DNA from: Ischnura elegans
Lineage: Eukaryota > Arthropoda > Insecta > Odonata > Coenagrionidae
Assembly: GCF_921293095.1 (NCBI RefSeq)
Contig: NC_060246.1
Coordinates: 11,054,001 to 11,118,000, forward strand
Length of the DNA: 64,000 nt
Direction of reading: 5' to 3'
A program made the translations under genes and the position numbers. Of the stretch, positions 1 through 64,000 are shown in pieces; position 1 is the stretch's first letter, and each line of letters starts with the position of its first letter. The notes under the pieces were generated by a model. That model was given only the letters and a program-made list of their open reading frames with translations. It did not search any database and was not told the DNA's origin.

Positions 1-3000
1 GCGTAAACTTGACTCGTTCACGGGGCAGGTTAACGCAACGCTTGACCGACGCTTGACTGATGCTCAAAATAGTGTAAGAAAAGCCCCTATGAAGCAGCAT
101 TCGTATCAAATGACTTTAGGCGCGCCAGTTATAGTATCTCTGTTTGGAAAAAATGCACTGCGTAAACATGCTGCATGCTTAAACGCACCACGGTGTGCCC
201 TACACATTCGGGTTTCATATCTTGCGTCAAGAGCCTTCTGATAAATAAAAGTTTTTGTTTTGTTATCAGGCGCAAGATAAAGCGAATAAAGCTAAATAAA
301 AATAAAGTGAAGAGGGACGCAGGGAGGGGGTTTTTTGGGGGTTTAAACCCACCCAAAATCTCAAAGAATCTTTTTATAAAGCATTTGGTTATTAATATAT
401 GGGGGACGGATGAGTCACAAAATATTTAACTATTCACACAGCCGCAAAACCTACCATTTTGAACCTTTTATCCTAAAAAATGTCTGGGGAGGGCCCCCAC
501 ACCTCTCGCTTACCTTGGCGAATTTTCTATACCCTACAGACCCGGAATCATGGAATCTTCGGATTGAGAACTTCCTCATCTTTGAATTTTCCTTTGAGTA
601 TAGTGGCGTGAATCACTTTCATTATCAGTATTTTTAATAACCAAACACGTTCCGTTGGATAGTTTTGGTTGGTTTAGGTTTCGAAAGATCATGAACACAG
701 AGCCTACCTTTAGCTGTAAATCGTGCCGTGGTAAGCCAGGTGCGTCCAAGGACTTTAAATATTCAGATAGATAGTTGGTGACTTCGTCTTCGTTTATTAC
801 AAAGTTAAAAGATTTGAATTCATGCAGAGTACACGGACATTACTGATAATCAACAATTGCTTGGAGATTTCCCCTATGAAAAAATTGTATTAACCTGTTT
901 CAAAATTTTATACAATTTATACAATTGCCATGGTAATTGTATAAATTGTATAAAATTTTGAAACAGTTTTATACAATTTTTTCATAGGGGTTGTTTACAC
1001 ACACGGTAGTTATGTGTTTGTTGACAACTCAATTCGAGCTGAGCCTACCTCTAATTCAATTATTTTAATACTATTTTAATATTATTTAAATATTTTTAAC
1101 ATGTTTGAACATTAAAATTTTTTTAATATTGTTAAAAAGATCAGTCAATACATTAGTAAAATCGAAAAAAAATCTTGCTTTTTTGACCGTCTTAACAATC
1201 AACTCCTAAAAACATATCTCTAAGATAAAGTTGAATTTCTTTGTGAACTTTTCCTATTTTTTAATGTCCTATATGTTATCCGGGGCTGAGACGAATCTAA
1301 AGAGCCTAATGTACTAAAATCGGTGCAGCCGTTCTCGAGTTATAAGTGTTCTAACTAACACGATTTTCGACTTTCTTTTATATATACAGATATAGATAGA
1401 TAGAAGAAGATAGAATAATCCAATTAAGTAAAATAGATTGAACTCAAAAATATCTGTGAGCTTTTTATCCCCCAAACCCCCTCCCCTCGCTGCGCCACTG
1501 CATGGGAATATTTGAAGATCTATCGAGTAATTTTCATAAAGTGAATGATATTGACTCACCATATTTCTTCGGTCTTCTCCTGCCTTGAAACCTCATCGCA
1601 ATTCCCCATTTAGCCCCACCCGTGCGATGGAATTGATCCGATATCCCTATATTATTAGTGCACCAGAAAAGAAAAAGTTCGCATTAAAGGCTGGCAATTT
1701 TCACGCACTAGAATTTTACAGTTCACATGTAGCATAACTATTACAAATTGTCTTACTAACGAAATTTGTGGAAAAAAGAAATTGCCAAACGAATTGCTAT
1801 AAATCCAATATGCTCTTACTTTTACTCATCATCAAAAGCAGATGACCAATAATTGCAGAGCGGATTCGGAGTGGCAGTTAAATACCTTGACTAAATTATT
1901 TGACTGCAATTCCCTTGACTTAAATATAAAGGATTTGCAAAATACCTCTTAGAACCTGCAGAATAACTCACTATCCAAGCCCCAATAAGAGAAAATTATC
2001 AAAGGGAGAATAAGGGATGATATCTGGCAACTGAAGCTATCACGGATATGATCTTCATTTTAAAATTATAGGTTCTCTCGTGATCGATGACGAAGCAGTG
2101 TGGCTGGCATGAAACACACTGTTCCACGTCTACTGTAATACCTCATATTTACAGTTACAGCGATAAAATTCATAAGTTTTACGTTCGGCAAAAAATGAAT
2201 TAAGCTACCGGAGTACTGGAAGTAAGCTACCGTATTTCCATAAGGATCATAATTCCTGTATTGACAATGTTATCTTTGATGTACTAAGAAACACGGTGAA
2301 TGTATAAATAAAATTTCTCTCAGGTTACCTATTCATTTCAAATGTCGACACTCCATAACGTAATGCAATGTTCATAATAATGAAATAAGTTACAGATATT
2401 CCACTCGGAAGGAATACACACGAGCTTAAAGCGGGAACAAACGAGTTGAATAATTGAGTATCTGTCACATAAAACCTTCGATTTCGCAACAAATCAAATG
2501 TGGCACTTCGACCATTGCCGCAATGCTTTTCAACAGAGGAATTATTTCCATTCAAAATTCACATGGTTAAAAGTGCGATGATTGTAATCCGAGAGGAAGA
2601 TTCTCTATCACTCGCGCTCCTTAAAAAAAGGCTCTGAAACTTATTTTAACTTCAAGGCGAATTCCTCACATGGCATTATAATTGGAACGTGAAGACGTTC
2701 GGCGTAATAAAAACTTTTCACTCAAAATAATAGCCACCATGATCACGGTTACTTAATAAAGTTAAATAAATAGTATTTGCGAATTATTCCTCCACTTAAG
2801 ATAATTGGAATTCCATTGAAAATAATACAAAGAAATATTCACTTAAGGAATAGTTTAGGTACTCACATCTTAACCCCATGAGAGCTCGCCGCGAAGTGAA
2901 ATCCAAGAACTAGGGGGAGGGGGACTTCTGGTACTCCGTCAGCCACGTGACGTATACATCGCGGAAAACCAATGCAACGCTTAGCCAATAATATTTGTTC

Positions 3001-3300
3001 ACAAGTTGGTGCTGTTATACAAAAATAGCGCGGAATTTCTTTAAAAGCCAACGGTCGCAACACACGTGATCAATGTTCCAGAATTTTCTAGTATCTACGA
3101 AGGTCAGTGGGTACGTTTGCAGAGCACGTCATTGCTTTACGAAAAACTAAACATTAGACTATCAACGGTCTGCATTCAACTGTCGCTTCTAATCCAGCGC
3201 CTCCCCTTCCCCCACTTACGAAGAAAGCACAACACACCCCAGTACGTTCACCAACGGTGCATGCGGTAGAATCATGTTTTTGCGAGTTTGAAATTTATAA
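1..3300. other. Left-edge region, no gene recognised
   Basis: AT-rich DNA with short frames only. The palindrome at 871-990 is the only structure supported. A small CTCGCTGCGCCACTGCATGG near 1487 resembles the CAGTGGCG-type transposon end. Confidence 0.5.
871..990. repeat. 120-bp near-perfect palindrome
   Basis: Positions 871-930 are almost exactly the reverse complement of 931-990, centred on CCATGG, with CCCCTATGAAAAAATTGTAT at the outer end. A handful of differences near TTAACC break perfect pairing. No coding capacity. Best read as a hairpin-type MITE or inverted duplication. Confidence 0.85.
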
Positions 3301-3372
3301 AATTAATTTTCTAAACTGTTTCAGCCGTTTCTTCGTTCGTTGAAGTCACCGTCTCATTCCGGGGAAACGAGA

Positions 3373-4309
3373 ATGGAGAGCGGTAACTATCAACAGAAAT
3401 ACAAAGAAGAAATGCAGCGGTATTTGTTGAGGTAAGTCAGAGATGGCAGTGTATTGATATCGCGGAGTTCGTGAGCGATAAGAACATTTCTAATCCCACC
3501 ATGCGATATGCACATAAGCGAGAAGTATATTTATGTTCCCATTAGTGCTTAAAAATACACCCCTTTTAAATTCTCTCCAATGATGTATTAAAATTTATTG
3601 TCGATTTAAATATAAAGACCTTAAAATTAAATGAAAGCCACATTGAACATTAGCAGCTTCCATTCAATTCAAGGATCGTATTCATCTTTTCGGGATATTA
3701 ATGGCCAATTCTCTTTCGGATCTACGTATTATTTCGGTGGCAAAGATTCTACGAAATGGAAATTTCTATTGATTTTCCATATGCGAATATGTCTTTCGAG
3801 ATTTTCATAATTGCTTCCTTACGTTCAATGCAGATAAAATTTCAAGTGACGTCCGCAAGGAATTTGTTGTCGCGTTAACTAATCAAGCATAAACAGTGAA
3901 ATCTGTGCAGTTATAAAACAACTTTTAATAGCAAACACGGTCTCCAATCTTCTTAAGAATGTATGCTATTAAATTCGGTCAGCAATTTTCTTCCACTATG
4001 CCACAGATTTCGCTAAAGCTTTCTAAGCCTTTTTGCATCTGTTCATTTATAAGCGATTGGTTAGTACTTGGCACACTTTTCTTACCCTCAAAATAGAGTC
4101 ATTAAGCCTGAATAAATGTGCCATAATTCTTTCATCTAAATGTCGATGCAATGAATAACACTTGAAGGAAATTTAATGCTAATAATGAATGTTTGTAATT
4201 ATTTTTTCTGGTCATTCGCAGATTCGTTTCCCAGATGGCCATGCTCAACTCAGCGATGTATTGGTGGAATAACCTGATGCCGTCATCACTCTACAAAAGG
4301 GATTGTTGA
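3373..4309 (+). CDS. Short two-exon ORF, unknown 48-residue protein
   Basis: Join 3373-3431 and 4222-4309. ATG follows GAAACGAGA; donor GTAAGT is perfect and the acceptor is TTCGCAG. The peptide begins MESGNYQQKYKEEMQRYLLR, continues FVSQMAMLNSAMYWWNN and ends SSLYKRDC. The first half is charged and helical, the second carries a hydrophobic aromatic patch; it is not a clear membrane segment. A further donor, GTAAGT after 4474, lies 165 bases past the stop, so the transcript may have a 3' UTR intron or be a decay target or non-coding RNA. I do not recognise the family. Confidence 0.45.
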
Positions 4310-5644
4310 ATGGTTCATTGGGAGCAGCACTGGAGCCTCCACAACTCTAACCGAAGATATAATTTACCTGCGAGAGCTACTACTGAGGAAAATGTACGGA
4401 GCCACTGATGGAATTGATTTCTTTCCGTTAAGATAGTCAAATTTCTTGGTCTTCAACGTCGAATCTTACTGTAGGTAAGTCATATCGTTTATTTTTAATA
4501 TTTTTTTTCATAATTAACCAGTTTTTAGCCACTAAAATTAATTTTCATTGATATGTTTGGCTTTTTCATTAATTAATAGTATAAAAAGAGGCATCTTGAG
4601 TAGGTTTAAACATGTTGTAAATAACTAGAAAGTTTGGTTAATTTTTTCCCAAAATATAACCATTGTTAGTTACGTTTAATTGTTCACTTTAGGTGGTGGA
4701 GGTTATAGCGGCTAAACGTAGTAGAGTCCGTTAGCGATCAACAGAGTCCCATTTGACAATAAAATGTCGCATGCCGCAAGAAAAAGCAGTCTGGAAATAA
4801 TTTAGTAAATATCAGCTTCAGCGCTCGCCAAGTTAATACCTTGGTCACCCCCACTATAGTGATTTTCAATTGCTAACTTGACGCGTTCATGAATTTTAAT
4901 AAACGCGTTTTGCATGAGAATGTTCATGAATGTTTCACCAGTGATTCAGGCAGGATCTGTGAGGTTCGCTTATCAGTAAAGTGCAATTCAATAATATAGG
5001 TCGTACTCAACTAAAATTGAAGAGAGGGCCTTCGTCTGCCTCTATACCTTTAAGCATGAGTAAAACTGACAGAACTTTCGCCGAATACTTGAATATTCTG
5101 ACGAAAATCACGATGAGTTTTAGAAATACACTAAGAAAGTTTTCTCTGGTTTTACTTCAGCTCCCAAACGGTTTCAAAATTTCTTATTTCCATGGACTAC
5201 GCGAAGAAGCAAAAAAATGAGGAGGGTTTTAACATCGATAAACACAGAAAAGAAGTAAATAAGGCCGAAATTTTGAGTCAGCATAAATGGCTAATGTTGC
5301 GTCGAAGAATTAGACGGTATGCAAAGGACCTAGTGAAGGTATATACTCTGAATAATGCAAAAGAATATGTCGAGAAAGAGGTACCTATACAACAAATATA
5401 ACCATAATTTAGAAGATGCATTCGGTCGAGCGGTTGCGGTAATTCCTTTGAATGCATGTCATTCACGAGAGAGGAAAATCATCGTAAGCCTGAGAACATT
5501 ATCCAGTCATCACCATAGGGGGTGAAAAGGGAGAAAGATGCGGTCAAATACGGTCATGCCCGCCGCGATCGCTGCTTCGCGTAGGTTTGCACGTCCATGT
5601 GTCAAGAGCTCAGTGGGAAGAGGGAAAGAATACTTCCGCCGACC

Positions 5645-5825
5645 CAGGGCCGGATTTACCGTAAGGCGAAATAGGCACGTACCCAGGGGTGTCGCAGTCC
5701 AAGGCGCGCCTTCTCTTACCTCATGCGAGTGGTTATGCCTAATATAAAAATCGGGGGCTCAGGTGAGGAGGGGCGCTCAATGGAGAGGTGCCTATAGCGT
5801 ATAACTTTGGGTGAATCCGGCCCTG
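5645..5825. mobile_element. hAT-type MITE, 181 bp, 8-bp TSD
   Basis: Ends CAGGGCCGGATTTACC and GTGAATCCGGCCCTG are inverted repeats. The element is flanked on both sides by CGCCGACC (5637-5644 and 5826-5833), an exact 8-bp target duplication typical of hAT transposition. Non-coding. Confidence 0.88.
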
Positions 5826-6760
5826 CGCCGACCAAAAAAAAGTCTCTCACTCTAACCCACTGTTCCCATGTGACGATTCAGATGTTCTTCTTTATCTTAC
5901 CCTATTTTCACTCGATGCGTACTTCCTTGAGAATTTTGCCTGCACTTTCAGACATTTGTATGGAGTTTTAAAAAACTAGGGCTGACACATGAGTGCAGTT
6001 AAATTTAAGTACATGGCGAAGTTTATTATTCATCCAATGAAATCGTAATTCCACCAAGTAGAGCCTGTGAAAATTGATGGCCGGATCACCCGATCATAAA
6101 GTAGAGTAATTGCATTAAATACCTATTGTTCTTACTAATTAATTTCTAATCAATGTGAAAGTATTTTTTAATTTATCTCGCTGTATGCAAAAACACTAGA
6201 CCCAGCATTCAAAGAAAATTTTGCATTTTCAAAAAGACCCCACATTGGGTCGAAGAATTTTCCCTCTCGTCAAAAGAAGAGAATGCTAAAACCAGTTTGT
6301 TTTAAATAAATTTCTGCAAAAATGTTTAAGCTTCACATTGAGTGCGAGAGGAGAAGGCTCCCTACCTTTCATCCGATGACATCCATCGGGGGCAGAGTTC
6401 AGCTGTTCATCGGCAATTCCCCAAAATATACATTTTCACCCACACTTCACATTCAACACACAACTAATAATGAATTTTTTGATGCACGCTTGACATTTTC
6501 ACTTCACTGGATCGCTTGATAATCACTCTTTCCTGCCCTTCAATAACACAACAGGTAGATTCACATTTTCCATGAGACATGCACACTGCTTACAGTATGA
6601 CCGATGAGAATACACCAAGGATTGAGCCAAAGGCTTCACAGGGATCGATGAAAGCTTGAATTTAGGCTTGTACTTTCATCCAATGTATTAACGGAGTTAT
6701 TCACTCCACCTTTCATAAACTCTAAAAAAACAAGAGACAGGCCTTAAGCTACAACACAAA

Positions 6761-6895
6761 AAACTTGTATTGATGACACTATACCTCTAATCATATGGCA
6801 AGGAGGAATTGTGACAGCGGAAATGCATGCAATACATAACAATGAAAGCCATTCCTAAAGGTCTGGTTTCATGATAGTGTCACTAGTACAAGTTT
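6761..6895. mobile_element. Small MITE with 25-bp inverted ends
   Basis: AAACTTGTATTGATGACACT at the left pairs with AGTGTCACTAGTACAAGTTT at the right, with a few mismatches. The spacer is non-coding. A target duplication is not clear. Confidence 0.5.
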
Positions 6896-8611
6896 ATGTT
6901 CATTTCTGAAAAGTTATAATCGATAATGCGTGAACCAAATTCGCGAGTTGCCGTTGGAGCCAGATTTTGATAATAGTAAAAAAAAATATGAAAATCCAAA
7001 AATAAGAATGCGGATACAGAAACACCATTGATTTTGACCAAATCCTATTGCCAAAAAATGTTGCCTTCTTGCACAAAAATTATGATTTAATGCGCAGAAA
7101 CAGCATGGAATAATAGGTTATTTACGAGCCTGGGACTTACCAGTACCCTTCAGCGGCAGATCATCCACCTCTCAACACTAACTGAGCTTCTTCGAGACTC
7201 AAACTTCGCTATGACAGAGTGAGGACGTAGGGGAAAATCCTAAAGTGACGCACTGCTTCTAACTTACAGCACGGAGAGGTAATGGAGGAGGGAGAAATTA
7301 CTAAGTATATCAAGGAAGGTTGCCTGGCTCAAATAGCCCATGGCAGAGTCAAAATTGCTGACCTTGATTTTGGGTGCATCGCGAAGGCGGTCGGGAGAGG
7401 TTCGGTTTGCGCGTCGTTGGGTGGAGCTGGTAGTTAGGGGGAGGCGCTGAAAGGGGCGGGGGTAGGGGACCACTCACGGCGCCACCCTCAACACAAAAAT
7501 ACCCTGTCTCGTGAAGTCCCATACAGACACTTTCAAAAGTTTTAGCACAAACTATGTGGTTTCTCGAGAAATTTTAGTTTCCCTTGCTCTTTTCGTTTTC
7601 CTTGGTTACTCACCGAAACTATTACGCATGCGGGTGAAGATATAGGCACTCAGACGGAGATGTTGCAAATTGATTATTCTGTTTCGATTTATGTCGGATT
7701 TAGTAATTATTTCGTACAGAGCATTTACTGTGTACTTGCCCCGGTTTTCACTGTTAGTTTGTACTGTACGTATATTTTAATTTCCTTTGATGGCAGTAGC
7801 GGTGGAGTAGTGGAGTAAACGTGCGATTGAGATGTTGGCGATCGAATTCCCGACGCGGAAAACATTGCTTAAATATTTTCAGGTTCCCTATCCTGGATCC
7901 GCCACTGCATTGTTTTGAACATACTGCCTCTTCGGAAGGCGCCCATCTGAGTAATATGTTGTAATTCAGAATCCCCCATAGAATTACCATATAAGGACAT
8001 GTGATCACTGCCCACTAGTAAGTACACCGCTTTCCATTGAGCTTTCGGCAGTCCATTGTGGAACGTTTACCGTCATAATTGTGCTAAAGGAGGTGAGTAT
8101 AAGTATGTTCTAACGTTACGTACGTAAGCGCGGCAAGGTACGCACTCACGTATTTAGGGTAATTAACAAAGAGAAGGTGAATATAAAACTTAGAAACCGG
8201 GTACTCCCCATAACTCCTTCAAGGATTTTGCTCCCCCCTGCATGAACATTTTCACGTGAGCACCTTCGATCTATTCCTCACTGATCCAGTTGATCATCGA
8301 AATTAAACATTCACAGGAAGGATGAGGAAAGCTAAAGGATTTAACCGTAGGCAGATTTAGGGGAGGGCTCGGGACGCTTAGAGAAGATTTTTAATACAAT
8401 TAAAAATCATGTCTAATAATTAATAACCTTGTCTATTGTTCTTTTGTCTATTATTTAATTGGTCATTACGCTGGTTTTGTTTCATATATTACGGAGCCTC
8501 AATCGTTTAAGTCTTGATCACAAATGAATAAGACAAATTTTCCGACCATTGATCATTTGCTAGTCAGCGCCCGGAAGAAAAGCGTCGCATAAGTGGGAAA
8601 GGGGCTCGGAA

Positions 8612-8887
8612 CAAGGGCGTACCCAGGATCAACATTAGAAGGGGGGCGAGCCGAGGTCGTTCACGATGTAACACTGAGAAGGTTATGGAAAGAAATTTTT
8701 AAAAAATTATAACAGCGCTTTATAAGTTTTTAAATTAATTTGCTCGGTAAAGATATTTTTATTTTAATTACATGTTTATACTAATATCACTTTTCTTGGA
8801 TTTAAAGAAAAAATTTCAAAACTTTCTTTGAACTAAATTTAATTTTACTTCTAGGGGGTCAGCTGACCCCCGCTGCGTACGCTCATG
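8612..8887. mobile_element. MITE of the CAAGGGCGTACCC family
   Basis: Left end CAAGGGCGTACCCAGGATC and right end CGCTGCGTACGCTCATG match the ends of the copy at 29197-29438. The flanks GCTCGGAA and ACTCGATA agree at 5 of 8 bases, possibly a worn target duplication. Confidence 0.6.
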
Positions 8888-9503
8888 ACTCGATAACTGT
8901 CGTTAGTATACATGTCATTTATTAATCTTTCCATATTAATAACTTTAATATTAAAGTACGGAATATTTCGCACAGTTATTGCTGTGTGTTGTTTTTACAC
9001 TCAAATATATTTGAGGAGACCGTTTGCCAGATGGACTCTTGTGCCTACCCACACCCCCAGAAAAAAACCTGGATCAGATCTTGGATTTAACATTAGGCCC
9101 ACCACGTGATGTGTTATATGAGATATGTGGCGATGTTTGGCGTATCCATCACGAATTTATGGACTTTCAGGTTTAAACTCTCCATTCTATTTAAATGATG
9201 ATAATCAAGACGACCAAATACCAAAGGAGACCCTGTACCGTCTGTAACTTCTGGGCCATTTGAATAGGTGTATATCTACCTGATGATAGCAAATGCTCAA
9301 ATAAAGTGAGTATGATAAGATCCAACTCTATTCAGAGACATTTACGCTTACCTCGATGATTATTCCGTTTGCAGCCTTCTATCGGCATTTAACTCGGTTG
9401 CCTTCATGTATTACACACGAATAAACGTCCAAAAACATATATTCATGAAGTGTCAGATCAAACTGTAATCATTTACCCCGCCAGCCTGACCTCATACGAG
9501 AGA

Positions 9504-9590
9504 CTATCGATCATACTTGATCGATTCAACCACTTTCGATACATTCTATCGACATCATTACTTTCGATATATTGTTGATGTCGACGTCGT
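9504..9590. promoter_or_regulatory. Cluster of TATCGAT-like motifs upstream of Rab23
   Basis: Within 87 bases lie CTATCGATC, TTGATCGATT, TTTCGATA, CTATCGACA and TTTCGATATA, ending in TGTCGACGTCG. This is 170-260 bases before the Rab23 start codon. TATCGATA is the DREF-type core promoter element of insect housekeeping genes. The clustering is seen; the promoter role is inferred. Confidence 0.4.
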
Positions 9591-9763
9591 TGGCTGGCTG
9601 AAGGTACTCAGCGTTTGTTACGGAGGAATGAATTTCAGTTTTGTGACCTCGTGAAAATTATTTTATTAGTATGACTGGATACCAAAGAAACAATTTTTAT
9701 TGACACTCGGTATTGGGGCAGTGGCGCTGAGTAGGTGATTGGCCCTCTTGGCCGCCAGAAGTC

Positions 9764-9796
9764 ATGAGGGAAGAGGATTTAGAAATAGCTATCAAG
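9764..9796 (+). CDS. Rab23: Rab23 exon 1 (start codon)
   Basis: Eleven codons, ATG to the AAG before donor GTAAGA, phase 0. The peptide MREEDLEIAIK matches the Rab23 N-terminus in length and pattern, which fixes the start. Confidence 0.9.
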
Positions 9797-12700
9797 GTAA
9801 GAACTTGCCATTAAGTGACTCGGTAATCATAAAGAAAGCAGTAATAACGACTTTTTTTTGCATTTAATTAGGGACCCCGAAAATGAGTAGTTAGCAGAAC
9901 GTATCTCTCTTTAACCTGAAAACACAGCGAATGTATTAACATTACCGTCCGAAAGCACCTCACTAGTTTTCTGAGAGCCTACCTCTATGCTAGTATTTAC
10001 GTTATGGTTATTTGAGATTATTTTTGATGATTGAAGTGCAGGTAATTCTAGCATTGACGCTCTTGAATTCTTTTTATTCTGGGCGATCAGATATCGAATT
10101 GTGGATTTAAGATCTCGTCCTTTAAGTAAAATTCCTTCTGCATGTACCTGCTTTTTGGGATTGAGCCTAGTATTGGATTCTCCAACGAAAATATTGCTGC
10201 CACTGCTACTAAGCTCAATCCTTCAATTTTCACAGCTCTCATTTGTCATTTTTTTATTTCCAAGAGTATAGTTGAAGATAGCAATTGAGGTTCAGGGAAG
10301 AATTATAAATAAGCATTACATATCCTTTTAACTTCAATTTAATTTAACTGCTTAGTTCAAATCATGATTTTTGTAAAAAAAATCGTGTCATTTGTATCCT
10401 GCAACAGGTGGTGATTGTTGGAAATGGTGCTGTTGGAAAGTCTAGCATGATCCAGCGCTTCTGTAAGGGGACATTCACCAAAGATTACAAGAAGACCATT
10501 GGTGTGGACTTCCTCGAGCGACAAATCGAGTAAGTGTGAAACAGAGCTTGAGTTCAGGCTTTATCTTCTTTGCAATGTAAACATTGAACTAACATGTTTA
10601 AGTATACCGGGACTAGCCACGGTGATAACTTTTACGGAGTAACCCGCAATGCACAAATAGTGCGAAAAATCCACGGAGGAAAAATCATTCGCCATGACCG
10701 GGATTCGAACCCGGATCTACAAGGGAGAATGACGCCTCGGTAGCTTAACTGGCTTAAGCACTCGGCCGGAAATCGAGGGATCCGGGTTCGAATCCCGGTC
10801 ATGGCGAATGATTTTTCCTCTGTGGATTTTTCGCACTATTGAACTAACACTTTGTATTTCAATATAGAAGATATTGCTTGTGAGAAATCGCATTGATTTT
10901 TTTACATAGTAGAGACGACATACCTGCAATAACTTCGAATCGGCCTTATGCACTCCAATTTAACTATCAAGTTTTGCCAATGGAAAAAATAACTTAATTC
11001 AAGGATCGACCCTCGGAACTTTGGCCATTACTTAGGCTGTTACACTATCAAGGATGTTTCCCTGTCTGGGACCTGCAATTTGGTGGAAATTCTAGGTTGT
11101 AGGTTTTGTAAGGCACTGATTCCTGTAATGTCCTCGAACTGACCATCAATGATCATGACAATTTCAATGTAACGGTGAATTGTAGCCACGAGCAAAAAGT
11201 CTGCTAGACAAGGCATCGATCCACTCAGTGTTAATCTGCTCCAAATTTTGGGACTGGAGGAGGAAAAAACTCACAGGAAATTCTTATTTAGAGGCACAAA
11301 ATGTACTTGACCTATTTACTAATTTTTTTTCTGTGTAGTGTTATCATCCTACTAAATGTTTTGTCAGTAATGTATCATTATGCAACTTATTCCTACTTTT
11401 GTTTCCTGAAATGTGAATGTGTATTTATAATTTTTATCTGCGCCAAAAAAAGAACAATGGGTCATTCATAGACATATACCTCTCCGTTGACAATTTAAAA
11501 ATTTTTGATGGCCGTTGCTACATGCATACAAGCTTACACGTAGAGAAAACATCACTGAAATGTGATTAAAGAATGGAGAAAATAATTAGTGGAATATTTT
11601 AAACTCGCTTTTCATGTATGTTTATCAAAAGTGAGGGAGGTGAGCCTACTTCTAATTAGGAAGAGAGTAATAATGGAGGGCTTGTGGCTGTGTATGAGGA
11701 CATAGAATTTGCGTCAAACCTGACTCCATGGACACATTTCTTATAAACCTACACCATTATCTTCTTTGTCGAGGATATCCTGACAACCTTCTGCATAAGA
11801 AAATACACATCCTATAATTTTTCAAAAAATTTTCCCGGAAGTTGCCCTAGGGGGTGCACCACTCCTCCTCCCCCCCCCCCCCCCCCCAAAGGTTATACGT
11901 ATGTAATTACGCTACGATATATACATATAATTGTTTGTGCTCGCAACTATTTTATTTTTCCCTCTTATCAATACCCAGGATTTCGCCTGGAGGAGACCTC
12001 ATTCGACTGATGCTGTGGGACACGGCTGGGCAGGAGGAGTTTGATGCTCTCACGAAGGCGTACTACCGTGGCGCCCACGCTTGCCTCCTTGCCTTCTCAG
12101 CCACGGATAGGCTGTCTTTTCTGGCTGTGCCCATGTGGAAGAGGAAGGTAAGCAAAGCTGTTAGTAGTTGCTGTAGTTACTGGGCATTAATTAAGTGATA
12201 TTATATGGTGTGTTCCTGCATATATTACTGTTATATCTTTGCTTGTGCTTATTGTACTCATTGGCAAGTGATGCGGTTTATATGAACCTATTCATTTTTT
12301 TTTTCAATGTCTTGTTTTTTTTATTTTGGATTTAATCTGAGTGTTTTCTTTTATCTAGTATTCATTTTTTTCATCAATATCTTTCGTGCAAATTATTTAC
12401 CAACATTACACTGTTAGGTTTATTTTGAAAGTATTCAAAGCACAGGGCAGTGTCGAGTATGCATTTTGTGAAGGATTCCATAGTAAACCTAAAATTTTAA
12501 TCTGGCCCAAGATAGGATACAAAAGTGATCACCCTCTACAGGGGAATATTCCTTTCTGTATTTGTATTGGATATTTCCTCTTAAAATATCCAACTCTTGT
12601 ATCGATCCATTCTGGTTCTGAGTCGCATTGAGTCTTTGAAATCCAAAGCATGAGCGTTATGCTGTCTTACCTTTCTGTGTAAAATTTTCATTATGTTTCA

Positions 12701-15700
12701 TCGATTGAATAAATGAATCATGAGTGTATTTAAATGACAAGAGAGCAAATGATGGCTTGTTTTTTTTTCTGATTTAGCCACTGCAGCACAGTCAAATGGG
12801 CAATTGCCTCTTGACGGCTAACTGAAAAGTGTTTATGTATGGGGTAACTTTTTTGATGTAGTGAGGAACTGGGTAAGTTGTGCTTTCTGTTGGAGGTTTT
12901 TCGTCTGAAAGGAATCAATATATCAATGCTCAAAGTGTTTAAACTTTTCTTTTAATTCTGAACTGACCCTCTGAAGCATCAAATGTTGAATTTATGGTCC
13001 ACTTACATTTATTGCAAATAGGTTGTTGTTGATTGAGGCAGGTTTTTGGATTTTACAAAGAAAACTAAGTTTGATCTATCTGATGGTCGGTTCAACTCTG
13101 TTACTTAGGTGTCATTTACTTGAATGGATTTTCTAGCATATGCTAGTCACCAGTCCATGTGATAATGTGGAAATTGCCGTTCTTATCTGTGCTCAGGTTG
13201 GCTGTTATGGTTCCAATTCAAATTTCTTACTCTCTATGATATTTAATATTTTTGTTTTGAGTAAAAGCTTTAAGCTGAGTGAAATGATTTTTAGTTGGAT
13301 AACTCATGGTGCCTGCACGCTTAACCATTGCTGTCGTACTTTTTGCTGTGTAGGTGGAGGAGGAGTGTGGTGACATCCCCATGGCTCTGGTGCAAAACAA
13401 GATTGACGCCGTTGACCAGTGCGTGGTGCACGAGTAAGTTCTGTTCAACTGTTGTAAAATATTTTATAATTTCACTGTTGTAATGTTATGAGACATTTTT
13501 TGTTGCAACATTGCTATAAGTGTCTCTTTAATTTTTGCTGTGTGTTATTGTCACGATAGTACATACAGCAGACTCCCAATTATCCGGCTGAGGTTCATCC
13601 GGGTTGCGGATTATCCGTGCATGATTTTCACTCTCGCTCAATTTTTCCTGCATTCTTTATTTTAAAAATAAAATCGGACGCAAAATCATCGCAATTACTG
13701 CATTAATGCTAAGATAAATCAGGCTTATTATTTCCGTTAGAATACCCTTCGTAAAATGGAGGCAATTGTGCGCTAGCTGCATTCACGGGAGCACCGTGTC
13801 CCTATTTTCCAAGCCTCACAGCGCGCGACCATGTTCCTCTAAAAAGATTGCGAAATGGCGAAGAAAGCTCTCATTGAGTCGGGGAAGCTCTCGAAAATAA
13901 CAGAATAACTGCATAAATAATAATGTATTGTTTGTTTCAGGTAAATTATGAACATTGCAAGACATTTAAGTGAAAGTTTGGGTTATCTGTGTTTTGCGAT
14001 TATTCGTACCGTCTCTCCCCGTCATTAGCCCATTTGGATAATCGGGAGGGTGCTGTATTGTGCTACCATTGGGCACATCTTTTATGGCAAACCGTGTCTC
14101 CAAGGGTGGTCCCTTTAGGCCCTGAGTTAACTCTCGGTGATAGAAGACAACTTATTTGAACTCAACACAATTACCATGACTTATAAAGAGAAAATCCTGG
14201 TCAAATTCATTATTTTAAAAGATCAAGATGGACACCTCCAAGGTTTTTCTAGTATCTGATGTCATGGAAATAATTAGTTTTCATACATACATGAGTTCAA
14301 TATGTTTAAAATTTCTTCCCCTGCATTGTATGACAGATAAAGTGAGGAAGTCCCTGCAAGGTTCTTTCAATTCTTTTCACTATTAAATCGTTTTATTGTA
14401 TTTAGCCCAGTACACATTCATTTGTTGTGATAGCTTAGGAAACCGTGTGCTTGTGTTTCTATTGTTTTCGTCATGTTGTTTTCTTTTTCATTCTCAGCGA
14501 TGAAGCAAGTCGACTCGCCCAGGCCATTGGCTGCCCACTCTTCCGCACGTCTGTGAGGGAAGGAATCGGTGTGTCTGCTCCCTTTTCATATCTTGCGCAG
14601 AGGTGTGCCGTTGCGTTGAGAGAAGATGAAATGTACCACGACAACGAGAGCACAATCCACGGGAATGACGTGCATCACTTGCATGGGACCATGTGGAGTG
14701 TGGGTGAGTAATCTTGATGAAATGTGCATGATGGACATTTTTTGAAGGTTAGAGGCATACCAATCAGTTTGTTTCATTTTGGTGATGATTTCAATGCACT
14801 ACCAGTGAGAAAAATCATTCATCGAATCCAATCTTTAATCGATTTCCTCCTAGTGTGGCAGGAATTGAGTGCGTGTTGGGCAACATTTATGGTTTGAGGT
14901 TTTCCTGTAGTTGGCAGGTCCCATTTCATGAAAACATGTTTTATTTTAGTCAGGAATGATGGTCGAATGAGTTTGGAGCCCAACTCCCGAGTGGTGGGAC
15001 TGGGTTTGATAACAACAGGATAAAATCTTTCTTTCTCGTGATACTTGTAGCATCCCTTAGTATGAGCTCTCCTGTTATTCTTTTACCTTTTCCTTTAAAG
15101 AAGAGTTTTTTGTAAGTGGAAAATTTGTTGAGTTGACAGCAACAGGCCTGTTACCTTTTTTGGATGGCTCTTTAATAATGTTACCTCTGTGTCTTATTAA
15201 TGTGTGATCTTTATTGATTCATATTTTTTTGTTTTCTTTTCTTCATTTTTCTCTCCATATTTTTACAGTTCAAGCAAAGCAAAAAGTCATTTGTAGATCC
15301 TCAAATTTCTTTTTTGTCAATGCTGGTTGTTCAAATGAAAATTTTCCTCCTATAAATATTTATTGTTGTAAGTTAATTGCTCTAAAAACAGGAGGGCGTC
15401 ATAGTCTTCAAAGTAAACTTGGAAAAGTTGCTTTAAAAAATGGCATTGCCTGAGTTTCAAACAGTCATGTTGTATGGGAGAGTAGATATACTTCCTGTGG
15501 GTCACCTTTGTATCCTTTCCAACAGTTTCAATCTTTTGCTGCAGCTGCTAGAAATCTCCCAAAGGTACATTTGACATTATAACTCGCTACATCTAATTCT
15601 CGTGGTAGTTCAGCTAATTATTTTGGATTGGTTGCCAAATTTCGTCCTGAATTTGTACCAGACTTAAAAATAATTAACAGAGCTTTAAATATTGCTGAGA

Positions 15701-16398
15701 GAATCTATTTTTATTCTCAATTAAAGTGAGATATGACATAACCGAAATATGTTTCGTTTTTCAAACTTTGATGATATTAAATTTTTAATCTTCAAAAAAC
15801 TCATGAAAGAAACATGTAGTCCTATTAATGCCAATGTGTATTGAAAATAGTGTATTGCTTATATGTGGTGTATAGATATGGTAACCTACTGCTTTGTTTG
15901 ATACATATTTGTAAGTATATTGGTAATAAATATCCATTATTGTTAAGGGAATAAACTGAAAAGGATATTTTGATTAAAATAAAGTTGACTAAGTATTTTT
16001 TCTTATTCCATTTATAAATCCTTTTGAGGATTATTTCTCGTTCCTGATATCCTTTCATATCAAATCTTCATATGGTGGCCGCCCCGGAAATGAGCGCACC
16101 TTTCTTTTGTCTGCTCTGTGGTCACTTAAGACAGATTTTAGTGAACATGTTCTGGTACAATTGATGGTATAAATTTCTCTCACTTGCTTATCTCTCTATG
16201 TGCAATTTGTCTAATTGCTGGTATTTGCATAAATTCTTTTCCTCAGGTGCACCCCAGGGAAAGCTGAGCTCTGGTCGGTCTACTGGATTGCGTGAGACAG
16301 TTGTACTGCGCAAGGGACACACAGGATCGAGAAGAGGTAGCTCTGGTCTCGCCCGAAAGCTTGGTGGTGTACTGGATGGTGCTTGCCAGCTATTGTAA
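9764..16398 (+). CDS. Rab23: Rab23 small GTPase (six coding exons)
   Basis: Join 9764-9796, 10408-10529, 11979-12147, 13354-13433, 14498-14703, 16247-16398. All junctions are GT-AG and keep one frame for 253 residues; human Rab23 is about 237. Seen: P-loop GNGAVGKS (residues 16-23), switch I threonine in KKTIGVDF (T41), WDTAGQEEF (65-73), NKID (123-126) and RTSVRE (151-156) in the G5 position. The start MREEDLEIAIK and the KDYKKTIGVDFLERQIE block are specific to Rab23 within the Rab family. The C-terminus is CQLL, a single-cysteine CaaX box like the one in vertebrate Rab23, rather than the double cysteine of most Rabs; a terminal Leu predicts geranylgeranylation. Known role: membrane-trafficking GTPase that antagonises Hedgehog signalling in vertebrates and acts in planar polarity in flies. 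The last 45 residues are basic and Ser/Gly-rich and not alignable by eye. The gene is convergent with BAG2. Confidence 0.96.
10408..10529 (+). CDS. Rab23: Rab23 exon 2 (P-loop, switch I)
   Basis: Acceptor CAACAG, donor GTAAGTG, ends in phase 2. Encodes residues 12-51 with the P-loop GNGAVGKSS and the switch I threonine in TIGVDF. Confidence 0.96.
10657..10840. repeat. Foldback element with tRNA-derived promoter boxes
   Basis: About 60-base inverted arms (from AATAGTGCGAAAAATCCACG to its complement) flank a 63-base loop. The loop has TAGCTTAACTGG, an A-box match, and the right arm has GGTTCGAATCC, a B-box. Because the arms are inverted, a B-box also lies on the minus strand. It lies in Rab23 intron 2. 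No proper acceptor stem adjoins the tRNA-like part, so it is not called a tRNA gene. Confidence 0.75.
11870..11887 (+). repeat. 18-base poly-C run
   Basis: Uninterrupted C run, 91 bases before the Rab23 exon 3 acceptor. The G strand could form a quadruplex; length is prone to assembly error. Confidence 0.8.
11979..12147 (+). CDS. Rab23: Rab23 exon 3 (switch II)
   Basis: Acceptor TACCCAG, donor GTAAGC, phase 2 to phase 0. Encodes LMLWDTAGQEEFDALTKAYY and the following strand. An 18-base C run lies about 90 bases upstream of the acceptor. Confidence 0.96.
13354..13433 (+). CDS. Rab23: Rab23 exon 4 (NKxD motif)
   Basis: Acceptor GTGTAG, donor GTAAGT, phase 0 to phase 2. Encodes VEEECGDIPMALVQNKIDAV, which carries the guanine-specificity motif NKID. 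Confidence 0.95.
13566..14055. mobile_element. pogo/Tigger-type MITE in Rab23 intron 4
   Basis: Ends CAGCAGACTCCCAATTATCC and GGATAATCGGGAGGGTGCTG are inverted repeats flanked by TA on each side, the target duplication of pogo/Tc1-like elements. A homologous copy in opposite orientation lies at 47138-47850. Non-coding. Confidence 0.82.
14498..14703 (+). CDS. Rab23: Rab23 exon 5 (G5 motif)
   Basis: Acceptor TTCTCAG, donor GTGAGT, phase 2 to phase 1. Encodes residues 135-203, with RTSVRE in place of the usual SAK motif and the final helix FSYLAQRC. Confidence 0.93.
16247..16398 (+). CDS. Rab23: Rab23 exon 6 (CaaX C-terminus)
   Basis: Acceptor TTTCCTCAG, in frame with exon 5, ending CQLL then TAA. 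The exon is rich in Gly, Ser, Arg and Lys, as expected for a hypervariable Rab tail. The prenylation box supports the stop. Confidence 0.9.
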
Positions 16399-17870
16399 TC
16401 TCACATTTTGCATTATTCCATTGTTTAAGACGTTAATATTTGAAGAAAAAGGACTAAGTCCCCTAACTGTTACAGAAAGGGGAAAATGTGGTGTTTATAG
16501 GTATTTATTTGAATTGAAATTGTTGTTATTGGCTGCTGCCATGTTATTAATTCAGAGGATCATATACTTAAGGGTAATGCTGGTAGATACTCGGGTTGTT
16601 TTTAGTACACATCTGTGAGCCAAAGATATCCATGACCTTCGAAGTGCCTGTTAAGTATCTCTCTCGAGAAATATGGATTGATGATCCAGTAAACCAGTTA
16701 AATGGTTGCATTATTTGTATGAGTCCATCATGGCTACTGATAAGGACATAAATGGTCAAGTCAGATATGTAAAAATGAGGTAGCGTAAGAGTGAGACCAA
16801 TTTGAAAAATTCAAAACTAACGGCAACACAAACTTTAAATTGTGTGACTTTTCATACTTAAATTGCATTTACTGTGTGAACAAGATGATACCCATTGCAG
16901 TGGAATATAGGAAACTTATGCTTGTGGAATACTTAAGTGCTGTGATGAATTCAAGTAGCCTTAGCTTATAGGAGACATTTTGGAATGAATCTAATTTTTT
17001 GTATTTATAATGGTTGTGGGAATCATATGTGAACAATTTCTGTGGTTAGTATTGCCTAAGTTCGTACAGCACCTGTGGTGATTCTTACTGAATGATCCAT
17101 ACGTATTTGCTAAAGATTTCCGGTCTAATGTGGTATTACTCATTTTTCAAGATATTTAAATCACTCTGAAGCTAATGCATCATTCTTCAGATCAGATGTT
17201 CAATATCACAATATGTATTTGTACATTGCAGATAGAAATACCTCATTTTAGTCTAATTTAACATTCCATGAAATCAAGGAATCTCCTTCAGAAGTGAAGG
17301 TTCAAGTCTTACCTCACCCCTGACTTAAGTAATGTAACAATGATGTCTACATGTTTCTGAATCCGCTATCAATTCAAATATGAACTCGAAGCATAAAATA
17401 ACTGATTATCTCAGTGCATTCTCAATAACAATCAGATTGTGGCCTGTGTCAACATTGTAATGTTGCTGTCGCCGGCAGCCGTCTTGCCACATATATCCAA
17501 CCACCATGTCTTATCAAATTACATGCATAGTTGGGTGGCAGAAGGTGCAGTTACAGTTTTTTATAGTAATTTTTAAACCTTGATAATACCAGTTGTATTT
17601 AAGGCCCCTAAACGTTCATGGCATTGTGATGTAATCAAAGAGAATGTGGCCTGACTGACTGGCACGGCCCCCGTGGCAATTTCTTTGCTGTGTTGGTTCT
17701 TTTAATCCGTCCATGTAAACTTAATATTTTCTATACTAACCTGTTCATATTTTATATATAAATATTTATTTATTATATACAGCACTTATACAAATTTTTG
17801 TGTGAGCAAATCTTATTTTATAAAGCTACAACTTTGTACTTTTTGTAATATTTTTGTTACTTCAAATAAA
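16399..17870 (+). other. Rab23: Probable Rab23 3' UTR with poly(A) signal
   Basis: AT-rich non-coding sequence after the stop, without a recognisable repeat. AATAAA at 17865-17870 follows a T-rich stretch and is the best 3'-end signal. UTR length of about 1.5 kb is inferred, since no transcript data are available. Confidence 0.5.
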
Positions 17871-18224
17871 AATAATGAAGAATTCAGTCCTGTTAAATTC
17901 TATGCTAAAAATTAATCAAGTTAGCTACCTTTAATGCAATGAGTAGTGATATGTAATCATGTATGCAATAAATGTGATATTGATGCGGTGATCGTAAAGA
18001 AATCCGACATAGGTGCAATGATTAGATTTGCAAGATATTTTAACTGGAAATTTGCCTTTTTGATGGCAAAATTTGTAAAATTAGTGCTGAGTGCAGTTAA
18101 AATGCTCTACTGCCGCTCACCACTTGTACCATGTGAGCAACTGGCCAATTGCTTGTAGTGATGGGCACTGTGTGAGTGAGTCAGTTCAAATGTGCGAATC
18201 GGCAGATTGAGCTGTCAGGTGAGA

Positions 18225-18375
18225 GTGTCTCTTTATTTGGTGAGTCGCGACTCCCTCCGTGCACACTGTGCTGGAGTTGTGCAAGGTGAAGTCTAACTCC
18301 TGGTGCTCACGACTCCCTCCGCGCACACTGTGCGTGTTGGAGTCATGTGCAGTGGAAGTCGGACTCCATGTGCAC
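18225..18375. repeat. Two-copy tandem repeat, about 65 bp
   Basis: The unit CGACTCCCTCCGTGCACACT recurs once with few changes (CGACTCCCTCCGCGCACACT), followed each time by a related GGAGT..GTGCA..GAAGTC segment. Confidence 0.6.
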
Positions 18376-18894
18376 ACAACCGGCAGGTCATAGGGACTTT
18401 TCACGCGTAGCTGACTGCTTGCCTTTTCACATTGCTTGAAAGATTCTCCTGATTCATTTCCTGGGTATTAATCTAGAGATTCTCATGTGACCCTTATCGT
18501 AATTCTCTCTCCTGCATTTTCGTTGCAATGTGAAAGAAGAAGGGTTGAGGATGCTCATGTAAAAGTTTTCGTCAACAGCAAATTTATGAAAATAATAAGA
18601 GACAAAAATGAAAATTTGTTTTAACACAAACAACTGAGATTAAATGAGAAAATTAATTATGAATTGTTAACATGATCATATAGTTTTGGAGAGAATACTT
18701 TCATACAACAGAATTTTTTTAAATGTTGTCTCTCTAAGCACCGGAGACGGAAGATATTTTCCATCTTCCATGAAATATATAACGTAATGGCAGAAGTAGT
18801 TCTTAACTTCTATCACCTGCTAAGCATAGTGATTATGTAATATGTGATTGGTTTGAAATCAAATTTTCTATAATATAAAGAAAAGGTAAAATGA

Positions 18895-19480
18895 AATAAC
18901 ACTTGTCAAAAAACCAATTTGGATTCATGAAGAATAGAGGCACAAAAGGAAGCAATTCCATGCCTTGATACTACTGTTTGAGAAAATGATCCACATAAGC
19001 AAGACAATGTACCTATGTTACCTTGATGGACTTGGAAAAGACATTTAATAATTTCAAATTAAATATGATGTTCAATAGGCTGGTGGACGAGACAATAATG
19101 ATAGAAGAATCATGTACCAGCTGTACGGGGACCAGGTGGCCAAAGTATACACACAAGGAGAAGGTACTAAATAGTAAAAAATTAACTAAGGAGTCCGGCA
19201 AGGATGTTCCCTATCACCAGTGCCCTTCTATATGTACATAGAGTAAGCAATGAAAGTCGTACAAGAACAAAGGATTACTAGTGGAATAAAGAAGAAATAA
19301 ACATGTCACGATTTGCAGATGACCACCAAGAAAACCAAGATATGTACTTGCTTAGGGAAGAAAGAAAACCGTGGCAGACATTCAGCTCAAAGGAGAGAGA
19401 TTGGGACAAGTGGAGTCATTCACCTACCGAAGCAGCACCGTCACCTGGGATGGTAGAAGCACAACAGACACCAAGCATTG
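18895..19480 (+). pseudogene. LINE reverse-transcriptase relic
   Basis: Broken frames on the + strand read NQFGFMKNRGTKG (about 18915), MDLEKTFNNFKLNMMFNRL (19026), GVRQGCSLSPVPFYMYIE (19190-19243) and RFADD (19309-19323). These are reverse-transcriptase blocks in family order. Several frameshifts and stops show it is dead. Clade not assignable by eye. Confidence 0.82.
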
Positions 19481-19523
19481 AATAGCCCAAGCTAAGAATG
19501 CATTCATAACAAAGAGGTTGCTA

Positions 19524-20193
19524 CAGTAAAACCTCTATGTAGTGAACCTCTTTACATCATAAACCTCTATACTTCATACCACCCCTACGGTCCCATCAGA
19601 TTTACATGTCAATTTACAGGCAAACCTCTTCATCTCATAAAACCTTCACTTATCATACCAAGGAGACGGCCTAACCACCTCTGCAAATCGTACCGAGACA
19701 ACTAGATACCATTAATGCAGCCGCGGTTACATACATGGAATGGCATTTTCAGCGATAAATGTTTCATGCTTATTTTTTTTTCTTATACACCTTTAATTAT
19801 ATGCTACAATTTTCACGTTAACCATTAGTTATGGCCATTTTGTTCCATATGAGAGCACACCTAACAGTAAGTAAGAAAAAAGGATCCAACTATCCTAATG
19901 ATTGAAGTGCCTGTTGAATTAAGAGGGCTCACATTGTTTTCTCTCAAATCATGGTAAAAATCATGTGATAGCGCTCGCTTTCTGTAATTATCAAATAGTA
20001 AATATATGTTCACTAATGCATGCATGTTTGTTTAAACACATAAATATAATGGTTTAAAAGACAGTAGTGCCTTTCATTTCCGAAGGATATGAAAAAATGG
20101 TGCCTATCACTGAAACCTCTTAATAGTGAACCTCCATACATCAAAATGTCCAAATTTTGGTCCCCTCCATTACAATATAAAGAAGTTTTACTG
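19524..20193. mobile_element. pogo-type MITE, 670 bp, TA target duplication
   Basis: CAGTAAAACCTCTATGTAG at the left is inverted relative to ATATAAAGAAGTTTTACTG at the right, with TA on both sides. No ORF inside. Confidence 0.75.
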
Positions 20194-20539
20194 TATTATG
20201 ATCGACGACAATAAGACTGGAGGCTAGGAAACAGTACATGAAAACATTTGTGTGGGCTGTGACTCTCAATGGCTCAGAAGCTCAGACCATCGGAAAAAGT
20301 GACCAGAAAAGAATAGAGGCCTTTGGGATCTGGTGGTGGGGGAGGGCAGCTCAACCTTGTGTCCAATCTTGATCCAGCTCCAAGCACTGTCCTGCATCTT
20401 CTTAATAAATTTCCAGCAATCATTTCCCTTCAAATGGAAGTGGGTTAGAGAATATGAAATTTGCCAAATATATAGCACAAAACTTAAAATATTCCCAGTG
20501 CACTGATATTTATGGACTACTTAATTAAAGATGTTGTAA

Positions 20540-21210
20540 CCCCTGTCATTAATCTGAAACTCACGCTTTCAATCTGGCATCTTTCCTAATGCCTTGAAAA
20601 TATCAACAATTATACCTATTTATAAAAAAGACTATAACACCTTACCCTCCAATTATAGACCAATTTAAAGGCATTCAGGTATATGAACACTTTCAAGTTA
20701 ACAAATTATTTTCTCCTTCACAACTTGGATTTTGCAAAGTCTATTCCACCACTTCAGCTGCCATTTATATTAATGCTTTTCTACCTAAATCCTTCTTTGC
20801 CTTAATTGTACTGTAATCTAAAGCATTCTGTTGCTCATCGGATGCAAAGACTCTGTTGCTCATCGGGTTTTTCTACAAAAACTTCAGTATTAGGGCTTCA
20901 TTAATCTTGAACTGGAATCTTCAAATCTCATCTCACTGATCCATCCCCGCATGTTTTCATCAATAATAACCTTTCTTCACCCCTGAGATTAAATCATGGA
21001 ATTCCTCAGGTTCAGACCTCTTTTATTCCTTATTATAATCAATGAATTACCATCTAACTTCTTCTGTAAGGATAAGTATGCTGACGATATTACTTTTATT
21101 CACAAGACTAACAACCTGATTAATTCTAGCACTATTGCTTTCTTGTTTTCATCTGAAGCCTCCAACTGGTTTTTCTGCTTTGACACGTGCCACAATGTGA
21201 TACTGTAGCT
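20540..21210 (+). pseudogene. Second LINE reverse-transcriptase relic
   Basis: Reads [20 protein letters not shown] near 20610, KLFSPSQLGFCKVYSTTSAA near 20705, then PLLFLIIINELPSNFF and KYADDITFIHKTNNL near 21080, with the catalytic YADD. Frames are broken between blocks. The sequence differs from the 18895 relic, so it is a separate insertion. Confidence 0.82.
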
Positions 21211-22055
21211 CGTTCAAATTGATGTCTGTCTTTAGCGCTGCACTAAAATTTTAGTTGCTTCCTTGAATTTGTCATGTTGAGAAGCATTTATGTGACACTT
21301 GGCATTGAAAGAACTTTCAGCCACCCACACGTGACAAATAAATCATTTTATATTTAAAGTATTTCGCTCAATATGTTGATAATTCAATCATTTTTGTTCT
21401 GAATATTGATCTCCTTTGCTATTTTCTATGAGGAAGCTCGTGTCCACCATTACCAATTATTTTCAGCGTATCCCCAACAGGTTTGTCGCGCACCCCAGAG
21501 TGTTACGCCTACCACCAGTTGGGAACCGTTGCTATAGCGAAGGATGTGGATGCTGAAGGGCTTGTGCACGTTGAACCACCAGCAAAAGAATCAGATACAG
21601 ATGACGACAGCAACAACTCAGATGAAGTGCACACTGCAGACCCTAACCACCTAGGGTGGAGGTCTTGAAAGCTATGACCCTCAGGCCACATCTGGTCCGA
21701 CATATAATTTCATCTGGCCGGCCAAACAAATCGCAGTCTGTTGACCTTGAAAAAATAATTATTGTACGGCTGTTAATAATTCTTACAATTGGCTCATCTA
21801 ATCTGGAACCTGATTTTAATGAAATTTTGAAGTCAAAGCGACATATCATTCGTTGCACAAATTTGGTTGCATGAAACTAAAGGAAGGAATCTATTAAGTT
21901 TATCATGATATTTCCAAGAAGATGTTTCCCAAATTTTCTATGATTATGCTCTAATTTTTAATGAAATTAGATTACTGGCACTGCTTTGGTTTTTTTTTAT
22001 TTTGCTATTCCTTTTGCCCGCATAAATGTAGGATATACATAATACAGCCCTTACA

Positions 22056-22530
22056 TTGAAAATTTTGGAGGCCCCTGACCTAGAGAGAAGATTACTTCTA
22101 AGAGTGTGTGAGGTTCAAGGTGGCACGAGTGATCAAGCGGAAGAACACATTATATCGCCTCAGACTTTGTCTCCAAGCAGCTCAGATGTGACCCAATGCT
22201 TCAAAAGACAACAACTTGCAGACCCAATGACACCTCTGGAGGTTTCTAATAATGCAAGCTTACCCTCAAACGTAGTAGCATATAAACCATGTAAGTGGCG
22301 AAGGGGTAATCCTGCTTTCCAGCTCAATTTCATTTGTAATCCAATTCTTCCATCTGAAGAGGCATTAAAATGTGAAAGTCCACTGGATTTTTTTTCTTTA
22401 TTTTTCTCAGATAAACTGTTAAATCACATCTGCAGACAAAGAGACAAAAATGCTAACCAGAAAAATGTTAACTTAGCTTTGTAGAAGGAGGAACTTATAA
22501 CATTCCTCGGTGGTGTGCTATGCTAAATAT
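22056..22530 (+). pseudogene. piggyBac transposase N-terminal fragment
   Basis: An open frame of 142 codons ends with ESPLDFFSLFFSDKLLNHIC, the hallmark start of the piggyBac transposase domain. After one stop it continues KEELITFLGGVL, the next conserved block. It is cut near 22540, where a TACAGTCAAACC terminus begins. No catalytic region follows. An acidic frame at 21483-21668 (SDTDDDSNNSDE) may be an upstream part, which is inference. Confidence 0.7.
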
Positions 22531-22599
22531 CCTAATACAGTCAAACCTATTTAGAACGAACCTCTATAGAAGACAAGTTCTCTATACAGCAAAAAAAAG

Positions 22600-22928
22600 T
22601 TACGGTCCCGTTTGTTTTTGCGTGTAAACCGTGCGATTGTGGACCGAGCTATGTAGGGCAAACAGGACGTGATTTCACCACGAGAATGAAAGAACACAAG
22701 AAGTGCAAAGAAAACGGTGATGAGACATCCATGGTAGCAAAACACCTGTTAAATTTGGGCCATGATTGCGAATTTGATCCTGTGATTCTCCACGTAGCCG
22801 ACAAAGGAAGAAAACTTGATGCCCTGGAACAAATAGAAATTAACATAAGGAAAAAGACTAATAAGCCCCTCCTCAACGAACTTCTGTACTGCACCAGCTC
22901 ACCCCTCCTATCCATTGACTTCCATTAG
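22600..22928 (+). CDS. Penelope-like element C-terminus, GIY-YIG endonuclease
   Basis: Open frame of about 109 codons, undisrupted. Reads CKPCDCGPSYVGQTGRDFTT, then RMKEHKK, HLLNLGHDCEFDPV and LDALEQIEINIRKKTNKP, and stops TAG. SYVGQTGR..TRMKEHK is the GIY-YIG core as found at the C-terminus of Penelope-like retroelement proteins. The reverse transcriptase is absent, so the copy is 5'-truncated, as is usual for these elements. The intact frame contrasts with decayed neighbours and suggests a younger insertion. It is followed by a tail with a hammerhead-like motif at 23265-23300. Confidence 0.85.
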
Positions 22929-23264
22929 CCATTCCCCGTCCCCTCCCATCCCTCTTTCCCCCAGGACGCGGTGGCCCGCCCCCCCTCATCCTCCTCGACG
23001 GCCGACACCATGAGGCATCCAGGGGTAGGTGACCGGACCGAGCGACTGGAGCGTTGGAACCCAGCGGAGAGGGTACCAGGGGCCTTCCCACCATCCCCTT
23101 GGAGGAAGACATTAAGGTCAATTAGTGTATTTATCATACTCCTCTCTAACCCCATCCTCAGTTTTCCCAAGCCCCGTGACTGTACACCCTCCCTCTTTCC
23201 CCGCCTTCCCGCCCACCACCCCCTCCTACCTTCCCCATTTAAGCGTAGCGCACTTGATATTTTT

Positions 23265-23300
23265 GTACCTGATGATGCTGAAAAGCGAAACCGGTAGTAT
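23265..23300 (+). ncRNA. Hammerhead-ribozyme-like motif in the Penelope tail
   Basis: CTGATGA (23269-23275), one extra T, stem II GCT-GAAA-AGC (23277-23286), then GAAA (23287-23290). Stem III would be ACC/GGT (23290-23295) with no loop, which could pair only in a dimer. GTAC before the core (23265-23268) pairs with GTAT at 23297-23300, giving stem I, with A23296 at the cleavage position. Hammerheads are known in Penelope-like elements. The extra T may weaken activity. Confidence 0.5.
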
Positions 23301-23816
23301 TAATAAATGTAAAATTGTGGAAATTGCTCCTGCTTTTTCATTTTCATTATGTCATGTTTCCACTCCATCTCGCCTGAAACCTCAGACTATATACGTTATT
23401 GCCTTTAAATTGCATATAACTGTCATGATAATTGTATTCATTTATAAAATATTTTTTTGCAAAATTTCCATAGGAACGCACTACACTAACCCACACTACT
23501 GCTCCCTGTGCATGAAATCCCATATATTTACATCTACATATATCCCGCAAGCCGCCAAAAACGCGTGTGGCAGGGGGTGTTAGGACACCAGCCATCATTA
23601 AAATATAATGAATTTACAAAATATTTCTTTAACGAATAAAGTTTTTTTGATTATGAAAAGTGTTACAATTAGTTTAAAACCCATTACTTAGTACCCTGTT
23701 TTTCTAAAATTTTCTCCCCTGGTTTTCGAACCTCCCCCCCTGAACAAAATTCCTGGCTATGCCTCTGGGTTCAATCATTTAACTTGTGCATCTATCTATG
23801 TATTTATGTATACCTA

Positions 23817-24710
23817 TCTAATATATAAAGTTCTCATGTCACATTTTTTTGTAGCTAAACTCCACCGAAATGGCTGGACCAATTCCTATGAAATTTTGTG
23901 AGTATATTCAGTAGGTCTGAGAATAGGATGTAATCTATTTTTCATTAATCCGAAGGGCCCATGTGGCTCTGAATCATTTCCATAAGTTATGCACGTTAAG
24001 TTCATTATTAATGCCTGCAGACGTTTTTCTTTTTCCATATTTATATTAGTGATAATGATTACATTTAGTTAAGACATACACCAATGGAGAGAAAAAGAAA
24101 TGCACATTCTAATACTTGAAATTGATTTTTGTTTTCCACGTGATTTACGGTGAAATTTGAAAAACAATACATAAAAATGCTAAAATTTCAGCATTTGGGC
24201 TTACTGTCCCCTTGACGACCATCAGAATTGTTTATGTAGTTTGACATCTCTTCAATCGATGCAGTTTGCAATACCAGCGAAGCTTTAAATTATCCACTTG
24301 AGTTTTTGAATTTAGTGCATTTGCCAGGCATGCATCATTTACAACAAGGTTGGATCTCCAGTTACATATGCTTTGTAAATTGAAACCACCACGGCTGTGC
24401 AAAGGCACACGATTAGACATTAAAAAATTGATTAAAAACATTGTTGAACATTTTGAATGGAAAGTTCTAAGGAGAACTTGTATTGCTGCCACAAATCCCT
24501 ATTATTCCGACAATGTGCCGATTGAATTCAAACAGGTTCATTTTCCAATTAGACTGGCATTCGCAACGACCAAGTCTCAAGGCCAAACGATGTCTTGCAA
24601 TGGCGGCTTAGATTTGGGTACACAGTGTTTTTCACACGAACACTACTCTCACGTGGGGAAAGTTTGTTTGTGTTGGCTAATGATAGACTCATAAAAATAT
24701 CGTGCACTTT
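23817..24710 (+). pseudogene. Helitron relic (5' end and Pif1-like helicase C-terminus)
   Basis: Starts at TCTAATATATAAAGTTCTCA after an A, like insect Helitron 5' ends (TC after A), followed by the usual AACTCCACCGAAATGGCTGG. From 24190 the + strand reads EALNYPLEFLNLVHLPGMHH and, after a frameshift, LKPPRLCKGTRLDIKKLI and FKQVHFPIRLAFATTKSQGQ, the last motifs of the Helitron helicase. The Rep domain and a 3' CTRR hairpin were not found. Confidence 0.8.
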
Positions 24711-25205
24711 TAATGCAAAGTGATTTGGGTTTATCAAGCCATCACTTCACTCTGTGCTCTCCAGATTTGTACATGTCATAAATGAGTACATATATAAGTA
24801 ACTCATTTATGAGTATTAAAATGATTACAATTGCATAAATAATCAACTGATATCTTCAGATTGGAGCAAAGTGTATCAGGAAAATGATGCATCACCCACA
24901 TACACACAATGTTTTCATAAGTAAACTAAAGCCTCACATTCACCCCTCAAATTTCCGATGGAATACTAGCATTAAATAATGCATTGGTAAAGCCATTAAT
25001 CAATTGATTACTGAGGATCTTTTTAAAAGAATTTGTTGCATAAAAATATATGTAAACAACAGTGCTATGAACATTTGTTACAATACTTAGTCTTATAAAT
25101 CTCAAGGGAAAAAATATAAATCGACCAAAAAAAACCACTGCATGAGCATCTTTGACCCTCATATGCATAACACAGCCGAACAATGTAGAGTCTAACATGG
25201 CATAA

Positions 25206-25433
25206 AGGCCATTTTACACGGGGTACGTAATTGAGAAGGTTAGAACATTTCTTTATCGATACGGCGTAAAATTGCATGAATGCACTAATGAAATTAAAAC
25301 AGGGCCTAGTTTTCAATCTCACATCCTTGCATTCTCGCGCGCATTCTAGCAATTCACCACTTAACGCAATGCAATTTTGACTGTGCCGTCATACATCAGA
25401 TTGTGCAATAACGAGCCCAGGGTAAAACGGCCT
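25206..25433. mobile_element. MITE with GGCCATTTTACACGGGG ends
   Basis: Left AAGGCCATTTTACACGGGG and right CCCAGGGTAAAACGGCCT are imperfect inverted repeats. Non-coding interior; target duplication not clear. Confidence 0.5.
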
Positions 25434-25439
25434 CAATAG

Positions 25440-25960
25440 GCTACAAGACCTCAAAATGGTTCTGAATTGGTACCAATCCCATTCCTTGTTTACATAAATA
25501 ATATGCGTTAAGGATTTTTTTCAATGGTGAAGTAACTTCATTAGCTGACAATACTGCTCAGTCAATCTGAAACCTATAGTGATGACTTGTACACCAAATG
25601 CAAAGTTATCTGCACAGACTTAACTAATGGTTCTGCACCAACATACAGTAGTAAAACATATTATTTAACTTGAAAAATGAACTGGTGCACAACACCAATT
25701 TATTTCATAAGTGTTGTCAGTGCATTCTCTAAGATGATAGTAGCTGTAATACACGAATTAGAATCGACCATATACACAAAATGAAATACTTGGGCTTAAC
25801 TATCTATATAAAAACTGTAATTGGAAGCCTTATGTTAACAAACTAAAATCTTCATTAAATGTTTCTCTCACAAAATTTTATTTGGTCTAATTTCTGCTAT
25901 GAGATCTGTGTAATTTGCTTCAGTTAACTCTAGAATACAATGCAGTTTGACTTACTGGGG
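25440..25960 (+). pseudogene. Third LINE reverse-transcriptase relic
   Basis: Fragments read PIPFLVYINNM near 25470, LTNWFCTN-like near 25620, and KYLGLTIYI followed by frame-shifted NWKPYVNKLKSSLN near 25780-25855. These are the region around and after the catalytic block. Heavily decayed. Confidence 0.65.
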
Positions 25961-26067
25961 AGGCGGGTACCTTTCAAATATTCAACAGATCAGAATGGCT
26001 CAGACTTTAAATCTCACCTCTGCAACATTTCTACGTACCTAGTCAAAGTGTTAATAATATTTTACAA

Positions 26068-26719
26068 TAGGGTGGTTTCCTATTATTTCTTTATTGCCTT
26101 AATCGAAAATGTATTACTACTGGAGAACGCATTTCATGCTTTTACATTTTTAAATGACGATATCTATTTTTCGCGATTAAATGAAAAGTGAAAATTTTCA
26201 AGCACACAAAAACGCGATGACTAAGTATGAATGCTGGGAAAAGCCCTTGTGTCATCATTCTGGTTACCGCTGTCGCCGTGTGAGGTGACCTTGGGGCGAG
26301 GATATTGTGCGCCACTGCGATGCTGACTGCTAGCAGGTAGCAGAATACCTTGCTAGCAGGTAGCTCTTGCCTTAAATAAGGATTATTAATACCTTATCAA
26401 ACGACAGAAACTTTCGGACCATAGGCGATTATCAATAGATGTTTCCCTGAGCTCTGTGCCTCATGCATGCATTGATAATCTCAGACGATGTAAAACTCCT
26501 ATCTACTCGTATAGAAACTAGGTCCCTGTGACGTCACGTGGAGTGGCATCGCATGGGCACTAATCTGGTCTTTTTCAATTGCGGTTAAAATTGACCATTG
26601 CCATTTGTCTACACTGGGATTTCTACAACCAAATTAATTGCATGTTATAAATACACTAATGGTGGGTAACTAATTGCAATCAATGCCTTTCGTTTTCTTT
26701 GATGGAGGAAACTACCCTA
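26068..26719. mobile_element. TAGGGTGGTTTCC-type MITE, copy A
   Basis: Ends TAGGGTGGTTTCC and GGAAACTACCCTA are inverted. It is homologous to 36111-36768 in the opposite orientation, which gives its borders. The interior contains TGACGTCACGTGGAGTGG in both copies. Confidence 0.75.
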
Positions 26720-26807
26720 CAGGGGACGTCATACAAAAAACATGCTCACATAGAAGTAAGTTGCGAACAAATCACGGTATCAACATTCAAAAACCTAATG
26801 TTGAAGT

Positions 26808-26957
26808 CAGTGGCGTACCCAGGATAGGGACAAGAGGGGCTAGCTGAGGGCCCGGGGGTAGTTGCAGTAGTTGGGGTGCGAACAAAATTACCATTTTATC
26901 TAGAGTAAATAGGACACCCCAGGGGGTGGCTTCAGCCCCTCTCTGGATTTGCCACTG
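26808..26957. mobile_element. hAT-type MITE, 150 bp, exact 8-bp TSD
   Basis: CAGTGGCGTACCCAGGAT at the left and CTCTGGATTTGCCACTG at the right are inverted. GTTGAAGT flanks both sides (26800-26807, 26958-26965). The copy at 36072 shares both ends and the AAAATTACCATT..TATCTAG segment, so they are one family. Confidence 0.88.
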
Positions 26958-27699
26958 GTTGAAGTCTTACTTTTGTGATAAAGAATGCTTTTCTGTGTAA
27001 AAACTTGCCTGGATGCTTAGATATTTCTGTTTGTCTCTGCTACCGTATGTATCAGATGGTAACCCCACCAAAAGGGCGCTCTTCTGGAGTGCCTAATTTC
27101 ACTCCATTAGAGCTGATTCTTATTGCATACCGTGAATTATGCAAATGAATGAAATGAAGTATCACATAATAATTTTGCAATTTCTGCAATTCATTGATAC
27201 ACATATACAATATTACAAATATATGAGAATGTATCGATTTCAGTCTTAGATGCAACCATAGCAAATCACACCAAGTTAAATACAACTGGTAACATGGCAA
27301 AAATACAACTTCCATTATCTCCAATGCCAAGGAGAAATTCAAACCTTTACTCACATGAGGTCTGATGGCTACACTATCTAGGTATAATGCAACAAATAAT
27401 CACAATTAAATATCACTTTCAATGAAAACAGAAATAAATTCTTAAGTTTACTCCCACCAAAAAGAAGACCGGTGTAAAAAATAATCATGGAACTGACCTC
27501 GATCTAAAAAGAAAATTTTGCACGATTATATTCCCAAAATAAACGCAAAAATGAATTCTTTTAAACGGGCAAATCTTCCATATTCGACTCGATTTTACTC
27601 ACAGTTGTCTCTCTAATAACTTCTTAAGAGTAAAAGCTTCATTTACTCCGGTTACACCCAGCCTTCGTACTTAAATGGTAAACCTTCATGGTTCAGGAA

Positions 27700-28023
27700 T
27701 CATAGAGTAGTTGGCAGGAGAGGGGCCATCTCCCTTTCAATGTAAGCTAAGAGGCCACTTAGGCGACGTTGAACCCTCTTACGATCATCAGGAGTGCATA
27801 AAAACATGACTTCCTCGAACACAGCGTCCGGGTAAAACTGCTGCTGTTGAGACGATGAGGACGCTTCCACTTCTTCTTCCTCCTCCTCCTCACAGCCCAA
27901 CTCTACCGGCTTGCATGACGTGCCGCGACTGCTACATGCACTGACGTACGACAAGCAACGAGAGCGAGCAGTTTGAGGGTCAGAACGTAGTACCATCACC
28001 AAGGAGTCGATCAACCTGTTCAC
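27700..28023 (-). CDS. BAG2: BAG2 exon 3 (C-terminus)
   Basis: Acceptor TTTTCTAG, phase 0; 107 codons then TGA. Carries the conserved VNRLIDSLV and RKRVQRRLSGLLAYIE blocks, and the Glu/Ser/Gln-rich insert between them. Confidence 0.92.
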   Translation of the reverse strand: MNRLIDSLVMVLRSDPQTARSRCLSYVSACSSRGTSCKPVELGCEEEEEEEVEASSSSQQQQFYPDAVFEEVMFLCTPDDRKRVQRRLSGLLAYIEREMAPLLPTTL

Positions 28024-28766
28024 CTAGAAAACAAACATTATTAGTGGTCATAAAATGCAAACATTTCACGACAAGGTAAAGTGCCAAATGCAGTACATGG
28101 GGTGCAACATTATTAGCGGTCATAAAATGCAACCATTTCATGACAAGGTTAAGTGCCAAATGCAGTACATGGGGTACAATCGCATTCATAATCTACAAAC
28201 GCAACTTGAAAATAAATAAAAAATCCCGAGATATGGAATTCACGGCTATGAAAGGATCAAAAGTACCATATAATTTATCAATAGTAAACTGAACTTACTT
28301 CAAATAAAGCTTCCTCCTGCCTTTGATCCCGATATGTCGTGATATTGATGTCAATTGACGAGCAGGTTCTCATAAGACGATCAGCGTAGTCTTCCACCTC
28401 GGCGTTGTCCTCTGAAATTGTGATTTAAATATTTACCGGAATGATACAGCACCTTAGAAATAGTATTGCGTGTGATTTAAAGCCCGCATGCCACGACAAA
28501 CAGGGCCACGACAAACAGGGCCAAGCAAAACAATGACTATTACCGCTCGAAAGCTGTGCAACCAAATCAGATTGGCGTATTGTGTCCAAAGTAGTGAGCA
28601 ATGCATCTTTTCTCTCTTCCAGGGACAGTAAATCGCGTCTCAGTGCATCAATATGCTTATCTACTTCGTCCAGTAAGTTAATTACTCTGCTTTTCGGTGA
28701 TGCTGAGCCTTCTAGGAACGCTGGGTCTTGAATGATCGCATCGGCGAAGTTCGACTTCACATCCAT
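27700..28766 (-). CDS. BAG2: BAG2-like Hsp70 co-chaperone (three coding exons)
   Basis: Complement of join 27700-28023, 28299-28411, 28544-28766; GT-AG junctions keep frame for 219 residues, against about 211 in human BAG2. Residues 25-70 form a heptad-rich coiled coil (LLDEVDKHIDALRRDLLSLE). The conserved C-terminal half contains VNRLIDSLV (113-121) and CTPDDRKRVQRRLSGLL (188-204), which match the brand-new BAG domain of BAG2. Known role: nucleotide-exchange factor for Hsp70 and inhibitor of the CHIP ubiquitin ligase. Oddity: a low-complexity insert, seven Glu at 157-163 then four Ser and four Gln at 167-174, sits inside the domain. The gene is convergent with Rab23 and about 10 kb from its end. 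Confidence 0.92.
28034..28177. repeat. 72-bp tandem duplication in BAG2 intron 2
   Basis: Two units starting AACATTATTAGTGGTCATAA, 72 bases apart, differ at only a few bases. The first begins within 15 bases of the exon 3 acceptor. Confidence 0.85.
28299..28411 (-). CDS. BAG2: BAG2 exon 2
   Basis: Acceptor AATTTCAG, donor GTAAGT, phase 1 to phase 0, 38 codons. Encodes EDNAEVEDYADRLMRTCSSI and ends RQEEALFE, aligning with the NANRLMGRTLTVEV-type region of BAG2. Confidence 0.88.
28544..28766 (-). CDS. BAG2: BAG2 exon 1 (start, coiled coil)
   Basis: Begins MDVKSNFADAIIQ and ends LVAQLSS plus one base before donor GTAATA. It includes SPKSRVINLLDEVDKHIDAL, the start of the coiled coil. It is the only long ATG frame upstream that joins exon 2 in frame. 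Confidence 0.88.
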
Positions 28767-29154
28767 CGGGCTAATATAGAAGTTCTAAATTGAGTCACCC
28801 GTAAAACCCTAAGATTACCGACTAAAGAGGAATACTTCCAGATACACAACTACGTATTTAAAAAGGTAAAATAAGGAACTGTCCTACGATACGAATGCCT
28901 TAATCACCATTAATCACTGCGGCCTGTATCTCGCGCTTTTCATCAGGCTCGTTTATTTATCAGCTATCAAACAGCCAGCTGCGCAGCTGCTAACAAGCGC
29001 CACCACGGAAAGAAGCGATGAGCGCGACGTTTAATTTTCGGAAGAGTCTGGTACATTCCAGAAATTCCGTTATTACGTTAAAATTAATTGGGATATTTTA
29101 CCAAAACGTTGTGCACTCATGCTGTAGGGCTGAATTTAGGTCGATTTTTGAAGA

Positions 29155-29330
29155 TCATTTGAATAGTACAATATTACCTTCCCTAAGGGGGCCTCCCAAG
29201 GGCGTACCCGGGATCAAAACTAGGGGGGGGGGGGGGGGGGGGACAACCCTTGGTTGTTCAAGTTGTAGGTAAAATTTAAGCATGGAAAAGGTGAATGAAA
29301 TCAACACTTTAAAGAAAATTTAACAGCTCT
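29155..29330 (+). repeat. Segmental duplicate, copy 1
   Basis: Matches 30144-30305 closely, including host flank ATATTACCTTCCCTAAG, the MITE start, and TAAAATTTAAGCAT..GAAAAGGTGAATGAAATC inside. Confidence 0.8.
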
Positions 29331-29438
29331 TTATTAGTTTGTAAAATTATTTGCTTGAAAAAATACAATTTTCCTTTAAGAAATTTGCGTTTTTTGCTTC
29401 AATGGTGGGGCAGCTGCCCCACGCTTGGTACGCCAATG
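29197..29438. mobile_element. hAT-type MITE, 242 bp, 8-bp TSD
   Basis: Ends CAAGGGCGTACC and GGTACGCCAATG are imperfect inverted repeats. GGGCCTCC flanks both sides (29189-29196, 29439-29446). It contains a run of 20 G (29223-29242). Confidence 0.8.
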
Positions 29439-29585
29439 GGGCCTCCATTAATTACATGAGGTGATGCTGGCAATTTTTGGACTCCACCACCCCCTTTGGT
29501 GAGATTAGGCTCGACCCCCTCGCTCTCATCTCACATGAGATTGTTCAAAATGCACACTTTCAGTGCAAATGCGTACGCTCTGCAT

Positions 29586-29739
29586 AAAAACGCTCAACAA
29601 TCGTCCACCGAATCAAATCCGCTCATATAGAGAGGCCTAATCACAGATATATACAATATATATAATATTGTATATATCTGTGGGCCTAATAGTACTAGAT
29701 GAGCGGATTTGATTCGATGGGCGATTGTTGAGCGTTTTT
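29586..29739. repeat. 154-bp palindrome
   Basis: AAAAACGCTCAACAATCG at the left pairs with CGATTGTTGAGCGTTTTT at the right, continuing through AATCAAATCCGCTCAT and its complement to a TATATACAATAT centre. A few bases are unpaired. Non-coding. Confidence 0.85.
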
Positions 29740-30143
29740 GCCGTGGAAGTATCGAAATACTTTAATTTATGCTTCATTGGATTGGATTTATTAATAAAAA
29801 CTATTTTTTTAAATATTTTTATAGAAAATTTGCTCAGACTGGTATTTAAAATTGCTAATATCATAGTCTAGAATCACTTTTTAAGCTGCTTCTTGGGGGA
29901 AAAAATATGTGATACTTCCCAAGGACCCCTCTTTCCCCCACGTGAAATTGGCTGAGAATTGGCTTAACCCCTCATTGCACAAAAATGTAGAACGTCTTCA
30001 GCTAATATCTAGAAATATCTTGTAATAACTTCAAGATATTTTGCAATGCCCACTTTTCTCATATCTACAAGATTATCTTGAGAAGATATTTTCTTGACAT
30101 TCATATTCCAATTGGACATATTGAGAAGAGTCAGGATAAATGA

Positions 30144-30305
30144 CTTGATAGTAAAATATTACCTTCCCTAAAGGGGCCTCCCAAGGGCGTACTCGGGATC
30201 AAAACTAGGGGGGGGGGGCAAGCCATGGTTATTCAAGTTGCAGGTAAAATTTAAGCATTGAAAAGGTGAATGAAATCAACATTTTTAAAGAAACTTTAAC
30301 AGCAA
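30144..30305 (+). repeat. Segmental duplicate, copy 2
   Basis: Carries the same flank and the left half of the 29197 MITE, without its right end. Similarity stops after AACTTTAACAGC. Confidence 0.8.
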
Positions 30306-30841
30306 GACTTTAACTCTATGTTTTGGTTTAGCAAGAGTTTATTTTTCAGCTGACAAGACTGCTGGTGAAGCAGGAGATGATGGTATAGGGTGTCTTATTC
30401 TTCCTAAACATTGGAACCTCTCTGGCTTTTGCTCTATTTCTGATTGGGGCTACCTCCTTTGATTCCAAATTTGAAGTTACCAAAGCAGCTTAAAATTTCC
30501 TTTTAGATTTATCAAAGGAGTCTGTAACATTATCAATGAATTTTAACATTCATTGATAATGAATGAATGTTGATTCATGAAATATTCATCGTTTTGCAGT
30601 ACCTACATGAAGGTCTTAAAAAAATTTTAATACAAGTTTTTTCTAATGTATTTTAACACCTTCTTTAGGGCTATGAATGAATGTGAGAACATAACTGTGA
30701 TACATATAAAAGGTTATGGCAATGTTTGTTATGATAGTTATAAAATTTAGTTGTAAATTAATTAAAAAGAAGAGACTAGAATTTTGACATACCTTTTATT
30801 CCACTGAATAGGATTTGCTTTTTATGGTAATTAACCTTTAA

Positions 30842-31652
30842 CCTTTTCCCTACTATACACGTAAATATACGTGTGGACGTTTCCTGACCCAGGAGACGAC
30901 GGCCGTATATTTACGTGTGAGATTTTCCTAGCCAGGAGAATGAAAGCCTTATATATAGGTTTTCTAGCTCTCCCCCTTTTAGGACGGTCGCGGGTTTACG
31001 TCGTCTTTGTCTCGGGACCCAACCCTGCGGGATTTAGGATTTACCCTCGGAATCCGGGAGCAGGTATAACCCCTCTTAGCGGTGAGGGACAGCGGTCGTA
31101 CAATTGTTTATCCAGTCAGTTTTTAAAATAAATATTGGTTCATTTCTCATAAAAAATAAAAAAAGAATTGAATTATTTGACTTTTGAGCAGCATTTACAA
31201 TTTTTAAACGAAATTCTACGATAAATATTAACTTATACCTCGAGTTATGTATAAACATCAGCATGGAAATTGTTGCTGCATTAAATGCTTTAATATTGAC
31301 CTTAGAACTTCGTTTAAAATTTGACAATGCTCAGAAAGAAATGAGGAATTCAATTCAAAGTCTGCAATTTACGTGCAAGCAACAATTATCCATTTGCTAA
31401 ATACATATAAGCAATACATATAAGTTGACCGCGAACCAATGCCGCAGGTATGGTCGTAAACCCGGAAAAGAGCACAACTACTCTCGGAGTCCGAGGTAAT
31501 GCAGAGTCCCAGCGGGGAGGGTCAAAAAAGGTTCCACGAGACCCTTCTTAACGAATTCCCTCCAAAAATGCTCCGTACCACGAGAAAGAAGAGTCTCTTG
31601 GGGCACAGTACAGCAGTCATGCTAAGACAAAAACTCCGCCGTCTCGAAAGGG
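30842..31652. mobile_element. Possible TTAA-flanked piggyBac-type element
   Basis: TTAA at 30838-30841 is followed by CCTTTTCCCTACTATACACG; the right edge reads CGAAAGGG before TTAA at 31653. Inverted similarity at the ends is short (CCTTT, GAGACGRCGG). The shared TTAA with the next element suggests side-by-side insertions. Confidence 0.35.
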
Positions 31653-31656
31653 TTAA

Positions 31657-32409
31657 CCCTTTCACTGCTGTTCAATCTCTGGAAACCTTCTCCTCACATG
31701 CGGCGAAAATGTTAAAATGCGTTTCCTGGGCCCATGGAGCAGGTACTTCCAGGATAAGCGTGGTACACCCTCCAAAGGGTCGCTAATCCGAGACCCTATC
31801 CTCGACGAACTCAACCTCGCAGGACTGTCTCATCGGCCCTACCAGCGGGGGCCCTACCTCCGGAAAAGTGACCGCTCTGACTGCAATTTGAAAATCAATC
31901 AATTAATCCGATCATCGAAACATGATTGTTTTCATCGCACTCCTGCCAATCAAGCAATCAAGTACGTATTTGAACCGTGTTTCTGCGATAAAAAATAACG
32001 ATTTTGTTAACTTTGCAACAAAACGTGGCTGTGGACCACCGGAAAATGGCCATTTTATCAAAGTTAACAAAATCATTATTTTTCATCGCAGAAACACGGT
32101 TCAAAGACGTACTTGATTGCTTGATTGGCAGGAGTGCGATGAAAACAATCATATTTCGATGATCGGATTGATTGATTGATTTTCAAATTGCAGTCAGAGC
32201 GGTCACTTTTCCGGAGGTAGGGCCCCCGCTGGTAGGGCCGATGGGACGGTCTTGCGTGGGTGAATTCGTCGAGGAAAGGGTCCTGAATTAGTGGGTCCCT
32301 TCGAAGTGCTTCGGCGAAAGTGCTGACCGCATGGCACGGAGGAAAAAAAAGTACGTCCACCGCAGTCTGCCGTGCGGACGTACTAGGTACGTCCACAGCA
32401 GTGAAAGGG
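31657..32409. mobile_element. piggyBac-type foldback element, copy 1
   Basis: TTAA at 31653-31656 and 32410-32413. Ends CCCTTTCACTGCTGT and CAGCAGTGAAAGGG. The arms are inverted over most of their length: AAGTGACCGCTCTGACTGCA (+) recurs as its complement near 32185, and AACCGTGTTTCTGCGAT likewise. TTAA targets and CCCTTTC-type ends are piggyBac traits. No transposase frame inside. Confidence 0.85.
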
Positions 32410-33039
32410 TTAAACAGCGGAGTTTTTTTCGGAGTTTTATTTCGTTTTTCCGTAAAAAACTGCTTAATTACCTCCTAAGGATTCAGATAAACACTTAGTT
32501 TTAAAATTCTGTTCATTCGTTCTTGCTAGAGGGGGTGTGCCCATATGGGCACGCTAGCTGTTCCGGCCACCGGTCTGCATTCTGCAGAAGAATCACTCGA
32601 ACCATCATAATTCTTAATTTTACTGCGTGATACGCCATATATTTTTGCATTTCCTTTTATTTGGCAATTTGAAGTAATTTCAAATCATTATACTATATTT
32701 TTTCGGTTTAAACATTTTTTTGGCAGTCCAAAGATCTTAACAATATAAAACACAGATTTGAAAACAGTTCTTGAATAAAAAAACATGTTATCGATGAGTT
32801 TATTAACAAAATTAGTCCTATATTGCTGGTGGAGTGTTTTTAATACTATATATTGGGTTTTCAATTGCCGAGTATGATAGTTAGAATTTCATTGAAGGCA
32901 AAGACCTGGGCACTTAGCACAGTCTGAGCGTGCGCGGGAAGAATATTCTTCATAAGAACATCGGCGACTATGAAACGGGACAAATTGGTTATCCCTGCCA
33001 TCATACCTTATGTCATTAGACTTTCTATGATTAGTTGCA

Positions 33040-34860
33040 CTTGATAGGGAATATTAAATACGACCACCAGGTCTGGGAAAGGTACATCTTCGTTACTTGT
33101 GCAATCTCTCGCCTAAAGGTTTACTGCGGTATATGTAAACCAGAATTTTCCATATAGATCCAGGCATTTACAATGACAGCATCAAGGAAATAGCTTCATG
33201 TGGACCATCACCATTTTTTCCTCTGATAACATTCCTGTACCTGTTGATATTTTGATCCGTGAGATCAGTTCCACCTATCTAAATATTGTAGCTAGAGACC
33301 ACTGCTGGCTGCTTAACTTGTACCATTTTTGAGGTAACACGTTGGAATCTCGTGACCTTTGTGAGTGGATGTACACATTGGCAAGGTGACTTGGCAGTCA
33401 CTACTGAAAAGTTATTCTATCTAACAACAACAATATTCCCTTTTTTCTCCCGTGCGAAAGCATGGGAGCAGCGGGGCTGCTTAGCTGGCTGTTTTGTCGA
33501 CCTTTGAGTATCCTTTTTCTCAGAACTGTTCCAGTACCCACATATCATTGAGATTTTAACTGACTTATATGAGGAAAGCTGGTAAACCAATTGTCAAAAT
33601 AAATGAAAAAGGTAAGATTTATCGCTTGCTCTAGTAAATTGTCCAACATGATAAGCAAATACGAAGAGCATTTACCTACGAATTTATGGTAGTTATTTTT
33701 TTCTTCAGCACTCAGTTGCTGCTATATGCTGAAGTCCACCAAGTAATCTTGAGGAGCATTCAAGCACTATATGTGAAAACCGAAACTTATAGGTTCACCC
33801 TGTATGAACTGTTTGCAGCCATGATTGCCAAAATATTTTATCATGGATTCATCATGTTTTAGCTTTCTCATCCTTAACCCTTCCACCATGCCCTTGCCCA
33901 GTGAGAAATGGGTGGTGGAATTCACGTGGTACCCACGTGGAATCCACGTTGAGTGGTGGATATTTGGTGGTGGTGGATATTGAGTGGTTGGACCCACGTG
34001 GAATCCACGTTGATTTCAAGTGGATTTGTGATGATTAGCATTAAATGTTAAACAGAATTTCTAATTTGTGGAACTTAACTCTCTGGTGACATTGCATCAT
34101 TTATCATCCTGAAACCACGCTAGTTATGTGAAAATGTATCGCACATTCTATTTTTATATAATTCGTGGAAAGGCAGCCATGAGAGCGCATGAAAAATCGT
34201 AGACACATATATAGAAGGTTTAGCTATAGAGTGGTTGAGGTTTTAATGGTTTTAGGACAGCACCTACTGCTGTTTTAATTTTTCCACCAAATTTCCACGT
34301 GGGTTCCACGTTGATTCCACGACCAAAAACACGTGGTATCCACGTTACATCTCCACGTGGATTCCACCACCCATTTCTCACTGGGTGATTGTTGGGTATG
34401 TATACCAGTGGTAGAAAATAGCGCTATCATTCTTCATTCTAGATAGTTGAGTGAAGTATAACGCAAGTACCATGAATAAAAGTGCTGAATAGTATAAAAT
34501 GTATTTTTTGTAAAAAAAATTAATGGAAATATTACAAAAAAAATACAGCAAAAAATATTGAAGTCGTTAAAATCGAGTGACATAAGAAAAAAATGAAAGA
34601 TTGACAACAACTTAGTGTTTAACATCCAAATTATTTGATAACATACCCAATAATGACGTTTGTAGCGAAGGACACCCACCAAAAAAGACACCCCCGGCTA
34701 CCGGCTAGCGTTCCCATATGGGATCACCCAAAAATAAATTCAAATTCCTTGTTGCATACGAAAGATATCACAATGCTGGCAAAAGAAACCGAAGTTGACA
34801 ACATTCATTATGAGGATAAGATTAAATACATAGCCAAGTATATAAAATAAAAAGGAAAAA
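33040..34860 (-). pseudogene. Decayed piggyBac transposase, interrupted by a MITE
   Basis: Minus-strand frames read DESMIKYFGNHGCKQFIQGE (about 33865-33800), FIYFDNWFTSFPHI (about 33625-33580), GTGTVLRKR, GGTDLTDQNINRYRNVIRGK (about 33280-33220) and DAVIVNAWIYMENSG (about 33190-33140). They match piggyBac-family blocks around the three catalytic acids in order. In-frame stops (for example after GKKW) and frameshifts show decay. The 5' border is uncertain and the region beyond the MITE is not clearly recognisable. Confidence 0.8.
33897..34385. mobile_element. MITE with CCCAGTGAGAAATGGG ends and CACGTGG arrays
   Basis: CCCAGTGAGAAATGGGTGGT at the left and its complement at the right end (34355-34385) form inverted repeats over 30 bases. 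The sub-terminal DNA repeats CCACGTGGAATCCACGTTGA. TG on each side may be the target duplication. It splits the piggyBac relic just upstream of its first catalytic block. Confidence 0.85.
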
Positions 34861-35329
34861 ATCGCATTTACTGAAGACACTGCCATTTTTCCTCTTTTGC
34901 CTCCTCAAACAGAGTGAGTAAGAATACCTATCCTGCCACAATCAACTGCTGGTACAAATGCTGGCCGTCAGCACACGAACCAAATAAAGTGATACTTTGT
35001 AATCATTTTTGGCGAAAACAGCATGCTCTATAATGTTTGGATCGGAATTTATACGAAATTCTTTAGACCACTGCAGCTGTGCCCCTATGGGCACACTAGC
35101 CGTTCAAGGCTTAAGCTGAGAAAGTTCATAGTTCCCCATCAATTTTGATTAATTAAATAGTAATAAATTTTGATTAAATTTTCAATGTGTGCTCTTTTAT
35201 CTCAAATATTTTTGTTTTATGAAATTTTTATCATTTCTTGAAACAATCTTTTGTTAAATTACCTTCAGTATCTAAAATTCCTGTTACTTTTTAAGGCTAA
35301 GGAGTAATCATACTTTCATAGAGTAGACA

Positions 35330-35720
35330 TTCTAGATATCTGGTAGATATTTAAAAAACAAGCTTTCGCAACTTTAAATTCCCTTTTATAAAAATTTTCC
35401 AGAGTTGCCTTTCCTTTTTTAGTGCACTTGCATACAATGAATGACTTTATCAATCCATCCGCCAAAAAGCATAGCGGTTAACTATTTTTCTTCAAGATTT
35501 GGGTGTTTTTTTTTTTGGCTAATTCCAGTGGATGTATACAATAATAGTCTCCACTCAAAAAAGATATTCTAGGCATCCTACAGATATTCAAAATATCCAA
35601 GACATTGAAGACATTTTCTAGACATCTAGTAGACATTTAAAGCATTCAAGACATCTAGTAGATACTTAAGATATCCAAGACATTGCAGACATACTCTAGA
35701 TTTCTAGAAGATATTTTGTG
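35330..35720. repeat. Degenerate AGACATCTAGTAGATA-type tandem repeats
   Basis: AGACATTCTAGATATC, AGACATTTTCTAGACATC, AAGACATCTAGTAGATAC and AAGACATTGCAGACATAC recur with 20-40 base spacing. The sub-terminal repeats of the 61971 element look similar but were not aligned. Confidence 0.5.
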
Positions 35721-36071
35721 CCAAGTGGGGCCCCCTTTCCTTCCTAAACATCTCACGTAATTAATGGATGCCCCTTAACTTAAAGTCCCTAACTCCACAG
35801 CTCTTACAGCAATGCATAAAATGTAATTAAAATCATGAATTACCACATAAATATATAAAAAACTTAATAAAAAAATAAAACTGTCTTCTGAAAAGCCGAA
35901 ATCGGAATTACTTCCATATAATTTGGCTAAAATCATAATCACACGATCCGTTACAATCATATTCACGATTTACAAATTATAAGCTGTCACGTCAACAAGA
36001 TACACTATTTTGAAATAGATATATATTTGTACATGATTTTCGGATGTTATCGAGAAATATGTACTTACTTC

Positions 36072-36860
36072 CAGTGGCGGATCCAGGATAGGGACGAGGG
36101 GGGGTTTAAATAGGGTAGTTTCCTTCATCAAAGAAAACGAAAGGCATTGATTACGATTCGTTACACACCATTAGTATATTCATAAAACACAAATTATTTG
36201 GTTTTTGAAATACCGGTTTAGACGAATGTCAATGGCCAATTTTATCCTCATTTGAAAAAGGCCAGATTGGCGCCCATGCCATTCCACTCCACGTGACGTC
36301 ACCTAGTTTCTACACGAGAGGATGGGAGTTATACATCGTCTGAGGTTACCAATGCATGCATGAGGCACAGAGCTCAGGGAAACATGTCTTAATAATCACC
36401 TATTAAAACTGGCTTAGGTCGGAAAGTTTTCTTCGTTTGATAAGGTATTAATAAACCTATTTTAAGCCAAGAGCTACCAGCCAGCAAGGTACTCAGCTAC
36501 CCGCTAGCATCCTGCATCCTACCAGCGCTCAGAGCCTCGATCAAGGTCACCTCACAAGGCGGGAGGGGGAACCAGAAATGTGTCGCACGGACTTTTTCCC
36601 ATCATTCCTACTTACGCGTCGCGTATTCGCGCGCTTGAAATTTTTCACTTTTCATTTAATCGCGAAAAATAGATATCGTCATTTAAAAATCTAAAAGCGT
36701 GAAATAAGTACTCCAGGAGTAATAATCTTTCGATTTAGGCAATAAAAAAATAAAAGGAAACCACCCTATTCCAGCAGTAATGGGGGTCGATAAAAAATTA
36801 CCATTCTATCTAGTGTAAATTGGATACCCAGGCTATAGCCCCACCATAGATCTGCCACTG
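36072..36860. mobile_element. hAT-type MITE split by a nested element
   Basis: CAGTGGCGGATCCAGGATAG at the left and TAGATCTGCCACTG at the right; flanks CTTACTTC and CTTACTTG are a target duplication with one mismatch. The interior 36111-36768 is a separate element. Without it the remainder is about 130 bases and resembles 26808-26957. Confidence 0.85.
36111..36768. mobile_element. TAGGGTGGTTTCC-type MITE, copy B (nested)
   Basis: TAGGGTAGTTTCC to GGAAACCACCCTA, inverse of copy A at 26068-26719. Its ends define the insertion inside the 36072 hAT-type MITE. Confidence 0.78.
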
Positions 36861-36999
36861 CTTACTTGGCTAATTCTATTTATTAGCCTTGTTGAATTTT
36901 CTTTCAAAAATCATTTACTGTAAGGTATAATTACCAAAATATGCTGTACTGACATTTATCCTTTCGAACAAATGTAGATTATAGCTATAAATATGTACA

Positions 37000-39900
37000 A
37001 AATAAGAAGAATATCAACACTGGTGTTTTTGATTCATCTATTAATACAGGACCCTAAATGAAATTAGACAATAAATTAAAAAAAAGAGACTTTTAACAAA
37101 AAATGTCAATTCTATCACTGAAGTAAGGGTTAGACCAATAGACATCCCCAGGGGAGAAGGGTCAAAGCTAGAGGTTTAGAAGATGCTGGAAGAAGTTGAG
37201 AGGGCCCTGTGGGCAATAAACAGGGAATTAGGCATAAGGCAAAAATCGGCTACCAATTTCTTTCACTAGGTATGTATTTGTGACAAAAATCAACAGCATA
37301 ATATTTTTCACAGATTGGTTGATGACATCACCAACTCCTGCTGAGAGGGTCACCACATCCGTTACTCCCAGGTCATTAGCATTGTTCGTTGTAGTTCACA
37401 CTCTTGAATGCAATTCCTTCTTTCAATGAGGGTGCTCTTTGTATGACTCTGAACTATAATGACGTCACCAATGCATGAAAAGTAGGTGGCAACTTTAGTG
37501 TTTTTTATGCTTAAAAATTATGAGGGTAGTGGAGATACATTTTTTTCTCGTCACAACTCATCTATAAATTTCTTTCAATCAAGTGGGGCCTGCATGGATA
37601 ATCTCATTCCAACTAGCCTTCTAAGCGTTAAATAATAAGCTCTAATAGGGCTACAAAAATTGATGTTCTATTGCAAAATGGAGAATGGCTTAGTCGTAAA
37701 CAAAGCATAAAATCTTGAATAGAGAAATTTTTTAATTCTTGAGAATGAATTTGACATATATTCTTCAAATGTTCTGGCAGTTGCGTTGCCTTTCAAAATG
37801 GATGTTATACTCTGCATTGGTACCAAACTTAAGTTAAGATTTTCTAGTGGTAGTCCCGTCAGGGATGAATACACACGAAGTAGCGGGTCGAGGTGGCCCG
37901 ACTACTTCCTCCCGTTCATCCCGAACTGAGGATGAACACATGCCACCGTAAGGTGTGCACCGATAGATAAAATACATCCAACACACAGTTAAAATACTGA
38001 GTTGCAACCAAACATCTTAAGTTCCCCTCATGTGGCTAATATTTCAAAAGGTCTCTTAGTCAAAGCTGTGACAATGTATCAGGTTCCAAGACTGATGAAA
38101 TGTTATTTTTTTGTTTCCTATGATAGTAAGTAGCCTAATCCTTTAAATCTTTCACACATCCCTCTCCTCATTAATGGCCTCTGCCATAACAGTATGTGTA
38201 TATATTTCCAAAAATATATACAGTATATCCTCCATTTCATGAACCTCCACAAAGTGACACTGATCAATGAACTACTCTCCTGGTGCACACTGCAGATATG
38301 TATAAAGAAAATGACAAAAAGGAGGCTGTGACGTAAAGCCATAGTATAGAATAGAAATAAGTCAACATCAGACTCTTACCCTGACATGGCTGCCAAGGAG
38401 AGGGTGGGGAAAGGAGGTATAGGTTGAGGTACATTCATTGAGTATTAAATCTAATCCAGATGATCATTACTTTGAAACAGTTAAATCAGCTACCTTGTCC
38501 ACGCCTTTGTCAACGGTCCATTTGACAACAGTCAACCATACGTGCTCACAGTTTTGACCTTCTAGAAACTTGATTTTAATTTCACCAAGAATATTGTCAG
38601 TGAATATGTTCAAAATTTTCCCCTTATCAAGGCAATGATGACCCTAAAAAGTGATGGGGTAGCATTTTTTTTTTAGCATAATCAGATGCCCACCAGGAGA
38701 CAAATGCATGCTATCTTAAATACACCAAAAGGTAAGTCTTACTCACTAAGTTAAGATCTCTTCAACTTTTAAAGAGTAAGTTCCACCCAATGCATTGAAC
38801 TGACTGGATAGGGACAACTTGCAAGAGAATTCTCAAGAGGAATGACAGAATGGTCAAGCACCATAGCCTTCACAAAATACTTTATATGGAGGGAAGACGA
38901 GAATAATTCACTTAATTTTGCAAGTACGCATGTATTTGATATAAAAACTAAGCTTGAAAACTTATACTCTTCCAATTCAGTGCCTCCAACTGCTGGAACA
39001 TCCAGCAATCCAATCCAAGCTTGAGGACAGACCGATGTTAAGGTCTTAAATAACCACATGACTGTTATGCAATAAATGAAAATATACAAAACACACAACC
39101 ATATATTTACCCCAAATCCCTTACACATGCACTCTCCAGCTGCAACAACCAATACAGTAGGAAAAAAACCACCACACATCACCTCCACAATATAGCTGAG
39201 GAATGAGAGTTCTAACAATACCCTCACCTCAACAAAGATCATATGACATCATGAGTAATCACCACACAATTCATCACTTACCACAATCAACCTTTTTTTT
39301 TGTTACATCCTAAACACATTTATACAACTCTCTTCAATCATCAAAGGCAGGGGAAAAATACGAAGATCTTTAACTTTTGTAAAATATAAACTCTTTTAAA
39401 ACAATAGCCATAATTATTTTGGACAGTATTTGGAGGCTTGCAAGGCTGCACATCACAATGGAGAATGGTGATGTACACGATCAGCTTGGTGCTGAATGAA
39501 GATTTAAACTCAAGTTCCCAATTGCCCATTGGAAAATTATCAATTCAAGTCATGGAGCAAACTTTAAGAACTAAAAAAAAAGAAAATCTAAGGAAATAAT
39601 GGCAAACGATGGGAATAGAATTGAGATGTACACTATAAAGTGATTGCCACAACAGAGAGATTCGTAATCCATTGGAAAAGGGTTGCAAGGAAAAGTTTAT
39701 CAACCTCTCCTTGAAACTGAGTCTAGGGCTAATAGAAAGAAGATTGAACGCCATGACTTCCTTTGAAACAAGTGAAATTCCTTTACATTTTTGTGCTAAT
39801 GTTGAAGCAGCAACACATGCAGGAATGGTTTTGGAGATGAAAAAAAGATCAGTAAAGGCAGGACTTTTAAGTAGTGCAACATGCCATGATACAAAACTAA

Positions 39901-41202
39901 TTACTTCAGTTCTCAGAATATCAATACTGTTGGTATGATGAATATACACCCTCAACTACTCTCTCCTCAAACGTAAGTCCCCTCCAACTCCACTTCAAAT
40001 TCATGTACAGGGGTACAGATAGCATCAAGAAGATGCAATGACTAACATCGGGCATTTCGGCAATCCAAGACTCGTCAACAAAACACCCAAAATAACAAAA
40101 AAGACCATAATGTGGTGCTGGCACGTGTGTTCACACAAGTATATCTAGATGTGCACACAATGCACGCACTCCACACACATAAGTAATCACTCCTGCCTCA
40201 CAACAACTTAAAAGAGTGCGCTTTCATCATTTACACATGTATATATATATATTTGTATATATATAATATTCTAATAATGATGCTGCTACATTTCACTAGA
40301 TGTAAAACTACATATTTACACTGCATTTCACAGCCAATGTAAATGACTGCCAACTTGAAGTATGCAAACAAAACCAAAAAGAAGTCCTCAGGAGGCTATG
40401 ACTGGGGCAAATCATTCTTCACTATACAAGAATATGAAGGGTGAGTTAAGCAACCACTAGAACTCATGACCTTACTTTCCATCTCACCTCCTCACCACTT
40501 GCAGCTATATGAACTTCAAACACCGCATTCGGTACCTCATTTCCTTTAAAATGGAAAACCATATTTTACAAGAATTACTTAACTACATTAGCCAATACAT
40601 TCATTCCACTGTGAGCTGTTTTTACAAGATTTTTTTTACAATTACAGTCTTATAAAAAAAGCAAAGACAGCACAAAATTCAAAAAAATATTATTCATAAA
40701 AACGTTATTCACAATTCTGAACTAGAGCATTACTAATGGGAAATGCCTAACTTCTCACGAAATGTGAGGCAATTATGAATTACACAAGGAGAATCAGCTA
40801 AAACATTTTTTTTTTTTATACAGTGGGAAACACCTTTGAACACTCTTCACGTATGAAGTCAGGTGAATACTTATGAGAGAAAAAAATGAAAAAGAGCAAA
40901 CATGATGCACCTGCCGCACAATATGACGCTCAGTCGCTCCACAAAGGGCTCCTTGAGGCATCTGTAAGCGCATTAGATGGCTGAACACAAAACTCATACC
41001 AGAAACTAGAGTGCTAGACGAGAGGGGGGGTGTTTCGGATGCATCACCAACGAGGCGTGAGCAGAGCTGCCACCACAATCAATCAGCTCCACTACCACAC
41101 CGCACATGGCACCCGCGTGAGCAGAGATGGTGCAAGCCCTGTTGGTCCCAGCCACGAGAGAGCTAGGCTAGCCCCAGACAGTCAACACCTGCCCGCATCC
41201 CA
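37000..41202. other. Probable Paip1 3' UTR and flank
   Basis: No conserved gene recognised. Frames at 38769-39242 and 39545-39955 (-) are hydrophobic, unspliced and probably chance. An AT microsatellite lies at 40236-40265. The 3' end of Paip1 cannot be placed. Confidence 0.35.
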
Positions 41203-41308
41203 TCAAGCTGTGGTAGACTTTTGGCCCAGCTGCAGGAACTGCTCAAACGCAGCTTCCATCTCCTCATCCATGCCTCCGTCAGACCAACTGTCACCCCATT
41301 CACCATCG
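41203..41308 (-). CDS. PAIP1: Paip1 exon 8 (acidic PAM1-like C-terminus)
   Basis: Acceptor TTTTTTCATGGCAG. Encodes DGEWGDSWSDGGMDEEMEAA, continuing FEQFLQLGQKSTTA and TGA. The pattern E-M-E-x-A-F-E-Q-F matches the EIEEAYEKF end of human PAIP1, a PABP contact. Confidence 0.87.
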
Positions 41309-44300
41309 CTGCCATGAAAAAACAAGCATGCACTACAATTATTAAAGGGAGAAAGGATGATTTGAGGCTGTCCAAGTGTCCAGGGTTCAAATACGGAATA
41401 TACAACGTAGGACACTCTAGTCGGTCAATGGATGAGCTGCCACCCAACATGCATTTAAATGGATTAACAAAAGTCTCCACTCGCATTGCTGAAGGTAAAT
41501 CCATGGTCGGATCAGATACCTCAGATCCAAATATCCACGGATTATGCCCTTCACCTTATACTCCGGATTCAAATTCGTCGAAGAAATAGAATCTGAATCC
41601 GAAGCTTTAAATCAATGCTTTCATGAATACAACGTTCCATAAGAGGGAATAGAAAGAGTTCCGATCCTCTCTTTGCATACGCCGTTGCTCTACGATGCTT
41701 GTCCTACTCACGAATAATTTTGTTTAAAAGCTCTCGTAGAGCTGCAATAGAATTGCAGCAGTAAATTTTAAGGCAAAACACAACAGGCACATAGCATGAA
41801 CCTTCCCAAGAGATTGTACAACAATCGGGGGAATCTCAGCACCTTAGGATAATAATCACATCAAAAGTAACCACATCATAGATTTCACAAAACCACCCTA
41901 AGGCCGTAGGATAATAACCACGTCATAGATTTCATGGAACCACACTCAGCCCTCCATCAGCCTCTGCCTTTTTTCCTTTCCGAGACCCCACAGACCATAA
42001 ATCACTTGCCTCAAAGGAAAATATCAAGTTGCACGGGAGCAATGGAAACGTGTTTCATCCCTACCCCATCTCACCCACTGACCTTTTTCGGTCTACCAGG
42101 TTCAATTCTCCCAATTTCTGTAGGCCAAATGCTAGGTTAGTCACCTACTGAGCTCAAAGATATCTCGATATCTTTCAGCAATTGTACGATTGTATGACAC
42201 GCACGAGGTTCAAAAAAGAATGAGACCTAACGAGACGCATATCTGACAGCATATAAGTTTTTTAAGCTCTAATTTATTCACCCAAAGATTTATAGTCACA
42301 ACAAGGGTACCAATGTTCAACATAGTCCAAACAAGACCATTTCAGAAGAGACGTTTCTTTTAGGAACCGTCGAAAGAAAAACGGTGAATAATAAACACGA
42401 TTAATTTACGCGAACACACATAAACAGGAAAATTCGTTTCAGTTTCTCAATAGAAGAATGTGGCATGATGCAATTGAGGATTAATACCTTCCCGAACACA
42501 GGAAATCCTCGATATACGAACTAGATGCATTCCAAGACCTTGTTCTTAAGTTGATAAACCTACAGTCCGGCTGCCGAGAGTTGTTCAATGACAGACAGAA
42601 TGGTCTAGGTCGGGGCAGGGGGCAAGGTTGCAAGGTAAGAAAGGGAAATGCCTACTTGACTTGTGAACAAAAGCATTCCGTGAAGAAAGGAGCTGGAAGG
42701 GACGACGAGCGTGAAAGACCCAAAGGAAGAATCACTTGTTTCAATGGTGATTTGAAGAAAGGGCTTGTTTTGGTGGATCAGGCTTATTTTGGTGCTCCAT
42801 ATGCATTTGACAAGTTGGTATGACTAGGCGCGGGTGTGAGGTGTATTTGGGTGACAGCGATTGGCTGCAAACCATGCTGGCGCAGGGTTTTCCACCCCTC
42901 CTATTGTGCTGCCATCGGACAACTCTCACTGACCTGATCGTATGCTAGGAATCGACGAGTACGGTTATCCTCCAGAATGCAACACTGCATTACATCTAAC
43001 TCACAATTGTGACGAAATTATCTAGCTGGGCCTGCGACACATCCAGAGTCGAAAAAAATAGCTCCCCACAGTAAGGGAGAACGGGAGAAACGCTGAACAG
43101 CTCCTAAATTCCCACCGGATACAATGATACTTTTTTCAGATTGTGCCCAAAATGCGAGTTCTTTTATGCCATACCGTGTAGTATCGGCTAAATCGAAAAA
43201 GGTGCCAAATTCGAAATTTGATATTTTTGAATGCTCGTATCTCTGAAAGTTAGTAAATCGAATGTGCATAGGAAGAGGAGAATGTGCATATGTCCAATTT
43301 ACGAGCGGTAATGAGTGGGTCACCATGACCCCACTGGAATGACGCTTATTACATGATGCTGCGTGTACACTGAATAGAGAACAATAATTGGTACTCTTGG
43401 GCACAGTACACAAGAAGAACTTAAACGTGGTGCGATAATTAAAACTTAGTGTGGCGTACATCTACCTAAATGCCATTGCTTATTCGTGGAACTTTGTAAT
43501 AAAGTTTATTTTGTAACCGCCGGGACCGGGATTGAGGTTCGTCATTTCGTAAAAATGAAAATTTCGTAATAACGTTTCTTTTACTATGGCTTGGATAGGC
43601 CTTTTCCTCAGGACCAATGATTTGCTTGGTAATAACGAGAACTTTGTAATAACTTTGTTCGTATTAATGAGAGTCTACTGTATCACAGTGCTGCACCTTC
43701 GCCCCTTGTCTCTGAAGACAACGACATCACATGCAAGATCGGACGTGTTCTTCCCTTGCTCCTTCGCTCGTAGCCTCGTTGCTTGAAAGATGGAGGGAGC
43801 GCACTCCTTACCCTCTACCCCTCCTTCAGCGCTCTTCACTCATAAGCATTTCCAATTTCTTTTATCCACCATTTAGTCCAACAATGTACACACTCGTTCA
43901 AATTTTTTAAACTGCAGGTTTTGACACGAATATAATTTTAAGTTGCAATAATCCTCATAATAATGTTTGAAGATGATTTTTGAAAAAAATCAGGTCCTTA
44001 GCATAATGGAAATTACTCGGCAACATAGATGTTGACTATTAACCACGCATTGTCCTTCAAAACTACGCATTTCTCCACGTTTGATATGCGATTACTATTT
44101 GCAGTATAAATGCCGTGGGATGCCCACTCGTGGCAGTAAATATAGCGCTCCCTCCGAAGCGAAAAACCCTGCGTGATCTTTTCTATGTTCACCTCTGAGG
44201 GTCTGAGGTACCGACGTGACGGCACGATTCTTATAAGTAAGAAAAGCAAACATGAGCATTTTAAAAATACGTCACTAAGGGAGAAACTCCCCTGCCTGCC

Positions 44301-47300
44301 GCTTGCTTTTAACCTAGGGTTTCAGATGATTGACTCACTCTGAAAACCAAGGCCACTAAGTTCCCCTTTGACTTAAGACCGGAGAAGGGGCATGGGGAAG
44401 ATAAAAGAAGCTTGTGTAAGAGATGCACCCCCATTTTCGCCTGCAATTTCTGGGAAAAAAAGGTGTACCTCTTACACGTGCTTATACGGTACTACCCAAT
44501 CTATATCTGATTCTTTTATGTGCAACATTCATTTTCACATTGATTACATCAACGCTATATTAGGGGCGCCAAATCTCAACATCCTAGCACATGCAAAACC
44601 ATTTTGCATAGTAAAAACAATTTTGTTGTTTATTTGAGTAATTCCAAATTAAGTTCTTTTTGTTGTTTTCAATAGTTTAACAGGTAGCATAGTAAACTAT
44701 AAGAAAATACCAACCCAGATTCATCATCATAAATGGCTGCTATGCTATCCTGAAGGAAGTTGCTCTCTTCAGCAGTGAGGATCTGCCCATCGGGCCCATA
44801 GAACACTGGATCATCCTGAAGAAAGAGAAGAGGCAGAGAATTAGAACACGACAAGGCTCCTTGTTCATTAGTGCACCGAATACAAAGCTTCAATCACAGG
44901 GTAAACCTATGGCATCACAGGGGACTCGCAGCAAACTTCTAAAGATTGGGGAAAATTTCATTACATTGAGGTGTAAATGTATCGGTATATTGGGTGTGCA
45001 GAGCTCTGATAATAGAAAAAACTTATTATCAGAATGATTGATAGATATCAAGGAACTCATGGAACGAATGTTCTTGGTCACAAAAAAAAAGGTGAATATT
45101 GCTCTCTAAACACAATTCAGAGATTTTACTTTCATATCAATAGAATCCTCTTTTCCCCTTACGTCATTTCATTCATTCGCATCATTATACTCATACATTT
45201 TTCATCTAAGGCATAACATGGCCTGTCCTGGATACTGTTGACAAAGCACTAAACATAGCAATCAACTATGAAATAACTTAAGTCAATAAGCGATTACGCT
45301 AACTTGTACATTGTAGTCCATATGTTTTCAGAGATGGTAGCAGCTTGTGACCTCTGAACATACAGAGGGCTGGATTATGGACTCTCTTTGTGGTTCAGCA
45401 TTTGTCTCTTCCAACCTCTCTCACTCTAATTTTTTTTGCAATTTGTCTATTATGACAAAATACTACATTTGACTACAAAATTAAAGCCAATGTGTAATTT
45501 ATTCTGTCACCAATGTCAAATGAAGCTTACATAATACAGTCGGATCCGGATTTAACGTCTTCGCATTTAACGTTTTTCCGCATTTAGCGTTTATTTTTTA
45601 GGGTCCCGATTCATTCCCTATTAGGACAATGTAAAAATTATCCGTATTTAGTGTTTCAGCATTTTGCGTTTTTCCTCATTTATGGTCGTAAAATTTTTTC
45701 CCGCTCAAGATTTTTTTGCCCGATTTAACGTTTTCTCATGACGGCTCATGCAAATGATTATCCAAATCTTCGAATTTCTGCTCATCAACAAGAAGAGTCT
45801 CATGAAAGTTTACCAAGGGTCAATAGAATCTACCGGGGTACGCTTCTTCAACTGCTTTCTTCCGCAAATGCAGAGCTGGGACCTTCAACTCGCAAGCTAG
45901 GTGATTTATCTTCTCGTAATGTTTCGCTCCCCTTCTGATCCAAACACCAGACACTTTTTGTATCAGATCCGATCTAATGGAGCAAATTCATCCCTTAATA
46001 ACCTCTAACTACCTTATCCTTCACCTCGTGAACTTCGATGATACGTGACGACTGATGACACGAGTTATACTCCGAGGGCCGCTACAATGATGGTTTCCTC
46101 GTAATGTTTTCAATTGACGGCTTATGCCCCTTTCAACTCTACTCTCTACGGGTAGTCCATTGTTAGCCCAATATTTTTTCCAGTCGGCTACTTTCTCTTT
46201 TCAAAAGAGGCCCAATATCATTTGTGCAGTTCACTAGAAGATTCTTTTTATAATCCATTCCAAGGTCAGTTTCCACGGAGGAACAGCGAAAGAACCGAGG
46301 AAGTGTTTCCCCAGGCGTGATCGTGAGTGAAAGCATTCTTTCCTAATTCCCAAAGGGCTTTACTACTTAAAATAATCATAGCATCTTGAATAAGCAACCC
46401 AAATGGATAAATGGTTACTGGCCCTTGATTAATATCATCACAGATAGCAGTGCTTTGGACAAAAAATTAAGGACAAAGACTTCTCATTCTTAAACAGTCT
46501 CAGTCCAAAATATGGATTGGAAAACATAACCAACGCACCACATTTGAGTTGAAGTGTCCGCGTCCCCGGCCGCTACCTCCGTGCCACTGCGAACCGCCAC
46601 CTTCCACACCACGGCAATGAATCTGAGCAGCAGGCGAAGCAACTGTCGTCGTCTCACCGCTGAGAGCATAGTTACGCCTCCCCCATCCTGCTCGTCGTAG
46701 TTCACCCACTGCCGTGGCTATTCGCCGGACACCTCGCTCACCTGCGTAACCTCCAGCAGCATGGGCAAGATCATTACTCAGTTGGGTCATGCGCAGCCGA
46801 TCCATCTCCTCCAACTGCCAGCCTGCAAGCTGCCCAAAAGCAAAGCAACATCGGTTATGCCTCAAAATGGGGGAACACAAAAAGAAATGAAGCATTGAAT
46901 TAAATACCACTACAAATATGAAAGTATTACAGCAGTTTAAGTAGGTTTGCATGAAAAATTTCATGAATTACGCCAGCCTGTCTGCTCCTTGTAAACCCAC
47001 TTTATACATTAATTCTAACACTGGAATACATTAATACTATCACTGATACTTAATACCAATACCACAATCCTTAGGAGTCAGCTCATTTGGAGGCATTAAA
47101 TATCACGTGGTGAGAAATAATTTAGAAGACAAAATTACAGTGCACTCACGATTATCCGGACTAATGATGGGGAGAGACGGCACGAATAATCAGAAAACAC
47201 AGATAACCCAAACTTTCAATTAAATGTCTTGTAATGTTCATAATTTACGTAAATCAAACAATAGATTAATTATTTATGCAGTTATTCTGTTATTTTAGAG

Positions 47301-50300
47301 TGCTTCCCAGACTCATTGAGAGCTTTCTTTGCCAGTTCGCAATCTTTTTAGTGGCGATAACATTGTGGTACTTGCATTTAAAATGCTCGATATAAGGCCT
47401 GGTTTCGAAAACCACACATCCATGGCTGTGTGATCACGGATACAGAGAAGTGGTTTGCACGAATGCTTCAAAACCACTGCTCGACATCGGAAATTACACT
47501 GTCAGGCACCACGCCATATAGTCACGTCTCGCACAAGTTGCCCGGGTTGCAACTGCTGCGGGACGTGTATCTGTGATCACAGAGCACGGTCGCGCACACG
47601 AGACTTGGAAAACAGGAACACGATGCTCCTGTGAATGCAACTAGCGCGCAATTGCTTCCGATTTACGAAGGGGAATCTAACAGAAATCATGAGCCTTGTA
47701 TATCCTAGCATTAATGCAGTAATTCCGATGATTTTGCGACTGATTTTATTTTTTTATAAAGATGGCGGAAAATATTGATCGAGAGTGAAAATCAAGCACG
47801 GATAATATGCAACACGGATATACCACAGCCGGATAATTCAGAGTCTGCTGTATTCCTAAAATTGAAAATTCCAATTATGAAATTCACTAAGATAAGTTAC
47901 TCATAAACATAAGTTTTCTAACTCCTCTATAAGGAAAAAATATTGGTTCACCAGGGCATTTCAGCAATCAAGACATTGGATAAAAATTTGTTTTGACTGT
48001 ACTTCATTTCTACAGGTATTTTAATATAACCAACCTATTGTTTAATACCGCACAAATACATACAGGAAAGCTAGAGAGAATGTCACAGAATTTATTTACC
48101 ATGAAAACAACAAGTCTTTTCATGAATTACAGATCTGCACTAGAAAATACTGAGGAAGCTTGTTTTCATGAGTATGGCATACAGTGTGAATTGGTATGTA
48201 ACGAGTGATAGGGAAGTTACTATCAGTGTACTCTATTTATTACGAAGTCCACGGTGATAAAAAGTTTAAGACTTTTTGGTGCTGGGAACTTTGTAACAAC
48301 TAGTCTACTGTAAATCCATTTTTTTTGCATGTAAATCATAAGCCTTCCGATATAACACTGCCAATCACTCGCTGCATCCTGATTCACACTATATGCCATA
48401 CTTGTGAAAATGAGCTTGAAATGTATGCAGTGGAGTTTATGGTTTCCTTTTGATATCATTCCAAAAAATAAGGGGATATCCATCTTAAGACAGATAATTG
48501 ATGTAATACAGTGGAACCTCGATAAAACGACACCCCACGGTGCACCAATAAACACTCGCTAAGGCGAATTGTCGCTTTACCGGAGGTGGTGCAAATAATA
48601 GCCAATATACCTCATATTTCTCCTTTATTTTTATTTTCTCGCTTAGACGCGTTTAGTGTTTTTTTGGCCATGGTGTGTTCCATCAAATGCTTTCTATTCA
48701 TGCAACTCATGGACGTGCGGGTATGCTGATGACTGCTTTCTGCCGCCCGAGGAACAAAATAAGATCAAGCATTCGCGAATGCTAATGCCACAATATTTCA
48801 CCAAAATTAACTACTTATTTATCGAACGACAGTTTACCACATAAGTTTGAGACTGAGCACTCCATTAACTTCATTTCTAACAGATCGCTAGCAATTACAG
48901 AGATTAAGGAGTCTTGGTGTAAGTTTTTCCAGCGGTGGAACCCTTGCCATGGCGAGAGCCAACACCAAAAGGGCCTCGTAAAAACGAAATTTTTAACATG
49001 CTTATTATAGGATCAATTGACGGTACATCGGCTATCTCTCGTAATAGCGGGGGTCTCGCTATAGCCCGCACTCGCTTTAACGAGGGTCCACTGTATAAAA
49101 CAATCTCTTTGCAGCAAAAACTTTTACCGCTCCTAGGAAGTCCATCACAAATAGGATTGATTGTACTTATATTTTCTGCCCAAAGGGCTTTACATCTAAA
49201 GAAATCATAGCATTTTGAATAAGCAACCCAAAGGGATAAATGGTTACTGGTCCTTGATTAAGATAAGCTATACAGGTAGCAGTGCTTTGGACAAAAAATT
49301 AAGAATTGATTTGGAAAAATAACTCAAATTCCTGGCATATGCATGACAGCTAAGTGGTTCATGGATATTCAGTTCACTGATACCTTGAGTGCTTGGCAGA
49401 CACACTTGAGACCTTCTCCGTGGCTCTCAGCAGCCTCCACAGCTGATTGAACCTTGGCGTTCTGTGCGTGTGCATTGGCTGCAAGGGCCTGCGCCACCAG
49501 CCTCTCAAGGAGGGCAAACAACTGCTCCCCCAGCGCCTTGATCCTACGACCCTTCCCACCGCTGACCCCTCCCTCTCCCTCCTCCACCTGCATGAACAGC
49601 TCAGCAAGGAAGATGGCCACTCCATTGAGCCTGTGTGAATCTTCACTGGATGCTGATGGCAGCTTAGTACACCTTACAAACCACAAATTGGGAAGAAATA
49701 AAATTTAAAATACACAAAAAAAAACAAGTTGAGTAATGATACGCTATAGAGTTTGAACATAACTTTTGAATTTAGAAAAAAAATTTCATGGCTTTGTTTA
49801 TTTCCAAATTCCCTGTAAACAGCACATAGAGGCCATTACAACGAAGGATTAACAAAGCATGACACAAACATCAATGCCCTGGATAGACCCCACCTACCCA
49901 GGCGGGATTCAAACCCGTGACCTACGGTTTGGCAGGCAAGGACTTTACCCCGACGCAACAGAGAGAGGCCAGCCTTTGGTGGTAAAGGCTGGTAGAAAAG
50001 TTATTTTCCAAAAGAACCACATCAACAATAATTTACTTATTTTAAGTCACAGCTATCAGCAATTTCAACAAAGAGATAACACCAGTTCCATATGACAATA
50101 GGTTGAACTAACATATGCACTGATAAAAGCTTGTAAGAGAGATCTCATACGATCCGAGGAAACATAATTGAAACATCTATTTTATGATAATTCATCATCA
50201 GACAAAAGGATTAAGTTAGAAAGAAATAGCACAAGAGTCATAAGGAAAAAAATATTCTCTTTTATAAATTCTACAAGTATTCCAGCTAGCACCGAAAATA

Positions 50301-53300
50301 GGGTCCAAGTTAAAAATTCAAGATTTAGTGAGGATAGATTCCGCGCTCCTTTTACCAATTTTACAACAGTCAAGCTACCAAGAATTGAAACTAAATAATC
50401 AAAGTAAATATCTTTTGGCACTAGGCTGATTCTCTGTTTCTCATGACATCTCAAATGCAAATGATTATCCATATCTTTAAATTTCAGTTCATCAACAAGA
50501 ATTTTCACATAAAATTTTGGCCAAAGATGATTGAATTTATTGGGTCGCGCTTTTTCATCAGCATTCTTTCGAGAATACAGTGCCGGGACTTTCAACTCAT
50601 AAGCCGGGTATTTTTTCTTAATTCAATGTTTCACTCCCTCTTCTGATCCCAACACCAGAAACTTTTACTATAAACTTTGATCTAATGATGCTAAACCATT
50701 CCTAAATCACTAGTGACAACTTAATCTTTCACTTCATGAATTTGATGGTTCTATTTTAAACACTTGCTCAGCCGACAAGGAAACAACCCTCGAAGAAAAA
50801 TGATGGTAGCTAACTTGTGATTGGTTACATTGAGGGGGAGATCCTGCTCATTAAGCGATTCTCTTGGGAATGCTCCATTCACTCATGTGCCACACACCAT
50901 CTTGCTCTGGAAGTGAAATACTGAGTAATTTCATAGTTTTAAGTATTCATTTTTACAGTTCTTATTTACAATATTAAGTTCTCACAAGGAGACATCGTGA
51001 GCATTTAATTACTTAAAGACTAATTAATTTAGTTACTTCGCAATTTTTGTATTTTTATATTAGTTTTTGAGTTTTAAATGGAACTCCGAATCGTGCCTTA
51101 CCAAATGAATTTGAGGACCCATACAATTATTTACAAGTGAATTTCCAGGTAAACAGTCACATTTTGATACTCTAGCTCCAGTGTTCTCACGGTGTCCTTC
51201 ACACGAGAGCAAAAATTTACTTGCTGGCTCTATTATACACAAAAGCACTCTTGACAGTATTCTCCCAGACGTAGTTATTGCATACTGCACCGTGCTGGAG
51301 TGGGTGACTTTCTGCATACTACCAACAACCTTACGCACAGAAATCTGCCCTTCATGTCCACTCCATATGAGCAGCTAGTTTGATCAGTGATGATGAAATC
51401 ACCATTATATTTCGTCATTAAATTTTTTTTCTGCCATAGAAAAATCTCCGCAGATTTTAATACATCCTCTGTTGAGCAATGCCCTTTTTTTAATCCATAG
51501 TAATTTTTCCTTGCACAATTCGAAATTTATTTTTCAAGAGGTTACCCACGTAGAACTCGCTGTGAACGAAAAAGTCGAGGAAATATGCTGATTGGCCACC
51601 AAGAGTGCCCACTCCTGCAAAGTCCTCACAGGCACCGATTCACACCTTGCCTCCCATCAATTAAATGATTGTACACCCATTCATCAATCATTCCCAGTTT
51701 TATGAGGCGTGTGCCTCCACTTTCAATGTCTTTCTTCCATTCCTGAATCACCCGTATTTATCAACTTCAACGTTTTTCATTCATAATCTCTTTTCCACTG
51801 CGCTTTCCCTCCATTAGATTTTCTCCACAGCCCACCCACTGTCTTCCATGCAAATCTCGATCGTTACTACAGAATATCTTTCCTTTCAACATGTCTCCTT
51901 GTGACTCACCTTCTAGTGTCCTTCAAAGAGTTCTGTTCCAACAACCCTTCCTCCACAGCTGACCCTTGCTAATCCCTGAGTGAGGCACCAATGCCCAACT
52001 GTGTTAAAACGAGTGCGAAAGAAAGACAGAGAAGACTTCGAGAATGGCCTGAGCAGGCTGCTGGAATGCAGGGTCATTGTGCTTGACGGGCCATAAAGGG
52101 CAGGAGGGGAAACTGGCTCAGTGACTGAATGTGAGGATAGCCAATGGCATTTATTAGGTGAGAAGAAAGATTTGAGATTACAAACATACGAAGAGGCTGT
52201 GGGAGCAATGGTTGGGTCGAGGATGAGCACATTACCCGGAAATTCATGAGAAAGTTATTATAGTCCTCAAATTCATGCGGTAAGGCACATTTGCGAGTTC
52301 CATTTACAACCCATATACTAATATGAAAATATCTTCACATGTGAATACCTCTCAAACCCGGGCCTTTGTGGAAGAAAGACATGGGTGACACTTTTTCTAC
52401 CTTATCTATATTTTATTTTTTATTTTATTCTCAAACCACTGGATACAGCTCTTATTGGCCATTTTACACCGGGGTGTTCAACAAATGTAACAAGTAAACG
52501 TACACAAACGACCGTGCCCTGGACCGGGGAAACCTAGTTCCAGAAAATGACATCCAGATCCCGAACATCACTCTTGCGATGTCTCCTTGTCAGTTCCAAG
52601 TTACAAATTGATTACAATCAACACAAACACTCAAAAGCAAACAATAAAAGCCTTAAAGTAGAACGGACCTGCCTTCCTAACAATCTATGCTGAGCATTTA
52701 AGCATGGTTATAAACCCAAGGAACAGCAAATGTGATATAACAAGTGTATTATTTTAGCCTCCCATCAAGTGTGAACATTGTTTTAATCCCAATTTACTTA
52801 TTTTTGGGCACTTCATTGTGTTGTAATTCCGAAACTTAGATAAGACATCTCAGCTGCCTATGCCAGGAGTACAAGCAAGGAGTCAATTAAAAGGTGACTA
52901 ATGTGCCTATTCATGATGCTCATCCATAACAAAGAAGGGTTTTTCAAACAACAATAGTGTGATTGATTTATTTTTACCGCTACTGTGACCATCTATGGTG
53001 AAGTACTCTTAATGTACTCTTTACCTTTATGATGGCTACAGCATGAAGGGACTGCAAGTGGATAACTTGGACTGCACAGTTAAAATTATATGCATTTCCA
53101 TGTGTTATTTAATACAATGATAAAGTTAATTCAAATGGGATGTGTCATCAGTGAATATCTCTCCAGGGATAGTGTAGCCAAGGAATCCATGCCATGAATG
53201 TGAACTTGCGATGGCTGGAGCATCACTTGCAGAAATTCAGGCATCGATTGATTCCATAGATGAGGAAATAAAAAAGGAAATGGAGCAACTAAAAATATAC

Positions 53301-56300
53301 AATAAATTTTGGACCTCCAATCCTTCAACATGATGAATTGATCTTGCAGTGCACTGCAGTTCATGGCTAAGCAAAGGAACATACCTGCCAATTAAATAAC
53401 TTCTAAACGCAGAGGCAGGAATGGAGGCAGAGAGGTTGTACAGGAAACTGCAAAGGCGGGCACCGTTGTAGCGGAAGTTGTTTTCAACAATAGACTGCAA
53501 AAGAATGATTTGATTTTACATAGTAGATCAAAACTAAAATAAATATATACACAAATGAGACCATAATACCAAGCCAAGAAAAGCAATAAACTCTCCATAT
53601 TGCGCAATTTTATTTTGTCATTTCGTATTTGCATTCATTCAATGATTCAATGACAAAAGTAGTGCATTATGATGAGAATAAACTATGGTGAGGGTAGCTC
53701 TACAGCAAGTGATCTTTTGCACTAGTAGGTCCATGTGGAAAAGCATACGGGAACTATACAACTTATACTACGAATACTCGTGTTTGTGCTCGAGCTACAA
53801 CAAGTCCATTTCTCCACAGATGTTACCCTTAATGTACAAATCTCAGAATATCTCCATAATAAACTTCAACTGTTGGATGGTATCATCAATTTCAGATATA
53901 TTTCACAGTTAGGCATAATTAGGACAGACACATGAAAACAAATGAAAGATGAAATGATAAGAAACCCCCTGTTGACAGCTGCACCATTGAACTTGAGGGA
54001 ACGGAATCGTGTTGGCATTTTAGCCGACATTTGTGCCAAGCCTCAACTGCTTAGTGAATCAGCAGCTGTTTAACTTAATGGTTCTAAATTCATAGCACTA
54101 TGTCAGCTTTTTCACAGGAAAATTGATGCTAATTTAAAATCATTATAAAACATCTTATTCTTTATGCAAGTTTCTAGCTCCAGGAACACCAAAAGAATAA
54201 GATATCATACACATTTCTGAAATCTTTCGTCACCGAGAAAAGTTCAGCAGTCCATTATCTAACTCATGGCCAATTGAAGTTACGGAATTAAGTTTTTGAA
54301 TTCAGACTATGAATCAAGAAGTACTACTAGGTAGCCACAAGAAGCACTTTGGTGACAATAAAAAAATAAGTGCTTTTCTTAGCCAAACCCAGGGTAACGT
54401 AAGGGAATTTTCGGACTTCATGGAAATGTTCCTGATGTCTGACTGGTGCAGGCTGAATTTTCGCCTGCTGCCAAAAAATGATTTTTTTTTGTGTTAAAAC
54501 ATAAAATAATTCAAATTATGGTGCTGCTATTTTTAACACAGGTTTTTGCCGCAAAGCTAACAAGTAGTAATCTCAGGTATCCAAAATTAAGATTCTGCAG
54601 CCTGTATATGAGGTCAAGAACTATGTATGTATCTGTGGCAAGAGCTTTTCTGCAGGGCTTGGGAGGGAAAAAATTGTTGTCTTAGATGTGTACAAACACA
54701 GTAGTAACAATAAGAAGTGATTTAGGGAAATTTCATTTCTCTAATCTTCTTTTCCAGTATTGAGTCAAGGCTAACACCACATTAACAGACACCTATTATT
54801 CTCTTTGCACACATCCAATGATTGTATTCAAAGTAGCTTTCACTATTAGTTCTTTATTTAAAACACTGTAGAATAACTTTGACCCTTGGTCAGTTCAATA
54901 AATGTTAATATTGTTATAAATAAAATAACTTTTTCACCGTGAAAGTAAACAGCACTCCTTGGCTACTAATCTGTTGATATACACATGCTGATGCAAAATT
55001 ATAAATGCACTCCAAAGGTGTCAGCACTAGATGTGCCACAGCCTATCTGATAATCGATGTATCATGCTATTGGTCATACAGATCAACAAATACATTATTT
55101 ATATGAATCACCATCATCTGAAGTAGAGATGTGCGAATAGTATCCGCGAATACTCGAATACTAGAAAGTATTCGATATTCGAGGTCTCGAATAGTTATGC
55201 TAAAGGTACCATCTCAAATACTTTGAATTTCGCGTCATACACTGTCACATGCACGTCGTTGGTAGTTGACTCGGAAATATGTAGAGTACTGTAATCGTTT
55301 AGTGCACGCAATGCCGTTTTAGGCAAGTTGACGAATTACATCAAATTTGTGGATTAGAGCGGTGAAAAGAGTTTGACTTGGGGAACCGAAATTGATCGGG
55401 TGAAAAAATCCCCAATTCCCCCACCAGGAGAACCTCAGTGCCGTGGGATAGTAACTGCGTGGCACAATTCCCAAAATACGCTACCCCCTCCATCCATCTG
55501 CCCTCGCCCCTCCTCCGATGCTTTCTTCCTCTCCGAAATCAAACAAAAGGCCCCAGCTCGTGCAGGGTTCGTATTGCGAAGACCATAAATCAAAAGCTTC
55601 AAAAGAAAATATCAAGTTACAGGAGAATAATAGAATCGTGTTTCACCCTTCCCTCTTTCTCCCCCACTGACCTTTCTCTGCCTACCTGCTTCAAAGTTCC
55701 CCATTTCTGGAGGTCAACTGCTGTATGAGTACCGTGGGATAGTTACATTAGCGCATTTCCCAAGATCCGCTATCCCCCTCCATTCAGCACTCCCTGATAG
55801 CTCTGAGGCTTTCCTCTTCTCCGAAATCAAAAAAAGGTCCCAGCTCGCGCACCGATCATATTACGAAGACCTTAGCTTCGAAAATAACATCAAGTTACAC
55901 AAGAACAATAGAAACGTGTTTTGCGCCCCCCTTTTTCTCTTCCACTGACCTTTTTCAGCCTACCTGCTTCAAAGTTCCCAGTTTCTGGAGGTCAACTGCT
56001 GCATGAATCACCTATTAGCCCAAAAGGTGTCTAACAATTACTTTCGGCAATTGATTTTACACCTTTATTGGATAGAAATATTAGTAATGTGCGTGTAATT
56101 TAAAATAGAATGAGACCAAACGCGACTCATTTCTGACTTTATTTAAGCATTTTACGCGAGGAAATGAATGTCAAAATACAACGGAGACTTAGCATTCTGG
56201 TGAGACTCGATATGAGCAGCAGAGCTTCTCAGAAGTTGATGCTGTATTTTTTTTCTGAAATCATATATCAAGTTACAATTTAGGAGTTGTGCTATAAATC

Positions 56301-59300
56301 TCTGTTGTCACAGTCACAGACAAAGGGATATTTTCTCTGGATATTCGGTTTCTCCCTGATAGCAATTCGAATTCATCTTCTTATCTAGTGAGAACTTCCA
56401 AAGATGGACTGAAAATAATCGAAGAAAATCCGTTGGAAAAGCACGTGTATTTTTGCAAAACGCCTCTGATTGTCCGCTAGCACTTGACAGCAGGAGTGGA
56501 GGTAAAGCGAGCTACCTGTTGAAAATAAGAAGATGGATGATGCCGAGTATCAGATGGGCGTGCCGCTGAAATGGCGTTTGGTAGATAAGAATGTATACAT
56601 CAGACAGAAATCCATCGTAGCAGTGTAAATGCTGAGGCAGCAAGCAATCATTTTTCGCGAGGTGGTGTGTCCCCTTAGAATATTTGAAAGAGATGTTAGT
56701 TGAATCAACTATATGTCCAATTGTTTCCATAAAATTAAAATATTCCATTAATAACCTAAATTCCTGTTCGAATCCTTTAAAGGAAATCAAAATTACTCCC
56801 CAAAATCTTGTGTTTACTGCTGCATAGGCAACCTGAGTCAAACATTCCCGCATTCATCGTTTAGTATTCGAGGTATTCGAAATTCAAGATATTCGAGCAA
56901 TGATTTAATATTCGTATTCGATATTAGAGTAATCTCCTATTCAACCCATCTCTAATCTGAAGACATAAACAGGTACATGTGTTATTTGTATTTTTAAGCA
57001 CACACTATAGGCTGACATCACAGCCTCGGGCAGTGGTGCTTACAATGGTTTTTGCCACAATAATGCAGATCAATGACCCCTTCAAATCTCAGTGGCATGG
57101 TATGAAAAAATGACAGCCGGATGTTTCAAAGCACTTCAACACTTACAAATTATCTCTCGATGACTCGCACTGAAGTTAGTGTGAGCTCCGTTTCATTTCC
57201 CAGCAAGTAGCTGGAGCACAGGAATTTTTAAGAATTTGATGAGCACTGAGTTAATGTATGTAATAAATGCTATAGTTTTCAAGATACTCCCCTTCTAATT
57301 AATAAAGATATTGTAATAAAAGGGCTGAATAATGCCTTAAATTGTCATTTGAAGGCTGTTACGTGTAAGTTATAAATATAATATTGTGCAATGGTGTGCA
57401 TGCGAGCACATCACTGATGCAATGAGGGAGGAAGCAGCAAAGCCGGCCGAGCTAAGTGATATAAGTGAGCAATGTAAACAGGTCAGGTAGTTGGCATTAC
57501 ACTCCGTCTTTTCTTGTTTGAGGGTGCTAATGCTACACTTGTTTCTTCAAAATTGTGCTGCTTGGACAACGTTAAATATTTTCATTCTCTTGTTGTAACT
57601 AAAAAACTTAAAGTCGATCGATTAGAGATCAAAAAACCTAAATACCTCTGTCTGGTCTCATCCTTTTTTGACTTTCATATACATATGTCATTCAATTGCC
57701 GAAAGCTATCAAAACATCTTCTAGCCCATTAAGTCACTCACCTTGCCTTTGTGAGAAACGGAGAGTTGGAGCAGGCAGGACAAAAAAGTCAGTGGGAGAG
57801 ATGGGGTAGGGTAAGGATGAAACACGTTTTCATAGTTACTTTGGAACTTGATATTTTCCTTAGAAGATAATGACTTATGGTCTGTGTGGTCTCGGAAAGG
57901 AAGAGAATACATCAGCGGCACGGGCTGATGGATGTCTGAAAGCAGGCTTTTTGAAATATGCATCTACTTACTTTTGACGTGGTAATTATCCTACGACACT
58001 GAGATTCCCCCAATGGTAATTCAATCTCTTGGGGAGAGTCGAACGATGTGCCTGTCATATATCGCCATAAAATTTTCCTCAGCTGAAATTCTGCTGCATA
58101 ACCCCTACGAGAGCTTTTAAACAAAATGGTTCATTATTAGGAAAAGTATCGCAGCAGCGCAAGCTAAAAGAGGATGGGAACTCTTTCCACTCCCTCTTAC
58201 GGGATGCTACATTCACTCAAGCATTAATTCAAAATTCTGTATTCAGACCCAACGTCTTCAGCAAATGACAACCCAAAGTATCCAGTGAAGGGCAATATCC
58301 ACAGATATTTTGATCCAAAGCACCCAATCCGACCATCTCTTGTAAGAAGTGCGTTACTAAACATTTCTTTGGCTTCCTTCGCACTAAGATGACAATCTCA
58401 GCAATTATTTTCCAGTTTCTCACCAAGCTTTCATAAAAAGCTAGTGGTAACATGGAGGTAGCATAACTACTTTGAAAGGTAGAGCTTAGCCAAGGCTCAC
58501 TATCATTACACAGCAATGATTCACAATATTGTAATTCTAGCCAGGCTTCCTAATTTTGCAGTACATTTCATTACGGCCAGGCTTTGTCTGCTTGCCTCTA
58601 GTCACTGCTGCAAATATTCTCTGCACTTGAATATTTGTAGGGGTCAGCAGGGACAGAAGCACTCAATCATTTGCAAAAGGGTTATTCAGAGAGGACGTTT
58701 TACTATACTGCAGTGCTATTACGGCCTCCTAATGCAGAAGCCATACAAAATTGGGGGCTATACCTGCTCAACAATATCATCCACCATTGTGTGAACAGCT
58801 CCTGGATTTTGAAGCCACAAGACAAACTTTTCACGCAAGGGTGTCAGAGCACGATCGAATTCTCCTGGATCCCTCGTCAGGCTGGCCATCAATTCTCCAA
58901 TGCGGGACTTGACCTCTTGGTCCTCCCCACTCCTCTGAAAACAGTCGAGACCAAATTGAGGAGAGCACTTCAGAGGATGCAACCAAATACACATACATAA
59001 CATATGCAAAGTGGTTTATTAATGGGAGGCAAATGTTATATTCTTAAGAAAACCTTTTGAATGCCCTGTGAATGATTCTTGAATGCTTCATAACCTATGA
59101 ACCCTTCAAAAGGTTAACCTTAGGATATAACAATTGGTGACGAGTAATGGGATTTATATACACATTAATGTTTAATATATAACAGCAAGCATCTACAAAT
59201 GTGCTTTTTTGGAATTACAACATTAAAAAATTACATATAAATTGGAAAATGTTTGGCTAATGGAATTTGATTAAATCCCATTTCACCTTCATAATTGAGT

Positions 59301-61007
59301 TCTTAGTCAGAAATGTATTGATTTTGTAGTCGAGTGCAGAGACACTTGAGCACAAAGCCCAAAGTCTCAACCCATATACATATGTTCACTTACAGGGCCA
59401 ACGTATGCAAGTGTGTCCACTTTGAACTACTTTAGGAAAAAATATACATGTGACATAAAACCAAATAGAAATGTGAAGACCAACTACAGTATCAAAATAA
59501 TATTCTAATGTTTAAGCTAGAAAATAAGTATATAAGGAAAATTTCACATTTGGAAAGATTTGAACAACAGAATTTTTAGACTGGAAAGAATTATGAAGAT
59601 TTTTCAATTCCATCACATAAGTGAATATATTCCTTTCAATATGACTGGCATTGGTGCCCAATTTGCCCCATTTTTTCAACTCCCTCACAAAAACTGGGGT
59701 GCTTCCAAAACAAGATGCAAATGGCTATGCCAACAATGGCAAATGATCAGTAAAATGTTCAGTTCTAAACAATAGGACAGTGCATTCTAACATAATTAAC
59801 CCTGAACCTCATTGTTCACAATGGAAGTCTCAAGAATAATTCATATTCAATTTCAATGAATGGCCCCTTTTCAGCCCACAATACATTTACCAGTCTTCCT
59901 TTCTGCAGATACCTCTTACAATAACAAACTTTTCTAACATATTAATATGATATTTCTTCAGGACAGCAATCAATTATATTTCCAAAGTGGTACACATTCA
60001 TTCTGGCCATCCATTAATCACAACAAAGTTATCTCTTTATTGTGAAAAGTAAGAGGTCTAGCAGCCTATTTCAAAGAGAAGTCCACAAGCCATAACCATA
60101 GATTCTTGAAATAGAATACTGTACTTTCCCTAATCATTTTCCAAGAACGTTAGTTCTCTCCAACAAATTTCATCCACCGCACTCATGTGTGCTTAACATG
60201 CTTTGTCAAAATATAGATTACTATGAATGGAAGTCATACTTCCTAAGTTTTAATCGAGTTAGAATCGAAAAATATACGTTATTTATCATTCCTGGCATCT
60301 TATTTTCCCATCCAACCTACTACATAATGATAAAATGGACACATGACAAACGAAATTTCGAAAAATACCAGATCCTATACCTGTATTCATACTGAAAAAC
60401 ATCTCAAACTCGCTATAAACAGCTATGTAAAATATTCTGGTGGAATACGTCAGTAAACTTGAGAATAAGAAACAACATATTGAAATGTTTGAACATACAC
60501 AATAAGGCACTACGAGCCATATCAACACAAAATACGCCATATAATACGTGGGCAAAGGAAAGAACTAAATATAATGACTGAAAACATTCCACGCCAATTA
60601 CTACAAGTAGTTGGTCGAACTAGGCAGTAAAATTCACCTGAATATTGTGATCTTGTTGCGGCATGTAGCCTTTAGGGTAGAATTCCTTTGCATCAGCAGA
60701 TAACTTCGATGTCTTCGAAACATCACTCGTACTTTTACCATCTGCGTTCACAAAAGATGGTTGTACTGAAGAAGCAGATCCTGAAAAAGCCAGCATGTCA
60801 CCACACCACACTTGCATCATGGACAGTAATGAATTTTTTCCATTGCATACCTCTTTGCATTAATTCGTGCGATGATGAGGCATCCTGAGCAGACTTTTCA
60901 GCTGGATCTACCGAACGACGATGATCTCTCCTCTCAATTGCCTGATTTTCGCGCCTCATACCACGTCCCCTGCCTCTGCCCATTCCGTCTTTTCCAGGAT
61001 TATTCAT
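41203..61007 (-). CDS. PAIP1: Paip1, poly(A)-binding-protein-interacting protein 1 (eight exons)
   Basis: Complement of exons 60851-61007, 60638-60780, 58764-58934, 53385-53494, 49384-49672, about 46677-46829 (3' edge unclear), about 44715-44815, 41203-41308. The first six junction pairs keep frame exactly. Domains in order: RG-rich start (GMGRGRGRGMRR, residues 8-19); PAM2 motif SKLSADAKEFYPKGY (77-91), which binds the MLLE domain of PABP; MIF4G domain from about 105 to 345, with FRYNGARLCSFLYNLS and NGVAIFLAELFMQ; FYGPDGQ; and an acidic PAM1-like tail, MDEEMEAAFEQFLQ. Known role: bridges PABP and the eIF4A/eIF3 machinery to stimulate cap-dependent translation. Expected length is about 420-450 residues, against 479 in human. 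The large introns are loaded with transposons. Confidence 0.92.
41800..42150 (+). repeat. Copy of the 55430 repeat family
   Basis: AAAATATCAAGTTGCACGGGAGCAATGG, CACTGACCTTTTTCGGTCTACC and TTCTGTAGGCCAA (quoted in parts) parallel the 55430 units. In front lies a small direct repeat, CCTTAGGATAATAATCACATC / CCGTAGGATAATAACCACGTC. Confidence 0.65.
44715..44815 (-). CDS. PAIP1: Paip1 exon 7
   Basis: Strong acceptor CTTTCTTCAG, phase 0. Encodes DDPVFYGPDGQILTAEESNF and ends IYDDESG. Two donors are possible: GTTGGT after 44715 (phase 2, fits exon 8) and GTATTT after 44711 (phase 0, does not fit). The FYGPDG block matches FYTSDG of human PAIP1. Confidence 0.85.
45537..46110. mobile_element. pogo-like terminus plus dispersed repeat
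   Basis: TA then CAGTCGGATCCGGATTTAACG is a pogo/Tigger-like left end. From 45735 the sequence is homologous to 50440-50750 (GCAAATGATTATCCA..TCATCAACAAGAA..ACACCAGA). No right terminus was found. Confidence 0.55.
46345..46475. repeat. Duplicated intronic block, copy 1
   Basis: CCCAAAGGGCTTTAC..AATCATAGCAT..TTGAATAAGCAACCCAAA..GCAGTGCTTTGGACAAAAAA matches 49175-49300. It lies just past Paip1 exon 6 in transcription order. Confidence 0.8.
46677..46829 (-). CDS. PAIP1: Paip1 exon 6 (MIF4G end; 3' edge unresolved)
   Basis: Acceptor TTTTGGGCAG joins exon 5 in phase 0 (QALK then LAGWQLEEMD). Conserved through GELRRAGWGR. The frame stays open to 46500. The best-looking donor, GTGAGA after 46658, leaves phase 1, which does not fit the phase-0 acceptor of exon 7. 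A phase-0 GT after 46542 fits but is weak. Confidence 0.85.
47138..47850. mobile_element. pogo/Tigger-type MITE in Paip1 intron
   Basis: CAGTGCACTCACGATTATCC to GCCGGATAATTCAGAGTCTG, with TA each side. Its interior is homologous to 13566-14055, inverted, but about 220 bases longer. Confidence 0.8.
48509..49093. mobile_element. pogo/Tigger-type MITE, 585 bp
   Basis: CAGTGGAACCTCGATAAAACG and CGCTTTAACGAGGGTCCACTG are inverted ends with TA on both sides. It is a different family from 47138. No transposase frame. Confidence 0.8.
49175..49300. repeat. Duplicated intronic block, copy 2
   Basis: Same block as 46345-46475 and in the same orientation. It lies just past Paip1 exon 5 in transcription order. 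Confidence 0.8.
49384..49672 (-). CDS. PAIP1: Paip1 exon 5 (MIF4G)
   Basis: Acceptor TTGTAAG (weak pyrimidine tract), donor GTATCA, phase 2 to phase 0, 96 codons. Encodes LNGVAIFLAELFMQVEEGEG and ends CVCQALK. It has a Gly/Lys-rich loop (GGVSGGKGRR) not seen in the human protein. Confidence 0.9.
49802..49990 (-). mobile_element. tRNA-derived SINE, copy 1
   Basis: The minus strand contains GGTAAAGTCCTTGCCTGCCA and the B-box-like GGGTTTGAATCCCGCCTGGG. The copies at 52440 and 61850 share the body (GCCCTGGA..). Orientation is minus. Confidence 0.7.
50182..50750 (-). repeat. Repeat with a 137-codon open frame
   Basis: The minus frame begins MKVPALYSRKNADEKARPNK and ends in hydrophobic segments (FLMTLVLFLSNLILL). 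The first half is homologous to 45735-46110. It lacks splice context in Paip1, so it is read as transposon-derived; family unknown. Confidence 0.45.
51060..51740 (-). pseudogene. DDE-type (pogo/Tigger-like) transposase relic
   Basis: Minus frames read MIDEWVYNHLIDGRQG, PVRTLQEWALLVA, FIITDQTSCSYGVDMKG and, after a frameshift, KVTHSSTVQYAITTSGRILS, matching the DNA-binding and DDE regions of pogo-like transposases in order. Frameshifted and with stops. It sits in Paip1 intron 4. Confidence 0.65.
52440..52570 (-). mobile_element. tRNA-derived SINE, copy 2 (partial)
   Basis: GATACAGCTC..GGCCATTTTACACCGGGGTG..CAACAAAT..GTGCCCTGGACCGGGG parallels 61865-61965. The tRNA-like head is missing. Confidence 0.6.
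53385..53494 (-). CDS. PAIP1: Paip1 exon 4 (MIF4G)
   Basis: Acceptor CTTTTGCAG, donor GTATGT, phase 0 to phase 2. Encodes SIVENNFRYNGARLCSFLYN and ends FRSYLIG. This is the most conserved stretch of the family. Confidence 0.93.
55124..56954. mobile_element. hAT-type element, 1831 bp, exact 8-bp TSD
   Basis: TAGAGATGTGCGAATAG at the left and ATTCAACCCATCTCTA at the right, with ATCTGAAG on both sides (55116-55123, 56955-56962). Both ends are rich in TATTCGA motifs. No transposase frame is visible; the interior carries the tandem repeat at 55430-56010. Confidence 0.88.
55430..56010 (+). repeat. Two tandem units of about 290 bp
   Basis: Both units run from CGTGGGATAGT through CTCCGAAATCAAA, ATCAAGTTACA and CCACTGACCTTT to TCTGGAGGTCAACTGCTG. 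Related copies lie at 41800-42150 (+) and 57730-58010 (-). Confidence 0.8.
57730..58010 (-). repeat. Inverted copy of the 55430 repeat family
   Basis: AAAAAGTCAGTGGGAGAGAT, AACACGTTTTCATAG and GATATTTTCCTTAGAAGATA are the complement of the unit at 41934-42070. Confidence 0.65.
58764..58934 (-). CDS. PAIP1: Paip1 exon 3 (MIF4G start)
   Basis: Acceptor GTTTTCAG, donor GTATAG, 57 codons, phase 0 at both ends. Encodes SRIGELMASLTRDPGEFDRA and ends VDDIVEQ, the first helices of the MIF4G domain. Confidence 0.9.
60638..60780 (-). CDS. PAIP1: Paip1 exon 2 (PAM2 motif)
   Basis: Acceptor TTTTTCAG, donor GTGAAT, phase 1 to phase 0. Encodes SKLSADAKEFYPKGYMPQQ, a clear PAM2 motif (S-x-L-x-x-x-A-x-x-F-x-P). 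Confidence 0.93.
60851..61007 (-). CDS. PAIP1: Paip1 exon 1 (start codon)
   Basis: Starts MNNPGKDGMGRGRGRGMRRE and ends one base into a Gly codon before donor GTATGC. An upstream in-frame ATG at 61061 would add 18 hydrophobic residues. The 61007 start was preferred because the family N-terminus is RG-rich from its beginning; this choice is inference. Confidence 0.8.
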
Positions 61008-61970
61008 AGTTACAAGTATAAAATATTTCACGGCAGAACTGTGGAAAAATTGGCTAGACACGCCTCACTGTAATATGTAACCCCGATATTATCATCATCT
61101 ACTGAAAGACTCTCTGAAGTTAAACAAGAGGCGTCAGAAAAATTATTGCTACGGATAATAATCTGTGACAGAAAGCACACTTTGACGGTTGAACAGGTTC
61201 CCTAAAACAATAAATATCAATGTCCTTACACAAAGGGGATCAATTCCATACAAAACCACGGTATTTTTAGTCTCAAAGGCACAAAACCCACAGAAACTGT
61301 CAGCTGAAAAGGATCCCAAAGCACCTTCTCGCAAGTTGACAATCGATTGTCAAGCGTGTCTCGCGACCTCGCTGTTACACGGAGTTTCTCTTTTCTGCCA
61401 CATGTAGCGTCACAGAAAGGAGCCTCGAGAGGGATTTTTGAATCATCGCCCAATCTTGAAAATTGTAAGCTTCTATGTTTTGTAGCCATGCCAAGGATTA
61501 TTCCGGATTAGATAATTCCCTTATTGAAATTTTTTACTCTTGTTTAAAACAAATAAAAATTAATCGTAATTTTGTGAATTTAAATTGCAATTGCTTTAGG
61601 TAATGTCCTCTTTTCATTTTCCGAGGATAAATTTTAGAACACAAAAGTTATGCCAATGTATGGTATTTCTAAAAATAAAAACTGTGGAATTCTGCTGTCT
61701 ATAATTAAAAAAAGAAAAATGTCCTGCATAAAACTTGCAAAAAATGCGCACCAAGTCGGAGGCATCGATGGGAATGCTGATATAACAACTTAACCTACTG
61801 AATATCCCTGTAAGCTGCCTGTTTGCTTTCCTTTCTGATGCAGTTATTATTTATATACATTCATCACTCCAAATACAGCCCCATTTGGACTTTACACAGG
61901 GGGAGGCTTCAACAAATAACAATATACAACCAAAAACATATCTATCCATGCCCTGCATAGGGGTTACCTA

Positions 61971-62780
61971 CCCACATAGCAAATGAATTTCCCGGAGATG
62001 TCTCACCATAGTTTCGCATATCTGGAAGATTGCGAATGTAATGCAGACGTCTGAGAGACGTAATTGTGAGATGTTCAAAAAATAATCCTTTACGCATTTA
62101 AATACCGTCAATCCCTTCTGTACATCATTTTTTGGGGCAAATTTGAAATTGTGAATTATTAAAATTGCGGCATTTAATATGGAATTACTATTCTCAAAAG
62201 TTCATTATTCAGCACAAATTTATAGTCATAATGATGACGAAAAGTACAGCGGACAGACCTGCAATAATTGTATAGTTTGTTTTCCTAATACCATGTAACA
62301 TTACATGCAGGTTCCAATTGGAATCTTTGCAAACAAACTTTAGAAATACGACATGTATTCATTTCTTATAATTTCTAGGGTAAAATAAGGAATTTTTGTA
62401 TACATTCAAGGGCTAATTAAAATTGTTAGCATTTGAATCGATATTAATGCGCTTAGTTTGATTTTGCCGACATTCCAGCTAGCATGCCATCGCCATCCAA
62501 TAATGAAGACCATAGAATGATTCAAGCACTGGCAGAAGATCGATATTGTGCTTTTCATAATTCTTGTAAAATATATTTTATTATTTTAACATATTAACTA
62601 AGAAGGCAGAATTATTGTAATCATGGCATGAAGTACGACCTCTCAAAGACATTCCTGAGATGTCTCATGTGACATCTCAGAGATGTCTCCGAGACTCAAA
62701 TATCAGATATCCCTGAGACATGATATCTGATATTTGAGATGTCTCCTAGATGTATCTGAGATGTATTTCTACTATGTGGG
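61971..62780. mobile_element. MITE with CCCACATAG ends, TA target duplication
   Basis: CCCACATAGC at the left and CTATGTGGG at the right, TA on each side. The interior is rich in GAGATGTCTC and contains a perfect 17-base inverted repeat (62695-62711 with 62722-62738). Confidence 0.8.
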
Positions 62781-62835
62781 TATCCAGATGGGACTCAAAC
62801 CTGCGACCTTTAGTTGGGCAGGCATAAGGACTTAA

Positions 62836-63565
62836 CCCTTTCACTGTTACAATGTACCTATGGTACGTTCGCCCGGCAGACTGCGGTGGACGTACTTTTT
62901 CTTCCTCCCTGCCATGCACTTTCGCAAAAGCACTTCGAAGGGTCGCTAATCCCGGACCCTATCCTCGACGAGCTCACCCATGCAGGACCGTCTCATCGAC
63001 CCTACCAGCCTTCCTCCTGAAAAGTGACCGCTCTGACTGCAATTTGAAAATCAATCAATCAATCCGATCGTCAAAAATTGATTGTTTACATTGCACTCCT
63101 GCCGATCAAGTACGTCTTTGAACCGTGTTTCTGCGATGAAAAGTAACGATTTTGTTAACTTTGCTAAAATGGCCATTTTCCGGTGGTCCGCAGCCACGTT
63201 TTTAGCAAAGTTAACAAAATCGCTATTTTAATCGCAGAAACACGGTTGAAAGACATACTTGATTGCTTGATTGGCAGGAGTACAATACAAAAATAATCAT
63301 ATTTTGATGATCGGATTGATTGGTTGATTTCCAAATTGCAGTCAGAGCGGTCACTTTTCGGGAGGGAGGACACCCGCTGGTATGGTCGATGAGACGGTCC
63401 TGCGTGGGCTAGCTCCTCGAGGATGGGGTCCTGGATTAGCGACCCTTTGGAGGGTGTACCACGCCCATTATTGAAGTACCTGCCCCATGGGCCCACGAAA
63501 CGCATTTTAACCTTTTCGCCGCATGTGAGGAGAAGGTTTTTGGAGTATGAACAGCAGCGAAAGGG
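62836..63565. mobile_element. piggyBac-type foldback element, copy 2
   Basis: TTAA at 62832 and TCAA at 63566 (one change). Same ends and inverted arms as 31657-32409, including AAGTGACCGCTCTGACTGCA and AACCGTGTTTCTGCGAT. No transposase frame. Confidence 0.88.
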
Positions 63566-63693
63566 TCAACCCTGCCACCGCAGTAGCCGGCCAATTAGGA
63601 ATTCAATATTAGGATATTCTCAAATATCTAATATTAAGAGATATGTAATGAGGAATAAATTGAAAAAGTATTAATACCTTAAATTTCACTCAC

Positions 63694-63882
63694 AATCAGT
63701 TCACAAGGTTCAGTGTTCTGAGTTTTGGGAGTCTGGTTACTGCTAGAGTCCAAAATGAAGACTGTCGGATACTTGTGCAAACGACCATTGCAATGGCTAC
63801 TATGAGTTACATTCTGGCCAAATGCAATTCTTGACCACAAGAGACTAGTCTCTTGAACACTTCTGCGTTTTGTCAAAGAGGA
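63694..63882 (-). CDS. Internal exon of an unidentified gene (partial)
   Basis: Acceptor ATTTCCCAG and donor GTGAGT bound 63 codons, phase 0 at both ends, without a stop. Begins SSLTKRRSVQETSLLWSRIA and ends NTEPCELI. If the donor is not used, the frame ends four residues later at TAA, so this could also be a last exon. It lies upstream of Paip1 on the same strand, past a broken SINE. The family is not recognised; the rest of the gene lies outside the window. Confidence 0.5.
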
Positions 63883-64000
63883 CTGGGAAATGAATGGAGG
63901 TTGATTTAATACTTGGATGAAAAACTATCACAGGTGATAATTTCATCAAATTACCTTACCGTTGTTTTTATACTTTCATGCAAAAAATCAAATATGCCAA

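Follow-up and report, generated by a model that had tools for sequence, protein, structure and literature searches.

The closest described relatives of the motif reported here are the minimal hammerheads of Penelope-like elements (PLEs), which act as dimers and are already in print (Cervera and de la Pena 2014; Lunse, Weinberg and Breaker 2017; cited here through passages of PMC6155905, PMC7229834 and PMC7761336). As described in those passages, they follow the order of type I, have a stem III that is slight or missing, and sit in PLE repeats arranged in tandem, all as in the present case, with dimer cleavage proposed or (going by the title of the 2017 paper) shown. By its sequence, the motif discussed below is a member of this published class; the extra U and the palindrome rule described below may already be contained in the 2014 and 2017 papers, and no novelty is claimed for either. 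The activity of PLE hammerheads and their role in vivo are called still a mystery in the relevant passage of a 2020 review (PMC7761336).

Three further systems offer points of comparison. PAc, a Poseidon PLE of Anolis carolinensis (PMC11167929), shares with the elements described here a reverse transcriptase (RT) and a GIY-YIG endonuclease, a hammerhead close to the ORF start and a tail lying between two RT start sites; its hammerhead was dispensable for insertion in vitro, and cut only with protein present. The ORF start of PAc was placed at stem II, whereas the likely ORF start lies downstream of the hammerhead here, and start sites showed no difference between strands for PAc in vitro, in contrast to the one of each found in 36/36 inserts in this study. 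The Penelope elements of Adineta vaga, in the sections of PMC3846280 that deal with them, share inverted pLTRs and the TATATATA box, with duplications of 8-10 bp, and carry a tail optionally on one inverted repeat, as here, which is explained there by self-priming on the antisense template; a hammerhead, present here, is not mentioned for them in those sections. Finally, natural hammerheads with a U3-A8 core pair (Perreault et al. 2011, PMC3088659) show the same replacement of C3-G8 by U3-A8 as many of ours, with "several" examples in the part of that paper concerned against about two thousand places with the U3 pattern in this genome. The idea that a U3-A8 core is new to nature was therefore rejected. 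In the literature searched, the scope of which lay outside the defining papers of 2014 and 2017, neither a ribozyme that lies at the start of the transcript and is copied through nor a one-short-one-long tail rule stated as a rule was found.

The PLE copy carried by the window (the whole 64,000-nucleotide stretch of DNA analysed) extends from 22632 to about 23393 and represents the 3' part of the element, its kinship to other genomic copies beginning only at query position 33, i.e. window 22632. It is a dead, 5'-truncated copy, the 3' end of which bears the leader of the following unit, starting with the hammerhead. Its parts are as follows (RNA letters, with the letters of the window in brackets where they differ).

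22632 to 22928, + strand: 3' remnant of the PLE frame, a GIY-YIG endonuclease without its GIY half, ending at TAG (copy alignment, Pfam)
22929 to 23264, + strand: pLTR-like region between the ORF and the hammerhead
23265 to 23268, + strand: self-complementary 5' strand of stem I (GTAC), where transcription is predicted to start and where head-to-head inserts are preferentially joined
23269 to 23275, + strand: hammerhead core CUGAUGA (CTGATGA), C3 to A9
23276, + strand: extra U (T) between the core and stem II, seen in 23/23 kept hammerheads (see below)
23277 to 23286, + strand: stem-loop II, GCU-GAAA-AGC (GCT-GAAA-AGC)
23287 to 23295, + strand: GAAA (23287-23290) and the loopless palindromic stem III, ACCGGU (ACCGGT, 23290-23295)
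23296 to 23300, + strand: A 23296 (H17), after which cleavage is predicted, followed by the 3' strand of stem I, GUAU (GTAT, 23297-23300) (sequence, covariation)
23301 to 23393, + strand: rest of the 5' leader, and tail, with the likely ORF start at ATG 23349

The letters and positions of the motif, as given in an earlier note on this DNA, proved exact on re-reading of the window, as did the 340 nt that it counted between the end of the endonuclease frame (stop at 22926-22928) and the core. That note had also called the GIY-YIG frame intact, which it is not: the GIY half is missing, and Pfam PF01541 aligns with the frame over profile positions 14 to 73 of 78 (E 0.0021), scoring 18.8 bits and thus falling below the cut-off of 22.6. 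The GVY stretch present in loci L039 and L007 is absent from the window endonuclease. Penelope-like identity, on the other hand, was correctly recognized, as is clear from the other copies, the RT of L039 and the tandem arrays. L039, a better copy, has an open stretch of 684 aa with RVT_1 (E 2.1e-10) and, read by eye in the same frame, the endonuclease motifs, so that an RT and a C-terminal GIY-YIG are found in one frame; Pfam reported no GIY-YIG in L039 at E up to 1. A structure-sequence search gave nothing beyond weak RT matches. A protein search yielded 2066 candidate relatives, of which 150 were scored, many with open frames of more than 800 aa and some arrayed in tandem at a period of 2772 or 2777 bp. 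Tandem or inverted units, a tail and target duplications, which mark PLEs, are all found. At L040, pieces of a second, divergent PLE family lie on the minus strand beside a window-family copy, in the opposite orientation.

The window motif has the layout of a type I hammerhead core, departing from it by one U between A9 and stem II and by a stem III without a loop. Searching the genome (1.72 Gb, 110 contigs) with the 31-nt core motif, at no more than 2 mismatches, gave 956 matches, as opposed to 0 for the reversed control, and a scan for the general layout found 1 site in the window and one each in 2 of 20 shuffled windows (simple base shuffles). A chance origin of the motif was rejected on these two comparisons. 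The stretches upstream of 80 PLE frames (20 + 60) were then scanned with a layout in which 0, 1 or 2 extra bases were tolerated and either C or U at position 3 could be combined with either G or A at position 8; it demanded GAAA and at least one stem III pair and was thus not blind to the motif. Five of the resulting 28 matches (L111, L119, L120, L132 and L133, with scores of 3-7) were set aside as chance, leaving kept matches, with a score of 9 or more, in 23/80 upstream regions. Read backwards, the same stretches gave 3 matches, one scoring 10, and their complement gave 1 (score 5); the reverse complement gave 12, scoring up to 16, which we read as inverted copies. By eye, most of the 57 regions with no kept match seem to lack a PLE leader, and four (L085, L102, L106 and L151) resemble damaged leaders.

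All 23 kept hammerheads have exactly one extra base, always T, and their core pair is C3-G8 in 8 and U3-A8 in 15, mixed pairs being absent. Stem III is loopless and perfectly palindromic in 20/23 (the exceptions being L084, L146 and L152), in forms that include CCGG, CGCG, CTAG, CATG, CCTAGG, CTCGAG, CCCGGG and CCATGG. The extra T and the loopless stem III, which the earlier note regarded as unusual, are therefore the usual condition upstream of PLE frames. Genome-wide, the C3 form with the extra T matches at 2096 places and the U3 form with the extra T at 2070, compared with 88 for the C3 form lacking the T (control 2 in each of the three cases), and many of these 88 differ from the same families by one base. 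In the 100 places listed per form with the extra T, mixed 3-8 pairs were seen by eye in few (C3-A8 in 3, U3-G8 in 2), as was a non-palindromic stem III (0 for the C3 form, 2 for the U3 form). An ATG within the hammerhead (23275) opens a frame, MLKSETG..., which overlaps the likely PLE start (23275-23349) out of frame. A role of the extra U as part of the ORF start codon was considered and rejected, given that ATG 23275 and the likely start at 23349 lie in different frames and that, in L088, the same ATG runs into a stop within a dozen codons (by eye).

Two of the checks proposed in the earlier note gave different answers. Conservation and covariation of the core in other copies came out in its favour, beginning with the 23 kept hammerheads. 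In ten sequences of nine families (chosen with a 4-nt stem III, and with L080 and L100 belonging to one family, so that the counts are tilted towards the model), standard pairs fill 97.5% of 120 pair cells and 9/12 pairs change on both sides, with covariation in stems I, II and III, while pairing falls to 18-53% when the partners are slid in these ten sequences. The other check, a run of hammerhead covariance models, returned no Rfam match in the window or in 15 loci of this kind, although E values of up to 10 were admitted; the Rfam models describe a closed stem III and would be expected to miss a loopless form. At the sequence level, both the type I hammerhead-like reading and the place of predicted cleavage hold good.

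The need for a dimer, as argued in the same note, also stands, because a stem III that lacks a loop has no way of closing in a single molecule. Two RNAs, or two tandem units of the same RNA, would pair via the palindromic stem III to give a double hammerhead, which would cut after NUH; the tandem arrays would allow such dimers within one transcript. Among the predicted minimum-energy dimers of five sequences, the double hammerhead appears exactly in L093 and nearly so in L080, L088 forms stems II and III only, with stem I unpaired, and the window family and L090 fold otherwise.

Where the element RNA begins can be estimated from a putative promoter. When the elements were grouped by the analyst into 14 families, with one row for each, a full TATAWAW-type box (7/7 positions) was found at -40 to -31 from the core in 10/14 families; no other 10-nt bin from -150 to -1 had one in more than 1 family, and 4/14 families have no full TATA box. 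The window has CATTTAA (23236-23242) at the position of the TATA-like TATTTAA of L039, -33 from the core. With the usual TATA geometry, such spacing places the start at about stem I. A TATA box 31-40 nt before the core thus implies that the ribozyme probably forms the 5' end of the element RNA, and in working copies the box would set the start of transcription at stem I, so that the RNA would begin with the hammerhead.

The many short inserts in this genome are a record of what RNA was copied, and from where. Those with two arms have them head to head, and the starts of 42 arms were mapped in 23 inserts (taken from the first 30 of 425 tail matches, all on contig C1, with the arms of one insert merged and a 25-nt piece beside L050 left out). 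Just over half of the arms (22/42) begin at -8 to +3 of the core and 20/42 elsewhere; 33/42 run through the predicted cleavage site, 7/42 begin downstream of it and 2/42 at it (+27/+28, both of L045). GTAC is the centre of head-to-head palindromes at 31 loci, 11 of them exact and 20 having 1-3 mismatches; the cleavage site is the centre at 3 places, which share the same letters and have 3 mismatches each. The latter junction is the same at L045 (C1:405434), C4:236506 and C9:114127448, and these three places are probably copies of one event. As arms mostly run through the cleavage site and few begin there, the arm ends suggest a template that had mostly not been cut there, in line with the finding that Anolis hammerhead mutants still insert in vitro (PMC11167929).

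Two other readings of the motif have to be set against this. Were the RNA cut by the hammerhead before serving, perhaps in circular form, as the template, inserts should begin at the cleavage site, as both arms of L045 do and as the three loci with that junction might be taken to indicate; circular retrozyme RNAs are indeed known in animals (PMC7229834, in the passage concerned). We nevertheless regard a cut template as very unlikely, in view of the predominance of arms that pass through the site (33 against 2) and of palindromes centred on GTAC (31 against 3 places), of the lack of a clear target duplication at L045, and of the Anolis mutants just mentioned. The same copying through the motif could be turned against the ribozyme itself: the motif might now be no ribozyme at all, kept as a promoter, a protein-binding site or a dimerising hairpin with an inherited core, and both the failure of the Rfam models and a stem II of only 3 pairs in the window family fit such a loss. 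This seems improbable, as the catalytic residues, the NUH and the GAAA stay while the stems change with compensation and the 3-8 core pair is exchanged as a pair; PLE variants, moreover, cleave as dimers by the title of Lunse et al. 2017.

The other ends of the arms obey a simple rule: one short and one long tail are found in 36/36 head-to-head inserts examined. These comprise 30/30 inserts of the window's own family (19 from the arm-start sample and 11 other hammerhead-anchored loci; the second arm of L029, L038 and L070 is a fragment) and 6/6, read by eye, from five other families (picked for close hammerheads). The short arm ends at about +75 to +83, near 23348 in window terms, at the likely ORF start (ATG 23349, placed by similarity to N-termini, among them MSNFHQLKPE and MFHNISPNTV), and the long arm at about +119 to +126, near 23391-23395. 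Target duplications of 9-15 bp flank 18/19 tested inserts, compared with 6/342 for mismatched flanks, the exception being L045, which has no clear duplication (longest shared stretch 6). These shared outer stretches imply that the inserts are single events, and both ends of one break seem, from the tails, to have been primed at different sites. A TGTGGAA-like stretch recurs between the hammerhead and the ORF start in many families and may be where the reverse transcriptase binds or starts.

Head-to-head inserts could also have arisen from one strand that primed itself at the palindrome on an antisense template, rather than from two primed break ends, as proposed in part of PMC3846280. The junctions are often palindromic, and the arms of one insert are more alike than those of different inserts, differing by a mean of 2.8% vs 4.3% (21 inserts; 0/5000 permutations as low). 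Such likeness, however, suits RNAs from one source locus as well as a single RNA, and a copy folded back on itself should have equal tails, whereas the tails are unequal in 36/36 inserts; the 5' ends of the two arms of an insert, moreover, often differ, and filler occurs. One insert, L057 (C1:63104569-63104722), has a difference of 9.4% between its arms and distinct subfamily markers on each (H17 C and GTATC in one, H17 A and GTATT in the other), which suggests that they were copied from two RNA molecules. Self-priming is thus an unlikely source of these inserts.

Taken together, the most convincing explanation, and one that we consider probable, is that of a dimeric hammerhead at the start of the RNA, two-site priming and head-to-head joining. 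At insertion, the element protein would make a staggered break (the target duplications being its observed trace), each end of which would prime reverse transcription at one of the two sites near the ORF start; the cDNAs would commonly run through the uncut hammerhead to the 5' end of the RNA and be fused head to head, in many cases at GTAC, which is self-complementary. An uncut template that starts at the hammerhead and different start sites at the two break ends are both testable statements. More speculatively, and with rather low confidence, the stem III palindrome at the 5' end of the RNA could be first of all a dimer-linkage site, by which two RNAs are held in one integration complex that copies one RNA from each end of the staggered break, at different start sites, to give a head-to-head double insert, self-cleavage being a later or side step. 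If true, the hammerhead would act somewhat like a retroviral dimer initiation site.

Elsewhere in the window, Pfam gave nothing useful for three other frames and no match for the open stretch at 24302-24691, which is reminiscent of the helicase end of a Helitron. At 10734-10806, on the + strand, lies a match to the tRNA model of Rfam (RF00005, 47 bits).
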